46,100 nt of DNA from Lentimicrobium sp. (lineage in GTDB: Bacteria > Bacteroidota > Bacteroidia > Bacteroidales > Lentimicrobiaceae), in assembly GCA_024709105.1 (NCBI GenBank), contig JANJXJ010000228.1:1-46100 (forward strand). The letters are read 5' to 3'. Of the stretch, positions 1 to 46,100 are shown piece after piece. Every line of letters starts with the position of its first letter. Within the stretch, counting starts at the first letter, position 1. The notes under the pieces are model-generated. The model had not been told where the DNA came from. It saw only the letters and a program-made list of their open reading frames with translations, and ran no database searches. The translations under genes were made by a program, and so were the position numbers.

Positions 1-75
1 CTGAGCCATTACAAAGCTGCTAACCCCAACGGTGAGCATTCCTGCTACTGTCAAAAACGCAATTAATTTTTTCAT
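1..75 (-). CDS. N-terminus of an exported protein (partial)
   Basis: Only the first 25 codons are in the window; the gene runs off its left edge. The start ATG is at 75-73 and the reading frame is open to base 1. The peptide begins MKKLIAFLTV and has a positively charged start, a hydrophobic core and an Ala-Gln end, which is a classic Sec signal peptide. ExbB/MotA-TolQ-type proteins of Bacteroidota often begin in a similar way, but that is a guess from the leader alone. It is transcribed away from the neighbouring tRNA-Ser. Confidence 0.6.
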   Translation of the reverse strand, partial: MKKLIAFLTVAGMLTVGVSSFVMAQ

Positions 76-161
76 AGTTAATTGTTATTGATTTTTGATT
101 TAAAGTGAACTTGTTTTTGTTTCAATTTATTGTGAGTTGTCCTTAATTTTTTTCAAACCGG

Positions 162-249
162 CGGAGAGAATGGGATTCGAACCCATGATACGCTTTTGGC
201 GTATACACACTTTCCAGGCGTGCGCCTTCGACCACTCGGCCATCTCTCC
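162..249 (-). tRNA. tRNA-Ser(GGA)
   Basis: The minus strand folds as a class II tRNA. The acceptor stem is GGAGAGA/TCTCTCC with a G discriminator. The anticodon stem CACGC/GTGTG encloses loop CTGGAAA, giving anticodon GGA. A long variable arm (TACGC paired with GCGTA) and a T arm with GGTTCGAATCCC follow. The long variable arm and the anticodon agree on serine. The CCA end is not encoded. Confidence 0.95.
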
Positions 250-456
250 CTAATGGGCTCAATCTGAAACCACTTCTTTTTTCAGGGCGCTAAAATACAA
301 AAAAAAATGAACCGCGACCGGATTACATTTATTTTTAATCTTTCTAATTTTCCCGATTATTTTACAATCTTTTCTGGTTTAAGCCAAACGGCAATTATTC
401 TTCCCAGTTTTTACAACTATTAAAATTTCAGGTTGTTAGAAAGGCTGCATGTAGCT

Positions 457-1482
457 TCATTCTACTGTTAGCTCCCCCCGCAAAGGTGTTTGCAACAGTT
501 CGCGCAGCCTGCCATTACTGTAACCTTCGCCAAGCAGGTACATTGCCTTGGCAATTGCTGACTCAGTAGTGATGTCAAATCCGCCTACAACGCCTATTCC
601 GCCAAGGTGAGCACTGGTTTCGTATTTGCCCATCTCAACCGAACCACCTTTGCATTGAGTTACATTAAAAATGGTAATCCCGCGGTTGTTTGCCTCTGAA
701 AGTGCATTGAGGAACCATTTGTCGGTGGGGGCATTGCCGGCTCCGTAAGTTTCAAGTATCAATGCTTTCAGGCCTTCAATGTTCAGTATACTTTTTACAA
801 CATTCTCAGAAATCCCGGGAAAAAGCTTCAGAATGGCTACATTGGAATCGAGATTGCGGTGAACTTTCAGTTTTTTAAAGTTGGGTTTTAGAATGTACTG
901 CCTGTTGTACTTAATGTGAACACCAACCTGCGCCAGCAATGGATAGTTGCCGCTCAGAAACGCATTGAAGTTCTCGGCATTGAACTTATTGGTCCGGTTG
1001 CCGCGCATCAGCCTGTTTTCGAAACAGATGCTAACTTCGGGAACTATGGGGGTTTCATCTTCGTAAGCACCTGCTATTTCAATGGCATTTATAAAATTTT
1101 CGCGGCCATCGGTGCGCAATACACCCATAGGCAGCTGCGAACCGGTAAAAACTACCGGCTTGTTCAGGTTTTCGAGCATAAAACTCAGTACCGAAGCTGT
1201 GTAAGCCATGGTGTCAGTTCCGTGCAGCACAACAAATCCGTCGTATTTTTCGTAATTTTCTTCAATAACTCCGGCAAGTTTTACCCAGAAACCCGGATTC
1301 ATGTTTGATGAATCAATCAGAGGTTCAAAACAATATGAGTCAATCTTGCAATTAAAGTTCTGAAGCACAGGTATGTGACTGTACAATGCATCAAAATTAA
1401 AAGGAGTGAGCGCTCCGGTTGCCGGATTCTGTATCATTCCTATGGTACCACCGGTATATATTACGAGAATGTTCGATTCCAT
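457..1482 (-). CDS. ansA: Type I L-asparaginase
   Basis: Cytoplasmic L-asparaginase that hydrolyses asparagine to aspartate and ammonia. The 341-residue length fits the family. The first catalytic threonine lies in YTGGTIG (T13) and the second triad lies in HGTDTMAYTAS (T89, D90). Later segments such as GSQLPMGVLRTDGREN and ETYGAGNAP are also typical. An upstream ATG at 1539 would add 19 residues overlapping the tatD coding end. I prefer the ATG at 1482 because the family begins just before the TGGTIG strand. The gene starts 22 bases after the tatD stop on the same strand, so the two probably form an operon. Confidence 0.93.
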   Translation of the reverse strand: MESNILVIYTGGTIGMIQNPATGALTPFNFDALYSHIPVLQNFNCKIDSYCFEPLIDSSNMNPGFWVKLAGVIEENYEKYDGFVVLHGTDTMAYTASVLSFMLENLNKPVVFTGSQLPMGVLRTDGRENFINAIEIAGAYEDETPIVPEVSICFENRLMRGNRTNKFNAENFNAFLSGNYPLLAQVGVHIKYNRQYILKPNFKKLKVHRNLDSNVAILKLFPGISENVVKSILNIEGLKALILETYGAGNAPTDKWFLNALSEANNRGITIFNVTQCKGGSVEMGKYETSAHLGGIGVVGGFDITTESAIAKAMYLLGEGYSNGRLRELLQTPLRGELTVE

Positions 1483-1504
1483 AAAGTGATTATTTTCAGC
1501 AGGT

Positions 1505-2281
1505 TCAGGCTCTGAGGTTTGTAAAAAGACGAAGGGCATTTTCAGTGGTTACCCTGGCCACTTCCTCAACAGAAATACCTTTTATTTCAGCTACTTTTTC
1601 AGCCACCAGCGGAATATAGGATGGCTCGTTTCTTTTTCCACGATAGGGGACAGGTGCAAGAAAAGGAGCATCGGTTTCCAGTAAAAGATGTTCTGTTCCT
1701 ATATGTTTCAGGGTTTCCTGCATTTTATTGTTTTTGAAAGTAATTACACCTCCCAGACCCAGGCTGAATCCCAATCCTATGGCTTGTTTAGCCTGTTCAA
1801 CACTTCCTGAAAAGCAGTGAAAAATGCCCCGCAGGTCGGGTTTGTTTACATCTTTAAGAATCTTTATCACTTCGTTGAAAGACTCCCGGATGTGCACAAT
1901 CAGCGGAAGGTCGTAAGCTCTGGCAAGATCAATATGATGCCGGAACACAAATTCCTGCTCGGTGGCAAAGGTTTTATCCCAGTAAAGGTCTATACCGCAC
2001 TCTCCAATGGCGTAAAACTTACGGTCGAGCAACCAGCATTCCATAGCGGCCAGCTCGTCTTTGTAATTTTCTTTTACCGAGGTGGGATGCAGGCCAATCA
2101 TCGGGAAACAGTTTTCCGGGTAAGCATCGCACAAAGACAACATGGGTAAAACAGTGGCTGAATCAATATTGGGCAGCATCATCCGGCCAACACCGGCACG
2201 TATGGCATTTTCAACCACAGTGCTGCGGTCTTCATTGAATTCATCGAGGTATAGGTGGGTGTGTGTGTCAACAAAATCCAT
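1505..2281 (-). CDS. TatD family metal-dependent hydrolase
   Basis: Metal-dependent deoxyribonuclease-like hydrolase of the TatD/YcfH family, 258 residues. The metal-binding HTH pair is at residues 7-9 (FVDTHTHLYL). GECGIDLYW, IVHIRESF, GIFHCFSGS and LLETDAPFLAP follow in the expected order, supplying the remaining metal ligands. The start at 2281 is chosen over 2296 because MDFVDTHTH is the usual family opening and because a TAnnTTTG box lies just upstream. It heads a likely operon with ansA. Confidence 0.92.
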   Translation of the reverse strand: MDFVDTHTHLYLDEFNEDRSTVVENAIRAGVGRMMLPNIDSATVLPMLSLCDAYPENCFPMIGLHPTSVKENYKDELAAMECWLLDRKFYAIGECGIDLYWDKTFATEQEFVFRHHIDLARAYDLPLIVHIRESFNEVIKILKDVNKPDLRGIFHCFSGSVEQAKQAIGLGFSLGLGGVITFKNNKMQETLKHIGTEHLLLETDAPFLAPVPYRGKRNEPSYIPLVAEKVAEIKGISVEEVARVTTENALRLFTNLRA

Positions 2282-2285
2282 GGTG

Positions 2286-2293
2286 CAAAGATA
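2286..2293 (-). promoter_or_regulatory. Bacteroidota -7 box for tatD, probably leaderless
   Basis: The minus strand reads TATCTTTG, a match to TAnnTTTG, followed by only CACC before the ATG. With the usual spacing transcription would begin at or next to the start codon. No clear -33 TTTG is visible. Confidence 0.5.
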
Positions 2294-2463
2294 CATGAAG
2301 TTCGTTGTAAAGAGAATCAGTAAGTTGATAAGCGTTTAACAGCCTGTTAATATTTTAAAACAATGACAATCAAAGGTATAGTACAATTAATTCTGATACT
2401 TTTATATGCTGAGGCAGATTGAAAGGCTTTTTTATACTTTTGTGAAAGCAACTCATAAGCATC

Positions 2464-3456
2464 ATGCCCGAAAAAATTCTTGTAGTACGATTTAGTTCCA
2501 TTGGCGATATTGTTCTTACCACACCTGTGGTCAGGAGCTTGAAGTTGCAGTTGAATGCAGCCGAAGTGCACTACATCACCAAGGAGGCATTTGCTCCTCA
2601 GCTCAGGTCTAATCCATACATCAGCAAGGTTTTTACTATTAAAAGCAAGGTTTCGGAAGTAATTAACGAGCTGAAAGCCGAAAATTATGACTTTGTGATT
2701 GACCTGCATAACAATCTGAGGTCGTGGCAGGTTTTGATGGCTCTTCGTAAACCTTATGGGAGATTCAGAAAACTGAATATCAGGAAATGGCTACTGGTAA
2801 GGCTTGGAATTGATCTGATGCCTCAGGTACATATTGTTGACAGGTACATGCTAGCTGCATCCCGGCTGAATATTAAAAACGATGGGAAAGGACTCGATTT
2901 TTTTATCCCTGAGGAGCAGGAAGTGCCGCTGAACGTTTTACCTGAAGAATTCCGGGACGGATATGTTGGATTGGTTACCGGAGGCAAACACAATACCAAA
3001 ATTCTTCCGGCTGAAAAGATTGCAGAAATATGCAGTTTGCTTGATTTGCCGGTAGTGCTTTTGGGTGGCCCCGAAGACAACAGCAGAGCTGAAGAGGTAT
3101 GCAGTTTAGCCGGGTTGAAGGCATACAACGCTTGTGGCAGGTTTAACCTCTTGCAATCTGCTTCTCTGGTTAGACAAGCCAAATTCATCATCACCAACGA
3201 CACCGGACTCATGCATATAGCAGCTGCATTCAAAAAGCCTGTGGTTTCCGTTTGGGGAAATACTGTTCCTCAGCTGGGCATGTATCCGTATTTGCCCGGG
3301 GATGTTCCTGCTCTTATCTCAGAAGTAAAGGGCTTGTCGTGCAGGCCCTGCAGCAAAATAGGATTTGACAAATGTCCGAAAGGGCATTTTAAATGTATGA
3401 TGGATCAAGACAGCCAGAGAATAGCAGAGTTTGTTAACCTGAGCTCAAAGATATAG
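2464..3456 (+). CDS. Glycosyltransferase family 9 (heptosyltransferase-like)
   Basis: Putative ADP-heptose:LPS heptosyltransferase-type enzyme acting at the inner face of the cytoplasmic membrane in lipopolysaccharide core assembly. It has 330 residues. The N-terminal nucleotide-fold opening ILVVRFSSIGDIVLTTPVVRSLK (residues 5-27) and the C-terminal donor-binding motif ITNDTGLMHIAAAF (about 243-256), followed by PVVSVWG, are diagnostic of GT9. A Cys-rich tail (SCRPCSKIGFDKCP) is also common in these proteins. The exact acceptor cannot be read. A TACTTTTG box about 24 bases upstream is a possible promoter. The gene converges on the LOG-family gene. Confidence 0.88.
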   Translation: MPEKILVVRFSSIGDIVLTTPVVRSLKLQLNAAEVHYITKEAFAPQLRSNPYISKVFTIKSKVSEVINELKAENYDFVIDLHNNLRSWQVLMALRKPYGRFRKLNIRKWLLVRLGIDLMPQVHIVDRYMLAASRLNIKNDGKGLDFFIPEEQEVPLNVLPEEFRDGYVGLVTGGKHNTKILPAEKIAEICSLLDLPVVLLGGPEDNSRAEEVCSLAGLKAYNACGRFNLLQSASLVRQAKFIITNDTGLMHIAAAFKKPVVSVWGNTVPQLGMYPYLPGDVPALISEVKGLSCRPCSKIGFDKCPKGHFKCMMDQDSQRIAEFVNLSSKI

Positions 3457-3463
3457 ATTCCGG

Positions 3464-4075
3464 CTAAAGTCTTTTGGCGGTTTCTGATTTGAGATCATCA
3501 ATCCATTTACTGTCAACTTTCTGATTTTTATGGCCGAGGATATACTGTAGCAGCACAGCCGGGTCTTCGTGCACCAGCAGATTGTTTCGGTGCTCCGGCC
3601 TCACGAATTTTTGTGATGTGGTATGATCGAGAAATCTGATAAGGTCGTTGTAAAAGCCTTCTGTATTCAGAAGTGCAACAGGTTTGTCCATGATTTCAAG
3701 CTGATTCCACGACATGGCTTCAAAAATCTCATCCAAAGTGCCTATTCCGCCGGGCATAGCTATGAAAGCATCTGAGAGTTCTGCCATTTTTTCCTTGCGT
3801 TCACTCATGGTTTCCACCACAAAAAAGTTTTTTAGTTCGCGGTAAGCCACTTCCCGTTCAATGAGTCCGTGAGGCATCACACCTACAACATTGCCGCCGT
3901 TTTCCATACATGCATCAGCAATCGCCCTCATCAGTCCGATGTTGCTGCCACCGTAAACCAGGGTTATTCCCATTTCGCCCATCAGCCGGCCAAGAGATCT
4001 GGCAGCCTGAGTATATTCGGGCAGTGCACCGGGTGAAGATCCACAAAATACACAAATAGATTTTACAGTGTCCAT
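3464..4075 (-). CDS. LOG family protein (TIGR00730-type)
   Basis: Rossmann-like LOG-family protein of 203 residues. Characterised members release free cytokinin bases from nucleotides or act as AMP/nucleotide phosphoribohydrolases; the substrate here is not evident. Visible motifs are CVFCGSSPG at the start, VYGGSNIGLM (40-49), the SERKEKM segment (91-97) and the signature PGGIGTLDE (108-116). Its ATG overlaps the lipB stop by one base (TAATG), so translation is probably coupled. Confidence 0.9.
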   Translation of the reverse strand: MDTVKSICVFCGSSPGALPEYTQAARSLGRLMGEMGITLVYGGSNIGLMRAIADACMENGGNVVGVMPHGLIEREVAYRELKNFFVVETMSERKEKMAELSDAFIAMPGGIGTLDEIFEAMSWNQLEIMDKPVALLNTEGFYNDLIRFLDHTTSQKFVRPEHRNNLLVHEDPAVLLQYILGHKNQKVDSKWIDDLKSETAKRL

Positions 4076-4791
4076 TACATTTCGTTTAAAAGATAATCCC
4101 TGCTTACTTTCTGAAGTTGCAAACCGTAGATTTCTGCCAGATTTTTCGCCAGAATTTCTTTTACTTCATGAATATCTGCTGGTTTTTGCAGCTCGGCAGA
4201 CAAAGAAGTTACGGCTTTATCGGTAAAACCGCAGGGGTTGATGTACTTGAAATAATTCAGGTCAGTATTCACATTAAATGCAAATCCGTGCATGCTTACC
4301 CAATGGCTGGTTCTTACGCCAATGGCGCATATTTTCCGGGTTTTGGCCGGTATATGGGTGTCGAGCCATACGCCAGTAGCGCCATCGAGCCTTTCTGCTT
4401 TTAATCCGTAATGAGCAAGTGTGAGAATTATGGCTTCTTCCATTTTTTCAATGTACTCTCTGGCTCCTTTTACTATTTTTTCGAGATTCAGCAATGGATA
4501 CCCGACTATTTGCCCTGGTCCGTGATAGGTGATGTCGCCTCCCCGGTTGGTTTTAAAAAAGACCGCATCTTTCGCCTGCAACTGAATCATATCAAGCAGC
4601 AGGTTATCTTCAGAACCACTTTTTCCAAGGGTGTAAACATGAGGGTGCTCACAAAAGAGCAGGTAGTTGTCAGTTGGATCAGTTCCGGCCTTTTTCTGAT
4701 TGATGATCCGGTTAAAGAGCTTTTCCTGAAGTTCCCAGGTGGTACCGTATTCTGACAAGCCCAGGTCGGCAAATTTGGTAGTAATGTTCAA
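4075..4791 (-). CDS. lipB: Octanoyl-[ACP]:protein transferase LipB
   Basis: Transfers octanoyl groups from acyl carrier protein to lipoyl domains of 2-oxoacid dehydrogenases and GcvH, the first step of lipoate synthesis. It has 238 residues. RGGDITYHGPGQ is at 83-94, the catalytic lysine is in RKICAIGVR (K153) and the acyl-accepting cysteine is in NPCGFTD (C187). The only start giving the full N-terminus is a TTG at 4791; the next Met is near residue 68, well inside the domain. LipA is not in the window. The gene is coupled to the downstream LOG gene. Confidence 0.95.
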   Translation of the reverse strand: MNITTKFADLGLSEYGTTWELQEKLFNRIINQKKAGTDPTDNYLLFCEHPHVYTLGKSGSEDNLLLDMIQLQAKDAVFFKTNRGGDITYHGPGQIVGYPLLNLEKIVKGAREYIEKMEEAIILTLAHYGLKAERLDGATGVWLDTHIPAKTRKICAIGVRTSHWVSMHGFAFNVNTDLNYFKYINPCGFTDKAVTSLSAELQKPADIHEVKEILAKNLAEIYGLQLQKVSRDYLLNEM

Positions 4792-4832
4792 GGTTTTTGA
4801 AGTATTGTGAACAATTCCTTAAAATCGAGAAA

Positions 4833-6101
4833 CTATTCAGTGTAAAAGTCAAGCATAGCACGAATGGCACGCTGACAAACCGGGCAGAAATTATTGTATG
4901 AAATGGACTTCATGGTGCAATCGTGAGCTGGCCGGTAAATGCCTTTTGCCATATAACCCCCGCCTTCGTAAACCCCAACCGGATATTTATCCTTTTCGTC
5001 AGGTGATGTAGGAACGGGTGTGCCGGCTGTCAGCATTTCTTCCCATTTCGATTTGAAATCAACCAGGGTAGTGATGTTCGGTTCCCATGGCTCGGCTTTG
5101 AGATTGTAAAGGTCCTCGTAAGCCACCTCTGAATTGTAGTATTCATCTCCGAGTCCCGCAAAACTGTGCCCGAACTCATGTACAAAAACGTAGTTGGCAA
5201 AGGGATTGTCGCTGGTAAAGAGTGCGTAGTGGTTATAAATTCCACCACCGCCATAAACCTGCGAATTGGCAATTACACATATTTGATCGTAAGGGACATT
5301 GGCGGCTACATCGCGCACACTTTTCATATCGGCAGTAGTCAGGTAGCGCTCAATATCAAAAGTATAAAAGTTGCTGTTGAGGATGGTTTTCTTCCAGATA
5401 TCCTTACCGGGGATGTCTGCACCGCTTTCCGCGGAAGGTGCTTCAACAGCATAGATGTTTATTTTGCCTTTGTATTCATCAAAAGGTTTGCAATTAAGCA
5501 GAAAATCTGCCAGTCTGTTACAATCTTTTTTGAATTTTTCCATTTCACTGGCGGTGTATCCTTCAGGAACAAAAACGATATCAAGACATTCTTCGGCTTT
5601 GCCTGATTCGTGCACCATAAAATGAGGGAATTCGTGTCTGCGTTCTTTTTTTATAAAATAGCTTTTCGGATCAACATTCAGACTGAATTGTTTTTCCCAG
5701 GCACCATCGCGGTTGCGTTTAAAAAAGTCAACAACCACAGGCTTACGCGGATAAGGCATTACAACATTTTCGGGGTAAGCACGTGTGGTTTGCCTGGCTT
5801 CGGCAGTAGTTTGCCATTCAGAGAAAAGACTGGAATATCCCCGTGAAAAAATCAGGGTTCCGGTTTCGGCATCGGTAACGGTAAATTTATAATTGCCGTA
5901 GTCGAAAGGGCATATCAGATTGGTTTTTGAACCACCCCAGAAAGGCTCATCCATCATTTCATCAAGGGCATAAACGTCGGTTGTGGCAGTACCGGCATGC
6001 ATATAGTCAATGCGGAGAGTTTTGTTGTAGAAATACTTGTCGAACTGAGCATTTGCAGCTAAAGCAATGAAAACAAGGAGAACAACAATAGTGTGTTTCA
6101 T
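4833..6101 (-). CDS. Secreted M64 (IgA peptidase-like) metallopeptidase
   Basis: Exported zinc peptidase of the M64 family, about 422 residues. It opens with a signal peptide (MKHTIVVLLVFIALAANAQ), which is why the start at 6101 is chosen over 6164. The zinc site is HEFGHSFAGLGDEYY, with HExxH at about residues 308-312 and the downstream GDEY typical of M64. The N-terminal half (residues 20-150) resembles the Ig-like domain that precedes M64 domains in Bacteroidota. LDIVFVPEGYTASEMEKF marks the domain start. Substrates are unknown. No T9SS tail is visible, so it may be periplasmic or exported by another route. A TATTTTTG box at 6125-6132 may be its promoter. Confidence 0.85.
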   Translation of the reverse strand: MKHTIVVLLVFIALAANAQFDKYFYNKTLRIDYMHAGTATTDVYALDEMMDEPFWGGSKTNLICPFDYGNYKFTVTDAETGTLIFSRGYSSLFSEWQTTAEARQTTRAYPENVVMPYPRKPVVVDFFKRNRDGAWEKQFSLNVDPKSYFIKKERRHEFPHFMVHESGKAEECLDIVFVPEGYTASEMEKFKKDCNRLADFLLNCKPFDEYKGKINIYAVEAPSAESGADIPGKDIWKKTILNSNFYTFDIERYLTTADMKSVRDVAANVPYDQICVIANSQVYGGGGIYNHYALFTSDNPFANYVFVHEFGHSFAGLGDEYYNSEVAYEDLYNLKAEPWEPNITTLVDFKSKWEEMLTAGTPVPTSPDEKDKYPVGVYEGGGYMAKGIYRPAHDCTMKSISYNNFCPVCQRAIRAMLDFYTE

Positions 6102-6338
6102 AATACGAAGGTATAAATTCGGAGCAAAAATAATTATTGTTGCACAATACCAGCTGAAAAACATTGAATTGCATGCAATATTTTGCCAACACCAATTAAA
6201 CCCTGCATCGCTCTTGCATGATTGTTCTTTTTTATTTATTTTTGCAGCGAATTGCTGAATGCTTGTAGTTCAACCATTCAACCTGCTGATTTAAGGGATT
6301 GAGCTTTTATTAAGCAGGATTTGAGTAAGTTAATAAAT

Positions 6339-6410
6339 GGCCCTGTAGTTCAACGGATAGAACGGAAGTTTCCTAAACTTTAAATACAGGTTCGATTCCT
6401 GTCGGGGCTA
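6339..6410 (+). tRNA. tRNA-Arg(CCT), integration target
   Basis: The acceptor stem is GGCCCTG/CGGGGCT with two G-U pairs. The D stem is GTTC/GAAC. The anticodon stem GAAGT/ACTTT holds loop TTCCTAA, giving anticodon CCT (reads AGG). The T arm is ACAGG TTCGATT CCTGT, with discriminator A. CCA is not encoded. The last 16 bases of the tRNA belong to the 19-bp direct repeat that bounds the inserted element, so the integrated copy keeps the gene intact. Confidence 0.93.
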
Positions 6411-6413
6411 CAA
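6395..6413 (+). repeat. Left attachment-site core (19-bp direct repeat)
   Basis: ATTCCTGTCGGGGCTACAA, lying over the T-arm 3' strand, acceptor 3' strand and first three bases after the tRNA-Arg gene. It is identical to 12153-12171. Confidence 0.9.
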
Positions 6414-6420
6414 GTAATTC

Positions 6421-6461
6421 AAATAACCGTTTGTAATTCAATATTTTACAAACGGTTATTT
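6421..6461. terminator. Perfect 16-bp inverted repeat just inside the element, probable bidirectional terminator
   Basis: Arms at 6421-6436 and 6446-6461 are perfect complements (AAATAACCGTTTGTAA and its reverse complement) around a 9-base loop, and T-rich sequence follows on the plus strand. It lies 11 bases past the tRNA-Arg end, so it can terminate the tRNA transcript and also the leftward element operon. A role in recombination is an alternative. Confidence 0.6.
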
Positions 6462-6466
6462 TATTT

Positions 6467-6486
6467 TACATACAGAAGTACATACA
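6467..6486. repeat. Paired TACATACA boxes, candidate left integrase arm site
   Basis: TACATACA, 4 bases, TACATACA. The same box, spacing and orientation recur at 12018-12037 beside the other end. Paired short direct repeats inside both ends are typical of arm-type sites of tyrosine integrases. Binding itself is inferred. Confidence 0.55.
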
Positions 6487-6557
6487 CATTTGAATAATTA
6501 CAGGCCTTTTTTAATGGGTAAAGAAACGTTACCGGGGCTGCAATGAAACAAAGATAT

Positions 6558-6782
6558 TTATTTCGGGATCGCTTCTATTTCGTCCGTTTCTTGGGGTTCA
6601 ACTCTTTTAAAAGTTCCATCTCTTTGCTGAACCAAACTATATGAAAGCTTGGTCGGAATCTCTTCCCCTGTGGCCTCGTCTGTGTAACCGGGGGTAATTA
6701 CATTTATTGTATATAATACCTCATCGGTTTCCCCTGAAAGTAATTTCTTAACCTCGTCAATCTTCTGTTTCCGTGTTTTCAT
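6558..6782 (-). CDS. Small element protein of unknown function
   Basis: I do not recognise this 74-residue protein. It is acidic, with a charged N-terminal helix (MKTRKQKIDEVKKLLSGETDEV) followed by a likely beta-rich part (YTINVITPGYTDEATGEEIP). It is the last gene of the leftward element operon and overlaps the preceding gene by 26 bases, which suggests coupled translation and supports it being real. No transmembrane segment or signal peptide is visible. Confidence 0.6.
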   Translation of the reverse strand: MKTRKQKIDEVKKLLSGETDEVLYTINVITPGYTDEATGEEIPTKLSYSLVQQRDGTFKRVEPQETDEIEAIPK

Positions 6783-7056
6783 TGTTTTTAGCTTTAAGTC
6801 TGTTAATTAATTCGTCCAGCTGTTCATCGGTTAACCTGTCAAGTTCCTGAAGTGGTGCGGGTAACACGTGTTTAAGCAATCGTTCAATAAATGTCAAACG
6901 GTCTTTAGGTTCTAATTTATCAAAGTCTGCCTGCAACGTTTGCAAATTGTCATCAATGAAGTTTTGAACCATTACCCGAAGTTCATCGGTAGTTCTGTTT
7001 GGCTTTCCCTTTGGCCTCCCGTTTGGGTTATTGGTGGTTCCTTTATGCAGTCCCAT
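6757..7056 (-). CDS. Small DUF5681-like protein (NPNGRPKG start)
   Basis: 99 residues. The N-terminus GLHKGTTNNPNGRPKGKPNRTTDELR is a basic, Gly/Asn-rich DNA-contact-like motif seen at the start of DUF5681 and small-terminase-associated phage proteins. The rest is helical and charged (LTFIERLLKHVLP, LDRLTDEQLDELINRLKAKN) and could form a coiled coil. It follows the polymerase gene by 27 bases. In Bacteroidota such proteins often occur in prophages, but here no terminase large subunit follows. DNA binding is inferred only from the motif. Confidence 0.65.
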   Translation of the reverse strand: MGLHKGTTNNPNGRPKGKPNRTTDELRVMVQNFIDDNLQTLQADFDKLEPKDRLTFIERLLKHVLPAPLQELDRLTDEQLDELINRLKAKNNENTETED

Positions 7057-7083
7057 GTTAGTTAGTTTTTTGTTGTTTACAAA

Positions 7084-8448
7084 TTATGCCTGCCAATTTT
7101 TCAAAGCTTGGTAATACTCATCCGGTGTAACTTCCAAACCGTAATTTATCCGGCAATCGTCCGTTAATATCTCCAGGTCGTTAAGTATTTCGGCTTCGGT
7201 CTTCCCCGGGCTTAACCAAACTTCTGGTGTTAACCTGTGTGTAAATTGGTGGGTTATTATTTGCCGTATTTCAGTGCATACGGTGGCTTTTGGCTGCGCT
7301 TCTCCCGTGTCTGGTATATTTGTACATTTAGGTACTAAATCGCTTAAAACAGCCTCTTTTACGTTTAACTTGTAGAAAGTAAATTCAGAATCCAGCACCC
7401 GCCTGAATAGGCTTTCAGCTATGTGCCTTTCACTCTGTTTGACAATAACCTCATCATGTACCGACAAAAAGACAATGCCAGCATCATTCAGGGCTTTCCA
7501 TACCTTCTGCATGATTTTTACCTCTGTTGTTTGAAGCTTCCATGCAAGGTTTGAGTGTCTTTTATATTTGTGCGGGTTCTCGTTTACCTCGCTTCTCTTA
7601 TATTCATTAATCCATGTAATCCAATCGGCTGTACCAAACATTTCGGCAAGTGCATTACTTGGGGGTGCGAAGGCTATTTCAAAGAATCGTTTCTTACCTT
7701 CATCTCTTGTTTGAAGTCCAGCGGCCTCTTGTAACATTACGTAAATATCCCGGCCTTCTTCAATCCATTTACTGTACTGATTGCCCGGTATATGTTCCTG
7801 AAGCACCTTTCCCAATATTAACGGCTGCATGGTGGTAACATCAAGTCCGGCTGTACATTCATTGTCTAACAAAATATTTGCACGGTATTGCCTATGGAAA
7901 TTTGTTACCGGTGTATGAACACGGCCTGCAAAATCATCGGTAGTAAAGAACAGTTCCAATAAATCAAACCTAAACTTTAAGAAGGCATCAAAATAGTTTG
8001 TTGAGGGTGCGCCCTGTGGTAAGGATACTCTCAAAAGATTGCTTCTCATTATTGCGCTCTGCTCTCCTATTGGTTTACTATTCGGGTGCAGCCTCTTGTA
8101 TAGGTATAAATCAATTTGCCATTTGCCGGGATTAACTGCATGATAAAGTTTCAGAGTTTTGCCGGTGGCCTGGCTTGCACCTTCAGTAATCAGAAGCTCC
8201 CCGGCATCCTGAAGGGCTTGCAGCTCCTCTTGTCTTTTGAATTGTGGATATTTAAAGAAAGTTTCCTCTATAAACTTTTGGTTAATGTGTACACCTACGG
8301 CCAAATCATTATTTTTCAATCTGGTGTTCATAAATTGTAAGGTGCGAACATATACCATGAAGTTTCTTTGCTGGAAAGGAAATGCACCCGGCTGAAAGCC
8401 TTTCAGGCCTGTGCATTGTTCTTTATTCAGTGTTCCGTTTGTTTCCAT
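7084..8448 (-). CDS. Divergent family-A DNA polymerase-like protein
   Basis: About 454 residues from the ATG at 8448. The palm motifs of family-A DNA polymerases appear in order. Motif A is GLDVTTMQPLIL (Asp at 203). Motif B is RDEGKKRFFEIAFA (R248, K252, with Ala in place of the usual Gly). A WKLQTTEVKIMQ helix resembling the QGTAAD region follows, then motif C SVHDEVIV (H331, D332, E333). No 3'-5' exonuclease motifs are apparent. It probably replicates the element together with the DUF3987 protein. The frame stays open upstream to a TTG at 8610, but that part lies in a large inverted repeat and is probably non-coding. Confidence 0.72.
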   Translation of the reverse strand: METNGTLNKEQCTGLKGFQPGAFPFQQRNFMVYVRTLQFMNTRLKNNDLAVGVHINQKFIEETFFKYPQFKRQEELQALQDAGELLITEGASQATGKTLKLYHAVNPGKWQIDLYLYKRLHPNSKPIGEQSAIMRSNLLRVSLPQGAPSTNYFDAFLKFRFDLLELFFTTDDFAGRVHTPVTNFHRQYRANILLDNECTAGLDVTTMQPLILGKVLQEHIPGNQYSKWIEEGRDIYVMLQEAAGLQTRDEGKKRFFEIAFAPPSNALAEMFGTADWITWINEYKRSEVNENPHKYKRHSNLAWKLQTTEVKIMQKVWKALNDAGIVFLSVHDEVIVKQSERHIAESLFRRVLDSEFTFYKLNVKEAVLSDLVPKCTNIPDTGEAQPKATVCTEIRQIITHQFTHRLTPEVWLSPGKTEAEILNDLEILTDDCRINYGLEVTPDEYYQALKNWQA

Positions 8449-8460
8449 GTACTTGCTTAG

Positions 8461-8658
8461 TTGTGTTGCATTACTTGCATTATTTGCACAATTCAATAAT
8501 ATCAGGGCTTTCAGAAGGTTTTCCGCTTGCACAACTTTTGCACAACTTGCACAACTGAAAAAAGAAAGTGCAGAAAGTGCAAACAAAGTGCAACTGAAAA
8601 AACGTTTCAAACCGTTGATAATAAAGGAAAGTGCAAATAATGCAAATAGTGCAGCTAA
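8461..8658. repeat. Large inverted repeat with twelve symmetric TGCA boxes, candidate replication origin
   Basis: Six TTGCA boxes start at 8466, 8475, 8484, 8527, 8538 and 8547. Six TGCA(A/G) boxes start at 8569, 8578, 8589, 8632, 8641 and 8650. Each left box pairs exactly with a right box about base 8560, so the spacings 9, 9, 43, 11, 9 are mirrored. The sequence between boxes also partly matches between arms; the outermost 23 bases of the boxed part agree at 21 positions. It fills the gap between the DUF3987 stop and the polymerase start. Iteron-type origin or long mRNA hairpin are the main readings. Confidence 0.75.
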
Positions 8659-8664
8659 TCATGT

Positions 8665-10170
8665 TTAAAGTAATTTTTCGTATTCACCTTGTTTCACTCG
8701 CTTAAAGAGGTTTTTGTCATTCAAAAAGTATCCAAACATTCGATCTTTTACGCCCAAACTATCGGCTATTGCTACGCCCGTGCCTTTTTTAAAAGTTTCA
8801 GGCAATAATTCATAAAGTCTTTGTTTGTTTGCTGGTAGTCTTTCCAGCGGGCTGTCGTTTGAAATCGTGGTCAATACTCTCCGGGCTGAATTTTTGAAAT
8901 ATTCAACCAACTTTAATGCACCTCTTACAGAATCCGGGCTGATTTCTTTTGCCTCGTTTTCAATACAGGCATAGCGAAGCATCTCCAGGCAAAGGGCTAA
9001 CCGTATGGCATACTGCTGCATTTTAGTTAAAATACCTCGTATATCATCGTTTATGCTGTTGTTCCCTTCGTCTGCATTGCTCCTTTGCCATTTCCTTAGA
9101 ATCTCCTTCGCTTCAGGGTTAAATTTCAATGTTTTAGGCCTGATTGAATAATCCCCATCCGGGGTAAGCTCTAATTGCAAAAGGTTTGAAATAATTGTTT
9201 TCCAATCCGTCAACCTATCCTGATTAACTTCTTTGTTGCTCCAATAAGGCATATTTTGGTTTTCGGTGGTAACAAAGAGTAATCTGTCTAAAAATCCATC
9301 CTCTGTTCTGTTTTCTGCCAGATCATTTAGCAATGCCGGCTGTATAGTTCCAATAACAGAAATGAAAGGTAATTCAATAAAAATGGGATCGCTCGTTTTC
9401 CGGTTTACTCTTAAGGGCTGCAAGCTCCAATTGCTTAGCCAGAAACTTTCATCGTTTCCGCTGTTGTACCGATTGAAATTTTTGTACCAACTCCTAAACT
9501 CGTCAACATCTATACCAATGCCTCTTTTATTGGCATCGTGAACAGATTGTACACTTTCCAGCGTGGCATCTCCTAAAAGCATCTGAAGTGGAACAGGTTT
9601 TTCCGGGGGGTCTGTACCTTCGCTTTTACTCCTTGCTAATGCGGTTTTGTATTCTTTTAGCTGTTCCTTATATGTATTGAATTTCTCTTTGTCGCGCTCC
9701 TGAATAGGCTTTAACGCCCATTTGATAGGGTGGGTTTTCATTGCTCCCTTCTTGCCAACCAAAACTATATAAAGAACAGCGCGTTCTTGCCAGCCTCTCT
9801 GTACTTCAACATCGTGTGTATTTCCAATGGCAACCGAAACAGCATATAGAATCGAAGCTCCCATGTAGTCAATAGGGAAATTCAGACATTTGTTTGTTTC
9901 GTTTATTATCTGCTGAACCTTTGCCGGGAACACATCTAAAGGGAAAGGGTTTTGTGTAGGTTCAAAGGGTTCCCCTGTGTGCTGTCTGTAATCATTATGC
10001 ACATTGCTGAAAGCATTGTTATTCTCTGCTGGTGCAAATATCACGGAAAGCTCGAAATCTAAAAATGAATCTTGACTTTTGAACGGGATTTCATTAACTT
10101 TGCGCTGTTCTTCATTCAATCGCTCTACTTCTGCCTGACTTATCCCGGTCGGGCTTTTTTCTTCAAACAT
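8665..10170 (-). CDS. DUF3987 protein (putative replicative helicase/primase-associated ATPase)
   Basis: 501 residues. The P-loop-like VGKKGAMKTHP (about 138-148) and the DVDEFRSWYKNFNRY segment with acidic Walker-B character match DUF3987, a family common in Bacteroidota phages and mobile elements and presumed to act in replication. A C-terminal winged-helix-like region (KGTGVAIADSLGVKDRMFGYFL) is typical. The start at 10170 is chosen over 10251 because GGAGG lies 7 bases upstream and the ATG follows the HTH stop by one base. It sits in one operon with the HTH gene and the polymerase. No primase catalytic domain is recognised. Confidence 0.82.
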   Translation of the reverse strand: MFEEKSPTGISQAEVERLNEEQRKVNEIPFKSQDSFLDFELSVIFAPAENNNAFSNVHNDYRQHTGEPFEPTQNPFPLDVFPAKVQQIINETNKCLNFPIDYMGASILYAVSVAIGNTHDVEVQRGWQERAVLYIVLVGKKGAMKTHPIKWALKPIQERDKEKFNTYKEQLKEYKTALARSKSEGTDPPEKPVPLQMLLGDATLESVQSVHDANKRGIGIDVDEFRSWYKNFNRYNSGNDESFWLSNWSLQPLRVNRKTSDPIFIELPFISVIGTIQPALLNDLAENRTEDGFLDRLLFVTTENQNMPYWSNKEVNQDRLTDWKTIISNLLQLELTPDGDYSIRPKTLKFNPEAKEILRKWQRSNADEGNNSINDDIRGILTKMQQYAIRLALCLEMLRYACIENEAKEISPDSVRGALKLVEYFKNSARRVLTTISNDSPLERLPANKQRLYELLPETFKKGTGVAIADSLGVKDRMFGYFLNDKNLFKRVKQGEYEKLL

Positions 10171-10171
10171 A

Positions 10172-10456
10172 TTAAGTCCTCCGGCTTTTCTGTGTGTAAG
10201 AATTGAAAGCATCTCGCACTTTATCAGGATCAAAAAGAACGGTTCTTCCATCCTGCCAGAACGGAATAATACCTGAATTTTTTAGCTGTTGCGCTCTTGG
10301 TACAGATACACGTAAAAATTCAGCAAGTTCACGTGTACCTTTTATGAAAGGCTGTGGTGAAGCTTGCTTAATGTTTTCCGGCATTGCATCCCTAACTGCT
10401 TCCTTAATCATCCGCGAAAGATCATCGCGCCCAATCTGAATTAATAACTGTTCCAT
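10172..10456 (-). CDS. DUF3853-like helix-turn-helix protein (excisionase-type)
   Basis: 94 residues. A helical N-terminus (LIQIGRDDLSRMIKEAVRDAM) precedes a MerR/Xis-type helix-turn-helix (GTRELAEFLRVSVPRAQQLKNSGIIPFWQDGRTVLFDPDKVRDAF, about residues 40-85). This matches small DUF3853-like proteins of Bacteroidota elements that resemble excisionases or regulators. It is the first gene of the leftward replication operon, between the integrase and DUF3987 genes, where an excisionase or copy-control regulator would be expected. Which of the two it is cannot be read from the sequence. Confidence 0.75.
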   Translation of the reverse strand: MEQLLIQIGRDDLSRMIKEAVRDAMPENIKQASPQPFIKGTRELAEFLRVSVPRAQQLKNSGIIPFWQDGRTVLFDPDKVRDAFNSYTQKSRRT

Positions 10457-10481
10457 GTTGTTGGATTATTTTGATAATGCA

Positions 10482-10510
10482 ATAATACAACATAATGAAA
10501 AATTTGTCAA
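10482..10510 (-). promoter_or_regulatory. Promoter of the element replication operon
   Basis: The minus strand reads TTGACA, 17 bases, TATTAT, then TG. This fits the general sigma-70 consensus and also nearly fits the Bacteroidota TTTG/TAnnTTTG form (TATTATTG, 20 bases after TTG). Transcription would start about 20 bases before the ATG at 10456. Confidence 0.6.
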
Positions 10511-10620
10511 GTATTGATTTTATCTACATAAAAGATAATATATTTATAAATGATAAAGATAATATAAACAGCACATATAAAAACAGGTTAAACAACTGTA
10601 ATACAGATATATATAAATGC

Positions 10621-10671
10621 GAAGTTATTAACAATATATACCGGAATTTTTGCCGGTGAAATTATTAACAA
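10621..10671. promoter_or_regulatory. Direct repeats flanking a hairpin after the integrase gene
   Basis: GAA(G/A)TTATTAACAA occurs at 10621-10634 and 10658-10671. Between them is an ACCGG/CCGGT hairpin at 10640-10657. It lies in an AT-rich 223-base gap between the integrase stop and the HTH gene, which also carries two AAAGATAATATA repeats near 10530-10565. Possible roles are transcription termination of the integrase, binding of the HTH protein, or DNA unwinding. Confidence 0.4.
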
Positions 10672-10679
10672 CGAAGTTC

Positions 10680-11993
10680 TTAAAATTTACTGATTGCCTG
10701 CTCTTGCAGTTCTTTGTTTACATCGTAATAACGTGTAAAGGCCTTACTGTTGGGTGAGTGTCCTGTCATGCTGGTAATTATTGATCGGTCAACTTTGCCA
10801 TATAGATTACCTGCAAAGGTTTTTCTTGCCATGTGGCTGCTTACAATATCGCAAAGTCTAACCTGTTCGGGTTCCTCTGTGTGCGGGTTCAATCTGGTAA
10901 CTATTCGCGTCAATCCAACTTCTCTGAATAATTCTTTTAGGTAAACATTATAACGCTGATCGCAAATAAAAGGCAATAGCCTGCCATCTGGTAAGTCATA
11001 TTTTTTAAGAATCTCAATGGCTTGGGGGTGCAAAGGTATATTAATAGTTTCCGGTCGGTCTTTTTTAGTCTTTTGACGTATATAGGTGATTGTATTGCCC
11101 TGTAAATTGTTTTTAGTAAGTTTAACAAAGTCCCCAACGCCCATACCTACAAAACACTGAAATACGAAAAGATCGCGCACACGTTCTAACCTTTCAGAAG
11201 ATAATTCAGCACAAAACAGAATGTTCCTTTCTTTATTTGAAATATAAATAGGTGTTCCGTAAACCTCCCCGGGCAATTGGTAGCCATTGCGCCCAAATAG
11301 TTCGGGTAAAGTCAATCCCTTTTCTTTTAAGGTCTTCCTTAAGTAATTCCAGAAGGCTCTTGTGATTGTCATATTTTTATGAACGGAATTTCTACTTTTA
11401 GGTGAAAGTATTTCAATTTTGGAATTATAAGCCTTCGGCCTTGTGCTTTCTTTCTTTATGTATCCTGCAAAATCATTTAACAAGTTCAGGTCTATATCTT
11501 TATATTGTAAATCAATCCTTCTTGCTTTTACGTACTTCCTCCAATGCTTTAGGGTGGTTCTAATGTTGCGCTTTCTTACATCTGAAATTTCAGCATCGTG
11601 AATGTATTTTTCAAACATTACAAAGAAATCAGTTTCAGGGTCTTGTTTATTTTGCTCTGATTTATAGCAAATATCATCCAATATTTGAACAACTTCTTTT
11701 TTTTCGCTGCTGCTAACTGATTGGAAATGTAATTCAAGGGCTGCCTTTATAGCCTTGAACCTCCTGTTCATATCTGAATAAGAAACAATTCGCGAACCTT
11801 CGCGGCCTGAAGCGTTTTTCTTTACTTCTTGGGCTTCGGTGTTAAATTTTGTAGTGTCTACTCTGTAACCTGTAAAATAAAATAACCGATTGCCTGAAAA
11901 CTTTATATCCGCAAAAATCGGAACGTTTGTAGTAATCAGGTTTCCAGATTTATCTTTCCTTCTTTCGGGTGAAATCTTTACACTGTGTTTCAT
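10680..11993 (-). CDS. Tyrosine recombinase / integrase with an Arg-to-Gly change at the first catalytic position
   Basis: 437-residue Bacteroidota tyrosine integrase with an N-terminal arm-binding part, a SAM-like core-binding domain and a C-terminal catalytic domain. In numbering from the upstream ATG at 12038, HMAR (H402, R405), TGHS (H427) and the nucleophile region RYYDV (Y437/Y438) are present. The place of the first catalytic arginine, usually G-x-R-x-(S/G)-D, reads GMGVGD (Gly300). The start at 11993 is preferred because a TATTTTTG promoter box lies between the two ATGs. It sits next to the right attachment site and presumably inserted the element into tRNA-Arg. Confidence 0.92.
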   Translation of the reverse strand: MKHSVKISPERRKDKSGNLITTNVPIFADIKFSGNRLFYFTGYRVDTTKFNTEAQEVKKNASGREGSRIVSYSDMNRRFKAIKAALELHFQSVSSSEKKEVVQILDDICYKSEQNKQDPETDFFVMFEKYIHDAEISDVRKRNIRTTLKHWRKYVKARRIDLQYKDIDLNLLNDFAGYIKKESTRPKAYNSKIEILSPKSRNSVHKNMTITRAFWNYLRKTLKEKGLTLPELFGRNGYQLPGEVYGTPIYISNKERNILFCAELSSERLERVRDLFVFQCFVGMGVGDFVKLTKNNLQGNTITYIRQKTKKDRPETINIPLHPQAIEILKKYDLPDGRLLPFICDQRYNVYLKELFREVGLTRIVTRLNPHTEEPEQVRLCDIVSSHMARKTFAGNLYGKVDRSIITSMTGHSPNSKAFTRYYDVNKELQEQAISKF

Positions 11994-12017
11994 TTCTGTA
12001 TGTGTGCTTAGTTTAAC

Positions 12018-12037
12018 TACATACAAAAATACATACA
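12018..12037. repeat. Paired TACATACA boxes, candidate right integrase arm site
   Basis: TACATACA, 4 bases, TACATACA, in the same orientation as 6467-6486. It covers the integrase -7 box, so binding here could repress the integrase gene. Confidence 0.55.
12024..12031 (-). promoter_or_regulatory. -7 box of the integrase promoter
   Basis: The minus strand reads TATTTTTG, a match to TAnnTTTG, about 30 bases before the ATG at 11993. No good -33 element is seen. It lies inside the paired TACATACA boxes. Confidence 0.45.
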
Positions 12038-12152
12038 CTTTTTTATTTAACCTAATTTAACAGGATATTATTTAATATATTTGCAACGCTGTAAATCAGG
12101 GCTATATGTTAATATAAAATAATGCAATGTATTGTATTAAAATGATATTTGT

Positions 12153-12171
12153 ATTCCTGTCGGGGCTACAA
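12153..12171 (+). repeat. Right attachment-site core (19-bp direct repeat)
   Basis: Identical to 6395-6413. Only the tRNA 3' end is repeated here; no other tRNA arms are present, so it is not a second tRNA gene. Confidence 0.9.
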
Positions 12172-12180
12172 AAAGTAAAT

Positions 12181-12208
12181 GCCTGGTTGCAATGCCGGGC
12201 TTTTTTTT
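12181..12208 (+). terminator. Rho-independent terminator, probably the original tRNA-Arg terminator
   Basis: GCCTGG (12181-12186) pairs with CCGGGC (12195-12200) with one G-U pair and an 8-base loop, followed by eight T. Removing the element would place it just after tRNA-Arg, on the correct strand. Confidence 0.7.
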
Positions 12209-12215
12209 ATGGTTT

Positions 12216-14279
12216 TCAAAACCTCATCTCCACACCTGCATAAAAATGCCTTGGCAATCCGGGATAATAATAACGCGGTTCACTGTTTCCAAATCCCAGG
12301 GCATTTATAAGTAGCATGGAAGCATATTGTGTATTGGTCAGGTTATTGACCCCGGCATAAACATTTAAAATTCCAACTTTCCTTATTTGAAATTGAGTTG
12401 CTGCCTTTATGCTGACCAGAAAATAGGCTTCATATTTCAATGTGTTTGCATCGTTTATATACTGATTGCCGGTGTATTGTAAATGTGCCATAACCTTCAG
12501 TTTATTAAAGGGATTCCAGGAAAGCTGTATTTGTGCAAATTGATCGGGGATGCCTGGCAATTCATTGCCATTGAAGCTATTTCCATCATCAGTAAAATCT
12601 ACAAATCGGTTTTCCGAAAATGTGTAGCTGAATGTTGATTTCAGTGTCCCGGGAAAACTGCTGTAATCGAAAATCCGGTTGCGCAGCAGAAGCTCAAGTC
12701 CCTGGTGTCGGGTTTTGCCGGCATTCATTCCGGTAAAGATATCTTCTGTAATCCGCTTGGTTACCAGCAGGTCGTTTAGCTCAATCCAATATAGGGTAAC
12801 CTCTGCTTCAACGGCTTTTGCAAAGAGGTTAAACCGGGCTCCGGTTTCGTATTGCATGCCTTGTTCGGGCTTGATATCCGGGTTAACATCTCCGGCTGGT
12901 AACAGGGTTTCTTCGGGCGAAGGCATTGAGAATCCATGACCAACCGAAGAATAAAGTGCAATCTGATCACTTACTGCATAGTTCAACCCTAATCGAGGTG
13001 AAACGATCAGCGGGAATTCGCGTTTGCCTGATTGATCGCCATTCGTTGCATATAAATCGGTAAGGTTATAGCTGATGTGGTTCAGGGTTCCGGCCACCGA
13101 AAAGCTGAGTCGGGATGTCGGCCGGTAATTCATGATGGCAAATACACTGAACTGATAGCGGTTTTCACGGTTTTCGTTTAGAAGGAACTCATCTTTGTCG
13201 AGCTTCCATTTGTATTGTTCCGCAATCCAGTCAATGCCTAGCACCCAGTCGGTTAATGTTCTGTAATAGCTTAGTTTGTTGCGGATTCCGGCACTCAAGG
13301 TTTTTTCGCTGAGGTTGTTGAAGGGGCGTTTTTCATAGTTGTCGCTCCATTTTCCATGTAATGTAAACTGATTGGTAAGCTGTGACGAAAGAATGTTAGT
13401 GAGTGTGACACCTGCTATGGCTTTTTTGTTTTTCTTGTACCCTTCAATGGCTTCCCAGTTGGCTGCTGCAGCCTTCGGATTATTTTCAAACAGAGTTTTG
13501 CCCAACGAACTTGGAATTTCGCCATCCGAATTGCTCAGCAACAGCGTTGATTTCAGCGACCATTTGGGTTGTTTCCAATTTGCTGTTGTTATGAATGAAG
13601 TGCGTTTGAATTCATTGTTTGCACGATAACCATCTGATTGCATGTGGCTGAGACTTCCCCATAAACTGGCATTTGCCGTATTCATTGTTCCAGATAAATT
13701 GGTTCTCAGGGTATTGAAACTTCCGTAATTCAAACTGAAAACACCTTCGTTCTGTTGTTTTTCAGGAGTGAATAAATTTATGCTTCCACCCAATCCTGAG
13801 CCATAAAGCGCTGAGGAAGGACCTCTGAGCACTTCAATCCTCCCGAGACTTTGCTGGTCTATTTCTTCGGGTGCCGATATGCCATCGGAAGCTGTAATCG
13901 GGATGTTGTTGAGGTATGATCTGATGCGGTTGGTATTGTAGGGCGTGCGGCTTCCCATTCCCCTGATGACGATGCGGTTGGTTGCATAAGTTCCGCTTTG
14001 CATGCCAAGACCGGGAATGGTGTTGAGCGTTGTGGCCATATTGGTGCCGTCTGAAAGTGTAAGATCGTCAGCGTCAAGAACCGAAAGATTGCCAGGGAAC
14101 GTTTGCAATCGGGTACTTAACTGATAACCTTCAATGGTGACCGGCTCAAGTATAATTGTGGAATCAGGTTTCTGATTGACAGGTAGTTTCTGATCAGTAG
14201 ATTGGGCACGGGTATCAAGCAGGCATGACAGAAGAGCCAGGTTGATTGAGATTTTGATTAAGATAAGCGAATCAAGCAT
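12216..14279 (-). CDS. TonB-dependent outer-membrane receptor
   Basis: About 687 residues from the ATG at 14279, where a signal peptide ending LLDTRAQS begins. The plug domain is clear: LEPVTIEGYQLSTRLQ, TTLNTIPGLGMQSG, IVIRGMGSRTPYN, IEVLRGPSSALYGSGLGGSINLFTP. A long beta-barrel ending in an aromatic residue (HFYAGVEMRF) follows. No N-terminal carboxypeptidase-like domain and no SusD partner are seen, so it is unlikely to be a polysaccharide (SusC) system. It follows the PQQ dehydrogenase gene on the same strand. Uptake of PQQ, a metal chelate or another small ligand is possible. An upstream frame to 14405 is low-complexity repeat. Confidence 0.9.
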   Translation of the reverse strand: MLDSLILIKISINLALLSCLLDTRAQSTDQKLPVNQKPDSTIILEPVTIEGYQLSTRLQTFPGNLSVLDADDLTLSDGTNMATTLNTIPGLGMQSGTYATNRIVIRGMGSRTPYNTNRIRSYLNNIPITASDGISAPEEIDQQSLGRIEVLRGPSSALYGSGLGGSINLFTPEKQQNEGVFSLNYGSFNTLRTNLSGTMNTANASLWGSLSHMQSDGYRANNEFKRTSFITTANWKQPKWSLKSTLLLSNSDGEIPSSLGKTLFENNPKAAAANWEAIEGYKKNKKAIAGVTLTNILSSQLTNQFTLHGKWSDNYEKRPFNNLSEKTLSAGIRNKLSYYRTLTDWVLGIDWIAEQYKWKLDKDEFLLNENRENRYQFSVFAIMNYRPTSRLSFSVAGTLNHISYNLTDLYATNGDQSGKREFPLIVSPRLGLNYAVSDQIALYSSVGHGFSMPSPEETLLPAGDVNPDIKPEQGMQYETGARFNLFAKAVEAEVTLYWIELNDLLVTKRITEDIFTGMNAGKTRHQGLELLLRNRIFDYSSFPGTLKSTFSYTFSENRFVDFTDDGNSFNGNELPGIPDQFAQIQLSWNPFNKLKVMAHLQYTGNQYINDANTLKYEAYFLVSIKAATQFQIRKVGILNVYAGVNNLTNTQYASMLLINALGFGNSEPRYYYPGLPRHFYAGVEMRF

Positions 14280-14295
14280 TGCGGTTTTCGGATTT

Positions 14296-14390
14296 TTGAA
14301 AGGGACGAGGGACGGTTGCAAGACAGGGAGGCGGGGGGACTGGGGGACCAGGAGAAGGGGAGACTGGGGAACAGGGGATATCCGACCTCT
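14296..14390. repeat. G-rich low-complexity intergenic repeat
   Basis: The plus strand consists of short GGGGACTGGGG-, GGGGAGAC- and GGGACGAGGGAC-type units, quite unlike the surrounding composition. It lies between the PQQ dehydrogenase stop and the receptor start. Translated, it yields Pro-Gln-Ser repeats, and it is not a credible protein segment. Confidence 0.6.
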
Positions 14391-14401
14391 TAGCTCCGAC
14401 T

Positions 14402-15835
14402 TCACTCTTTTAACACAGGCACCAACCTCACAATCTTCCCCGGATTTTCGGTAGCTACATATATCAGCCTGTCATTACCAACCACCACATTCCGAACACG
14501 CCCTATTCCCTCAAGCAATTTTTCGGTGTGAGTTACCGAGTTGCCGTTGATTACCACCCTTTCCAGATACTCAAAGCGCAGCGAACCAATAAATAAATTG
14601 TTTTGCCATTTTTTATATCTGTCACCTGTAAGGAAAGTCATGCCGCAAGGCGCTATAGAAGGTGTCCAGTAATAAACAGGTTGCTCCATCCCTTCCTTTT
14701 CGGTCAATTCGGTGAGAATGGTGCCGTTATAGTTAATTCCGTAAGAAATAACGGGCCAGCCATAGTTTTTTCCCGGGTCGATGAGGTTTAATTCATCACC
14801 CCCCTTCGGGCCATGTTCCGATACCCAAAGTCTGCCGGTCTGGGGATGGATGCTTGTACCCTGGGGATTGCGGTGTCCGTAACTGTAAATAGAAGGAACT
14901 GCGCCTTTTGTATTTACAAACGGATTGTCCTTTGGAATTGAACCATCATCGTTGATGCGGTGCATCTTGCCGTTGGCATTGCCCAGGTCCTGAGGGAAAT
15001 CGAAATGTTGTCCCCTGTCACCGATGCCGAAAAACAGATGTCCTTTATCATCAAAGGCAAGTTTACATCCATAATGATGCGATCTGTCGGTGTCAGGATC
15101 TCCTTTGAAAATCACCTGCTGATCCACCAGTTTGTTGCCCTCGATTCTGGCCCGCATAATGGCTGTATTGCTGTTGGAATTTCCCTTTTCGGGATTCAGC
15201 GCACTGTAAGCGATATAAATCCAGCCATTATTTGCGTAGTCGGGATGCAGGCATAAGTCAAGCAGACCGCCTTGACCTTTTGCTTTGATTGGCGGTAATC
15301 CCTGAATGGGTGGCGATAGTTTTCCTTTTGAAAAACGATGTAAAGTTCCGGCTCTTTCCGCAATCAGCAGATCACCATCGGGCAGAAACACAAGTCCCCA
15401 GGGCACATCCAATCCTGTCACTACCGTTTCAACAATAAAATTCTGCACTTGCGATTTCACAACCTCCCCCGATTTAACTGCAGGTTTCAGTGAACTTCTG
15501 TCATCGGGGATTCCTTTTTTGACATAGGCAGCAAGTTCTTCAAGTTCTGAATCTGAAAAGGTGTTCTGAAATGCCGGCATACCCTCAGATTCTATTCCCA
15601 GTTTTATGCTGTTAATAACTGAAGCGTTGCCAGGTTCATCCATCCACTGTTTGGCGGTGAATTTTTCGAGGTTATCGCCATGGCATCCTGCACAATAGGT
15701 CTGGTAATTCTCTGCTGCCGGATTGTTTTCGTAGGCATTTGCAGCCGAAGAGTTATTTTTCGATGACATAAACCCTATCATTACAATGAAAACAAAAGTA
15801 ATGAGGCTGATAGAAATAAATAGTGTTTGTTTCAC
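14402..15835 (-). CDS. Cytochrome c / PQQ-dependent sugar dehydrogenase fusion
   Basis: About 477 residues from a GTG at 15835; a TTG at 15880 would add 15. An N-terminal signal/anchor (TLFISISLITFVFIVMIGF) is followed by a cytochrome c domain with heme motif CAGCH (about 48-52) and a likely axial Met in GMPAFQNTFSD. From about residue 120 a GSDH/sorbosone dehydrogenase beta-propeller follows (VVTGLDVPWGLVFLPDGDLLIAERAG, GLLDLCLHPDY, SHHYGCKLAFDDKGHLFFGIGDRG, YGHRNPQG, WVSEHGPKGGDELN, GKNYGWP). It would oxidise a sugar or aldose in the periplasm and pass electrons to the attached heme. No PQQ biosynthesis genes are nearby. Confidence 0.88.
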   Translation of the reverse strand: MKQTLFISISLITFVFIVMIGFMSSKNNSSAANAYENNPAAENYQTYCAGCHGDNLEKFTAKQWMDEPGNASVINSIKLGIESEGMPAFQNTFSDSELEELAAYVKKGIPDDRSSLKPAVKSGEVVKSQVQNFIVETVVTGLDVPWGLVFLPDGDLLIAERAGTLHRFSKGKLSPPIQGLPPIKAKGQGGLLDLCLHPDYANNGWIYIAYSALNPEKGNSNSNTAIMRARIEGNKLVDQQVIFKGDPDTDRSHHYGCKLAFDDKGHLFFGIGDRGQHFDFPQDLGNANGKMHRINDDGSIPKDNPFVNTKGAVPSIYSYGHRNPQGTSIHPQTGRLWVSEHGPKGGDELNLIDPGKNYGWPVISYGINYNGTILTELTEKEGMEQPVYYWTPSIAPCGMTFLTGDRYKKWQNNLFIGSLRFEYLERVVINGNSVTHTEKLLEGIGRVRNVVVGNDRLIYVATENPGKIVRLVPVLKE

Positions 15836-16164
15836 AGTTGAAATTATTGATGTAGCTATTGATACATTAATAAACAACAAATGAAACCCATTTGTTGCTG
15901 AATTATTCTGCGATTCATGGTTGAAAGCATAACGGCATCAGAAATACAGGTGCTTTCCTGATACTGATTGGCATAAATCCCGCTCCCTATTGACAACTCT
16001 TATCTTTTGATTTTGAAATTTTCTTTACAAAAAACATCAGGATGAATAGTATTGCCGGTTCTCATTACAGATTTGCTTTGCTACTATCAGCACAGATTTT
16101 AATAAAACAGAACCCGAAAGGAGTAATACCCAGGCTTAACTTGTATGAGTAAATAGTGGTGACC

Positions 16165-16386
16165 TTAGATAATTAAAGGTATTGGAACTAGGTAAACAGG
16201 ATGGATTTGGTGAAACTGAAACTCATTCTTTTGGGGTATAAAGTGTCTATGCTCAATGTTTTTCAAGCGGAACACATGAATAACCAGATTTACCAGAGCT
16301 CCTAATCGCAATCTGCCGTACATATCGGTTTCGGCAGATGAAACCTGAAACGGAACTCTTAAAATAAGTTGAGGGTCTTGTGTCAT
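16165..16386 (-). pseudogene. Possible acyl-ACP thioesterase remnant
   Basis: The first 36 codons (ILRVPFQVSSAETDMYGRLRLGALVNLVI) resemble the N-terminal hotdog strand and helix of acyl-ACP thioesterase-like proteins of Bacteroidota. After that the frame continues as unrelated sequence and stops at 73 residues. The family is usually well over 200 residues. I cannot recover the rest in the other frames. This looks like a truncated or frameshifted remnant; a chance resemblance cannot be excluded. Confidence 0.4.
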
Positions 16387-16592
16387 TATCTAAAGGCAGA
16401 GACATTAAAAATCGGTGGGGTAAAATTATGATTATCTCTTGAAATTATTACTGGGAAATGCGATGCACTTTTTGATACCACTAATTCAAATGTGTTAATA
16501 GCTTCACCCCATGGTTTTATCCTGAACCTGTTTGACCTAAGAGCCTGTGTAAATAGATTATAGCCGCGTTTAGTTATAACTGATTTTTTAAT

Positions 16593-16600
16593 TAACTTTG
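16593..16600 (+). promoter_or_regulatory. -7 box of the MNT/HEPN pair, probably leaderless
   Basis: TAACTTTG with a TTTA about 20 bases upstream, ending exactly 4 bases before the ATG at 16605. If this box is used, the message starts at or beside the start codon. Confidence 0.45.
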
Positions 16601-16604
16601 TGTT

Positions 16605-16922
16605 ATGAAACGTTCAAAAAACAATGTAGTTGGGATGATCAAGGAAAAGGTCAGGCAAATTGACCCGGGTGCTGAAGTAATTCTATTCGGGAGTCGGGCC
16701 AGGGGAGAAGCCCGGCCAGACTCAGACTGGGATATATTGATTCTGGTGGATGAAGAAGCGACTTTTGAACGCGAAAGATACTTCAGGCATGAACTTTTCA
16801 ATTTGGAACTTACGCTGGGTGAGGCATTCTCGGTTTTTATCTTTAATAAATCCGAATGGAACCTAAAGTACAGAAATACAGATTTTTATAAAAATGTTAT
16901 TAATGAAGGGCTTTCAGTATGA
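16605..16922 (+). CDS. MNT-type nucleotidyltransferase (antitoxin-like)
   Basis: 105-residue minimal nucleotidyltransferase. The DNA polymerase beta-type signature GSRARGEARPDSDWD (29-43) supplies the GS motif and the two metal-binding aspartates D41 and D43. In MNT/HEPN modules the partner of this kind AMPylates and silences the HEPN RNase toxin. The next gene overlaps by 4 bases (ATGA) and is a HEPN protein, which supports the pairing. Met11 is an alternative start. Activity is inferred from the motif and context. Confidence 0.85.
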   Translation: MKRSKNNVVGMIKEKVRQIDPGAEVILFGSRARGEARPDSDWDILILVDEEATFERERYFRHELFNLELTLGEAFSVFIFNKSEWNLKYRNTDFYKNVINEGLSV

Positions 16923-17320
16923 GCAGCCAATTTAATCATGATGACTATATTTACTTCAGAATTAAAAAAGCTGAAGAAACCTTGTTTGATGCAGAAATTC
17001 TTGCGAGAGAAGGAAGATGGAATTCGTCAATGAATCGGTTATATTATGCTTGTTTCTATGCTGTACTAGCTTTATTGTCAAAGCATCGTATTTTAACAAG
17101 AACACATTCAGGTGTTAAGACTCAATTTGGCTTAAAGTTTATCTTAACAGGTAGTATTGAAAAAAAATGGGGAGCCTTTTATTCCGATATTTTTGCATTA
17201 AGACAGAAAGGAGATTATGCAGACTTCATCGAATTTAATGAGAGAGAACTGCTTATTATGATCCCGGAAGCAAAAGAGTTTATTGAAATTATAAAATCTC
17301 ACCTGCAAAATCCTGTTTAA
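16919..17320 (+). CDS. HEPN-domain protein (HepT/UPF0332-like toxin candidate)
   Basis: 133-residue all-helical HEPN protein. The helix NRLYYACFYAVLALLSK (39-55) and the R-x4-Y motif RQKGDY (95-100) are characteristic of HEPN/UPF0332 proteins, where the Arg and the following polar residue form an RNase site. The histidine of classical RX4HXY HepT toxins is not seen, so RNase activity is less certain. It is translationally coupled to the MNT gene. A free-standing substrate-binding role for the nucleotidyltransferase is the alternative. Confidence 0.82.
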   Translation: MSSQFNHDDYIYFRIKKAEETLFDAEILAREGRWNSSMNRLYYACFYAVLALLSKHRILTRTHSGVKTQFGLKFILTGSIEKKWGAFYSDIFALRQKGDYADFIEFNERELLIMIPEAKEFIEIIKSHLQNPV

Positions 17321-17564
17321 GGCTGAAGAAATGCCTTTGTTCTTTACTATCAATTTATAGAATGTGCTCATAGCTGAGCTTGATTAAAGTGTTATTAACT
17401 CATTTTAAAAGATTACTGATTTCAAATCTAGGAAGCTGATCTTTCATTTTACCGGGCTAATTGATAAGTTTAAAAACTTACCAAAAACTACGTAAAAATA
17501 AACCAAAAACAACATTATTAATTAGTTGCATTTTTATCAGCAAGCATTCTTGTCAAAATAACTT

Positions 17565-17604
17565 ATAAAAAAACACCTTCCATGCACAAGCACAGAAGGT
17601 GTTA
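17565..17604 (-). terminator. Rho-independent terminator of the BNR-repeat gene
   Basis: On the minus strand AACACCTTC and GAAGGTGTT arms (17595-17603 and 17572-17580) surround a 14-base loop and are followed by a run of T. It lies just past the stop at 17622. The rest of 17321-17564 shows no gene. Confidence 0.8.
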
Positions 17605-17621
17605 AATTTAAAAAAAACAGT

Positions 17622-20600
17622 TTATTTCCATTCCGGAAGTCTGCCCGGAGTCATAGGTACACCGGCATCTTCCATTCTGGCTTCAAGCGCAGGAATATCT
17701 TTTTCGCTCAGCAATTTGATTTGGTTGTAAAGTGCAGGAAATTCCTCTCTGATGATATCATAGCTCCTTTTCATAGTTGATGTAGGTGCTGAGGTAGTTC
17801 CGTAAAATGCATAAATCAAATTTCCCAGCCTGTCGTTTAACGGAACCGGTGCCGGCGGATTTTCCTCGCGGCTGGCTTTCGGGGTTTTGCCATTAAATGT
17901 AAAGAGTATATCATCAAGCTGCAGCGAAACCTTGTGTATATCGGCTTTAAGTTCGGGCGAAGCGCCGGGGGTTTGATGAACAGCCTGCATCATGGTGGTG
18001 AGTTTTACCGAAAGTTCTTCGGCATAAGTTTCTGTGCCCCGAACCACTCTGGTGAGCTCTGCGACTTTTTGCTGGAATGCCACCAGTTCGCGGCGGTCGG
18101 GAGCGGGAAGTGTGGTATTGTTCAGCGGAACTGCATTAAAACTTACCGGACCGGCCAGAGCTTCGGTTTGGCCACCGGCAACCATTTCAAGGCTTACATT
18201 GTATTTTCCGGGCATTACAAACAAACCGGCACCTCCTCCATTGAAAGGATCGAACCTGCCCTCACGTTTTCCCACAGGCCAGGTTGCCGCGTAGCGCAAA
18301 TCCCAGTTTATGCGGTTTACACCTTTTGAGGGTCTTGAGTAGAGTCTTCTTACTACATTTCCTGCTTCATCGGTTATGGTAAACCGCAAATAAGGAGCTA
18401 TTTCATTTTCTTCGGCTCTGAGTTCCGCTTCTGAGGGTTGTGGTATGGGTTCACCTTTACCGAAAAGTTCTTTTTCCTTTTCCTTGCGAATTTCGCGCAG
18501 GGTTTTGGGTGTTTCTTTCATCCAGTAAGTAAAAGTGGCACCAAACGCCGGATTGGGAGCAGCATAATACGATGAGCCCTGACCGTATTTTCCGCCTGTT
18601 TCAATAAACATCAGGGCGTCCTTTACCGGAAAAATACGGGCGCGGCTGTCCATGATTTCTTTGTTGATGTGGCGCAGCGGGGTATAATCGTCAAGAATAT
18701 AAAAACCTCGGCCAAACGTGGCAAGCACCAGGTCGTTCTCTCTCTCCTGAATGGCAATGTCGCGAACAGCAATGGTAGGGATTCCGTTTTTAAGCTGAAC
18801 CCATTGCTCACCTCCGTCAATGCTGAAAAAGATTCCGAATTCGGTGCCGGCAAACAGCAAATCGGGGTTAATATGATCCTGAACAATGGTGTGAACAGTT
18901 CCGTTTGCGGGAAGATTCCCTGATATTGATTTCCAGCTTAGCCCTTTGTCGGTGCTTTTAAAAAGGTAGGGTTTAAAATCATCGCGTTTGATGTTGTCGA
19001 AGGCCGCAAAAACAACATTTTCGTCGTGTCGTGAAGCCAGCAGGTCCGAAACATAGGTATATTCAGGAACACCCGGGCATTTGCCGGCCACCCGCCAGTT
19101 TTTAGCATCTTCGCTTATCTGAATCAGACCGTCATCGGTTCCGGCATACAACAGATTTTCTCTGGCTGGCGACTCGTCGAAAGAAACAATGGTTCCAAAC
19201 AAGGAAGTAGAAACATCCTTGGCTACGGCATCCACACTCCAGTATTTACCCATCACAGGCCAGGTGTTGCGGTCGGTTTTTGTAGTCAGGTCATCCGAAA
19301 TTACCTGCCAGGTATCGCCCCGGTCGTCGCTTCTGAACACCTTGTTGGCAGCTGTGTACAATCTTGTTGGCGAATGCCGGCTGATCATCAGCGGAGTATT
19401 CCAGTTCCATTTGTAAGAATCTTCTCCTTTGCGTGGCTCAGGGCGGATGTCAATGGCTTCACCGCTTTTACGGTCGTATCTTACCATATTGCCGTACTGG
19501 GCTTCAGCATAAACAATATCCGGATTGGTTGGATCAACGGCAGTCCAGAAACCATCGCCACCGTTGGTAACAAACCATTCGTCGTTCACCACGCCGTAAC
19601 TGCTGGTATTGCGCGAAGGGCCACCCATGCTGTTGTTGTCCTGTGTACCTCCGTAAACGTAATAAAAGGGTTCGCTGTTGTCAACATTTACCCTGTAAAA
19701 CTGTGTAACAGGCAGGTTGTTTTTAAAGTGGTATTCTTTTCCGCCATCCCATGTTTCATAGATGCCGCCATCACCACCAATAAGAAAATGGTCAGTGTTT
19801 TTAGGGTCTATCCACATGGCATGGTCATCCACGTGGCGGTACTTGAGGCCAAGTCTTTTCCAGGTTCTTCCGGCATCTTCGGTATAATGCGAAAAGGTTT
19901 CCATAGAGTAAACTTTGTCAACATCGGCAGGATCGCAGTAAATTTCGTTGTAATACTGCCCCTGTGCGGTGTGGCTGCTCATTTTTGACCATGAGGCACC
20001 ACGGTTGGTTGTTCTGAAAAAACCTCCCGATTCTCCTTCGGCTTCAATTATGGCATACACCACATCGGGATTAACTGGTGAAATGGCAATTCCAATTCCT
20101 CCTACATGTCCCGAAGGTAAGCCGTTGGTTAGTTTTTCCCAGCTTGCTCCGGCATCGGTTGATTTCCAGATTGCAGATTCAGGGCCACCACCTATCTTGG
20201 TAAATACATGCCTGCGGCGCTGCTCAGAAGTTGCATAAACCATATCGGGATTGCGGGGATCGAGCAGCACATTGTTAACCCCGGTATTTTCGCTGATATT
20301 CAGCACCTTATTCCAGGTTTTTCCGCCATCGGTGGTTTTGTAAAGCCCTCTTTCTCCGCCAGGCCCCCAAACCGACCCTTCGGCAGCAACATACACCACA
20401 TTGGTGTTGCGGGGGTCAATGGCAATCATTCCAATCTGCCGGCTCTCTTTCAGGCCCATGTGTTTCCACGATTTGCCGCCATCTGCCGATTTATAAACAC
20501 CATCGCCATACCCAAGTGCCCGCTGATGGTTGTTCTCGCCGGTTCCAAGCCAGATTACGCTGGTATTTTCAGGATCTAATGCCAGGCAACCAATGGAATA

Positions 20601-20975
20601 TGAGCCATGATTATCAAAAATTGGTTCCCAGGTGGTTCCGGAATTAGTGGTTTTCCAGACATTCCCCGATGCAACTGCTACATAATATTCAGCGTTGTTT
20701 TTCGGATTAACAGCAAAATCGGCAATTCTTCCCGAACAATAAGCCGGGCCTATTGCCCTGAAAGCCAGTCCCGAAAAGGAGCCTTCCCTCAGTGTATCTT
20801 TTACTGCGGCCGCTTTTTTCTTCTGTGCAAAAACTTCTGCCGGAAAGAAATTGCTGAAAATCATAAAAATGATAACAGCAATCATGGTTACAGGCATGAT
20901 TATTGTTTTAATTTCGCGCGGCAAAACTTTTGTTTTGTGATCAGTGGTTTGCGTGTCGGGTGTTTTTGGTGTCAT
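17622..20975 (-). CDS. Exported BNR/VPS10-type beta-propeller protein
   Basis: 1117 residues. An N-terminal hydrophobic segment (about 27-50, ending VFAQKKK) marks export; the start at 20975 supplies basic residues before it. Many BNR/Asp-box repeats follow (for example GSGNVWKTTNSGTTWEPI, GVYKSADGGKSWKHMG, GLYKTTDGGKTWNKV, FFRTTNRGASWSKM, VFRSDDRGDTWQVI), forming sortilin/sialidase-like propellers over residues 60-800. A C-terminal part of about 300 residues has a beta-sandwich and helices. The family is usually annotated as glycosyl hydrolase or VPS10 domain protein, but no catalytic residues are evident. No T9SS tail is visible. Confidence 0.82.
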   Translation of the reverse strand: MTPKTPDTQTTDHKTKVLPREIKTIIMPVTMIAVIIFMIFSNFFPAEVFAQKKKAAAVKDTLREGSFSGLAFRAIGPAYCSGRIADFAVNPKNNAEYYVAVASGNVWKTTNSGTTWEPIFDNHGSYSIGCLALDPENTSVIWLGTGENNHQRALGYGDGVYKSADGGKSWKHMGLKESRQIGMIAIDPRNTNVVYVAAEGSVWGPGGERGLYKTTDGGKTWNKVLNISENTGVNNVLLDPRNPDMVYATSEQRRRHVFTKIGGGPESAIWKSTDAGASWEKLTNGLPSGHVGGIGIAISPVNPDVVYAIIEAEGESGGFFRTTNRGASWSKMSSHTAQGQYYNEIYCDPADVDKVYSMETFSHYTEDAGRTWKRLGLKYRHVDDHAMWIDPKNTDHFLIGGDGGIYETWDGGKEYHFKNNLPVTQFYRVNVDNSEPFYYVYGGTQDNNSMGGPSRNTSSYGVVNDEWFVTNGGDGFWTAVDPTNPDIVYAEAQYGNMVRYDRKSGEAIDIRPEPRKGEDSYKWNWNTPLMISRHSPTRLYTAANKVFRSDDRGDTWQVISDDLTTKTDRNTWPVMGKYWSVDAVAKDVSTSLFGTIVSFDESPARENLLYAGTDDGLIQISEDAKNWRVAGKCPGVPEYTYVSDLLASRHDENVVFAAFDNIKRDDFKPYLFKSTDKGLSWKSISGNLPANGTVHTIVQDHINPDLLFAGTEFGIFFSIDGGEQWVQLKNGIPTIAVRDIAIQERENDLVLATFGRGFYILDDYTPLRHINKEIMDSRARIFPVKDALMFIETGGKYGQGSSYYAAPNPAFGATFTYWMKETPKTLREIRKEKEKELFGKGEPIPQPSEAELRAEENEIAPYLRFTITDEAGNVVRRLYSRPSKGVNRINWDLRYAATWPVGKREGRFDPFNGGGAGLFVMPGKYNVSLEMVAGGQTEALAGPVSFNAVPLNNTTLPAPDRRELVAFQQKVAELTRVVRGTETYAEELSVKLTTMMQAVHQTPGASPELKADIHKVSLQLDDILFTFNGKTPKASREENPPAPVPLNDRLGNLIYAFYGTTSAPTSTMKRSYDIIREEFPALYNQIKLLSEKDIPALEARMEDAGVPMTPGRLPEWK

Positions 20976-21217
20976 GGAGTTTGGTGTTTAGGTTAAACAG
21001 ATAGTTTCCGAAAAAATATGCTGCCTCTTCAAGTAATTCCCAAAAGGTGTCAAACCTACATATTATTCACCGGAAACACAAGCAAACCAATTGAAAATAT
21101 TTTTAAAAAACAGACTTAAATAACTGAACTACAACCATGCTATGTTTTTCTTAAGTGAAGGAATAGCATCTGAATCAAACCAAAAATTTTCAACTTCAAA
21201 TCAATCCACCGATTTCC

Positions 21218-22186
21218 ATGAAGAAGTATTATTTAATTGCCGTTTCACTGTTTCTGTTGTCCGGTATTTCTGAGGCTCAGATTGTTAAGGATGCCACTTC
21301 GGCCAAATCAGGAAAAATCAGGGTAAACCATCCGGCAACAGGAAACCTTAATGAGCGTAGTGATGTAATTTGCGACACCATTCGTTTTCCCATGCCGGGC
21401 GAGATTACCTATTATTACTTCGAAGGCCCCAATGCTTCGGGTTATCTTACCGGGAATAACAGCTATAAGGACAAGGTCAAAGCTGAATATTTTACTGCGG
21501 CTGAGCAGGGAAGCACCATTACTGGTATAATTGCCGAATTTGCCATTGCTACCAGCGCCACCAACCCTGATGTAACCTTTGCCATCTGGGACAATACCGG
21601 CACAAACGGAAAGCCCGGGGCAATAGTAGCTTCAGCTACCAAATCGCTGGCATCTATTGTAAACGATGTTCAAAACGAGCAAATTACCACGGTGATGCTG
21701 AATACGCCTTTTGAACCCACCACTCCGTTTTATGCAGGTGTAATTTTGCCTGTTGCAGCCGGTGATACCCTTGCCTTGTGGTGCCGCAAGCATGAGAGTG
21801 GATACGATGGAACTGCATGGGACCAATGGTCTGATGGAAGTTGGTATGCCGTAGGCGATCCCGAAGTATGGCAATCTGAAATGGAAATTTCATTTCTGCT
21901 GCATCCCATTGTATGCAAAGTGGTTGGAATAGACGAGCCCAACGACGATGTGGTGCAGATCAGCCCAAATCCTTCTAATGGAATTATAAATATTACCACC
22001 CGCAAAAGCCTGCAAACCATGAACCTAGAAGTTTACGATATGCGGGGCAGCAGGGTGTATGCCCGAAGCTATCCCGGAAGCCTGACCCGTGTGAATATTG
22101 ACCTGAGCTTTCTGCCGAAAGGCATTTACATGGTAAGCCTGAGCGATGGCAGTGCCAGATATAACCGGAAAGTTGTGATGGAATAG
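21218..22186 (+). CDS. Secreted protein with T9SS type A sorting domain
   Basis: 322 residues with a signal peptide (MKKYYLIAVSLFLLSGISEAQ) and a C-terminal T9SS sorting domain of about 80 residues: VQISPNPSNGIINITT, LEVYDMRGSRVYARS, LSFLPKGIYMVSLSDG, then a short basic end. The middle (residues 60-230) looks like a beta-sandwich (ITGIIAEFAIA, VTFAIWDNTGTNGKPGAIVASA, FYAGVILPVAAGDTLALW) of unknown function. It is likely delivered to the cell surface or secreted by the type IX system. It sits alone between two minus-strand genes and ends at a terminator. Confidence 0.85.
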   Translation: MKKYYLIAVSLFLLSGISEAQIVKDATSAKSGKIRVNHPATGNLNERSDVICDTIRFPMPGEITYYYFEGPNASGYLTGNNSYKDKVKAEYFTAAEQGSTITGIIAEFAIATSATNPDVTFAIWDNTGTNGKPGAIVASATKSLASIVNDVQNEQITTVMLNTPFEPTTPFYAGVILPVAAGDTLALWCRKHESGYDGTAWDQWSDGSWYAVGDPEVWQSEMEISFLLHPIVCKVVGIDEPNDDVVQISPNPSNGIINITTRKSLQTMNLEVYDMRGSRVYARSYPGSLTRVNIDLSFLPKGIYMVSLSDGSARYNRKVVME

Positions 22187-22222
22187 GGGGAAGTGTCAGG
22201 AAATTACTGATTTATAAAATTT

Positions 22223-22260
22223 AACTCCGGCAGGGATTTACTTCTTGCCGGAGTTTCTTT
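22223..22260 (+). terminator. Rho-independent terminator overlapping the ygiQ 3' end
   Basis: AACTCCGGCA (22223-22232) pairs perfectly with TGCCGGAGTT (22246-22255) and is followed by TTCTTTT on the plus strand. The right arm lies within the last codons of the convergent YgiQ gene. Confidence 0.8.
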
Positions 22261-24130
22261 TGAAGCCGCCATGGGATTCATGACTTCCTTTATTAACTGA
22301 AAACTTCTCCACCAAATCATTTCTCCCTATTTTTCTTAGCGTATCGGTTAGCCATCTTTTATTTTCGGGTTTGTACCAGAAGAAAAATCTCTGCTGATTT
22401 AGTTTTTCGTCTTTGGTTTTGGCGGTAAATACAGGTTTTAGTGTGTAGGGGTCAATGCCGCTGTAGTAGATGGCGGTGGCCAGGGTCATGGGAGTGGGTG
22501 TAAAATCCTGAACCTGCTCAAGCCTGAAGCCCTGCTGCATGGTTTCGCAGGCGAGTTCGGCCATATCTTCGGGTTTGCTTCCCGGATGACTCGAAATAAA
22601 ATAAGGGATCAGCTGTTGCCTGAGTCCGTGCCGCTGGTTTATTTCGTTAAACTTTTGCTGAAATTGCACAAAAGTGCGGTAATGAGGCTTGCGCATAATC
22701 TGCAGTACCTGAGCCGAGCTGTGCTCGGGAGCTACTTTCAGCCTCCCCGAAACATGCCGGGTAATCAACTGTTCCAGGTATTCATTCAGCCCGTTGGCTT
22801 TGGTATCGGCATCGCTGCGGCCAATAATCATATCGTATCGAATGCCGCTTCCTATGGTAATGCGTTTTACACCATTTACTTTAAGGGCCTTGCGATAAAG
22901 CTCCGTCATCGGGCGGTGGTCGGTGTTCAGGTTGCGGCAAATGGAAGGAAAAATACACGATGGCCTCCGGCATTTCATACATTGTGAAGTATCGCGGCCC
23001 TGAATCAGATACATATTGGCCGAAGGCCCTCCCATGTCGGTGATATGGCCTTTAAAACCGGGAGATGTTGCAATCTGCTCCACCTCCTTCATAATCGAAT
23101 CTTCGGAGCGGCTCACCACAAACTTGCCCTGATGAGCCGATATGGCACAGAAGGCACATCCGCCAAAGCAACCCCGGTGCATGTTTACCGAATTTCTTAT
23201 CATCTCAAATGCCGGTATGGCTCCGCGTTTGTTATACCGGGGATGAGGTTCGCGGGTGTAGGGCAAATCAAAAGCTTCGTCCATTTCGGGCTGGCTCATC
23301 GGTGGAAATGGCGGATTTACCACAGTGACTCTGTTTCCGTTTCTTTCAATAAGCCTGGCTCCCTGCCAACGGTTTGATTCTTCTTCAAAAATCCTGAAAT
23401 GCCGGGCAAATTCCTTTTTGTCAGCGAGACACCGGGCATGAGTTGGCAGCTCGATGGTGGGTATATGGCCGGAGTCGGGCAATAGGGTTTCGGCTGAAGT
23501 AATAAAAGCGGTTTGTTCCAGATTATGGATGGTGCTAATGTTTTCGCCGCTAGCCAGTCTGCGTATCAGCAATTTCATTGCTTTTTCGCCCATGCCAAAT
23601 ACCAGCATATCGGCACCGCTCCATTCCAGTATGCCGGGTTTCAGGCTGTCGCTCCAGTAATCGTAGTGGGTCAGCCGCCTCATGGAAGCTTCAATTCCGC
23701 CGAGCACTACCGGCACCCCGGGGTACAATTTTTTAAGTATTTGAGTATAAACTACCGATGCATAGTCGGGCCTGAATCCCGCAACACCACCGGGGGTGTA
23801 GGCATCGTCGCTGCGCAGGCGCTTGTTGGCTGTGTAATGGTTTACCATGCTGTCCATACAGCCGGCGGTAACTCCGAAAAACAGTCTGGGTTTGCCCAGC
23901 TTTTTAAAATCGCGGAGGTCGTCTCGCCAGTTGGGTTGCGGTAGAATGGCCACCCTGAATCCTTCCTTTTCTGCTATTCTCCCCATAACGGCATGGCCAA
24001 ACGAAGGGTGATCAACGTAAGCGTCTCCGGTGACAATGATGATGTCCACCTCGTCCCAGCCACGACGGTCGAGTTCCTCCCGGCTTACAGGCAGCCAATC
24101 GGTTACAGGGCGTTTATCAGGTGTTTGCAT
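22238..24130 (-). CDS. YgiQ family radical SAM protein
   Basis: 630 residues from the ATG at 24130. The radical SAM cluster motif CFGGCAFC occurs in NMHRGCFGGCAFCAISAHQGK. A B12-binding-like N-terminus (VDIIIVTGDAYVDHPSFGHAVMGRI), a second Cys cluster (CMKCRRPSC, CR) and the YgiQ C-terminal part (VQDFTPTPMTLATAIYYSGIDPYT) complete the family pattern. The reaction of YgiQ proteins is not established. The 13 extra codons to 24169 are rejected because a TAnnTTTG box lies 4 bases before the ATG at 24130. Confidence 0.93.
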   Translation of the reverse strand: MQTPDKRPVTDWLPVSREELDRRGWDEVDIIIVTGDAYVDHPSFGHAVMGRIAEKEGFRVAILPQPNWRDDLRDFKKLGKPRLFFGVTAGCMDSMVNHYTANKRLRSDDAYTPGGVAGFRPDYASVVYTQILKKLYPGVPVVLGGIEASMRRLTHYDYWSDSLKPGILEWSGADMLVFGMGEKAMKLLIRRLASGENISTIHNLEQTAFITSAETLLPDSGHIPTIELPTHARCLADKKEFARHFRIFEEESNRWQGARLIERNGNRVTVVNPPFPPMSQPEMDEAFDLPYTREPHPRYNKRGAIPAFEMIRNSVNMHRGCFGGCAFCAISAHQGKFVVSRSEDSIMKEVEQIATSPGFKGHITDMGGPSANMYLIQGRDTSQCMKCRRPSCIFPSICRNLNTDHRPMTELYRKALKVNGVKRITIGSGIRYDMIIGRSDADTKANGLNEYLEQLITRHVSGRLKVAPEHSSAQVLQIMRKPHYRTFVQFQQKFNEINQRHGLRQQLIPYFISSHPGSKPEDMAELACETMQQGFRLEQVQDFTPTPMTLATAIYYSGIDPYTLKPVFTAKTKDEKLNQQRFFFWYKPENKRWLTDTLRKIGRNDLVEKFSVNKGSHESHGGFKRNSGKK

Positions 24131-24134
24131 GGGG

Positions 24135-24142
24135 CAAAGGTA
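24135..24142 (-). promoter_or_regulatory. -7 box of ygiQ, probably leaderless
   Basis: The minus strand reads TACCTTTG, then CCCC, then ATG. The 4-base gap is the same as at tatD and the MNT gene. Confidence 0.5.
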
Positions 24143-24231
24143 GTTTTTTTTGCAACGGGCATAATTCATAAGGTTTGATATTTCGCAGATTAGAAGTTCC
24201 CCTTAATCACCGCCACCACCATCATTTTAAC

Positions 24232-24239
24232 TAACTTTG
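24232..24239 (+). promoter_or_regulatory. -7 box of mfd
   Basis: TAACTTTG, matching TAnnTTTG, 25 bases before the GTG start. Confidence 0.5.
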
Positions 24240-24264
24240 CAGCTCATTTCTAAACAGGCAAGCC

Positions 24265-27200
24265 GTGAAAGCTTCCCAACTTACCGATTTTTACCGCAAA
24301 AGCGATGCTATTGCGGCTATTGTTGATTTATGCAATTCAAAGGACAGATTCAGGCTTCAGCTAAAAGGGCTGGCCGGTTCGTCGGCTGCTATGGTGGCTG
24401 CTTCTGTTTTTGCCAATTCGGGCCCGCTGCATATTTTTATTCTTCCCGAAAAGGAAGAAGCGGCATACTTTTTTAACGACCTCGAAAATCTGCTCGGGGA
24501 GCAGGAAACCCCTTTTCACCGGAAAAAGGTGCTGTTTTTTCCGACAACTTACCGCCGGCCTTACGAAATTGAAAAAACCGACAATACCAATGTGCTGTCG
24601 CGCACCGAGGTAATGAAACGGATTGGCACCCGCGAAGGTGGCAGTTTAGTGGTTACCTATCCCGAAGCCCTCGCCGAAAAGGTAGTAAGCAAAGCCTATC
24701 TCAAAAAGAACACACTCAGAATGGGGCTGGGCGAAAGCCTCTCTATAGACTTTGTGCTTGACCTTTTGGCCGAGTACGGTTTCGACCGCGTTGATTTTGT
24801 TGTGGAACCGGGGCAATATTCACTGCGTGGCGGAATTATAGATGTTTTCTCATATACCAATGACCGTCCCTACAGGGTAGAGTTTTTTGGCGATGATATA
24901 GAATCCATCCGCACCTTCGACCCGGGCAGTCAGCTTTCCATTGATCGTTTAGACCATGTTACCATAACCCCAAATATTCAGGACCGGGCACTCACCGAAA
25001 AAAGGGAGGCCTTTTTATCATACATCGGCCGAAATGCAGTTGTATGGGTGCGCGATCTGGCATTTGCCACAGACCGAATAGGCAAAGAATTTGAAAAAGC
25101 TGAAAAAGCATTTTCTGAGTTGTCTTCAGACATCAAACATCTGCCTCCTGATGAACTTTTCTCAACAGCCGAAGGGTTTAAAAGCGATGTACTGGCCCAT
25201 CCGCTTATTGAATTCGGAAGTCATTTTGTGCTGAGAGATAGCAACAGCTTCGATTTCAGGATGAAGCCCCAGCCATCTTTTAATAAGAATTTTGATCTGC
25301 TGCTTCAGAACCTCGACAACAATTCCCGTTCAGGCATTTCAAATTATATACTTTCAGATAATCCCAAACAAACCGAGCGCATCAGAACTATTTTCAGCGA
25401 TCTGAAAGCCAACCGGGGGCTGAGCGACAAAGACCTGAATTTTGAACTGCTGAACCTGTCACTGCACGAAGGGTTTGTTGACGAAACAAACAAGCTGGCC
25501 TGCTACACTGACCACCAGATTTTTGAACGTTACCACAAATACCGGATCCGCGATGGTTTTGCCGGCCGGCAAGCCATCACCATGAAGGAGATTTACGATC
25601 TGCAGCCGGGTGATTATGTAACACACATTGACCATGGCGTTGGCCGGTTCGACGGACTTGAGAAAATAGAAAATAACGGAAGGCAGCAGGAAGCAATCCG
25701 CCTCATTTATCAGAACAACGACATATTGTATGTGAGCATACACTCACTGCATCGCATCTCAAAATATGTGGGCAAGGACGGCACGGTTCCTTCGCTCAAC
25801 AAGCTGGGGTCAAATGCCTGGAATAAGCTGAAAAGCAAAACCAAACAACGGGTTAAGGACATAGCCAAAGATCTGATAAAACTTTATGCCGAGCGAAAAG
25901 CTGCCGACGGATTCAGGTTTAACCCCGACACCTACATGCAGCACGAACTTGAAGCATCGTTTATTTACGAAGACACTCCCGATCAGGTAAAAACCACCGC
26001 CGATGTTAAGCGGGACATGGAAAAAGCCTATCCGATGGACAGACTGGTATGCGGTGATGTTGGTTTTGGTAAAACCGAGATTGCAGTTAGAGCAGCTTTT
26101 AAAGCAGTAGCCGACAGCAAACAGGTGGCAGTACTTGTGCCCACCACTATTCTTGCTCTTCAGCATTATCGTACTTTCAGCGAAAGACTAAAAGAATTTC
26201 CGTGCCGGGTAGATTATATCAACCGCTTTAAAACAGCCAAAGAGCAAACCCAAACCCTCAAAGACCTGGAAGCAGGCAAAATTGATGTACTTATTGGCAC
26301 GCACAGGCTGGTGAGTCAGGATGTGAAGTTTAAAGACCTCGGTCTGATGATCATTGATGAGGAGCAAAAGTTTGGAGTGGCTACCAAGGAAAAGCTGAAG
26401 AAACTCAGAGTGAATGTTGATACACTTACACTTACAGCAACGCCTATTCCCCGCACTTTGCAGTTTTCGCTGATGGGTGCCCGCGACCTGAGCGTAATCA
26501 ATACTCCGCCGCCCAATCGCTATCCGGTGCAAACCGAATTACATGCCTTTAATGAGGAAGTAATCAGAGATGCAATACACTTTGAACTTTCGCGCGGTGG
26601 CCAGGTGTTTTTTGTACACAACAGGGTAAACAATATTCTCGAAGTTTCGGGCATGATTCAACGCCTGGTTCCCGATGCAAAAATTGCCATCGGACACGGA
26701 CAGATGGAAGGCTCCAAACTTGAGAAAATCATGCTCGATTTTGTGGAAGGGTACTACGATATTCTTATCGCCACCACCATTATAGAATCGGGCCTTGATA
26801 TTCCCAACGTGAATACCATCATTATCAACGAAGCTCAGAATTACGGACTCAGCGACCTGCACCAGCTCAGGGGCAGAGTTGGGCGAACCAATAAAAAGGC
26901 TTTTTGTTTTCTGCTTGCGCCTCCCTTGTCGGTACTTACCGATGAAGCCCGCAAAAGGCTCAAGGCCATCGAAGAGTTTTCTGAATTGGGCAGTGGTTTC
27001 AACATAGCCATGCGCGATCTGGATATTCGCGGCGCAGGAAATATACTGGGAGCCGAACAGAGCGGCTTTATTTCTGAAATTGGGTTCGAAATGTATCAGC
27101 GTATCCTCGACGAAGCCTTATTTGAGCTCAAGGAGTCTGATTTTAAGGATTTATATCAGGACGAAGCACCGGCACATAAAGATTATGTTAAGGAATGTGT

Positions 27201-27669
27201 TATTGAAACTGACCTCGAAATCATGCTGCCCGACAGTTACATAACCAATATCACAGAAAGGCTGAGTTTGTATAAAGAACTAGACGGACTCGAAGCAGAG
27301 GAAGACCTGCTGAAATTTCAGGAGAATCTTATTGACAGATTTGGCCCGGTGCCGCCGCAAACACAGGAATTGCTTAATACCATCAGGCTCCGCCGCATGG
27401 CACGTAAACTTGGATTTGAGAAAATTAGTCTGCGAAACGGATTTTTATCGGCAACTTTTATCTCCAATCAGGAGTCGCCGTTTTACCAAAGCAATATTTT
27501 CTCAACGGTTTTGCAATTTATACAAACCGATCATCGCAAGGTGCGTATGAAAGAAAACAACAACAAGCTGAGTCTCAGCTTCAGGGAAGTGTTGTCGGTA
27601 TCACAGGCCATTCAGGCGCTGCTGCCGCTTGAAGAGATGGTGGAAGCGGGGAAGCAGGAGGGAAAGTGA
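24265..27669 (+). CDS. mfd: Transcription-repair coupling factor Mfd
   Basis: 1134-residue Mfd, which removes RNA polymerase stalled at DNA lesions and recruits UvrA. A UvrB-homology module comes first (for example GLAGSSAAMVAAS and YGFDRVDFVVEPGQYSLRGGIIDVFSY). The RNA polymerase-interacting CarD-like domain is around YVTHIDHGVGRFDGLE. The translocase has Walker A GDVGFGKTE (about 597-605), IIDEEQKFG (about 696-704), TATPIPRTL and the motif VI region QLRGRVGR. The C-terminal TRCF domain ends near the stop. The start is GTG at 24265. No operon partner. Confidence 0.97.
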   Translation: MKASQLTDFYRKSDAIAAIVDLCNSKDRFRLQLKGLAGSSAAMVAASVFANSGPLHIFILPEKEEAAYFFNDLENLLGEQETPFHRKKVLFFPTTYRRPYEIEKTDNTNVLSRTEVMKRIGTREGGSLVVTYPEALAEKVVSKAYLKKNTLRMGLGESLSIDFVLDLLAEYGFDRVDFVVEPGQYSLRGGIIDVFSYTNDRPYRVEFFGDDIESIRTFDPGSQLSIDRLDHVTITPNIQDRALTEKREAFLSYIGRNAVVWVRDLAFATDRIGKEFEKAEKAFSELSSDIKHLPPDELFSTAEGFKSDVLAHPLIEFGSHFVLRDSNSFDFRMKPQPSFNKNFDLLLQNLDNNSRSGISNYILSDNPKQTERIRTIFSDLKANRGLSDKDLNFELLNLSLHEGFVDETNKLACYTDHQIFERYHKYRIRDGFAGRQAITMKEIYDLQPGDYVTHIDHGVGRFDGLEKIENNGRQQEAIRLIYQNNDILYVSIHSLHRISKYVGKDGTVPSLNKLGSNAWNKLKSKTKQRVKDIAKDLIKLYAERKAADGFRFNPDTYMQHELEASFIYEDTPDQVKTTADVKRDMEKAYPMDRLVCGDVGFGKTEIAVRAAFKAVADSKQVAVLVPTTILALQHYRTFSERLKEFPCRVDYINRFKTAKEQTQTLKDLEAGKIDVLIGTHRLVSQDVKFKDLGLMIIDEEQKFGVATKEKLKKLRVNVDTLTLTATPIPRTLQFSLMGARDLSVINTPPPNRYPVQTELHAFNEEVIRDAIHFELSRGGQVFFVHNRVNNILEVSGMIQRLVPDAKIAIGHGQMEGSKLEKIMLDFVEGYYDILIATTIIESGLDIPNVNTIIINEAQNYGLSDLHQLRGRVGRTNKKAFCFLLAPPLSVLTDEARKRLKAIEEFSELGSGFNIAMRDLDIRGAGNILGAEQSGFISEIGFEMYQRILDEALFELKESDFKDLYQDEAPAHKDYVKECVIETDLEIMLPDSYITNITERLSLYKELDGLEAEEDLLKFQENLIDRFGPVPPQTQELLNTIRLRRMARKLGFEKISLRNGFLSATFISNQESPFYQSNIFSTVLQFIQTDHRKVRMKENNNKLSLSFREVLSVSQAIQALLPLEEMVEAGKQEGK

Positions 27670-27687
27670 ACCGATTTCTTTCTATGA

Positions 27688-27710
27688 TTAAAAAAAAGAC
27701 GCAAGTCTTT
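27688..27710 (-). terminator. Small terminator of the Xre/RES operon
   Basis: AAAGAC and GTCTTT (27695-27700 and 27705-27710) flank a 4-base loop; the minus strand continues with a T run. It lies between the convergent mfd and RES genes. Confidence 0.6.
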
Positions 27711-27723
27711 CCGGAACATTCTC

Positions 27724-28185
27724 TTACCTCACAAATAACCGTTGGTCAAACTCAAAAGGTTCCATGGATAAAATTTCAATCTTTTTGCTCTCAGGGTGAA
27801 GTGGATTGATGAGATAATTATACTCAGCAGGCACAATGGCCGAAGGAACTTTAAGAACCGGACTGCTTTTGCGGGTTACAAATAAATCTCCGGCCTTTTG
27901 TGTTGACGAAGAATGAGGAAGTTTTTTCCAGTCGGAAGGCAATTCCTTATATTGAATTTCTTCAATATTAATCCTTTCGGGTATAAATAGAGTAGTGAGG
28001 TAAAAATCGGCCGGAAGCAATCCCAGCGGCAGGTGAACAGCAAGTTCCACAACGCAAAGCGCCACAGATCCCGAGGTGTAAAGCATCGCAACTCCTTTGC
28101 TGTTCCATCGGCCACCGGCCATTTCGGCGCCTTTGCCACTTAAATCGCCGGCAAATTTTGCACGGCTCAGCCTGAACACCATCAT
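27724..28185 (-). CDS. RES domain toxin candidate
   Basis: 153-residue RES-domain protein. RES toxins characterised elsewhere degrade or modify NAD+. The expected elements are present: FRLSRAKFA near the start, GGRWNSKG (about 24-31), YTSGSVALCVVELAVHL with the conserved Glu47, and NYLINPLHPES near the end. It overlaps the upstream Xre gene by 4 bases (ATGA), the standard antitoxin-first order of Xre/RES modules. Confidence 0.9.
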   Translation of the reverse strand: MMVFRLSRAKFAGDLSGKGAEMAGGRWNSKGVAMLYTSGSVALCVVELAVHLPLGLLPADFYLTTLFIPERINIEEIQYKELPSDWKKLPHSSSTQKAGDLFVTRKSSPVLKVPSAIVPAEYNYLINPLHPESKKIEILSMEPFEFDQRLFVR

Positions 28186-28610
28186 GCCATTACCCCGTGT
28201 TCAATGCGGGTAAGCTCATCCTTTACCAGGCCTATACCAAAGGTATTATCAATAAAGCCAACAGGTGCACCACCTCCCAGTGCAGGATTTGAGGATTCGA
28301 GCCATGAAATAAAACCGGCACGCGAACCAAACACATCTTCGCCTTTTTTAAAGAGCATTACAATTTCGATAAGCTTTTCGCTTTGGGGAGAATCAAATCG
28401 TTTTTGCTCTTTTTTATAGCGCTGAATACTGCGCTCAGATACATGCAGAAACCTGGCCCACTCACCCAACGAAAACTTAAACCCGGAAGCAAACTTTTCG
28501 AAGGCGGAGTAGGAAATGCCCTGCCTGACCAATTCTATGATTGACAGCAGGTTATGATCATCGGTTGAGCCATAGCTTATAGCTGGTTCATGAAGTGCCA
28601 ACTCTTGCAT
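28182..28610 (-). CDS. Xre/MbcA/ParS-type antitoxin
   Basis: 142 residues from the ATG at 28610. An Xre-like helix-turn-helix (FSLGEWARFLHVSERSIQRYKKEQ) is followed by the DUF2384 toxin-binding part (DSPQSEKLIEIVMLFKKGEDVFGSRAGFISWLESSNPALGGGAPVGFIDN). It would neutralise the RES protein and repress the operon. The longer frame to 28688 is rejected because the -7 box at 28627-28634 lies inside it. Confidence 0.9.
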   Translation of the reverse strand: MQELALHEPAISYGSTDDHNLLSIIELVRQGISYSAFEKFASGFKFSLGEWARFLHVSERSIQRYKKEQKRFDSPQSEKLIEIVMLFKKGEDVFGSRAGFISWLESSNPALGGGAPVGFIDNTFGIGLVKDELTRIEHGVMA

Positions 28611-28626
28611 AATTTTTAATTTTCCA

Positions 28627-28634
28627 CAAAGATA
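28627..28634 (-). promoter_or_regulatory. -7 box of the Xre/RES operon
   Basis: The minus strand reads TATCTTTG 16 bases before the ATG at 28610. Upstream are three repeated T-run/CAT units (about 28668-28695) that could be part of an operator. Confidence 0.5.
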
Positions 28635-28788
28635 ATGCTTTTTGTCGTTTTTATTACGCCAATAGTCATTTTTTTTCATTTTTTTCATTTTTTTGATGAC
28701 TTTTACATAGTATTACAGTTCATTGAATTTCAGAGCAGACAGTTATACATCGCAGTTCTGCCTATAAAGCTGCATTGTCATTTATTCC

Positions 28789-28796
28789 TATCTTTG
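28789..28796 (+). promoter_or_regulatory. -7 box of lysS
   Basis: TATCTTTG, matching TAnnTTTG, 17 bases before the ATG at 28814. Confidence 0.5.
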
Positions 28797-28813
28797 CAAA
28801 AAATTTTTAATTC

Positions 28814-30541
28814 ATGTATCAGGAACTCAGCGAACAGGAACTTATCAGAAGAGAATCGCTCAAAGAACTGGAGAAAGCAGGCATCAATCCTTATCCGGCC
28901 GAGGCTTTCGATGTAAATGTAAGCACGGCCGAAATTCTCAGTAATTTCCCCGGAAACCAGCAACTATATCAGCAGGTGAGCATAGCCGGCAGAATAATGA
29001 CCCGCCGGATCATGGGTGCTGCCTCATTTGTTGACCTGCAGGATTCAACCGGACGAATTCAGTTGTACATCAAACGCGACGACATTTGCCCCGGCGAAGA
29101 TAAGTCACTGTATAATACTGTTTTTAAGCGTCTTCTGGATATTGGCGACATCATAGGTGTAACCGGGTTCGTTTTTATTACCCAGATGGGAGAAACCTCC
29201 ATCCATGTTCAATCGCTCAAACTCCTCAGCAAATCGCTGCGTGTTTTGCCGGTAGTTAAGGAAAAAGACGATCAGGTTTTTGATGCTTTCAGTGATCCAG
29301 AGCAGCGGTACCGCCAGCGTTATGTTGACCTGATTGTAAATCCCGAAATCAGGGATATTTTTGTAAAGCGCAGCCAGATCATCAATACCATGCGTTCGTT
29401 TTTCAACGAGCAGGGTTACCTTGAAGTGGAAACTCCCATTTTGCAGCCCATACCCGGAGGTGCAGCCGCCCGGCCCTTCATTACCCATCACAACGCGCTC
29501 GACATGCCGCTGTATCTGCGTATTGCCAATGAGTTGTACCTGAAAAAGCTTATTGTTGGAGGGTTCGATGGTGTTTATGAATTTGCCAAGGATTTTCGCA
29601 ACGAAGGCATGGACCGTACCCATAATCCCGAGTTTACGGTAATGGAAATCTATGTCGCGTACAAGGATTATTTCTGGATGATGGATTTCACCGAAGAAAT
29701 GCTTGAGCGCGTAGCATTAGCGTTGCACAAACGAACCGATGTTCAGGTTGCCGACCGGGTAATTGATTTTAAACGTCCTTTCCGCAGGCTTACCATGACC
29801 GATGCCATAAAAGAGTATGCAGGCGTTGATATTACCGGAAAGTCAGAAGATGAACTTCGCACCATCTGCAGGCAATTGGGAATAGAAACTACCCCGAGTA
29901 TGGGTACAGGAAAACTGATAGATGCCATTTTCGGGGAAAAATGCGAAGAGCATCTGATTCAGCCGACATTCATTATGGATTATCCAATTGAGATGTCGCC
30001 ACTATGCAAGCGCCACCGCAGCAATTCTGATCTTACTGAGAGGTTCGAACTATTTGTAAACGGGAAGGAGCTTTGCAATGCCTATTCTGAGCTCAACGAC
30101 CCTATTGATCAGCTCGATCGTTTTCAGGAACAGCTTAAACTTTCGCAAAAAGGCGACGATGAAGCCATGTTTATTGATATGGACTTTGTTCGTGCACTTG
30201 AATATGGCATGCCTACCTGCTCAGGTATGGGAATCGGCATAGACCGTTTAACGATGTTTATGACCAATCAGCCTTCCATTCAGGATGTTCTTTTCTTCCC
30301 GCAGATGAGGCCCGAGAAAAAGGCGGTTCCGCAAGGCGATGGCGATGAAGCCTTTATTGCTGCCGGGGTTCCCGAGGTCTGGGTGCCGGTGCTCAGAAAG
30401 TACGGATTCAAAACTGTTGCCGACCTTAAAGCTGCAAATCCGAACAAGATGCTGAATGATCTTGGCGGATTGCGGAAAAAGATGAAACTCGATATTCCCG
30501 CCCTTAAGCTTGAAGAAATTCAGGAGTGGGTTAAGTCATAA
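28814..30541 (+). CDS. lysS: Lysyl-tRNA synthetase, class II
   Basis: 575 residues. An OB-fold anticodon-binding domain ([32 protein letters not shown]) is followed by the class II catalytic core: motif 1 around [27 protein letters not shown], motif 2 [20 protein letters not shown] and motif 3 [13 protein letters not shown]. About 70 residues extend past the usual end (from [10 protein letters not shown]), containing a helix-hairpin-helix-like segment ([23 protein letters not shown]); this tail is common in Bacteroidota. A DAHP synthase gene starts 16 bases downstream, so the two may be co-transcribed. Confidence 0.97.
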
Positions 30542-30557
30542 AACGCCTTTTTACTAA

Positions 30558-31655
30558 ATGGAATTTCCTCCCATTCACACATGGATACCCTGTGACAAAC
30601 GGCCATTGGTAATAGCCGGGCCTTGCAGTGCCGAAACCGAAACGCAGGTAATGCAAACGGCCTTGGCTCTCAGTCGTATTCCTTGTGTGAAAGTTTTCAG
30701 GGCAGGAATCTGGAAACCGAGAACCCGTCCCGGAACCTTTGAAGGAGTCGGAAGTGCAGGTTTGAGCTGGATGATGCGGGTAAAAAGGGAGACAGGTTTG
30801 CTCACCACGGTTGAAGTAGCCAATCCCGGACATGTTGAACAGGCACTTGCACATGGAATTGATATTTTATGGATTGGTGCACGTACTGTGGTCAACCCAT
30901 TCTCCATGCAGGAGCTGGCCGAAAGTCTGAGCGGTGTGGATGTGCCGGTTATGGTCAAAAATCCGGTAAATCCCGACCTGTCATTATGGATTGGAGCGAT
31001 TGAGCGCTTGCAGAAAAATGGCATTCACCGCATTGCCGCCGTGCACAGGGGTTTCTATCAGTTTGAAAAGACGAGTTTTCGCAACCCTCCGCAGTGGGAA
31101 ATTCCTATTGAACTGAAGCGGCGTATGCCGGGTTTACCCTTGTTGTGTGATCCGAGCCACATTGGCGGAAACCGCAGCCTGATTCTGCCGGTTTCGCAGC
31201 AGGCTATGGATTTAGAGGCTGACGGCCTGATGATTGAAACCCATCCCGACCCGGATAAGGCATGGAGCGATGCTGCACAGCAAATTACTCCGGAACAGCT
31301 GGCTGACTTGCTCAAAAATCTCGTCTTACGCGAAACCACAGGCAGCCGTGAGTTTGAAAAAAGTCTGGAAGAACTCAGGCATGAAATTGACCTGATTGAC
31401 TACGAAATGATCCGGTTACTCGCAAAACGCATGGAAGTTGCCAAAGACATGGGCAGGTACAAATATGCCCACAACATAACAATTCTGCAGCTTCAGCGGT
31501 GGAAAGAGCTATTTGCCGATCGCATCAAAAAAGGAAGCAAAGCTGGGCTCGATACCCGTTTTCTGGCTTCATTGCTGCAGTTGGTTCACGAACAATCCAT
31601 TCAGATTCAAACCCATGTGATGAATCCGCCCGCATCTTCTGAAGATGAAAAATAA
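30558..31655 (+). CDS. Bifunctional DAHP synthase / chorismate mutase
   Basis: 365 residues. The N-terminal DAHP synthase (AroG/KDO8P-synthase type) condenses phosphoenolpyruvate with erythrose 4-phosphate; motifs are IAGPCSAETE, FRAGIWKPRTRPGTFEG, MVKNPVNPD, AVHRGF, LCDPSHIGG and MIETHPDPDKAWSD. The C-terminal type II chorismate mutase domain (from about residue 272: LEELRHEIDLIDYEMIRLLAKRMEVAKDMGRYK) converts chorismate to prephenate. This order is the usual Bacteroidota arrangement and links entry and exit of the aromatic amino acid pathway. No further shikimate genes are in the window. Confidence 0.95.
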   Translation: MEFPPIHTWIPCDKRPLVIAGPCSAETETQVMQTALALSRIPCVKVFRAGIWKPRTRPGTFEGVGSAGLSWMMRVKRETGLLTTVEVANPGHVEQALAHGIDILWIGARTVVNPFSMQELAESLSGVDVPVMVKNPVNPDLSLWIGAIERLQKNGIHRIAAVHRGFYQFEKTSFRNPPQWEIPIELKRRMPGLPLLCDPSHIGGNRSLILPVSQQAMDLEADGLMIETHPDPDKAWSDAAQQITPEQLADLLKNLVLRETTGSREFEKSLEELRHEIDLIDYEMIRLLAKRMEVAKDMGRYKYAHNITILQLQRWKELFADRIKKGSKAGLDTRFLASLLQLVHEQSIQIQTHVMNPPASSEDEK

Positions 31656-31682
31656 GCTGTTCCGGTGGAATTGATCCTAAGC

Positions 31683-33644
31683 CTAAAATTTAATCAGTTT
31701 GGCAGTTCTCACAAAGCCGGGAGTTGACATACGAAGGTAATACATGCCAGGCGACAGTTCAGGAAATGATGTTGTAATGGTATGTGATCCTGCTGTAAAT
31801 TCCTGACCGTCCCGCTCTGTAATGAGTTTTCCGTTCATTCCAAATACAGAAAATTTTACCACCGAACTTACTGGTAACGAAAACGAAAGTTTTGTCTCTT
31901 GTCTGAACGGATTGGGATAAACTACCATAGAAGGCTCAGAACCGGAAACAAAAGCGGAATTTACTCCGATGCGAACTTTCATATCCACTTCGATGCTGTG
32001 CTCGTTCAGGAAAAAATCCTTTACAGTAATGGACGAGCGGTAAGTACCTTCCTGCAATCCTGCTGAATTAACAGTAACATTTAATTCATAGGGAGCATTA
32101 TTACTCATATTTCCCCGCAGAGTATCTGTAGTGAGCCAGTTAGCTGTGTCAGGGATAGACACTTCGAACGGATTATTGGAAGCATTTACCGGAATTAGCT
32201 CAAGTGTTACAGTTTTGGAGTTATCGGGGGCAATCATGAGCGATAATGTGCCCGGGTTAAACTGAAAATCAGGCGGATTCTGAACCATGTTCAGTGCTTT
32301 ATAAACATTCAGTCTGCCGCCGCTCACGGTTTTCCCTGTAAAAGAGTCAAGTGTATCCACACCGGCAATAAGATATTGTTTGAATTTGAGCGAAATATGC
32401 TCAGGATCAGAATAATACGAATTAATAACAGATTCGCTTGCTGCTGCATACATCAGGGCAATTGCTCCGGAAACATGGGGTGACGACATGGAGGTACCGG
32501 TTTTATACCCATACGTATCGCCTTGCCGGGTTGAATAAACGTTTGTACCGGGTGCAGCCAGATCAATGCTGTTTAGTCCCCAGGCTGCCTGTGTGTTGAG
32601 CCCGTCGGTGTTGGTTGAATTTGTTGCTGCTACAATGGAATTGTTGGTCATGGCTGTGGGAATATCGCCCATCAAATCCACATCCCAGCCCCGGTTTGCA
32701 GTAGATGCCACATTAAGTATGCCCACCGATCCCAGAGAATCATAAATAGCGCTCCAGAGCGGATAATTGACCGGATTTCCTGCATCAATTCCAAAAGAAG
32801 AATTGGTGACCACAACAAATGCTCCGGAAGTACCAGCGGTTTGGTTGTAAATCTTGCGCATGGTGAAAATATAATCATACGAAGCCACTGCAATCGCTTC
32901 ATTTGACCCTGACCCTGCAATGGGCATCAGATATGTGTTAAAAGCGACACCAGTAACCCCAAGGCTGTTGTTGCCTTTTGCGGCTGCAGTTCCGGCTACA
33001 TGGGTTCCATGATCGCTTTGCTGCATATTGCCGTTGTTCATGTAAGCATTCCAGCCATTATAGTCATCTATATAACCGTTTCCGTCGTCATCAATACCAT
33101 TATATGGGATTTCATCGCGGTTTTTCCAGAGTTTGAGGTCGCTGTGGCCCAGGTCAACCCCACCATCAACCATAGCAATAACTATGGTATCGCCCAAAGC
33201 TGTGATGCCCGATGTTGTGATATCCCAGGCGTAGGATGCCTTGATATCAGCACCGGGAGTTCCACTCATTTGCCCCGTGTTTTTGAGATTCCAGAGTGCC
33301 GAAAAAGAAGGATCGTTGGGAATAAGCTCACGATCTGAAACCAAATGATTAAATTGGGCAATGGAAACCAGAGGATGTCTGCGGATTTCAGCAAGTAATT
33401 TTTCGGGATTTGCCAGTTGCTCATCAAACTGAACCAGCCAGATTTTCATTGCTGAAGATAACTTCCTGTTGAATGACAAGGAAGCATAGCGAAAGTCATG
33501 AATAAACCCTTCCGATTCAATTTCGCCGGGCATTTCCCTGAATTGTACAAGCACCTGGCCGGGAACGCGGTTATTGTCGGCATTCTGACTGGTTGCTCTG
33601 GCCGAAATCAGAAACAGAAGAAATAAAAAGTGGTAAAGCTTCAT
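31683..33644 (-). CDS. Secreted S8 (subtilisin-like) serine protease with T9SS tail
   Basis: 653 residues. A signal peptide (MKLYHFLFLLFLISARATSQ) and an inhibitor-I9-like propeptide precede the catalytic domain. The catalytic triad is Asp160 (MVDGGVDLGH), His212 (DHGTHVAG) and Ser385 (GTSMSSPH), with oxyanion Asn281 (NSSFG). DDDGNGYIDDYNG resembles a calcium-binding loop. A beta-sandwich domain (about 465-560) and a T9SS type A sorting domain (VVYPNPFRQETKLSFSLP, GMYYLRMSTPGFVRTAKLIKF) end the protein. All catalytic residues are intact, so it is probably an active surface or secreted protease. Confidence 0.93.
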   Translation of the reverse strand: MKLYHFLFLLFLISARATSQNADNNRVPGQVLVQFREMPGEIESEGFIHDFRYASLSFNRKLSSAMKIWLVQFDEQLANPEKLLAEIRRHPLVSIAQFNHLVSDRELIPNDPSFSALWNLKNTGQMSGTPGADIKASYAWDITTSGITALGDTIVIAMVDGGVDLGHSDLKLWKNRDEIPYNGIDDDGNGYIDDYNGWNAYMNNGNMQQSDHGTHVAGTAAAKGNNSLGVTGVAFNTYLMPIAGSGSNEAIAVASYDYIFTMRKIYNQTAGTSGAFVVVTNSSFGIDAGNPVNYPLWSAIYDSLGSVGILNVASTANRGWDVDLMGDIPTAMTNNSIVAATNSTNTDGLNTQAAWGLNSIDLAAPGTNVYSTRQGDTYGYKTGTSMSSPHVSGAIALMYAAASESVINSYYSDPEHISLKFKQYLIAGVDTLDSFTGKTVSGGRLNVYKALNMVQNPPDFQFNPGTLSLMIAPDNSKTVTLELIPVNASNNPFEVSIPDTANWLTTDTLRGNMSNNAPYELNVTVNSAGLQEGTYRSSITVKDFFLNEHSIEVDMKVRIGVNSAFVSGSEPSMVVYPNPFRQETKLSFSLPVSSVVKFSVFGMNGKLITERDGQEFTAGSHTITTSFPELSPGMYYLRMSTPGFVRTAKLIKF

Positions 33645-33726
33645 TTTAAATATTTTACAGCGGATTAAACAAACTTTCTGAACCGATGTTCAGCCATTTT
33701 GCATTCAGAATGCCCGATTTACAGAT

Positions 33727-35229
33727 TCATCGGGAGGTATTCAACTCTTTTACCTTTTCATTGGCCATCCAGGCTGCGTCCATTTTTATCTGTTCATCCA
33801 GGCTGATGCTGTTCTTTACAGCTTTTTCCTTCAGGCTTTCCACCCATTCCGGCGTACCTCTTATGGCCATTTCCATCAATATGGTAAGGTCGCTCAGTTT
33901 GGTGTATTTTCCCGGATTTTTCTTGTAATCATCATAAAAAAGGAAGCCGGCGTGTTGCCATATCTTTTCCTCGAGTGTAAGCCCGGGGTTTTCATTATCA
34001 TTCAATAGTTGAATAAAAGAGCCATCGTAACGACGAATGGCATCAGCAAATTTTGCAATCGGATTTGCCTGTTCCGGAAAAAAGGTTTCAAACAGATTTT
34101 CATCAAAACCCCAGGCAAATGCATGAAGAAACCGGCCGGTAATCATAATGATAACAAAGTCCTGATTAAGAATCTCTTCCATGAAATTTTTGTCGGAAGC
34201 AAGCCCGCCTTCCGAATAATCGGCGCGGGTAATGCGGTTGTTGTAATACCAAAAATCGCATGATTCAAAAACCGAGGAGGGTATACCATCGTTCAGCCAG
34301 TTAAAATAAAAGCTATCACCGGCAATAATGGCTTTTGGCTTGGGATAACGGGAATCTTTGTAACTGTATACCGGATTTGCCGAAGGTTTTTGCCGTAAAG
34401 GAAACAGCGTGTTCATGGCCAGGGCAATATCGGCATCGGGATGGCGGATGGTGTCAAGCACTTTAACACCCCGGATATCCATTTGATTTAACGGGCGTTG
34501 ACTGATTTTTTCAAGAAATTCCAGCGTAGTATCGGCAGCAATTGCGGCTCCGTAATAACTCCAGTGTGTACCGGTGCGGGGAAACAGGGGATGCTCATGA
34601 TTACCCTTTTCCTGAATAAAAAACGCATTCAGATCAAGCAGGTTAATTCCAGCCTCTGAAAAATGATGCAATAATCTTTGATAATTGGATGGATTTTCAG
34701 GCGTATTCCTGTATTTGCGGGGTAGCTGATCACTGAAAAAATTAGCTTTGTCGGGCTCTATGATCACAGCAAAGGTTTTTCCGAGGGATTTCAGCGTATC
34801 CTGAACCATTTTAAGCTGCCTGGCTTTCATTTTCCAGGTGCTGTCGCCAATAAAATACTCACCAAAATATTCACGGATATAATCTTTTTCAAACAATTGC
34901 CGGTTTTTGCCGCTGATTACTCCTTCGGCATTAGCCTGATTAAAAAATGTGTAGTCAACCTGATTGTTAACCCGTACCAGAAAATTGCGAAACCCTATGT
35001 TGTTTTCAATTTGTGTGTTGAATTTCTCCTGAAAAGTGCCGTTGAGCCAGTCAGTCCTTTTAAATGCCTTTAAATCAGGAGTATCAGGAGTAGTGAAAGC
35101 CCCGAAAAGTGGTTTTTCACTAAAAATTCCATATCTGGCCTGAATCATGGGCAGGACAAGCAGAACCATAAGCAAGGCAAACATCCATTGCTTAAGTGAT
35201 TCCTTGTATTTTTCAGAATTCATTCCCAT
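33727..35229 (-). CDS. AlgX/AlgJ-like SGNH acetyltransferase
   Basis: 500 residues. One N-terminal transmembrane anchor (QWMFALLMVLLVLPMIQARYG, about 14-34) is followed by a periplasmic SGNH domain of the alginate O-acetyltransferase AlgX/AlgJ type. Visible motifs are GKNRQLFEKDYI, AVIIEPDKANFFSDQLP, GTHWSYYGA (T221-H222-W223) and IIAGDSFYFNW with Ser306. These enzymes O-acetylate an extracellular polysaccharide, normally with an MBOAT membrane partner; that partner is not in the window. The substrate is unknown. A TATTTTTG box at 35249-35256 lies about 20 bases before the start. Confidence 0.82.
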   Translation of the reverse strand: MGMNSEKYKESLKQWMFALLMVLLVLPMIQARYGIFSEKPLFGAFTTPDTPDLKAFKRTDWLNGTFQEKFNTQIENNIGFRNFLVRVNNQVDYTFFNQANAEGVISGKNRQLFEKDYIREYFGEYFIGDSTWKMKARQLKMVQDTLKSLGKTFAVIIEPDKANFFSDQLPRKYRNTPENPSNYQRLLHHFSEAGINLLDLNAFFIQEKGNHEHPLFPRTGTHWSYYGAAIAADTTLEFLEKISQRPLNQMDIRGVKVLDTIRHPDADIALAMNTLFPLRQKPSANPVYSYKDSRYPKPKAIIAGDSFYFNWLNDGIPSSVFESCDFWYYNNRITRADYSEGGLASDKNFMEEILNQDFVIIMITGRFLHAFAWGFDENLFETFFPEQANPIAKFADAIRRYDGSFIQLLNDNENPGLTLEEKIWQHAGFLFYDDYKKNPGKYTKLSDLTILMEMAIRGTPEWVESLKEKAVKNSISLDEQIKMDAAWMANEKVKELNTSR

Positions 35230-35248
35230 ATGCCAGGCTTAATTTTGG

Positions 35249-35256
35249 CAAAAATA
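35249..35256 (-). promoter_or_regulatory. -7 box of the AlgX-like gene
   Basis: The minus strand reads TATTTTTG 19 bases before the ATG at 35229. Confidence 0.4.
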
Positions 35257-35361
35257 CTGGAATAATTGTTTGCAGCGTTTAACAACACCAAAACAATTAC
35301 AGTTCAAAATGCAGCAATTCAGGAACCATCAGACTTACATGAAATTAAGCCTCACCCATTG

Positions 35362-38300
35362 CTAATGGCTGGTTCTTACCAGTTTTTTAATGTATCTGGC
35401 TTCATTAGTCTGTAAAATGAACAGGTAGTAGCCACTGTTGCTGAGGTTTACAGATGGCCGCAACGTGTATTCGCCCGGTGTCTTGTTTCCCTGTGGTTCC
35501 TGCCAGAGGATTCTTCCGAAAGCATCAGCAACTGATAAAACTACATTTGTTGGCAGATCCAGTTTATATGTGATGGTGATATTTTCATTAAAAGGGTTTG
35601 GATAAACCGAGAAACCAGAAACTGAGATGGTTTCATATACCGGATCCGTAGCAACCGCAAAAACGGGCAGCATCACATAGTCTATTCGGGCACAGTCGTC
35701 GCCTGTAGAAACGCTGTAATCTTTGATGTACCTCCAGGCAAAAGTCTGTTCGCCGGCATTCACAGGATACCTGCGGTAAGACCATTCGGTTTCTCCGGCC
35801 CATTTGCCCATTTCTTCGTCATCAACAAAAAAGTGCAGAAAATCATAGGAAGCTTCAGATGAAACCCTGAACCAGAAAGATACAGAATCAGCAAAGGCAA
35901 CATTCCAGTTCAGCCAAAGGCTGGAGGTTTGATTATCGGCAATTACTCCCGATCTTGCATTGTTATTTCCTTCCCATGCCTGGCCTTCTTCTACATACCA
36001 ATTGGCATGTCCACCGGTTTGCCATTCAAACGATGAGAAATTGCCACTTTCGAAATCATCAACAATAAAGCCGGTAAGCAGAGGAACGGTTTGCAGGAAG
36101 CTGAACTGATTGTGGCCATTTACATGAACATTGATCAGTGTTTGATGATTAAGCGGGGTTTCAGCGGCCAGTGCAGCAGAGTATGTTGTTACCCAGGTTT
36201 GATCCTGCGCCAGGGTATCAATGTTTTGTGGCAACCCGCCTAAAGTAAGGTATGGATCCCAGCTTTGAACGAATGCCGAAGCATTGGCCAGTTTGGCTCC
36301 GCCTGAATTAAGGAATGTAATTCTCATTAAAGCCATTTCTCCCGGATCAAGTATGCCGTTTCCTCCGTCAATAATTTCAATGCTGCTGATGGTAATAACC
36401 GGTCTGTAGGCATTAAGCCGTATGTTTCTTGCCCAGTTTCCTTCGGCCGAACTGGCGTTGATGGTAAAAGGCGCCTGATGATTGTCGGGTACATTATTCC
36501 CGGCTTTTATTAAAAAGGCAGTGTCAATTACCACTGTTTCGCCGGGCTGAAGTCCGGAAATCTGGCTCGAAGCATCAATAATACTAAATCGCGGATCTAA
36601 GGTAGTGATTGAAAAGTTGGTTTGCCCCAAAGCAAAACTATTGTGGTTGGTAACAGTAAGTTTTAATGAAAAGGTTTCACCAAACTCAATCAGGTCATCG
36701 TCGCCCGAGCTTGTTTCATACTCCAGCTGCAGTCCTTCGGTATTGAGAATTAAGGTTTTAAAGGAGCTGATGTTGTTGTTGTCAGTTACACAGAATTTCA
36801 ATGGAATTGCTTCCGACATTTCAACAGCTGTGCCTGATAATAGTCCTGATTCTGACAATGTAATCCCCGGATGCAGCTGTACCGGAGTATATCTGATAAA
36901 CTGATCAGGCTGCGGAGAATAATCGGGATTATGAGACATCAGGTAATAGTTTGATCCGTCACCTGCCGAGATGCCCGTATATCTTCTTACAAAGGAAGGC
37001 ACACTAAACTCTCCGAAATTCATCTCAATGCGACCATCATCATACAGTCGAACCGTAGCGTTAACAGTTCCAGTGGTCTGATAAATGGACATTTTCCATC
37101 TGAAAGTCACATAATTATCATTTTCTTCATACCAAACCCCATCTCCTTCAGCATTGTTGATGATGTATGGGTTCGACATGCTGGGCGCAATCATGGGCTT
37201 ATCAATAAAATAAGTTTTCCCTTCAATATAAAATGGCCAGGGAATTAGTGTGTTTTCAAAGATAAGATACCCGTCAGATGTGGCATACACCTCATTGAAG
37301 GATTTGCCGAAATACGGGAATGAAAATGGCAATTCTACCAATGCTGTGCCATTGCTGTTGTTTGAAAGGGTGAGTTTGAGCCCGGCTATGTTCTGCATTA
37401 CAGCTGCAGAGTCGAACTGAACATACTCTTCGGCCAGTTGCCAGCGATAGGGCGGGGTTCCTCCGTTTGCCTGAAGCTGCGCAGAATAATTGCTGTATAA
37501 TTGTAAGGGTGGCAGATTCTCAGTAGTTATTTCAGCCCTGTCAAAGTTAATGGTTGCATTTACTCCAACTTTTGTAACTCCGTTTGAAACCAGCGGCAGT
37601 TCATTAACCTGACTGTTTATTTCCTGAATTCCCTGGGTGTAATTCATAAGTGAAAACGACATCAGAGTCCCTGAATCGCCGTTGAGCGGATCATTTTCCT
37701 GAATCATCAGGAAATACTTGTTTTCGCTTCCGGGTTCAACCATGGTGAGCAGTGGATTCAAATCAAGCCCGAATTCAATATTATCAGGATATCCGCTTCC
37801 CTGCATGGGATTACAGCCTCCCTGAAAATCGAAAACAGGGAAGTGAAGAATATAATCGGGTTCAGTGGCAGCTGGGTTGCTGGCAACACCTGCAGTTATT
37901 TTAAGTTTACTGCGGCAGGTATGAGCCAATGAAATTTTAGCAGTAAGCAAAGGCTCATAATCGGGATTTGCATCTATAATTACCACAGTGTTATTCCAGA
38001 TGCCACCTTGCTGAAACTGGTCTGCAACGGATTTATACATCATGTAAGCAAAGCCCTGATCGCCCCATCCGTTTATACTTCCATAGGTGTTGGCCATCTT
38101 AAAACCGCCAATTTCCCAGTCGCGTACATCCAGTATACCATCTCCGTTAAGATCAATATTATTGGTATAGCGGCCATCGTTGTTGTAATCCCACCTTATG
38201 GAATCGTTGTAGCCACATATAGTCATGGCGTGATTGGCCGAATTTCCCCAGGCGGTAATAACGTGTTTGCCGGCTTCGGGCACACCCTGCGGAAATATTA

Positions 38301-38964
38301 CAGGAGGATTTGTATATTCGGCATAAAAGCAACCCACACCTCCGGCTGTGGAACCGTTGGCATGGTCAAATATCCAGTTTTTGAGGGTTTGTATACCCTC
38401 TTCAGTATTGACTTTAATTGAATACACACCATTGATGCGGTTGTGCATGGCATTGTAATATTTGTTGTAACCAGTCATCCACATAGTTGCACCACCTGGC
38501 GCCATTCCGCCGTAATCGGCAATGGTAGGATTTCCGGCTTTTTTAATAATTTCATACGACTCATAAAAGTTGATGCCGGCATTTGAGCCTCCGTTTATGA
38601 AATTATAGGTAAAATGGGTAGTGTACTGATTCTCCGGTACATTTGCCGGAACCTGCCTCAGATAAGCCATTTCGTAAGTAAAAACCAAACCTATGCTGCT
38701 GGCTTGTCCGCATTCTAACCCAACCTGAGCTACCAATGGCCTGAACCATGGATAAGCCGAATTATCAATGGCATACGGAATCAGTCTTCTGAGAGCTTCC
38801 GGGGGTGACTGATAGGCGGGCAGCTGCGAAAGCATGAGCGAGTCGTAACTGCTCATAGACTGCAATTCCGGGTAGGGATAATTAATGCCCTGCCCTGGTT
38901 TTGTATTGGTTTGTGCGGCTACCATGATTGGCAGCAAAAGAAGAGGGAGTAAATATTTCCTCAT
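35362..38964 (-). CDS. Secreted papain-like cysteine protease with T9SS tail
   Basis: 1200 residues. A signal peptide (MRKYLLPLLLLPIMVAAQ) precedes a C1A-like peptidase domain over about residues 60-330. The nucleophile is in AQVGLECGQASS (Gln80, Cys85), the His in GNSANHAMTICGYND and the Asn in KMANTYGSINGWGDQG, in the expected order. The Cys environment departs from the usual CGSCWAF. Long beta-sandwich and Ig-like domains follow, including a possible jelly-roll lectin-like part near FVDDEEMGKWAGETEW. A T9SS sorting domain (FSVYPNPFNENITITYKL, YYLFILQTNEARYIKKLVR) ends it. Confidence 0.8.
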   Translation of the reverse strand: MRKYLLPLLLLPIMVAAQTNTKPGQGINYPYPELQSMSSYDSLMLSQLPAYQSPPEALRRLIPYAIDNSAYPWFRPLVAQVGLECGQASSIGLVFTYEMAYLRQVPANVPENQYTTHFTYNFINGGSNAGINFYESYEIIKKAGNPTIADYGGMAPGGATMWMTGYNKYYNAMHNRINGVYSIKVNTEEGIQTLKNWIFDHANGSTAGGVGCFYAEYTNPPVIFPQGVPEAGKHVITAWGNSANHAMTICGYNDSIRWDYNNDGRYTNNIDLNGDGILDVRDWEIGGFKMANTYGSINGWGDQGFAYMMYKSVADQFQQGGIWNNTVVIIDANPDYEPLLTAKISLAHTCRSKLKITAGVASNPAATEPDYILHFPVFDFQGGCNPMQGSGYPDNIEFGLDLNPLLTMVEPGSENKYFLMIQENDPLNGDSGTLMSFSLMNYTQGIQEINSQVNELPLVSNGVTKVGVNATINFDRAEITTENLPPLQLYSNYSAQLQANGGTPPYRWQLAEEYVQFDSAAVMQNIAGLKLTLSNNSNGTALVELPFSFPYFGKSFNEVYATSDGYLIFENTLIPWPFYIEGKTYFIDKPMIAPSMSNPYIINNAEGDGVWYEENDNYVTFRWKMSIYQTTGTVNATVRLYDDGRIEMNFGEFSVPSFVRRYTGISAGDGSNYYLMSHNPDYSPQPDQFIRYTPVQLHPGITLSESGLLSGTAVEMSEAIPLKFCVTDNNNISSFKTLILNTEGLQLEYETSSGDDDLIEFGETFSLKLTVTNHNSFALGQTNFSITTLDPRFSIIDASSQISGLQPGETVVIDTAFLIKAGNNVPDNHQAPFTINASSAEGNWARNIRLNAYRPVITISSIEIIDGGNGILDPGEMALMRITFLNSGGAKLANASAFVQSWDPYLTLGGLPQNIDTLAQDQTWVTTYSAALAAETPLNHQTLINVHVNGHNQFSFLQTVPLLTGFIVDDFESGNFSSFEWQTGGHANWYVEEGQAWEGNNNARSGVIADNQTSSLWLNWNVAFADSVSFWFRVSSEASYDFLHFFVDDEEMGKWAGETEWSYRRYPVNAGEQTFAWRYIKDYSVSTGDDCARIDYVMLPVFAVATDPVYETISVSGFSVYPNPFNENITITYKLDLPTNVVLSVADAFGRILWQEPQGNKTPGEYTLRPSVNLSNSGYYLFILQTNEARYIKKLVRTSH

Positions 38965-39083
38965 AAGTGCTGAAGTTTAACGAAGTGAAATTAATGAATA
39001 TCTGCTTTGAGTTCTCTTTTTCAGTAAAAAAAACAATTACGGGCAAAAGATTCAGTCTAAACAATAGAGCCTCTTTCCTCACA

Positions 39084-39122
39084 AAACAAATCGGGGCCTG
39101 CCAAACAGCAAGCCCCTGATTT
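39084..39122 (-). terminator. Terminator of the C25 protease gene
   Basis: AAATCGGGGC (39088-39097) pairs with GCCCCTGATTT (39112-39122) with one mismatch; on the minus strand the hairpin is followed by GTTTTGT. It lies just beyond the stop at 39154. Confidence 0.6.
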
Positions 39123-39153
39123 CCCCTTGTTTCCGGCGGTTTAAAACAGCGGT

Positions 39154-42100
39154 TTACAATGTTTTTATAAACCTGCCATTTTGAACCTCTTCGCCGTTTT
39201 CTATTCTAACCATGTAAACTCCATGGGGCAGAGCCGAAACATCAACTGAATTGTCAGAAAATTGATTCAGCGGACTCTGCATAATTTCCTGTCCTGATAT
39301 ATTGAAAATACTTACCACAGCATTTTCTTTATTTTTTATAGTTGTTACAAAGGATACTTTTTCTTTTGCAGGGTTAGGATAAGCAAGTATTTCCTTTCCA
39401 GCCTGTGGTCTGGGAGCTTTGACAACATTTACGGTAAAACTTTTTTCAGCCGAACAGCCACCTTCATTCTCGCAGGAAATGGTTAAGATGTTTTCGCCTT
39501 CGGGCAGTTCATCTGCTTTAACCACAAACCGGGTACCTTCGGTGCCGGCCGGCAGCAATTTGTATCCCACCGATGCCGAAACCGGAAGCAGAATTTCAAG
39601 TTCTTCACCCTGATATAATGTTGTATCGTTTACTGAAGGTAATTGCGGCTCTTCCCAGAATGTCACCCTGAGCTCATGCCTTACAGCACCACAGTTGTTG
39701 TTGTAGAACACATCGGCATAAAACAATATGCCACCGTTGCTGTAATCTTCCTGAGAAGCTGTGTAAACAGGGCGATGACTGTTCACATCATCCAAAATTC
39801 CGCTGCCAGCCGATGACCATACTACTTTTTCTACATTCTCCAGGCCGATATATAAATCAATTAATGGATTACGGCAGGTGGTAAAGTCCTGAAGATTTAC
39901 TTCAGCCATTTCATTACCGGGCAGGTAAATGTTGTCAATCCATGCAGCATCTGAACCATCGGCCACAGCACCATCTTTTGTGTAAATCCATTCTATCAGG
40001 TGTTCTCCGGCTTCAACAGCAAATGATTCCTCGCGCCAGTCAATATTCCCGCTGTAAACGGCTGCGACTTCTCCATCTATAATCAGGGTAAGTTTGTCGG
40101 CATTTTCTTGTGAAGAAACCTTTATTCTGAAGCCCAGCATGTCGCATGTTTCTGAATAGCAGGAGTAAGCCAGGCGGCTGCTTCCGTTATCGGCTGTCTG
40201 TCCTGAACGGAGTGAATATTTTCCTTCAAATGAGTTGTTTCCGTCAATAAACCATGAGGGCTCATCATTATTGATCCAATTGCTGCGCGGGAATCCCTGG
40301 CTTTCAAAGTCCTCGTCGGGTTGCCTTGATGTTGTGAATCTGAAAACCCTGCTGTGTGTATCTCCGTTTGAATTGTGCGAAACAACTTTCCAGAAATAAG
40401 TAGTGGAATACTTCAGCGCAAATTCAGGTAATACGTTTGTTGTGAACGACATCAGACTCTGAACCGGGTTGGAAAGATCAGCGTTTTCAGAAATTATAAT
40501 TTCGTAAAATGCCGGCACAGCGCCACCCGCTGCTTCCCAGCTTAATGAAGTGTATGGCGAAACTTTTCCGGCGAAATTAACCGGGAGCGGGTTGCAGGCA
40601 GTAGCGGGCAGTTTGGTAATTTCGATTTCGGCAGAGTAGGGAAGGTGATTGTAAGCAGTTATGGTAAGCTGAAGAGTTCCCTCCTGGGGAAGATCTGATA
40701 AGGTAATGACAGCAGTGCCTTCCTGTGCCCTGCCTGCACCATACAACTTTCCGTTGTAAGTGATGCAGGCCATGGCTTCAGGAACAGGCAGCTTAACCAC
40801 AAACTCCCGCGCATCTGCTCCGGTAATTGAAGCATGATGAGCTGAAATTACTTCGGGAGCGGCTGTTCTGAGCATCACCGAAGGGTCGCCGAAAATATTC
40901 CATGTGTCGGTGGTTTTGTAGCCACCAATCTGATATTTGTCATTCATTTTCATACATCCGCTCATGGAGATGCCTCCAAATGTGCGGGTGGTAACAGTTG
41001 ACTTTTTTCCTGAAAGGATCAGCGCCATTTCATCCTGTGCCTCCATTGGCGGATACCAGCTTTGTTTTCCGGTTGACATCATTGCGGCTACTGCTCCTGC
41101 GGGATTTCCTTTGTGCTCGGCTCTCAGCCAGTATTCGGCAAGGCTGGTTGCTGAAGCAAAATCACCGCTGCTGCAGCCGGCTGCCCAGATAAAAGGATGA
41201 GTGCCGGTGTTTGATAACCGGCTTACATTGTCGTTAGAAAATGCACCGGTTGACCAGCTCACCGGTGTACCATGGCCGATATACATTACAGCCCCATGTC
41301 CGGCATTGATGGCCGATTCAATCATGTTTGCCGAAGGGTTACCGGGAGCATCATTTCCACCCTGGGTACCATCATACAACTCCGTGAACTTGCTGTAATT
41401 ATACTCTTTCAGCTGATTCCCTATTTTTCGGATATGTTCATAATCCAGTTCTCCGTCATCGCCAGGGCCTAACTCGCTGCCAATTCCCAGAAAGGAGCTA
41501 TAGTTAGCGCCGCCATTTCCATAAAGTTCATAATCAATGGTACGTTTTACCATGATAGACAGTTGGCTTACGCTTGCAGCCGGGAAACGGCCAACAATTA
41601 TTTCGGGATAATGATCATCACCGGCAAGGTATCCGTAAATATTGTCGCCGTATCCGTTTTCGTTTTGTATTACAGGCACCTGCTGTGCATCTCCGGCAAG
41701 CAAAAGATAGGTGAGCCCGTGGTTGTAATATTTATCCGAAACATAACTTTTAAGCTGTTCAGCCGTTTGAAACATAGCAGCATCAACCACCTCGCAGGTT
41801 ATTCCGCAACGGATTTTCCAGTCGGTAAATGGTTTCAGGGCTTCAAAATAGTCTGCCGGGGCCACAATCAGCATGTTTCCTGATTCTTCAACCGGAGAAT
41901 AGCGTTCATTGCGGGTAAAATTTGCGAAATGACTTTCACTCAGCAGAGCCATACCCGAGGCTATACCATAAGAGCCACTGTAGCGGGTAATTTCATTGAT
42001 GCCCTTTCCGGAAATCGGTTTCAGCTCCAGTGAAATTTCGGTGTAAACCCGCAAAACTCCTGTTGACGGATTGTAAAAAAATGGTGAAACCTGAATAGCT

Positions 42101-42597
42101 ATTCCACGGTTGTCGCCCCAGATGTAGGGTTGACCTGCTTCTGCAATCTGAGCAGGGGAAAAATTACCCGACTCTAATAGCTCTTCACTGTATTGAAAAT
42201 CAGTAGCTTTATATGGGTCTGAGAAAGCAGGATCACCTTGCGAAGGGGCGATCAGGATATTGTTATACTCAATATACTTGCTGTTGAGGACAGAAATGGA
42301 ATAATTCCCTGCAGGAGGAATCAGAAGGCTGATGGTAAGATAACCGGCATCAGGGATTCCGGCAACTGAAGGTCTGGCATCATCCGGGGTAGAGATTTGA
42401 AACATTTTTTCAGAAGCAGCATTTACCTCTGTCAAAAAGAATCCTTCAACCTGAACGCGGGTTGTAATGTTTCCTTCGGCATTGGAAGAAACTGTTATAC
42501 CGGCCGGTTTCGGGGAGTTGCTTCCCAATGGCATCCAGGTCTGTCCGTTGAGCGAAACAGCTGAAACAAGGAGTAAGAGGGTAATTAATTTTTTCAT
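39154..42597 (-). CDS. Secreted C25 (gingipain-like) cysteine protease with T9SS tail
   Basis: 1147 residues with a signal peptide (MKKLITLLLLVSAVSLNGQ) and a C25 propeptide-like region. The gingipain-type catalytic domain starts near NMLIVAPADYFEALKPFTDWKIRCGI and continues through YLLLAGDAQQVP and DHYPEIIVGRFPA. The catalytic His is in MYIGHGTPVSW (near 440) and the Cys in WAAGCSSGDF (near 475). Fibronectin-like and jelly-roll domains follow, then a T9SS sorting domain (ILAYPNPAKEKVSFVT, PHGVYMVRIENGEEVQNGRFIKTL). Cleavage specificity cannot be read. It lies downstream of a start-proximal hairpin. Confidence 0.9.
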   Translation of the reverse strand: MKKLITLLLLVSAVSLNGQTWMPLGSNSPKPAGITVSSNAEGNITTRVQVEGFFLTEVNAASEKMFQISTPDDARPSVAGIPDAGYLTISLLIPPAGNYSISVLNSKYIEYNNILIAPSQGDPAFSDPYKATDFQYSEELLESGNFSPAQIAEAGQPYIWGDNRGIAIQVSPFFYNPSTGVLRVYTEISLELKPISGKGINEITRYSGSYGIASGMALLSESHFANFTRNERYSPVEESGNMLIVAPADYFEALKPFTDWKIRCGITCEVVDAAMFQTAEQLKSYVSDKYYNHGLTYLLLAGDAQQVPVIQNENGYGDNIYGYLAGDDHYPEIIVGRFPAASVSQLSIMVKRTIDYELYGNGGANYSSFLGIGSELGPGDDGELDYEHIRKIGNQLKEYNYSKFTELYDGTQGGNDAPGNPSANMIESAINAGHGAVMYIGHGTPVSWSTGAFSNDNVSRLSNTGTHPFIWAAGCSSGDFASATSLAEYWLRAEHKGNPAGAVAAMMSTGKQSWYPPMEAQDEMALILSGKKSTVTTRTFGGISMSGCMKMNDKYQIGGYKTTDTWNIFGDPSVMLRTAAPEVISAHHASITGADAREFVVKLPVPEAMACITYNGKLYGAGRAQEGTAVITLSDLPQEGTLQLTITAYNHLPYSAEIEITKLPATACNPLPVNFAGKVSPYTSLSWEAAGGAVPAFYEIIISENADLSNPVQSLMSFTTNVLPEFALKYSTTYFWKVVSHNSNGDTHSRVFRFTTSRQPDEDFESQGFPRSNWINNDEPSWFIDGNNSFEGKYSLRSGQTADNGSSRLAYSCYSETCDMLGFRIKVSSQENADKLTLIIDGEVAAVYSGNIDWREESFAVEAGEHLIEWIYTKDGAVADGSDAAWIDNIYLPGNEMAEVNLQDFTTCRNPLIDLYIGLENVEKVVWSSAGSGILDDVNSHRPVYTASQEDYSNGGILFYADVFYNNNCGAVRHELRVTFWEEPQLPSVNDTTLYQGEELEILLPVSASVGYKLLPAGTEGTRFVVKADELPEGENILTISCENEGGCSAEKSFTVNVVKAPRPQAGKEILAYPNPAKEKVSFVTTIKNKENAVVSIFNISGQEIMQSPLNQFSDNSVDVSALPHGVYMVRIENGEEVQNGRFIKTL

Positions 42598-42635
42598 AGT
42601 GTGCGTATTTTGCCTGCAGCAACCTTGCGCACACT
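42598..42635 (-). promoter_or_regulatory. Hairpin touching the C25 protease start codon
   Basis: AGTGTGCG (42598-42605) and CGCACACT (42628-42635) are perfect 8-base inverted repeats around 22 bases. On the minus strand the 3' arm ends immediately before the ATG, so the mRNA would carry a stem against its start codon. Confidence 0.45.
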
Positions 42636-42818
42636 CCTATAGGCAATTGGTGTTCCCGGATGGGGGGGGAGAAATAGTTAGTGTAATACATAGTATTGCA
42701 CACTTATGCAAATAGCATTAAATCAGTAAAATAGCAAATTATAAATCTTGTAAGTGTATAGTAAAATTTAGCTTTTTTTGCAGTAGCATAATTTTGCACC
42801 TCAAAAGCACACATAAAA

Positions 42819-42892
42819 CCGCACAATTGTGCGGAAATATTTGATTAATAAACCTGAAATTTTTATCGAAGCCTTTGTTAACACAATGTGTT
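42819..42892. promoter_or_regulatory. Two related palindromes in a gene-free gap
   Basis: CCGCACAATTGTGCGG at 42819-42834 is a perfect 16-base palindrome. AACACAATGTGTT at 42880-42892 is a 13-base palindrome with the same CACAA/TGTG core, with centres about 60 bases apart. They lie in the 393-base gap between two divergent genes, which contains no other feature I can support apart from the leader hairpin. Confidence 0.45.
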
Positions 42893-42990
42893 GAAGTTTT
42901 TTTTGTATTTCCAAACTTTCTGACATACATTTGCCGTGATTAGTCAAAATTATTTCATGAATTGATTTTTTTAACTCTAACACTTAACTT

Positions 42991-43425
42991 ATGAAAATGA
43001 AAAGTTTACTTCTCACATTGTTTGCAGTATTTTTTAGTGTTACTGCATTAATAGCAGGACAAGCCGATGATTTTAAAATTGACCGGCAGAAAGTTCAGGA
43101 TGAATTTGCTGACTTGAGCAGACTTGAGCAAACGGTTGTTGTTAACGATTATCTTACATTATCCGAAATGAAGGACAACAATCTGCTTTCAGCCGAATTT
43201 GCATCCATGAATCTGAGCAGCAGTATGATGATGGAATCTGCATTGGGAATCCCCGGCTTCTGGTGGGGTTGTATCTTTGGCCCTCTCGGTATTCTTGTAG
43301 TTTATCTGGTTACCGACAATGACCGCGATGAGGTGAGGAGCGCTTTCACAGGCTGTATAGTAGGAACTGCTGTAAGTGCAGTATTCTATCTGATTTATGC
43401 CCTCGCAATTACTTCTACCATTTAA
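42991..43425 (+). CDS. Small membrane protein of unknown function
   Basis: I do not recognise this 144-residue protein. It has a signal peptide (MKSLLLTLFAVFFSVTALIAGQ), a polar part (residues 25-80) and two hydrophobic segments: GIPGFWWGCIFGPLGILVVYLV (about 86-107) and CIVGTAVSAVFYLIYALAI (about 123-141), separated by the charged TDNDRDEVRSAF. The pattern suggests an inner-membrane protein with a periplasmic N-terminal part. It stands alone, with possible operators upstream and a strong terminator downstream. Confidence 0.75.
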   Translation: MKMKSLLLTLFAVFFSVTALIAGQADDFKIDRQKVQDEFADLSRLEQTVVVNDYLTLSEMKDNNLLSAEFASMNLSSSMMMESALGIPGFWWGCIFGPLGILVVYLVTDNDRDEVRSAFTGCIVGTAVSAVFYLIYALAITSTI

Positions 43426-43471
43426 GCGAAGGAACAATAAATCCTTATTGCACCTGACAAAAAAATTATTG

Positions 43472-43513
43472 CTGCAGCAGAATTTTCTAACAGATAATTC
43501 TGCTGCAGTTTTT
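43472..43513 (+). terminator. Strong rho-independent terminator
   Basis: CTGCAGCAGAATT (43472-43484) and AATTCTGCTGCAG (43496-43508) are perfect 13-base arms around an 11-base loop, followed by five T. It ends the preceding small membrane protein gene. Confidence 0.85.
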
Positions 43514-43707
43514 GTAGGTTTGTTGTATATACGGGCAAAATTGCTTCCCGGGTGCATAGCATACCACAGAAACATGAATCCAGCTGAACAATATCAGTTG
43601 ATTTTTCAATAGGCAGTTGCTGCTTTGAGTTAAAGTGGCCATGTCTGACCGAAAGCCGGCAAAAACATCAATATTCCGGCATCCGGGAAATAAACACTTA
43701 AATATCA

Positions 43708-44400
43708 ATGCAAAAAATTAAGGTTGTCTTATTTCTTCTCTTTTTTGGCCTGTTTTTTCAATCTTTTGGTCAGAAAGATTTCTACTACAGAGTGAGAGCT
43801 GATTTTTCGGTAAAGGAGAAAAGTTCTGACGGAAGAAACAGTTTAACAATGGGCAAAGTGTATTATGACAAAGCCAGAAAAAGGATTGTTTATAACGTAC
43901 TATTCCCGGAAAAGGAGATGTGGCTGTTTACCGATTCGGTGATGTATGTCATTAAAGGTAATAATCGCGAGAAAAAGCCCATTGTTGCGGGATATATTGA
44001 CTTCTCGGTTTTTAATCTGTCATTAAATAACAAGTTGAAGGATTATGGCCTGAAAAATTCTATATATTCTTTAAAAGAAGTTACCCGCGACGAAGATATG
44101 GTGATATCCTTGTGGGAACCGCATAAAGAATATGCAAAACTGGTAGGCAACATCAGGGTTGCAGTAAAGGACAACCGATTGTATGGTGTTTTGGTGTATG
44201 ATGCCAGTAATAAACTGATTGGCAGGCAGGTTTTCTCCGAGTACACCAAAATAGGGAGTTTTGAGTTCCCGACAGAGATTATCAACATCACCTACCTCGA
44301 AAACGGAGAGGAAGTAACACAAATCACTACCTACTCAAATGTTAAAGTAAACAACTGGGATGAAGATTATTTTTACAATTATAATGTTACTGAGCCTTAG
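43708..44400 (+). CDS. LolA-like / DUF4292-like envelope protein
   Basis: 230 residues with a signal peptide (VVLFLLFFGLFFQSFGQ). The mature part alternates short beta strands (DFYYRVRADFSVKEKS, GKVYYDKARKRIVYNVLFP, WLFTDSVMYVIKGN, NIRVAVKDNRLYGVLVYDASNKLIGRQVFSEY, GSFEFPTEIINITYLENGEEVTQITTYSNVKVN). This pattern is that of the LolA/LolB fold that binds lipid. No lipobox cysteine is present, so it would be a soluble periplasmic protein. It overlaps the downstream YidD gene by 41 bases. Confidence 0.65.
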   Translation: MQKIKVVLFLLFFGLFFQSFGQKDFYYRVRADFSVKEKSSDGRNSLTMGKVYYDKARKRIVYNVLFPEKEMWLFTDSVMYVIKGNNREKKPIVAGYIDFSVFNLSLNNKLKDYGLKNSIYSLKEVTRDEDMVISLWEPHKEYAKLVGNIRVAVKDNRLYGVLVYDASNKLIGRQVFSEYTKIGSFEFPTEIINITYLENGEEVTQITTYSNVKVNNWDEDYFYNYNVTEP

Positions 44401-44761
44401 TGCCGTTTTTGCTCAGCAAAGCAGCACTGGTTTTCTTGAAATGGCCGGCAATATTGTTGAAAGTCAGAATACCCGCGAGCACCACCACGATTTCAGTCAT
44501 TACCTGAATCAATGCTCCAACGAGGCTGAAGTCATTTTTACCATTTTCTTTCTGGGATACAAGAACTTTTTCTCTTCACAGGATAGCCGCAGTTGCACCT
44601 TTGAGCCCAGTTGCTCGGTGTATGCCATTGAAACCATCAGGAAAAACGGTATAATTAAAGGTTTTCTCGATTCGGTTGACAGGCTCACCCGCTGCAACGG
44701 ACTATCACCAGAAAACTATGATATTGACCCTGAAAAACGCCTGATGCTTGATGAGCCATAA
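44360..44761 (+). CDS. YidD-like protein with a signal peptide
   Basis: 133 residues. The C-terminal half is YidD-like: SCTFEPSCSVYAIETIRKNGIIKGFLDSVDRLTRCNG, then NYDIDPEKR, with the conserved cysteines and the YAIExI-xxGxxKG pattern. YidD normally has about 70-90 residues, sits on the cytoplasmic face and aids YidC-dependent membrane insertion. Here an extra N-terminus of about 65 residues begins with what looks like a cleavable signal peptide (MKIIFTIIMLLSLSAVFAQQ), which would place it outside the cytoplasm. It overlaps the LolA-like gene by 41 bases, which supports co-expression. Confidence 0.8.
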   Translation: MKIIFTIIMLLSLSAVFAQQSSTGFLEMAGNIVESQNTREHHHDFSHYLNQCSNEAEVIFTIFFLGYKNFFSSQDSRSCTFEPSCSVYAIETIRKNGIIKGFLDSVDRLTRCNGLSPENYDIDPEKRLMLDEP

Positions 44762-44831
44762 TCTCATTCTCATTCGACCCTGTGAGGTTCTCGCTTAAAT
44801 CAAATGTAACGGACGGGCAGATAATTTTTAA

Positions 44832-45692
44832 TTGATGAAGTTTTTACCAGATAAGATTGGATGTGCAAATGGCAGATATTTAGTACTTTATCTGTTGTTT
44901 TTTTCGCTGTTCACACAGGCGCAGAACCTGTATGACTACCAGCATTCCTGTAAATACGCCAAACATCTGAAACACACCCGGCAATATGAGCTGGCTTCGG
45001 AGGAGTTTGAGAGACTTTTATTTTTGAGCCCGGGAAACGATACACTTAAACTCGAACTGATACACTCATATCTGCTTAATGCTGAATATGGCAAAGTGAC
45101 GCAGAGAACCCGGGAACTCTTTTATTCCACTGATTCCTTGAACGGAAATGCAGCATTTATGTATACAAGTGCTTTAATAATGGATGGTAATTTTACCAAT
45201 GCCCGTTTTTTTCTGCAGCAGAACAACACTTTAAAAGCAAGCGAAAAGCGCTTTCTTCAACTCAACAATTATTTATTGTCCTTCAACTGGGAGCCTGCAA
45301 AATCGGCATATACCGAACTCAAAGAATCCGGAGACCAGATACCTGTGAGTTACCAGAAAATTATCAACGACATTGAAAACCTGAGAGAAAAGAGTCCTGC
45401 GCTGGCAGTGGGCATGTCGGCTTTGGTTCCTGGCACGGGAAAAATATATACGGGCGAATGGAAGGATGGGCTGGTTTCGCTGTTGTTCGTGGGTGGTTCG
45501 GTATTTCAGTCGGTAAGAGGATATAAAATTTATGGTGAAAAAAGCGCCTTTTTTATTGCATATACCAGTCTGGCTGCTACTTTTTACCTGAGCAATCTTT
45601 ATGGCACACTTAAATCGGCCAGGAGATTCAACAACAAACAAAAACAAAATATTCACAAACGTGCCGAGGACGCTTTTATCAATAGTTTTTAG
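44832..45692 (+). CDS. TPR-like exported membrane protein of unknown function
   Basis: 286 residues. A signal peptide or first membrane segment (YLVLYLLFFSLFTQAQ, about 17-32) is followed by TPR-like helices (YAKHLKHTRQYELASEEFERLLFLSPGNDTLKLELIHSYLLNAEYGKV) over residues 40-165. The C-terminal part (ALAVGMSALVPGTGKIYTGEWKDGLVSLLFVGG, FFIAYTSLAATFYLSNLYG) resembles DUF5683-like membrane proteins. It lies 70 bases after yidD and overlaps the next TPR gene, probably one operon. The function is not known. Confidence 0.7.
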   Translation: MMKFLPDKIGCANGRYLVLYLLFFSLFTQAQNLYDYQHSCKYAKHLKHTRQYELASEEFERLLFLSPGNDTLKLELIHSYLLNAEYGKVTQRTRELFYSTDSLNGNAAFMYTSALIMDGNFTNARFFLQQNNTLKASEKRFLQLNNYLLSFNWEPAKSAYTELKESGDQIPVSYQKIINDIENLREKSPALAVGMSALVPGTGKIYTGEWKDGLVSLLFVGGSVFQSVRGYKIYGEKSAFFIAYTSLAATFYLSNLYGTLKSARRFNNKQKQNIHKRAEDAFINSF

Positions 45693-46100
45693 TCTTGGCT
45701 TTTTGCTTGCGGGCGGGCAGAATGCTGATCAAACCATGGCTTTTGCCAGGGAGCAGATTTCTTATGGCAACTATAATGAAGCTAAAAAAGCTCTTTCGCG
45801 GGTTTTGTTTTTTGATAATGGGGTTCAATACCCTGAAACCTTTGGCATGTTGGCCGATCTGTATTTCAGACAAAGCGATTTTGAAAATGCCTGGAACTTT
45901 TATGATCATGCCTCCATTGTTTCCGGCAACGATTCACTGAAGGCTGAATTTACTTTGTTGAAGGCTTCATGCCGCTTATATTCAGGGGATTATAATGAAT
46001 CTCTGATGGATTTGATGTCCTATCAGGGCAATATTTCAGATCATCAGCAACAGCAGTTTGATATTTTGTTTGCCATTACTTATTTCTATCTTAATGATTA
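45661..46100 (+). CDS. TPR-like exported protein, 3' end outside the window
   Basis: The frame is open from a GTG at 45661 to the window end (146 codons). The start VPRTLLSIVFSLGFLLAGGQ is a signal peptide, and TPR-like helix pairs follow (AREQISYGNYNEAKKALSRVLFFDN, PETFGMLADLYFRQSDFENAWNFYDHASIV, FTLLKASCRLYSGDYNESLMDL). An in-frame ATG at 45601 gives a longer start with a polar N-terminus that fits a leader less well. It overlaps the previous gene by 32 bases, indicating translational coupling. Confidence 0.7.
   Translation, partial: MPRTLLSIVFSLGFLLAGGQNADQTMAFAREQISYGNYNEAKKALSRVLFFDNGVQYPETFGMLADLYFRQSDFENAWNFYDHASIVSGNDSLKAEFTLLKASCRLYSGDYNESLMDLMSYQGNISDHQQQQFDILFAITYFYLND

Follow-up and report, generated by a model that had tools for sequence, protein, structure and literature searches.

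The gap between the genes encoding a DUF3987 helicase and a TV-Pol family polymerase, in a 5.8-kb integrative element of Lentimicrobium sp., carries twelve TGCA boxes placed in exact mirror order, and this array is probably the replication origin of the element, bound by the C-terminal winged helix of the helicase. The window, i.e. the whole stretch of DNA that was analysed, comprises 46,100 nucleotides of contig JANJXJ010000228.1, and the element and its genes are located in it as follows.

6395..12171, no strand assigned: integrative element of 5.8 kb, bracketed by 19-bp direct repeats
10680..12038, minus strand: tyrosine integrase gene (Pfam Phage_int_SAM_5, 6.1e-8, and Phage_integrase, 4.7e-6; PHROG integrase, 2.3e-18)
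10172..10456, minus strand: small HTH, excisionase-like gene (DUF3853, 30.6 bits, above the cut-off of 22.1)
8665..10251, minus strand: DUF3987 helicase gene, the proposed origin-binding initiator (Pfam, P-loop motif, AF2 model and MCM fold matches)
7084..8448, minus strand: TV-Pol family polymerase gene (start ATG at 8448; signature motifs and fold match)
6757..7056, minus strand: small ORF with a weak DUF5681 match below its cut-off

The 19-bp repeat is identical at 6395-6413 and 12153-12171, and its left copy overlaps the 3' end of a tRNA-Arg gene (6339-6411). Along the direction of transcription the order is tyrosine integrase, excisionase-like HTH protein, DUF3987 helicase, array, polymerase and small ORF. 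The Phage_integrase score of the integrase (26.9 bits) is slightly below the cut-off of 27.1, and the matches of the small HTH gene to HTH_17 and TIGR01764 (excise) are both below cut-off. The helicase reaches 192.3 bits against PF13148, for a curated cut-off of 27, and bears the Walker A motif G166KKGAMKT. In its AF2 model the core matches MCM helicases in fold, as expected of an AAA+ core of MCM type, and the C-terminal part is predicted to form a winged helix; the mean pLDDT of the model is 64.5, which counts against the origin reading. The TV-Pol motifs D203, R248xxxK252 and H331DE are invariant across nine aligned sequences including that of the window, and the polymerase model resembles T7 DNA polymerase and Klenow (family A polymerases) in fold. 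A search of solved structures by sequence matched neither the helicase nor the polymerase. The last ca. 70 residues of the window TV-Pol (region 7084-7230; EI..IITHQF..RL.P.VWLSPGKT) recur at the end of a BT4734-like primase (L014) and of a DUF6371-type primase (L016), while the C-terminal region of other TV-Pols (L013, L017) is DUF6965 instead; loci L011 and L012 were also compared, and from these sequences tails seem to have been exchanged among primases. Elsewhere in the window, at 16605-17320, a nucleotidyltransferase gene is followed by a HEPN gene, which we take to be the make-up of an MNT/HEPN toxin-antitoxin pair.

The array itself is composed of the following parts.

8466..8488, plus strand: left outer triplet of boxes, TTGCA three times, spacing 9 and 9
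8527..8551, plus strand: left inner triplet, TTGCA three times, spacing 11 and 9
8552..8568, no strand assigned: mirror centre, 17 nt, 71% A+T
8569..8593, minus strand: right inner triplet, TGCAG, TGCAA and TGCAA, spacing 9 and 11
8632..8654, minus strand: right outer triplet, TGCAA, TGCAA and TGCAG, spacing 9 and 9

The twelve TGCA boxes (8467-8653) start at 8467, 8476, 8485, 8528, 8539, 8548, 8569, 8578, 8589, 8632, 8641 and 8650, so that the spacings run 9,9,43,11,9 on the left, 21 across the centre and 9,11,43,9,9 on the right, with a coordinate sum of 17120 in every mirror pair. The left six boxes are TTGCA and the right six TGCAA (four) or TGCAG (two); read outward, ten are TTGCA and two CTGCA. 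Full mirror symmetry was reached by none of 200,000 random placements of twelve boxes, and the densest other non-overlapping 198-bp stretch of the whole window holds seven TGCA, as compared to the twelve of the array. The A+T enrichment of the centre is mild, a point against the origin reading, with 62% and 69% in the inter-triplet stretches and about 60% in the window nearby. Both flanking genes are on the minus strand, and the gap between helicase stop and polymerase ATG extends from 8449 to 8664 (216 bp), which the boxes, spanning 8466-8654, therefore nearly fill. The first-pass annotation had given the boxes, their sums and their mirrored spacings exact to the base and had named the DUF3987 and polymerase genes rightly, the latter being a TV-Pol; its statement that the array fills the gap exactly has to be relaxed to a near-complete filling. 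In a control intergenic gap of the window (44285-44561), CTGAAA occurs five times, a number reached by 3 of 400 shuffles.

A near-identical geometry of twelve boxes was found in three other DUF3987 elements, two with the word TGGCAC and one with TGGTCC. In one of them (L073) the helicase is 50% identical to that of the window and is accompanied by a DUF6371 primase instead of a TV-Pol; its spacings on the coding strand are 9,9,55,11,9 on one side, 21 at the centre and 9,11,43,9,9 on the other, and its boxes read outward TGGCA (eleven) and TTGCA (one). The corresponding spacings on the coding strand are 9,9,43,11,8, then 25, then 9,11,42,8,9 in L137 (L111), whose word is TGGTCC with two degenerate left boxes, and 8,10,44,11,10, then 32, then 8,12,43,8,10 in L136 (L109), whose word is TGGCAC with three degenerate boxes. 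In these four elements, therefore, the positions of the boxes are kept and their letters change together, which is the outcome of the comparison of related intergenic regions that had been proposed for the window. When 803,168 bases in 140 overlapping records were scanned with a 6-box template, the two halves were recovered in the window and L111/L137, and a single half in L073 and L109/L136. Further matches fell in the gap regions of four other loci (L012, L025, L092, L124) and in about ten unrelated places consisting mostly of simple sequence; the scan may be taken as supporting, not decisive, evidence for a shared geometry. Over 35 arrays, the commonest distance between neighbouring boxes of the same direction is 9 bp (73 out of 148).

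Arrays with other words are located in the same place in other relatives. Those relatives in the genome collection that bear a name are MAGs of Bacteroidota, with the labels Lentimicrobium, Bacteroidales, Sphingobacteriia, Aureispira and Flavobacterium, and the arrays upstream of related polymerases have the words GTTTACA (L011), TTTGCATA (L013), TTAACACAG (L017) and GGTGCAA (L025); the gap upstream of another related polymerase (L028) contains no array. The same pattern was found in elements with other primases (TOPRIM-like DUF6371, BT4734-like), in Bacteroides elements with DUF3987, and in the surveyed DUF6371 loci, from a survey in which 24 of 247 genomes matched. A gap of at least 30 bp was scored as passing the repeat test when it held a 6-mer in at least four copies with p<=0.01 against dinucleotide shuffles. 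With the window included, 29 of 47 helicase-primase gaps passed, versus 7 of 141 other intergenic gaps from the same loci (Fisher p 1.6e-15); these counts include near-copies, which are not independent of each other (L093/L094/L100 among the failures, L092/L124 and L130/L133 among the passes). A 5-mer coverage statistic was less clean than the 6-mer count, performing poorly for L017, L106 and L125. The set of 47 leaves out duplicate places (L115, the same as L087, and L125, the same as L086), a near-copy (L131, of L130), a locus with no usable gap (L134), one whose gene crosses the record start (L098), fragments or loci without a helicase-primase pair (L074, L076, L079, L080, L083, L084, L088) and those in which no upstream ORF was found (L112, L113, L123).

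The 18 gaps that fail count against the origin reading; five of them contain nothing (L028, L117, L121, L126, L128) and the others mostly three copies. Of eleven boundaries first classed as gapless, the same scan detected no array at eight, which also counts against that reading, and arrays at three: just past the helicase stop in L109, and within the coding 3' end of the helicase gene, directly before the primase gene, in L101 and L127, where the protein tail is therefore encoded by the repeats. In L132 the gap (4120-4208) holds a single long near-perfect inverted repeat in place of a box array. Distant TV-Pol matches inspected by eye in the right orientation (e.g. L009, L039, L049, L052) have no upstream array, and several others are in the wrong orientation; these are uncounted. 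Two further distant matches of the polymerase search (L044, L046) are primases with arrays, which entered the counts as L085 and L086. Searches for close polymerase relatives among viral contigs, plasmids and phages found none, and viral contigs yielded no match with a single helicase query and seven with a helicase alignment. On Bacteroides plasmid records (L093, L094, L095), the succession helicase, array and primase is followed by relaxase genes, so that the same replication module occurs on conjugation-mobilisable elements.

Boxes organised in two opposed blocks are present in 18 of the 29 passing arrays, for 4.4 expected, a number reached in none of 20,000 simulations, and the other 11 (e.g. 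L011, L013, L017, L025) are not so organised, with the proviso that these one-switch counts use the single best 6-mer, so that arrays with degenerate boxes may be misclassed. The exact mirror is thus a strong tendency and not universal; what is constant is the repeated word.

The box word tracks the helicase tail most visibly among 11 RepA-like helicases, in which it follows the last 45 residues (an HTH) with r 0.53, reached by 1 of 5000 permutations (4 of 5000 in a rerun with other random permutations), versus r 0.04 for the core. Linkage controls were flat in the same set, as neither the preceding 60 residues nor the flanking primase showed a link to the word. For the DUF3987 helicases the value was again r 0.53 (n=13, 1/5000), falling without near-copies to r 0.29 (n=10, 172/5000; partial on core, 81/5000), a decrease that counts against the origin reading. 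Because of this decrease, it is the RepA-like class that carries the case for covariation between word and tail, which, as judged from the sequences, appears clear in that class and weak in the DUF3987 class, the present DUF3987 set being too small.

We infer for this predicted origin the binding, melting, loading of a double ring and replication itself, in the following manner. Each box would be bound by the winged-helix domain at the C-terminus of the DUF3987 helicase that the element itself encodes. Once the element is excised, helicase subunits would bind the boxes as two opposed sets, open the DNA between these sets and be loaded as two opposed rings, and the neighbouring TV-Pol would then prime and copy. 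The first-pass annotation had already favoured an iteron-type origin to which an element protein binds, and this is still the best-supported reading, with the helicase tail as the proposed element protein: the kept geometry and the tracking of the RepA-like C-terminus by the words argue for it, while the exact mirror extends to two opposed blocks in 18 of 29 arrays only.

It could also be that the helicase, or another protein of the element, binds the boxes as an operator or partition-like site that controls the polymerase gene or the copy number, replication starting elsewhere. The array immediately precedes the polymerase ATG, the position expected of an operator, and plasmid iteron arrays often do both jobs, which we have counted in favour of this explanation. 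We consider it unlikely, given that two opposed sets with twelve boxes in all, spread over almost 190 bp, would exceed the need of a simple operator, that it is a helicase tail, and not a dedicated repressor, that the word follows, and that in L101 and L127 the array lies inside the helicase frame. A transfer origin (oriT) for conjugative mobilisation would fit the presence of relaxase genes downstream of the primase gene in the three Bacteroides relatives, but there the array sits between helicase and primase instead of next to the mobilisation genes, no match to a relaxase family was obtained for any of the five proteins encoded by the window element, and the word follows the helicase HTH, all of which makes this function very improbable.

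The alternative raised in the first-pass annotation, a long hairpin in the helicase-polymerase mRNA that would tune the expression of the polymerase, draws on the folding of the minus strand of the array (-72 kcal/mol, z -5.9) and on the fact that every one of the 29 passing arrays folds better than its own shuffles do on average (z -1.6 to -7.5). Folding is not decisive, because opposed repeats must fold. The complementarity of the mirrored boxes (24/24) is likewise built in, TGCA being its own reverse complement, so that base pairing alone was rejected as evidence. In the mirrored spacers of the window, pairing is limited to 38 of 75 positions, and 11 of the 29 arrays lack two opposed blocks. 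Moreover, a hairpin does not account for the fact that each array repeats a single word, which changes jointly in all boxes and tracks the helicase HTH. We therefore hold the hairpin to be quite improbable, and less likely than an origin.

The alpha protein of satellite P4 is the satellite's own helicase and also recognises the origin repeats (ori/crr sites). It is a fused primase-helicase, whereas here helicase and polymerase are separate genes. The P4 alpha system is named in the available text of a work on PICIs (PMC6092414), according to which PICI origins are located directly 3' of the initiator gene and consist of two iteron sets around an AT-rich stretch, a layout that its authors regarded as shared by no other known bacterial replicon. 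In the same portions of that source, PICIs/SaPIs resemble the present group in being small tyrosine-integrase elements whose iterons differ from one element to another. The array is thus most likely laid out like a PICI origin, with its two iteron sets directly 3' of the initiator gene, and the likeness would concern the layout of the origin, not membership of the element among PICIs. The claim that a new origin type is involved consequently stands only in part. Unlike in PICIs/SaPIs, the order is strictly mirrored, with 43/11/9 spacing common to four elements, the helicases are of the DUF3987, AAA_25 or DUF5906 type, a separate primase or TV-Pol gene is located downstream of the array, and the hosts are Bacteroidota.

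The PICMIs of Vibrionaceae are similar to the window element in size (about 6 kb) and in carrying an integrase, an AlpA-like regulator and a DUF3987/DUF5906 'primase', and the accessible text makes no mention of iterons (PMC10803314). They integrate beside fis, and membership of the window element, which is in tRNA-Arg, was rejected on this ground. TV-Pol was predicted to be a primase-polymerase, and the mobile elements in which it was described share with the window the polymerase signature and an adjoining helicase gene, no origin or repeat array being described in the sections available (PMC2579912). DUF3987 has been predicted to be an AAA+ helicase of mobile elements that takes the place of MCM, RepA or DnaB next to primases, a prediction which, in the portion of the source at hand, names no DNA site and leaves iterons unmentioned (PMC5862659). 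The word iteron is also absent from the available text of a review of integrative and mobilisable elements (PMC5704250), and no description of such arrays in Bacteroidota was found among titles and beginnings of abstracts, a scope with subscription journals mostly outside it.

A stricter version of the origin reading, which we regard as doubtful, is that the array acts as a ruler, with twelve boxes, six per direction, providing one box for each subunit of two head-to-head MCM-like rings, and with tail and word forming a lock and key that could be swapped across Bacteroidota mobile elements. One box per subunit in both directions would imply that the placement and orientation of the two rings are set by DNA sequence alone. 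The number of boxes differs in other arrays (e.g. 3+3 or 4+4), which argues against a strict ruler.

The origin-like organisation recurs in Bacteroidota elements whose helicases belong to different families, some of these elements being on Bacteroides plasmid records. If the array is a true origin, it would offer a route to finding origins in unannotated mobile elements, natural pairs of helicase tail and box word from which a DNA-recognition code might be read, and a small system in bacteria for testing the sequence-directed loading of opposed helicase rings.
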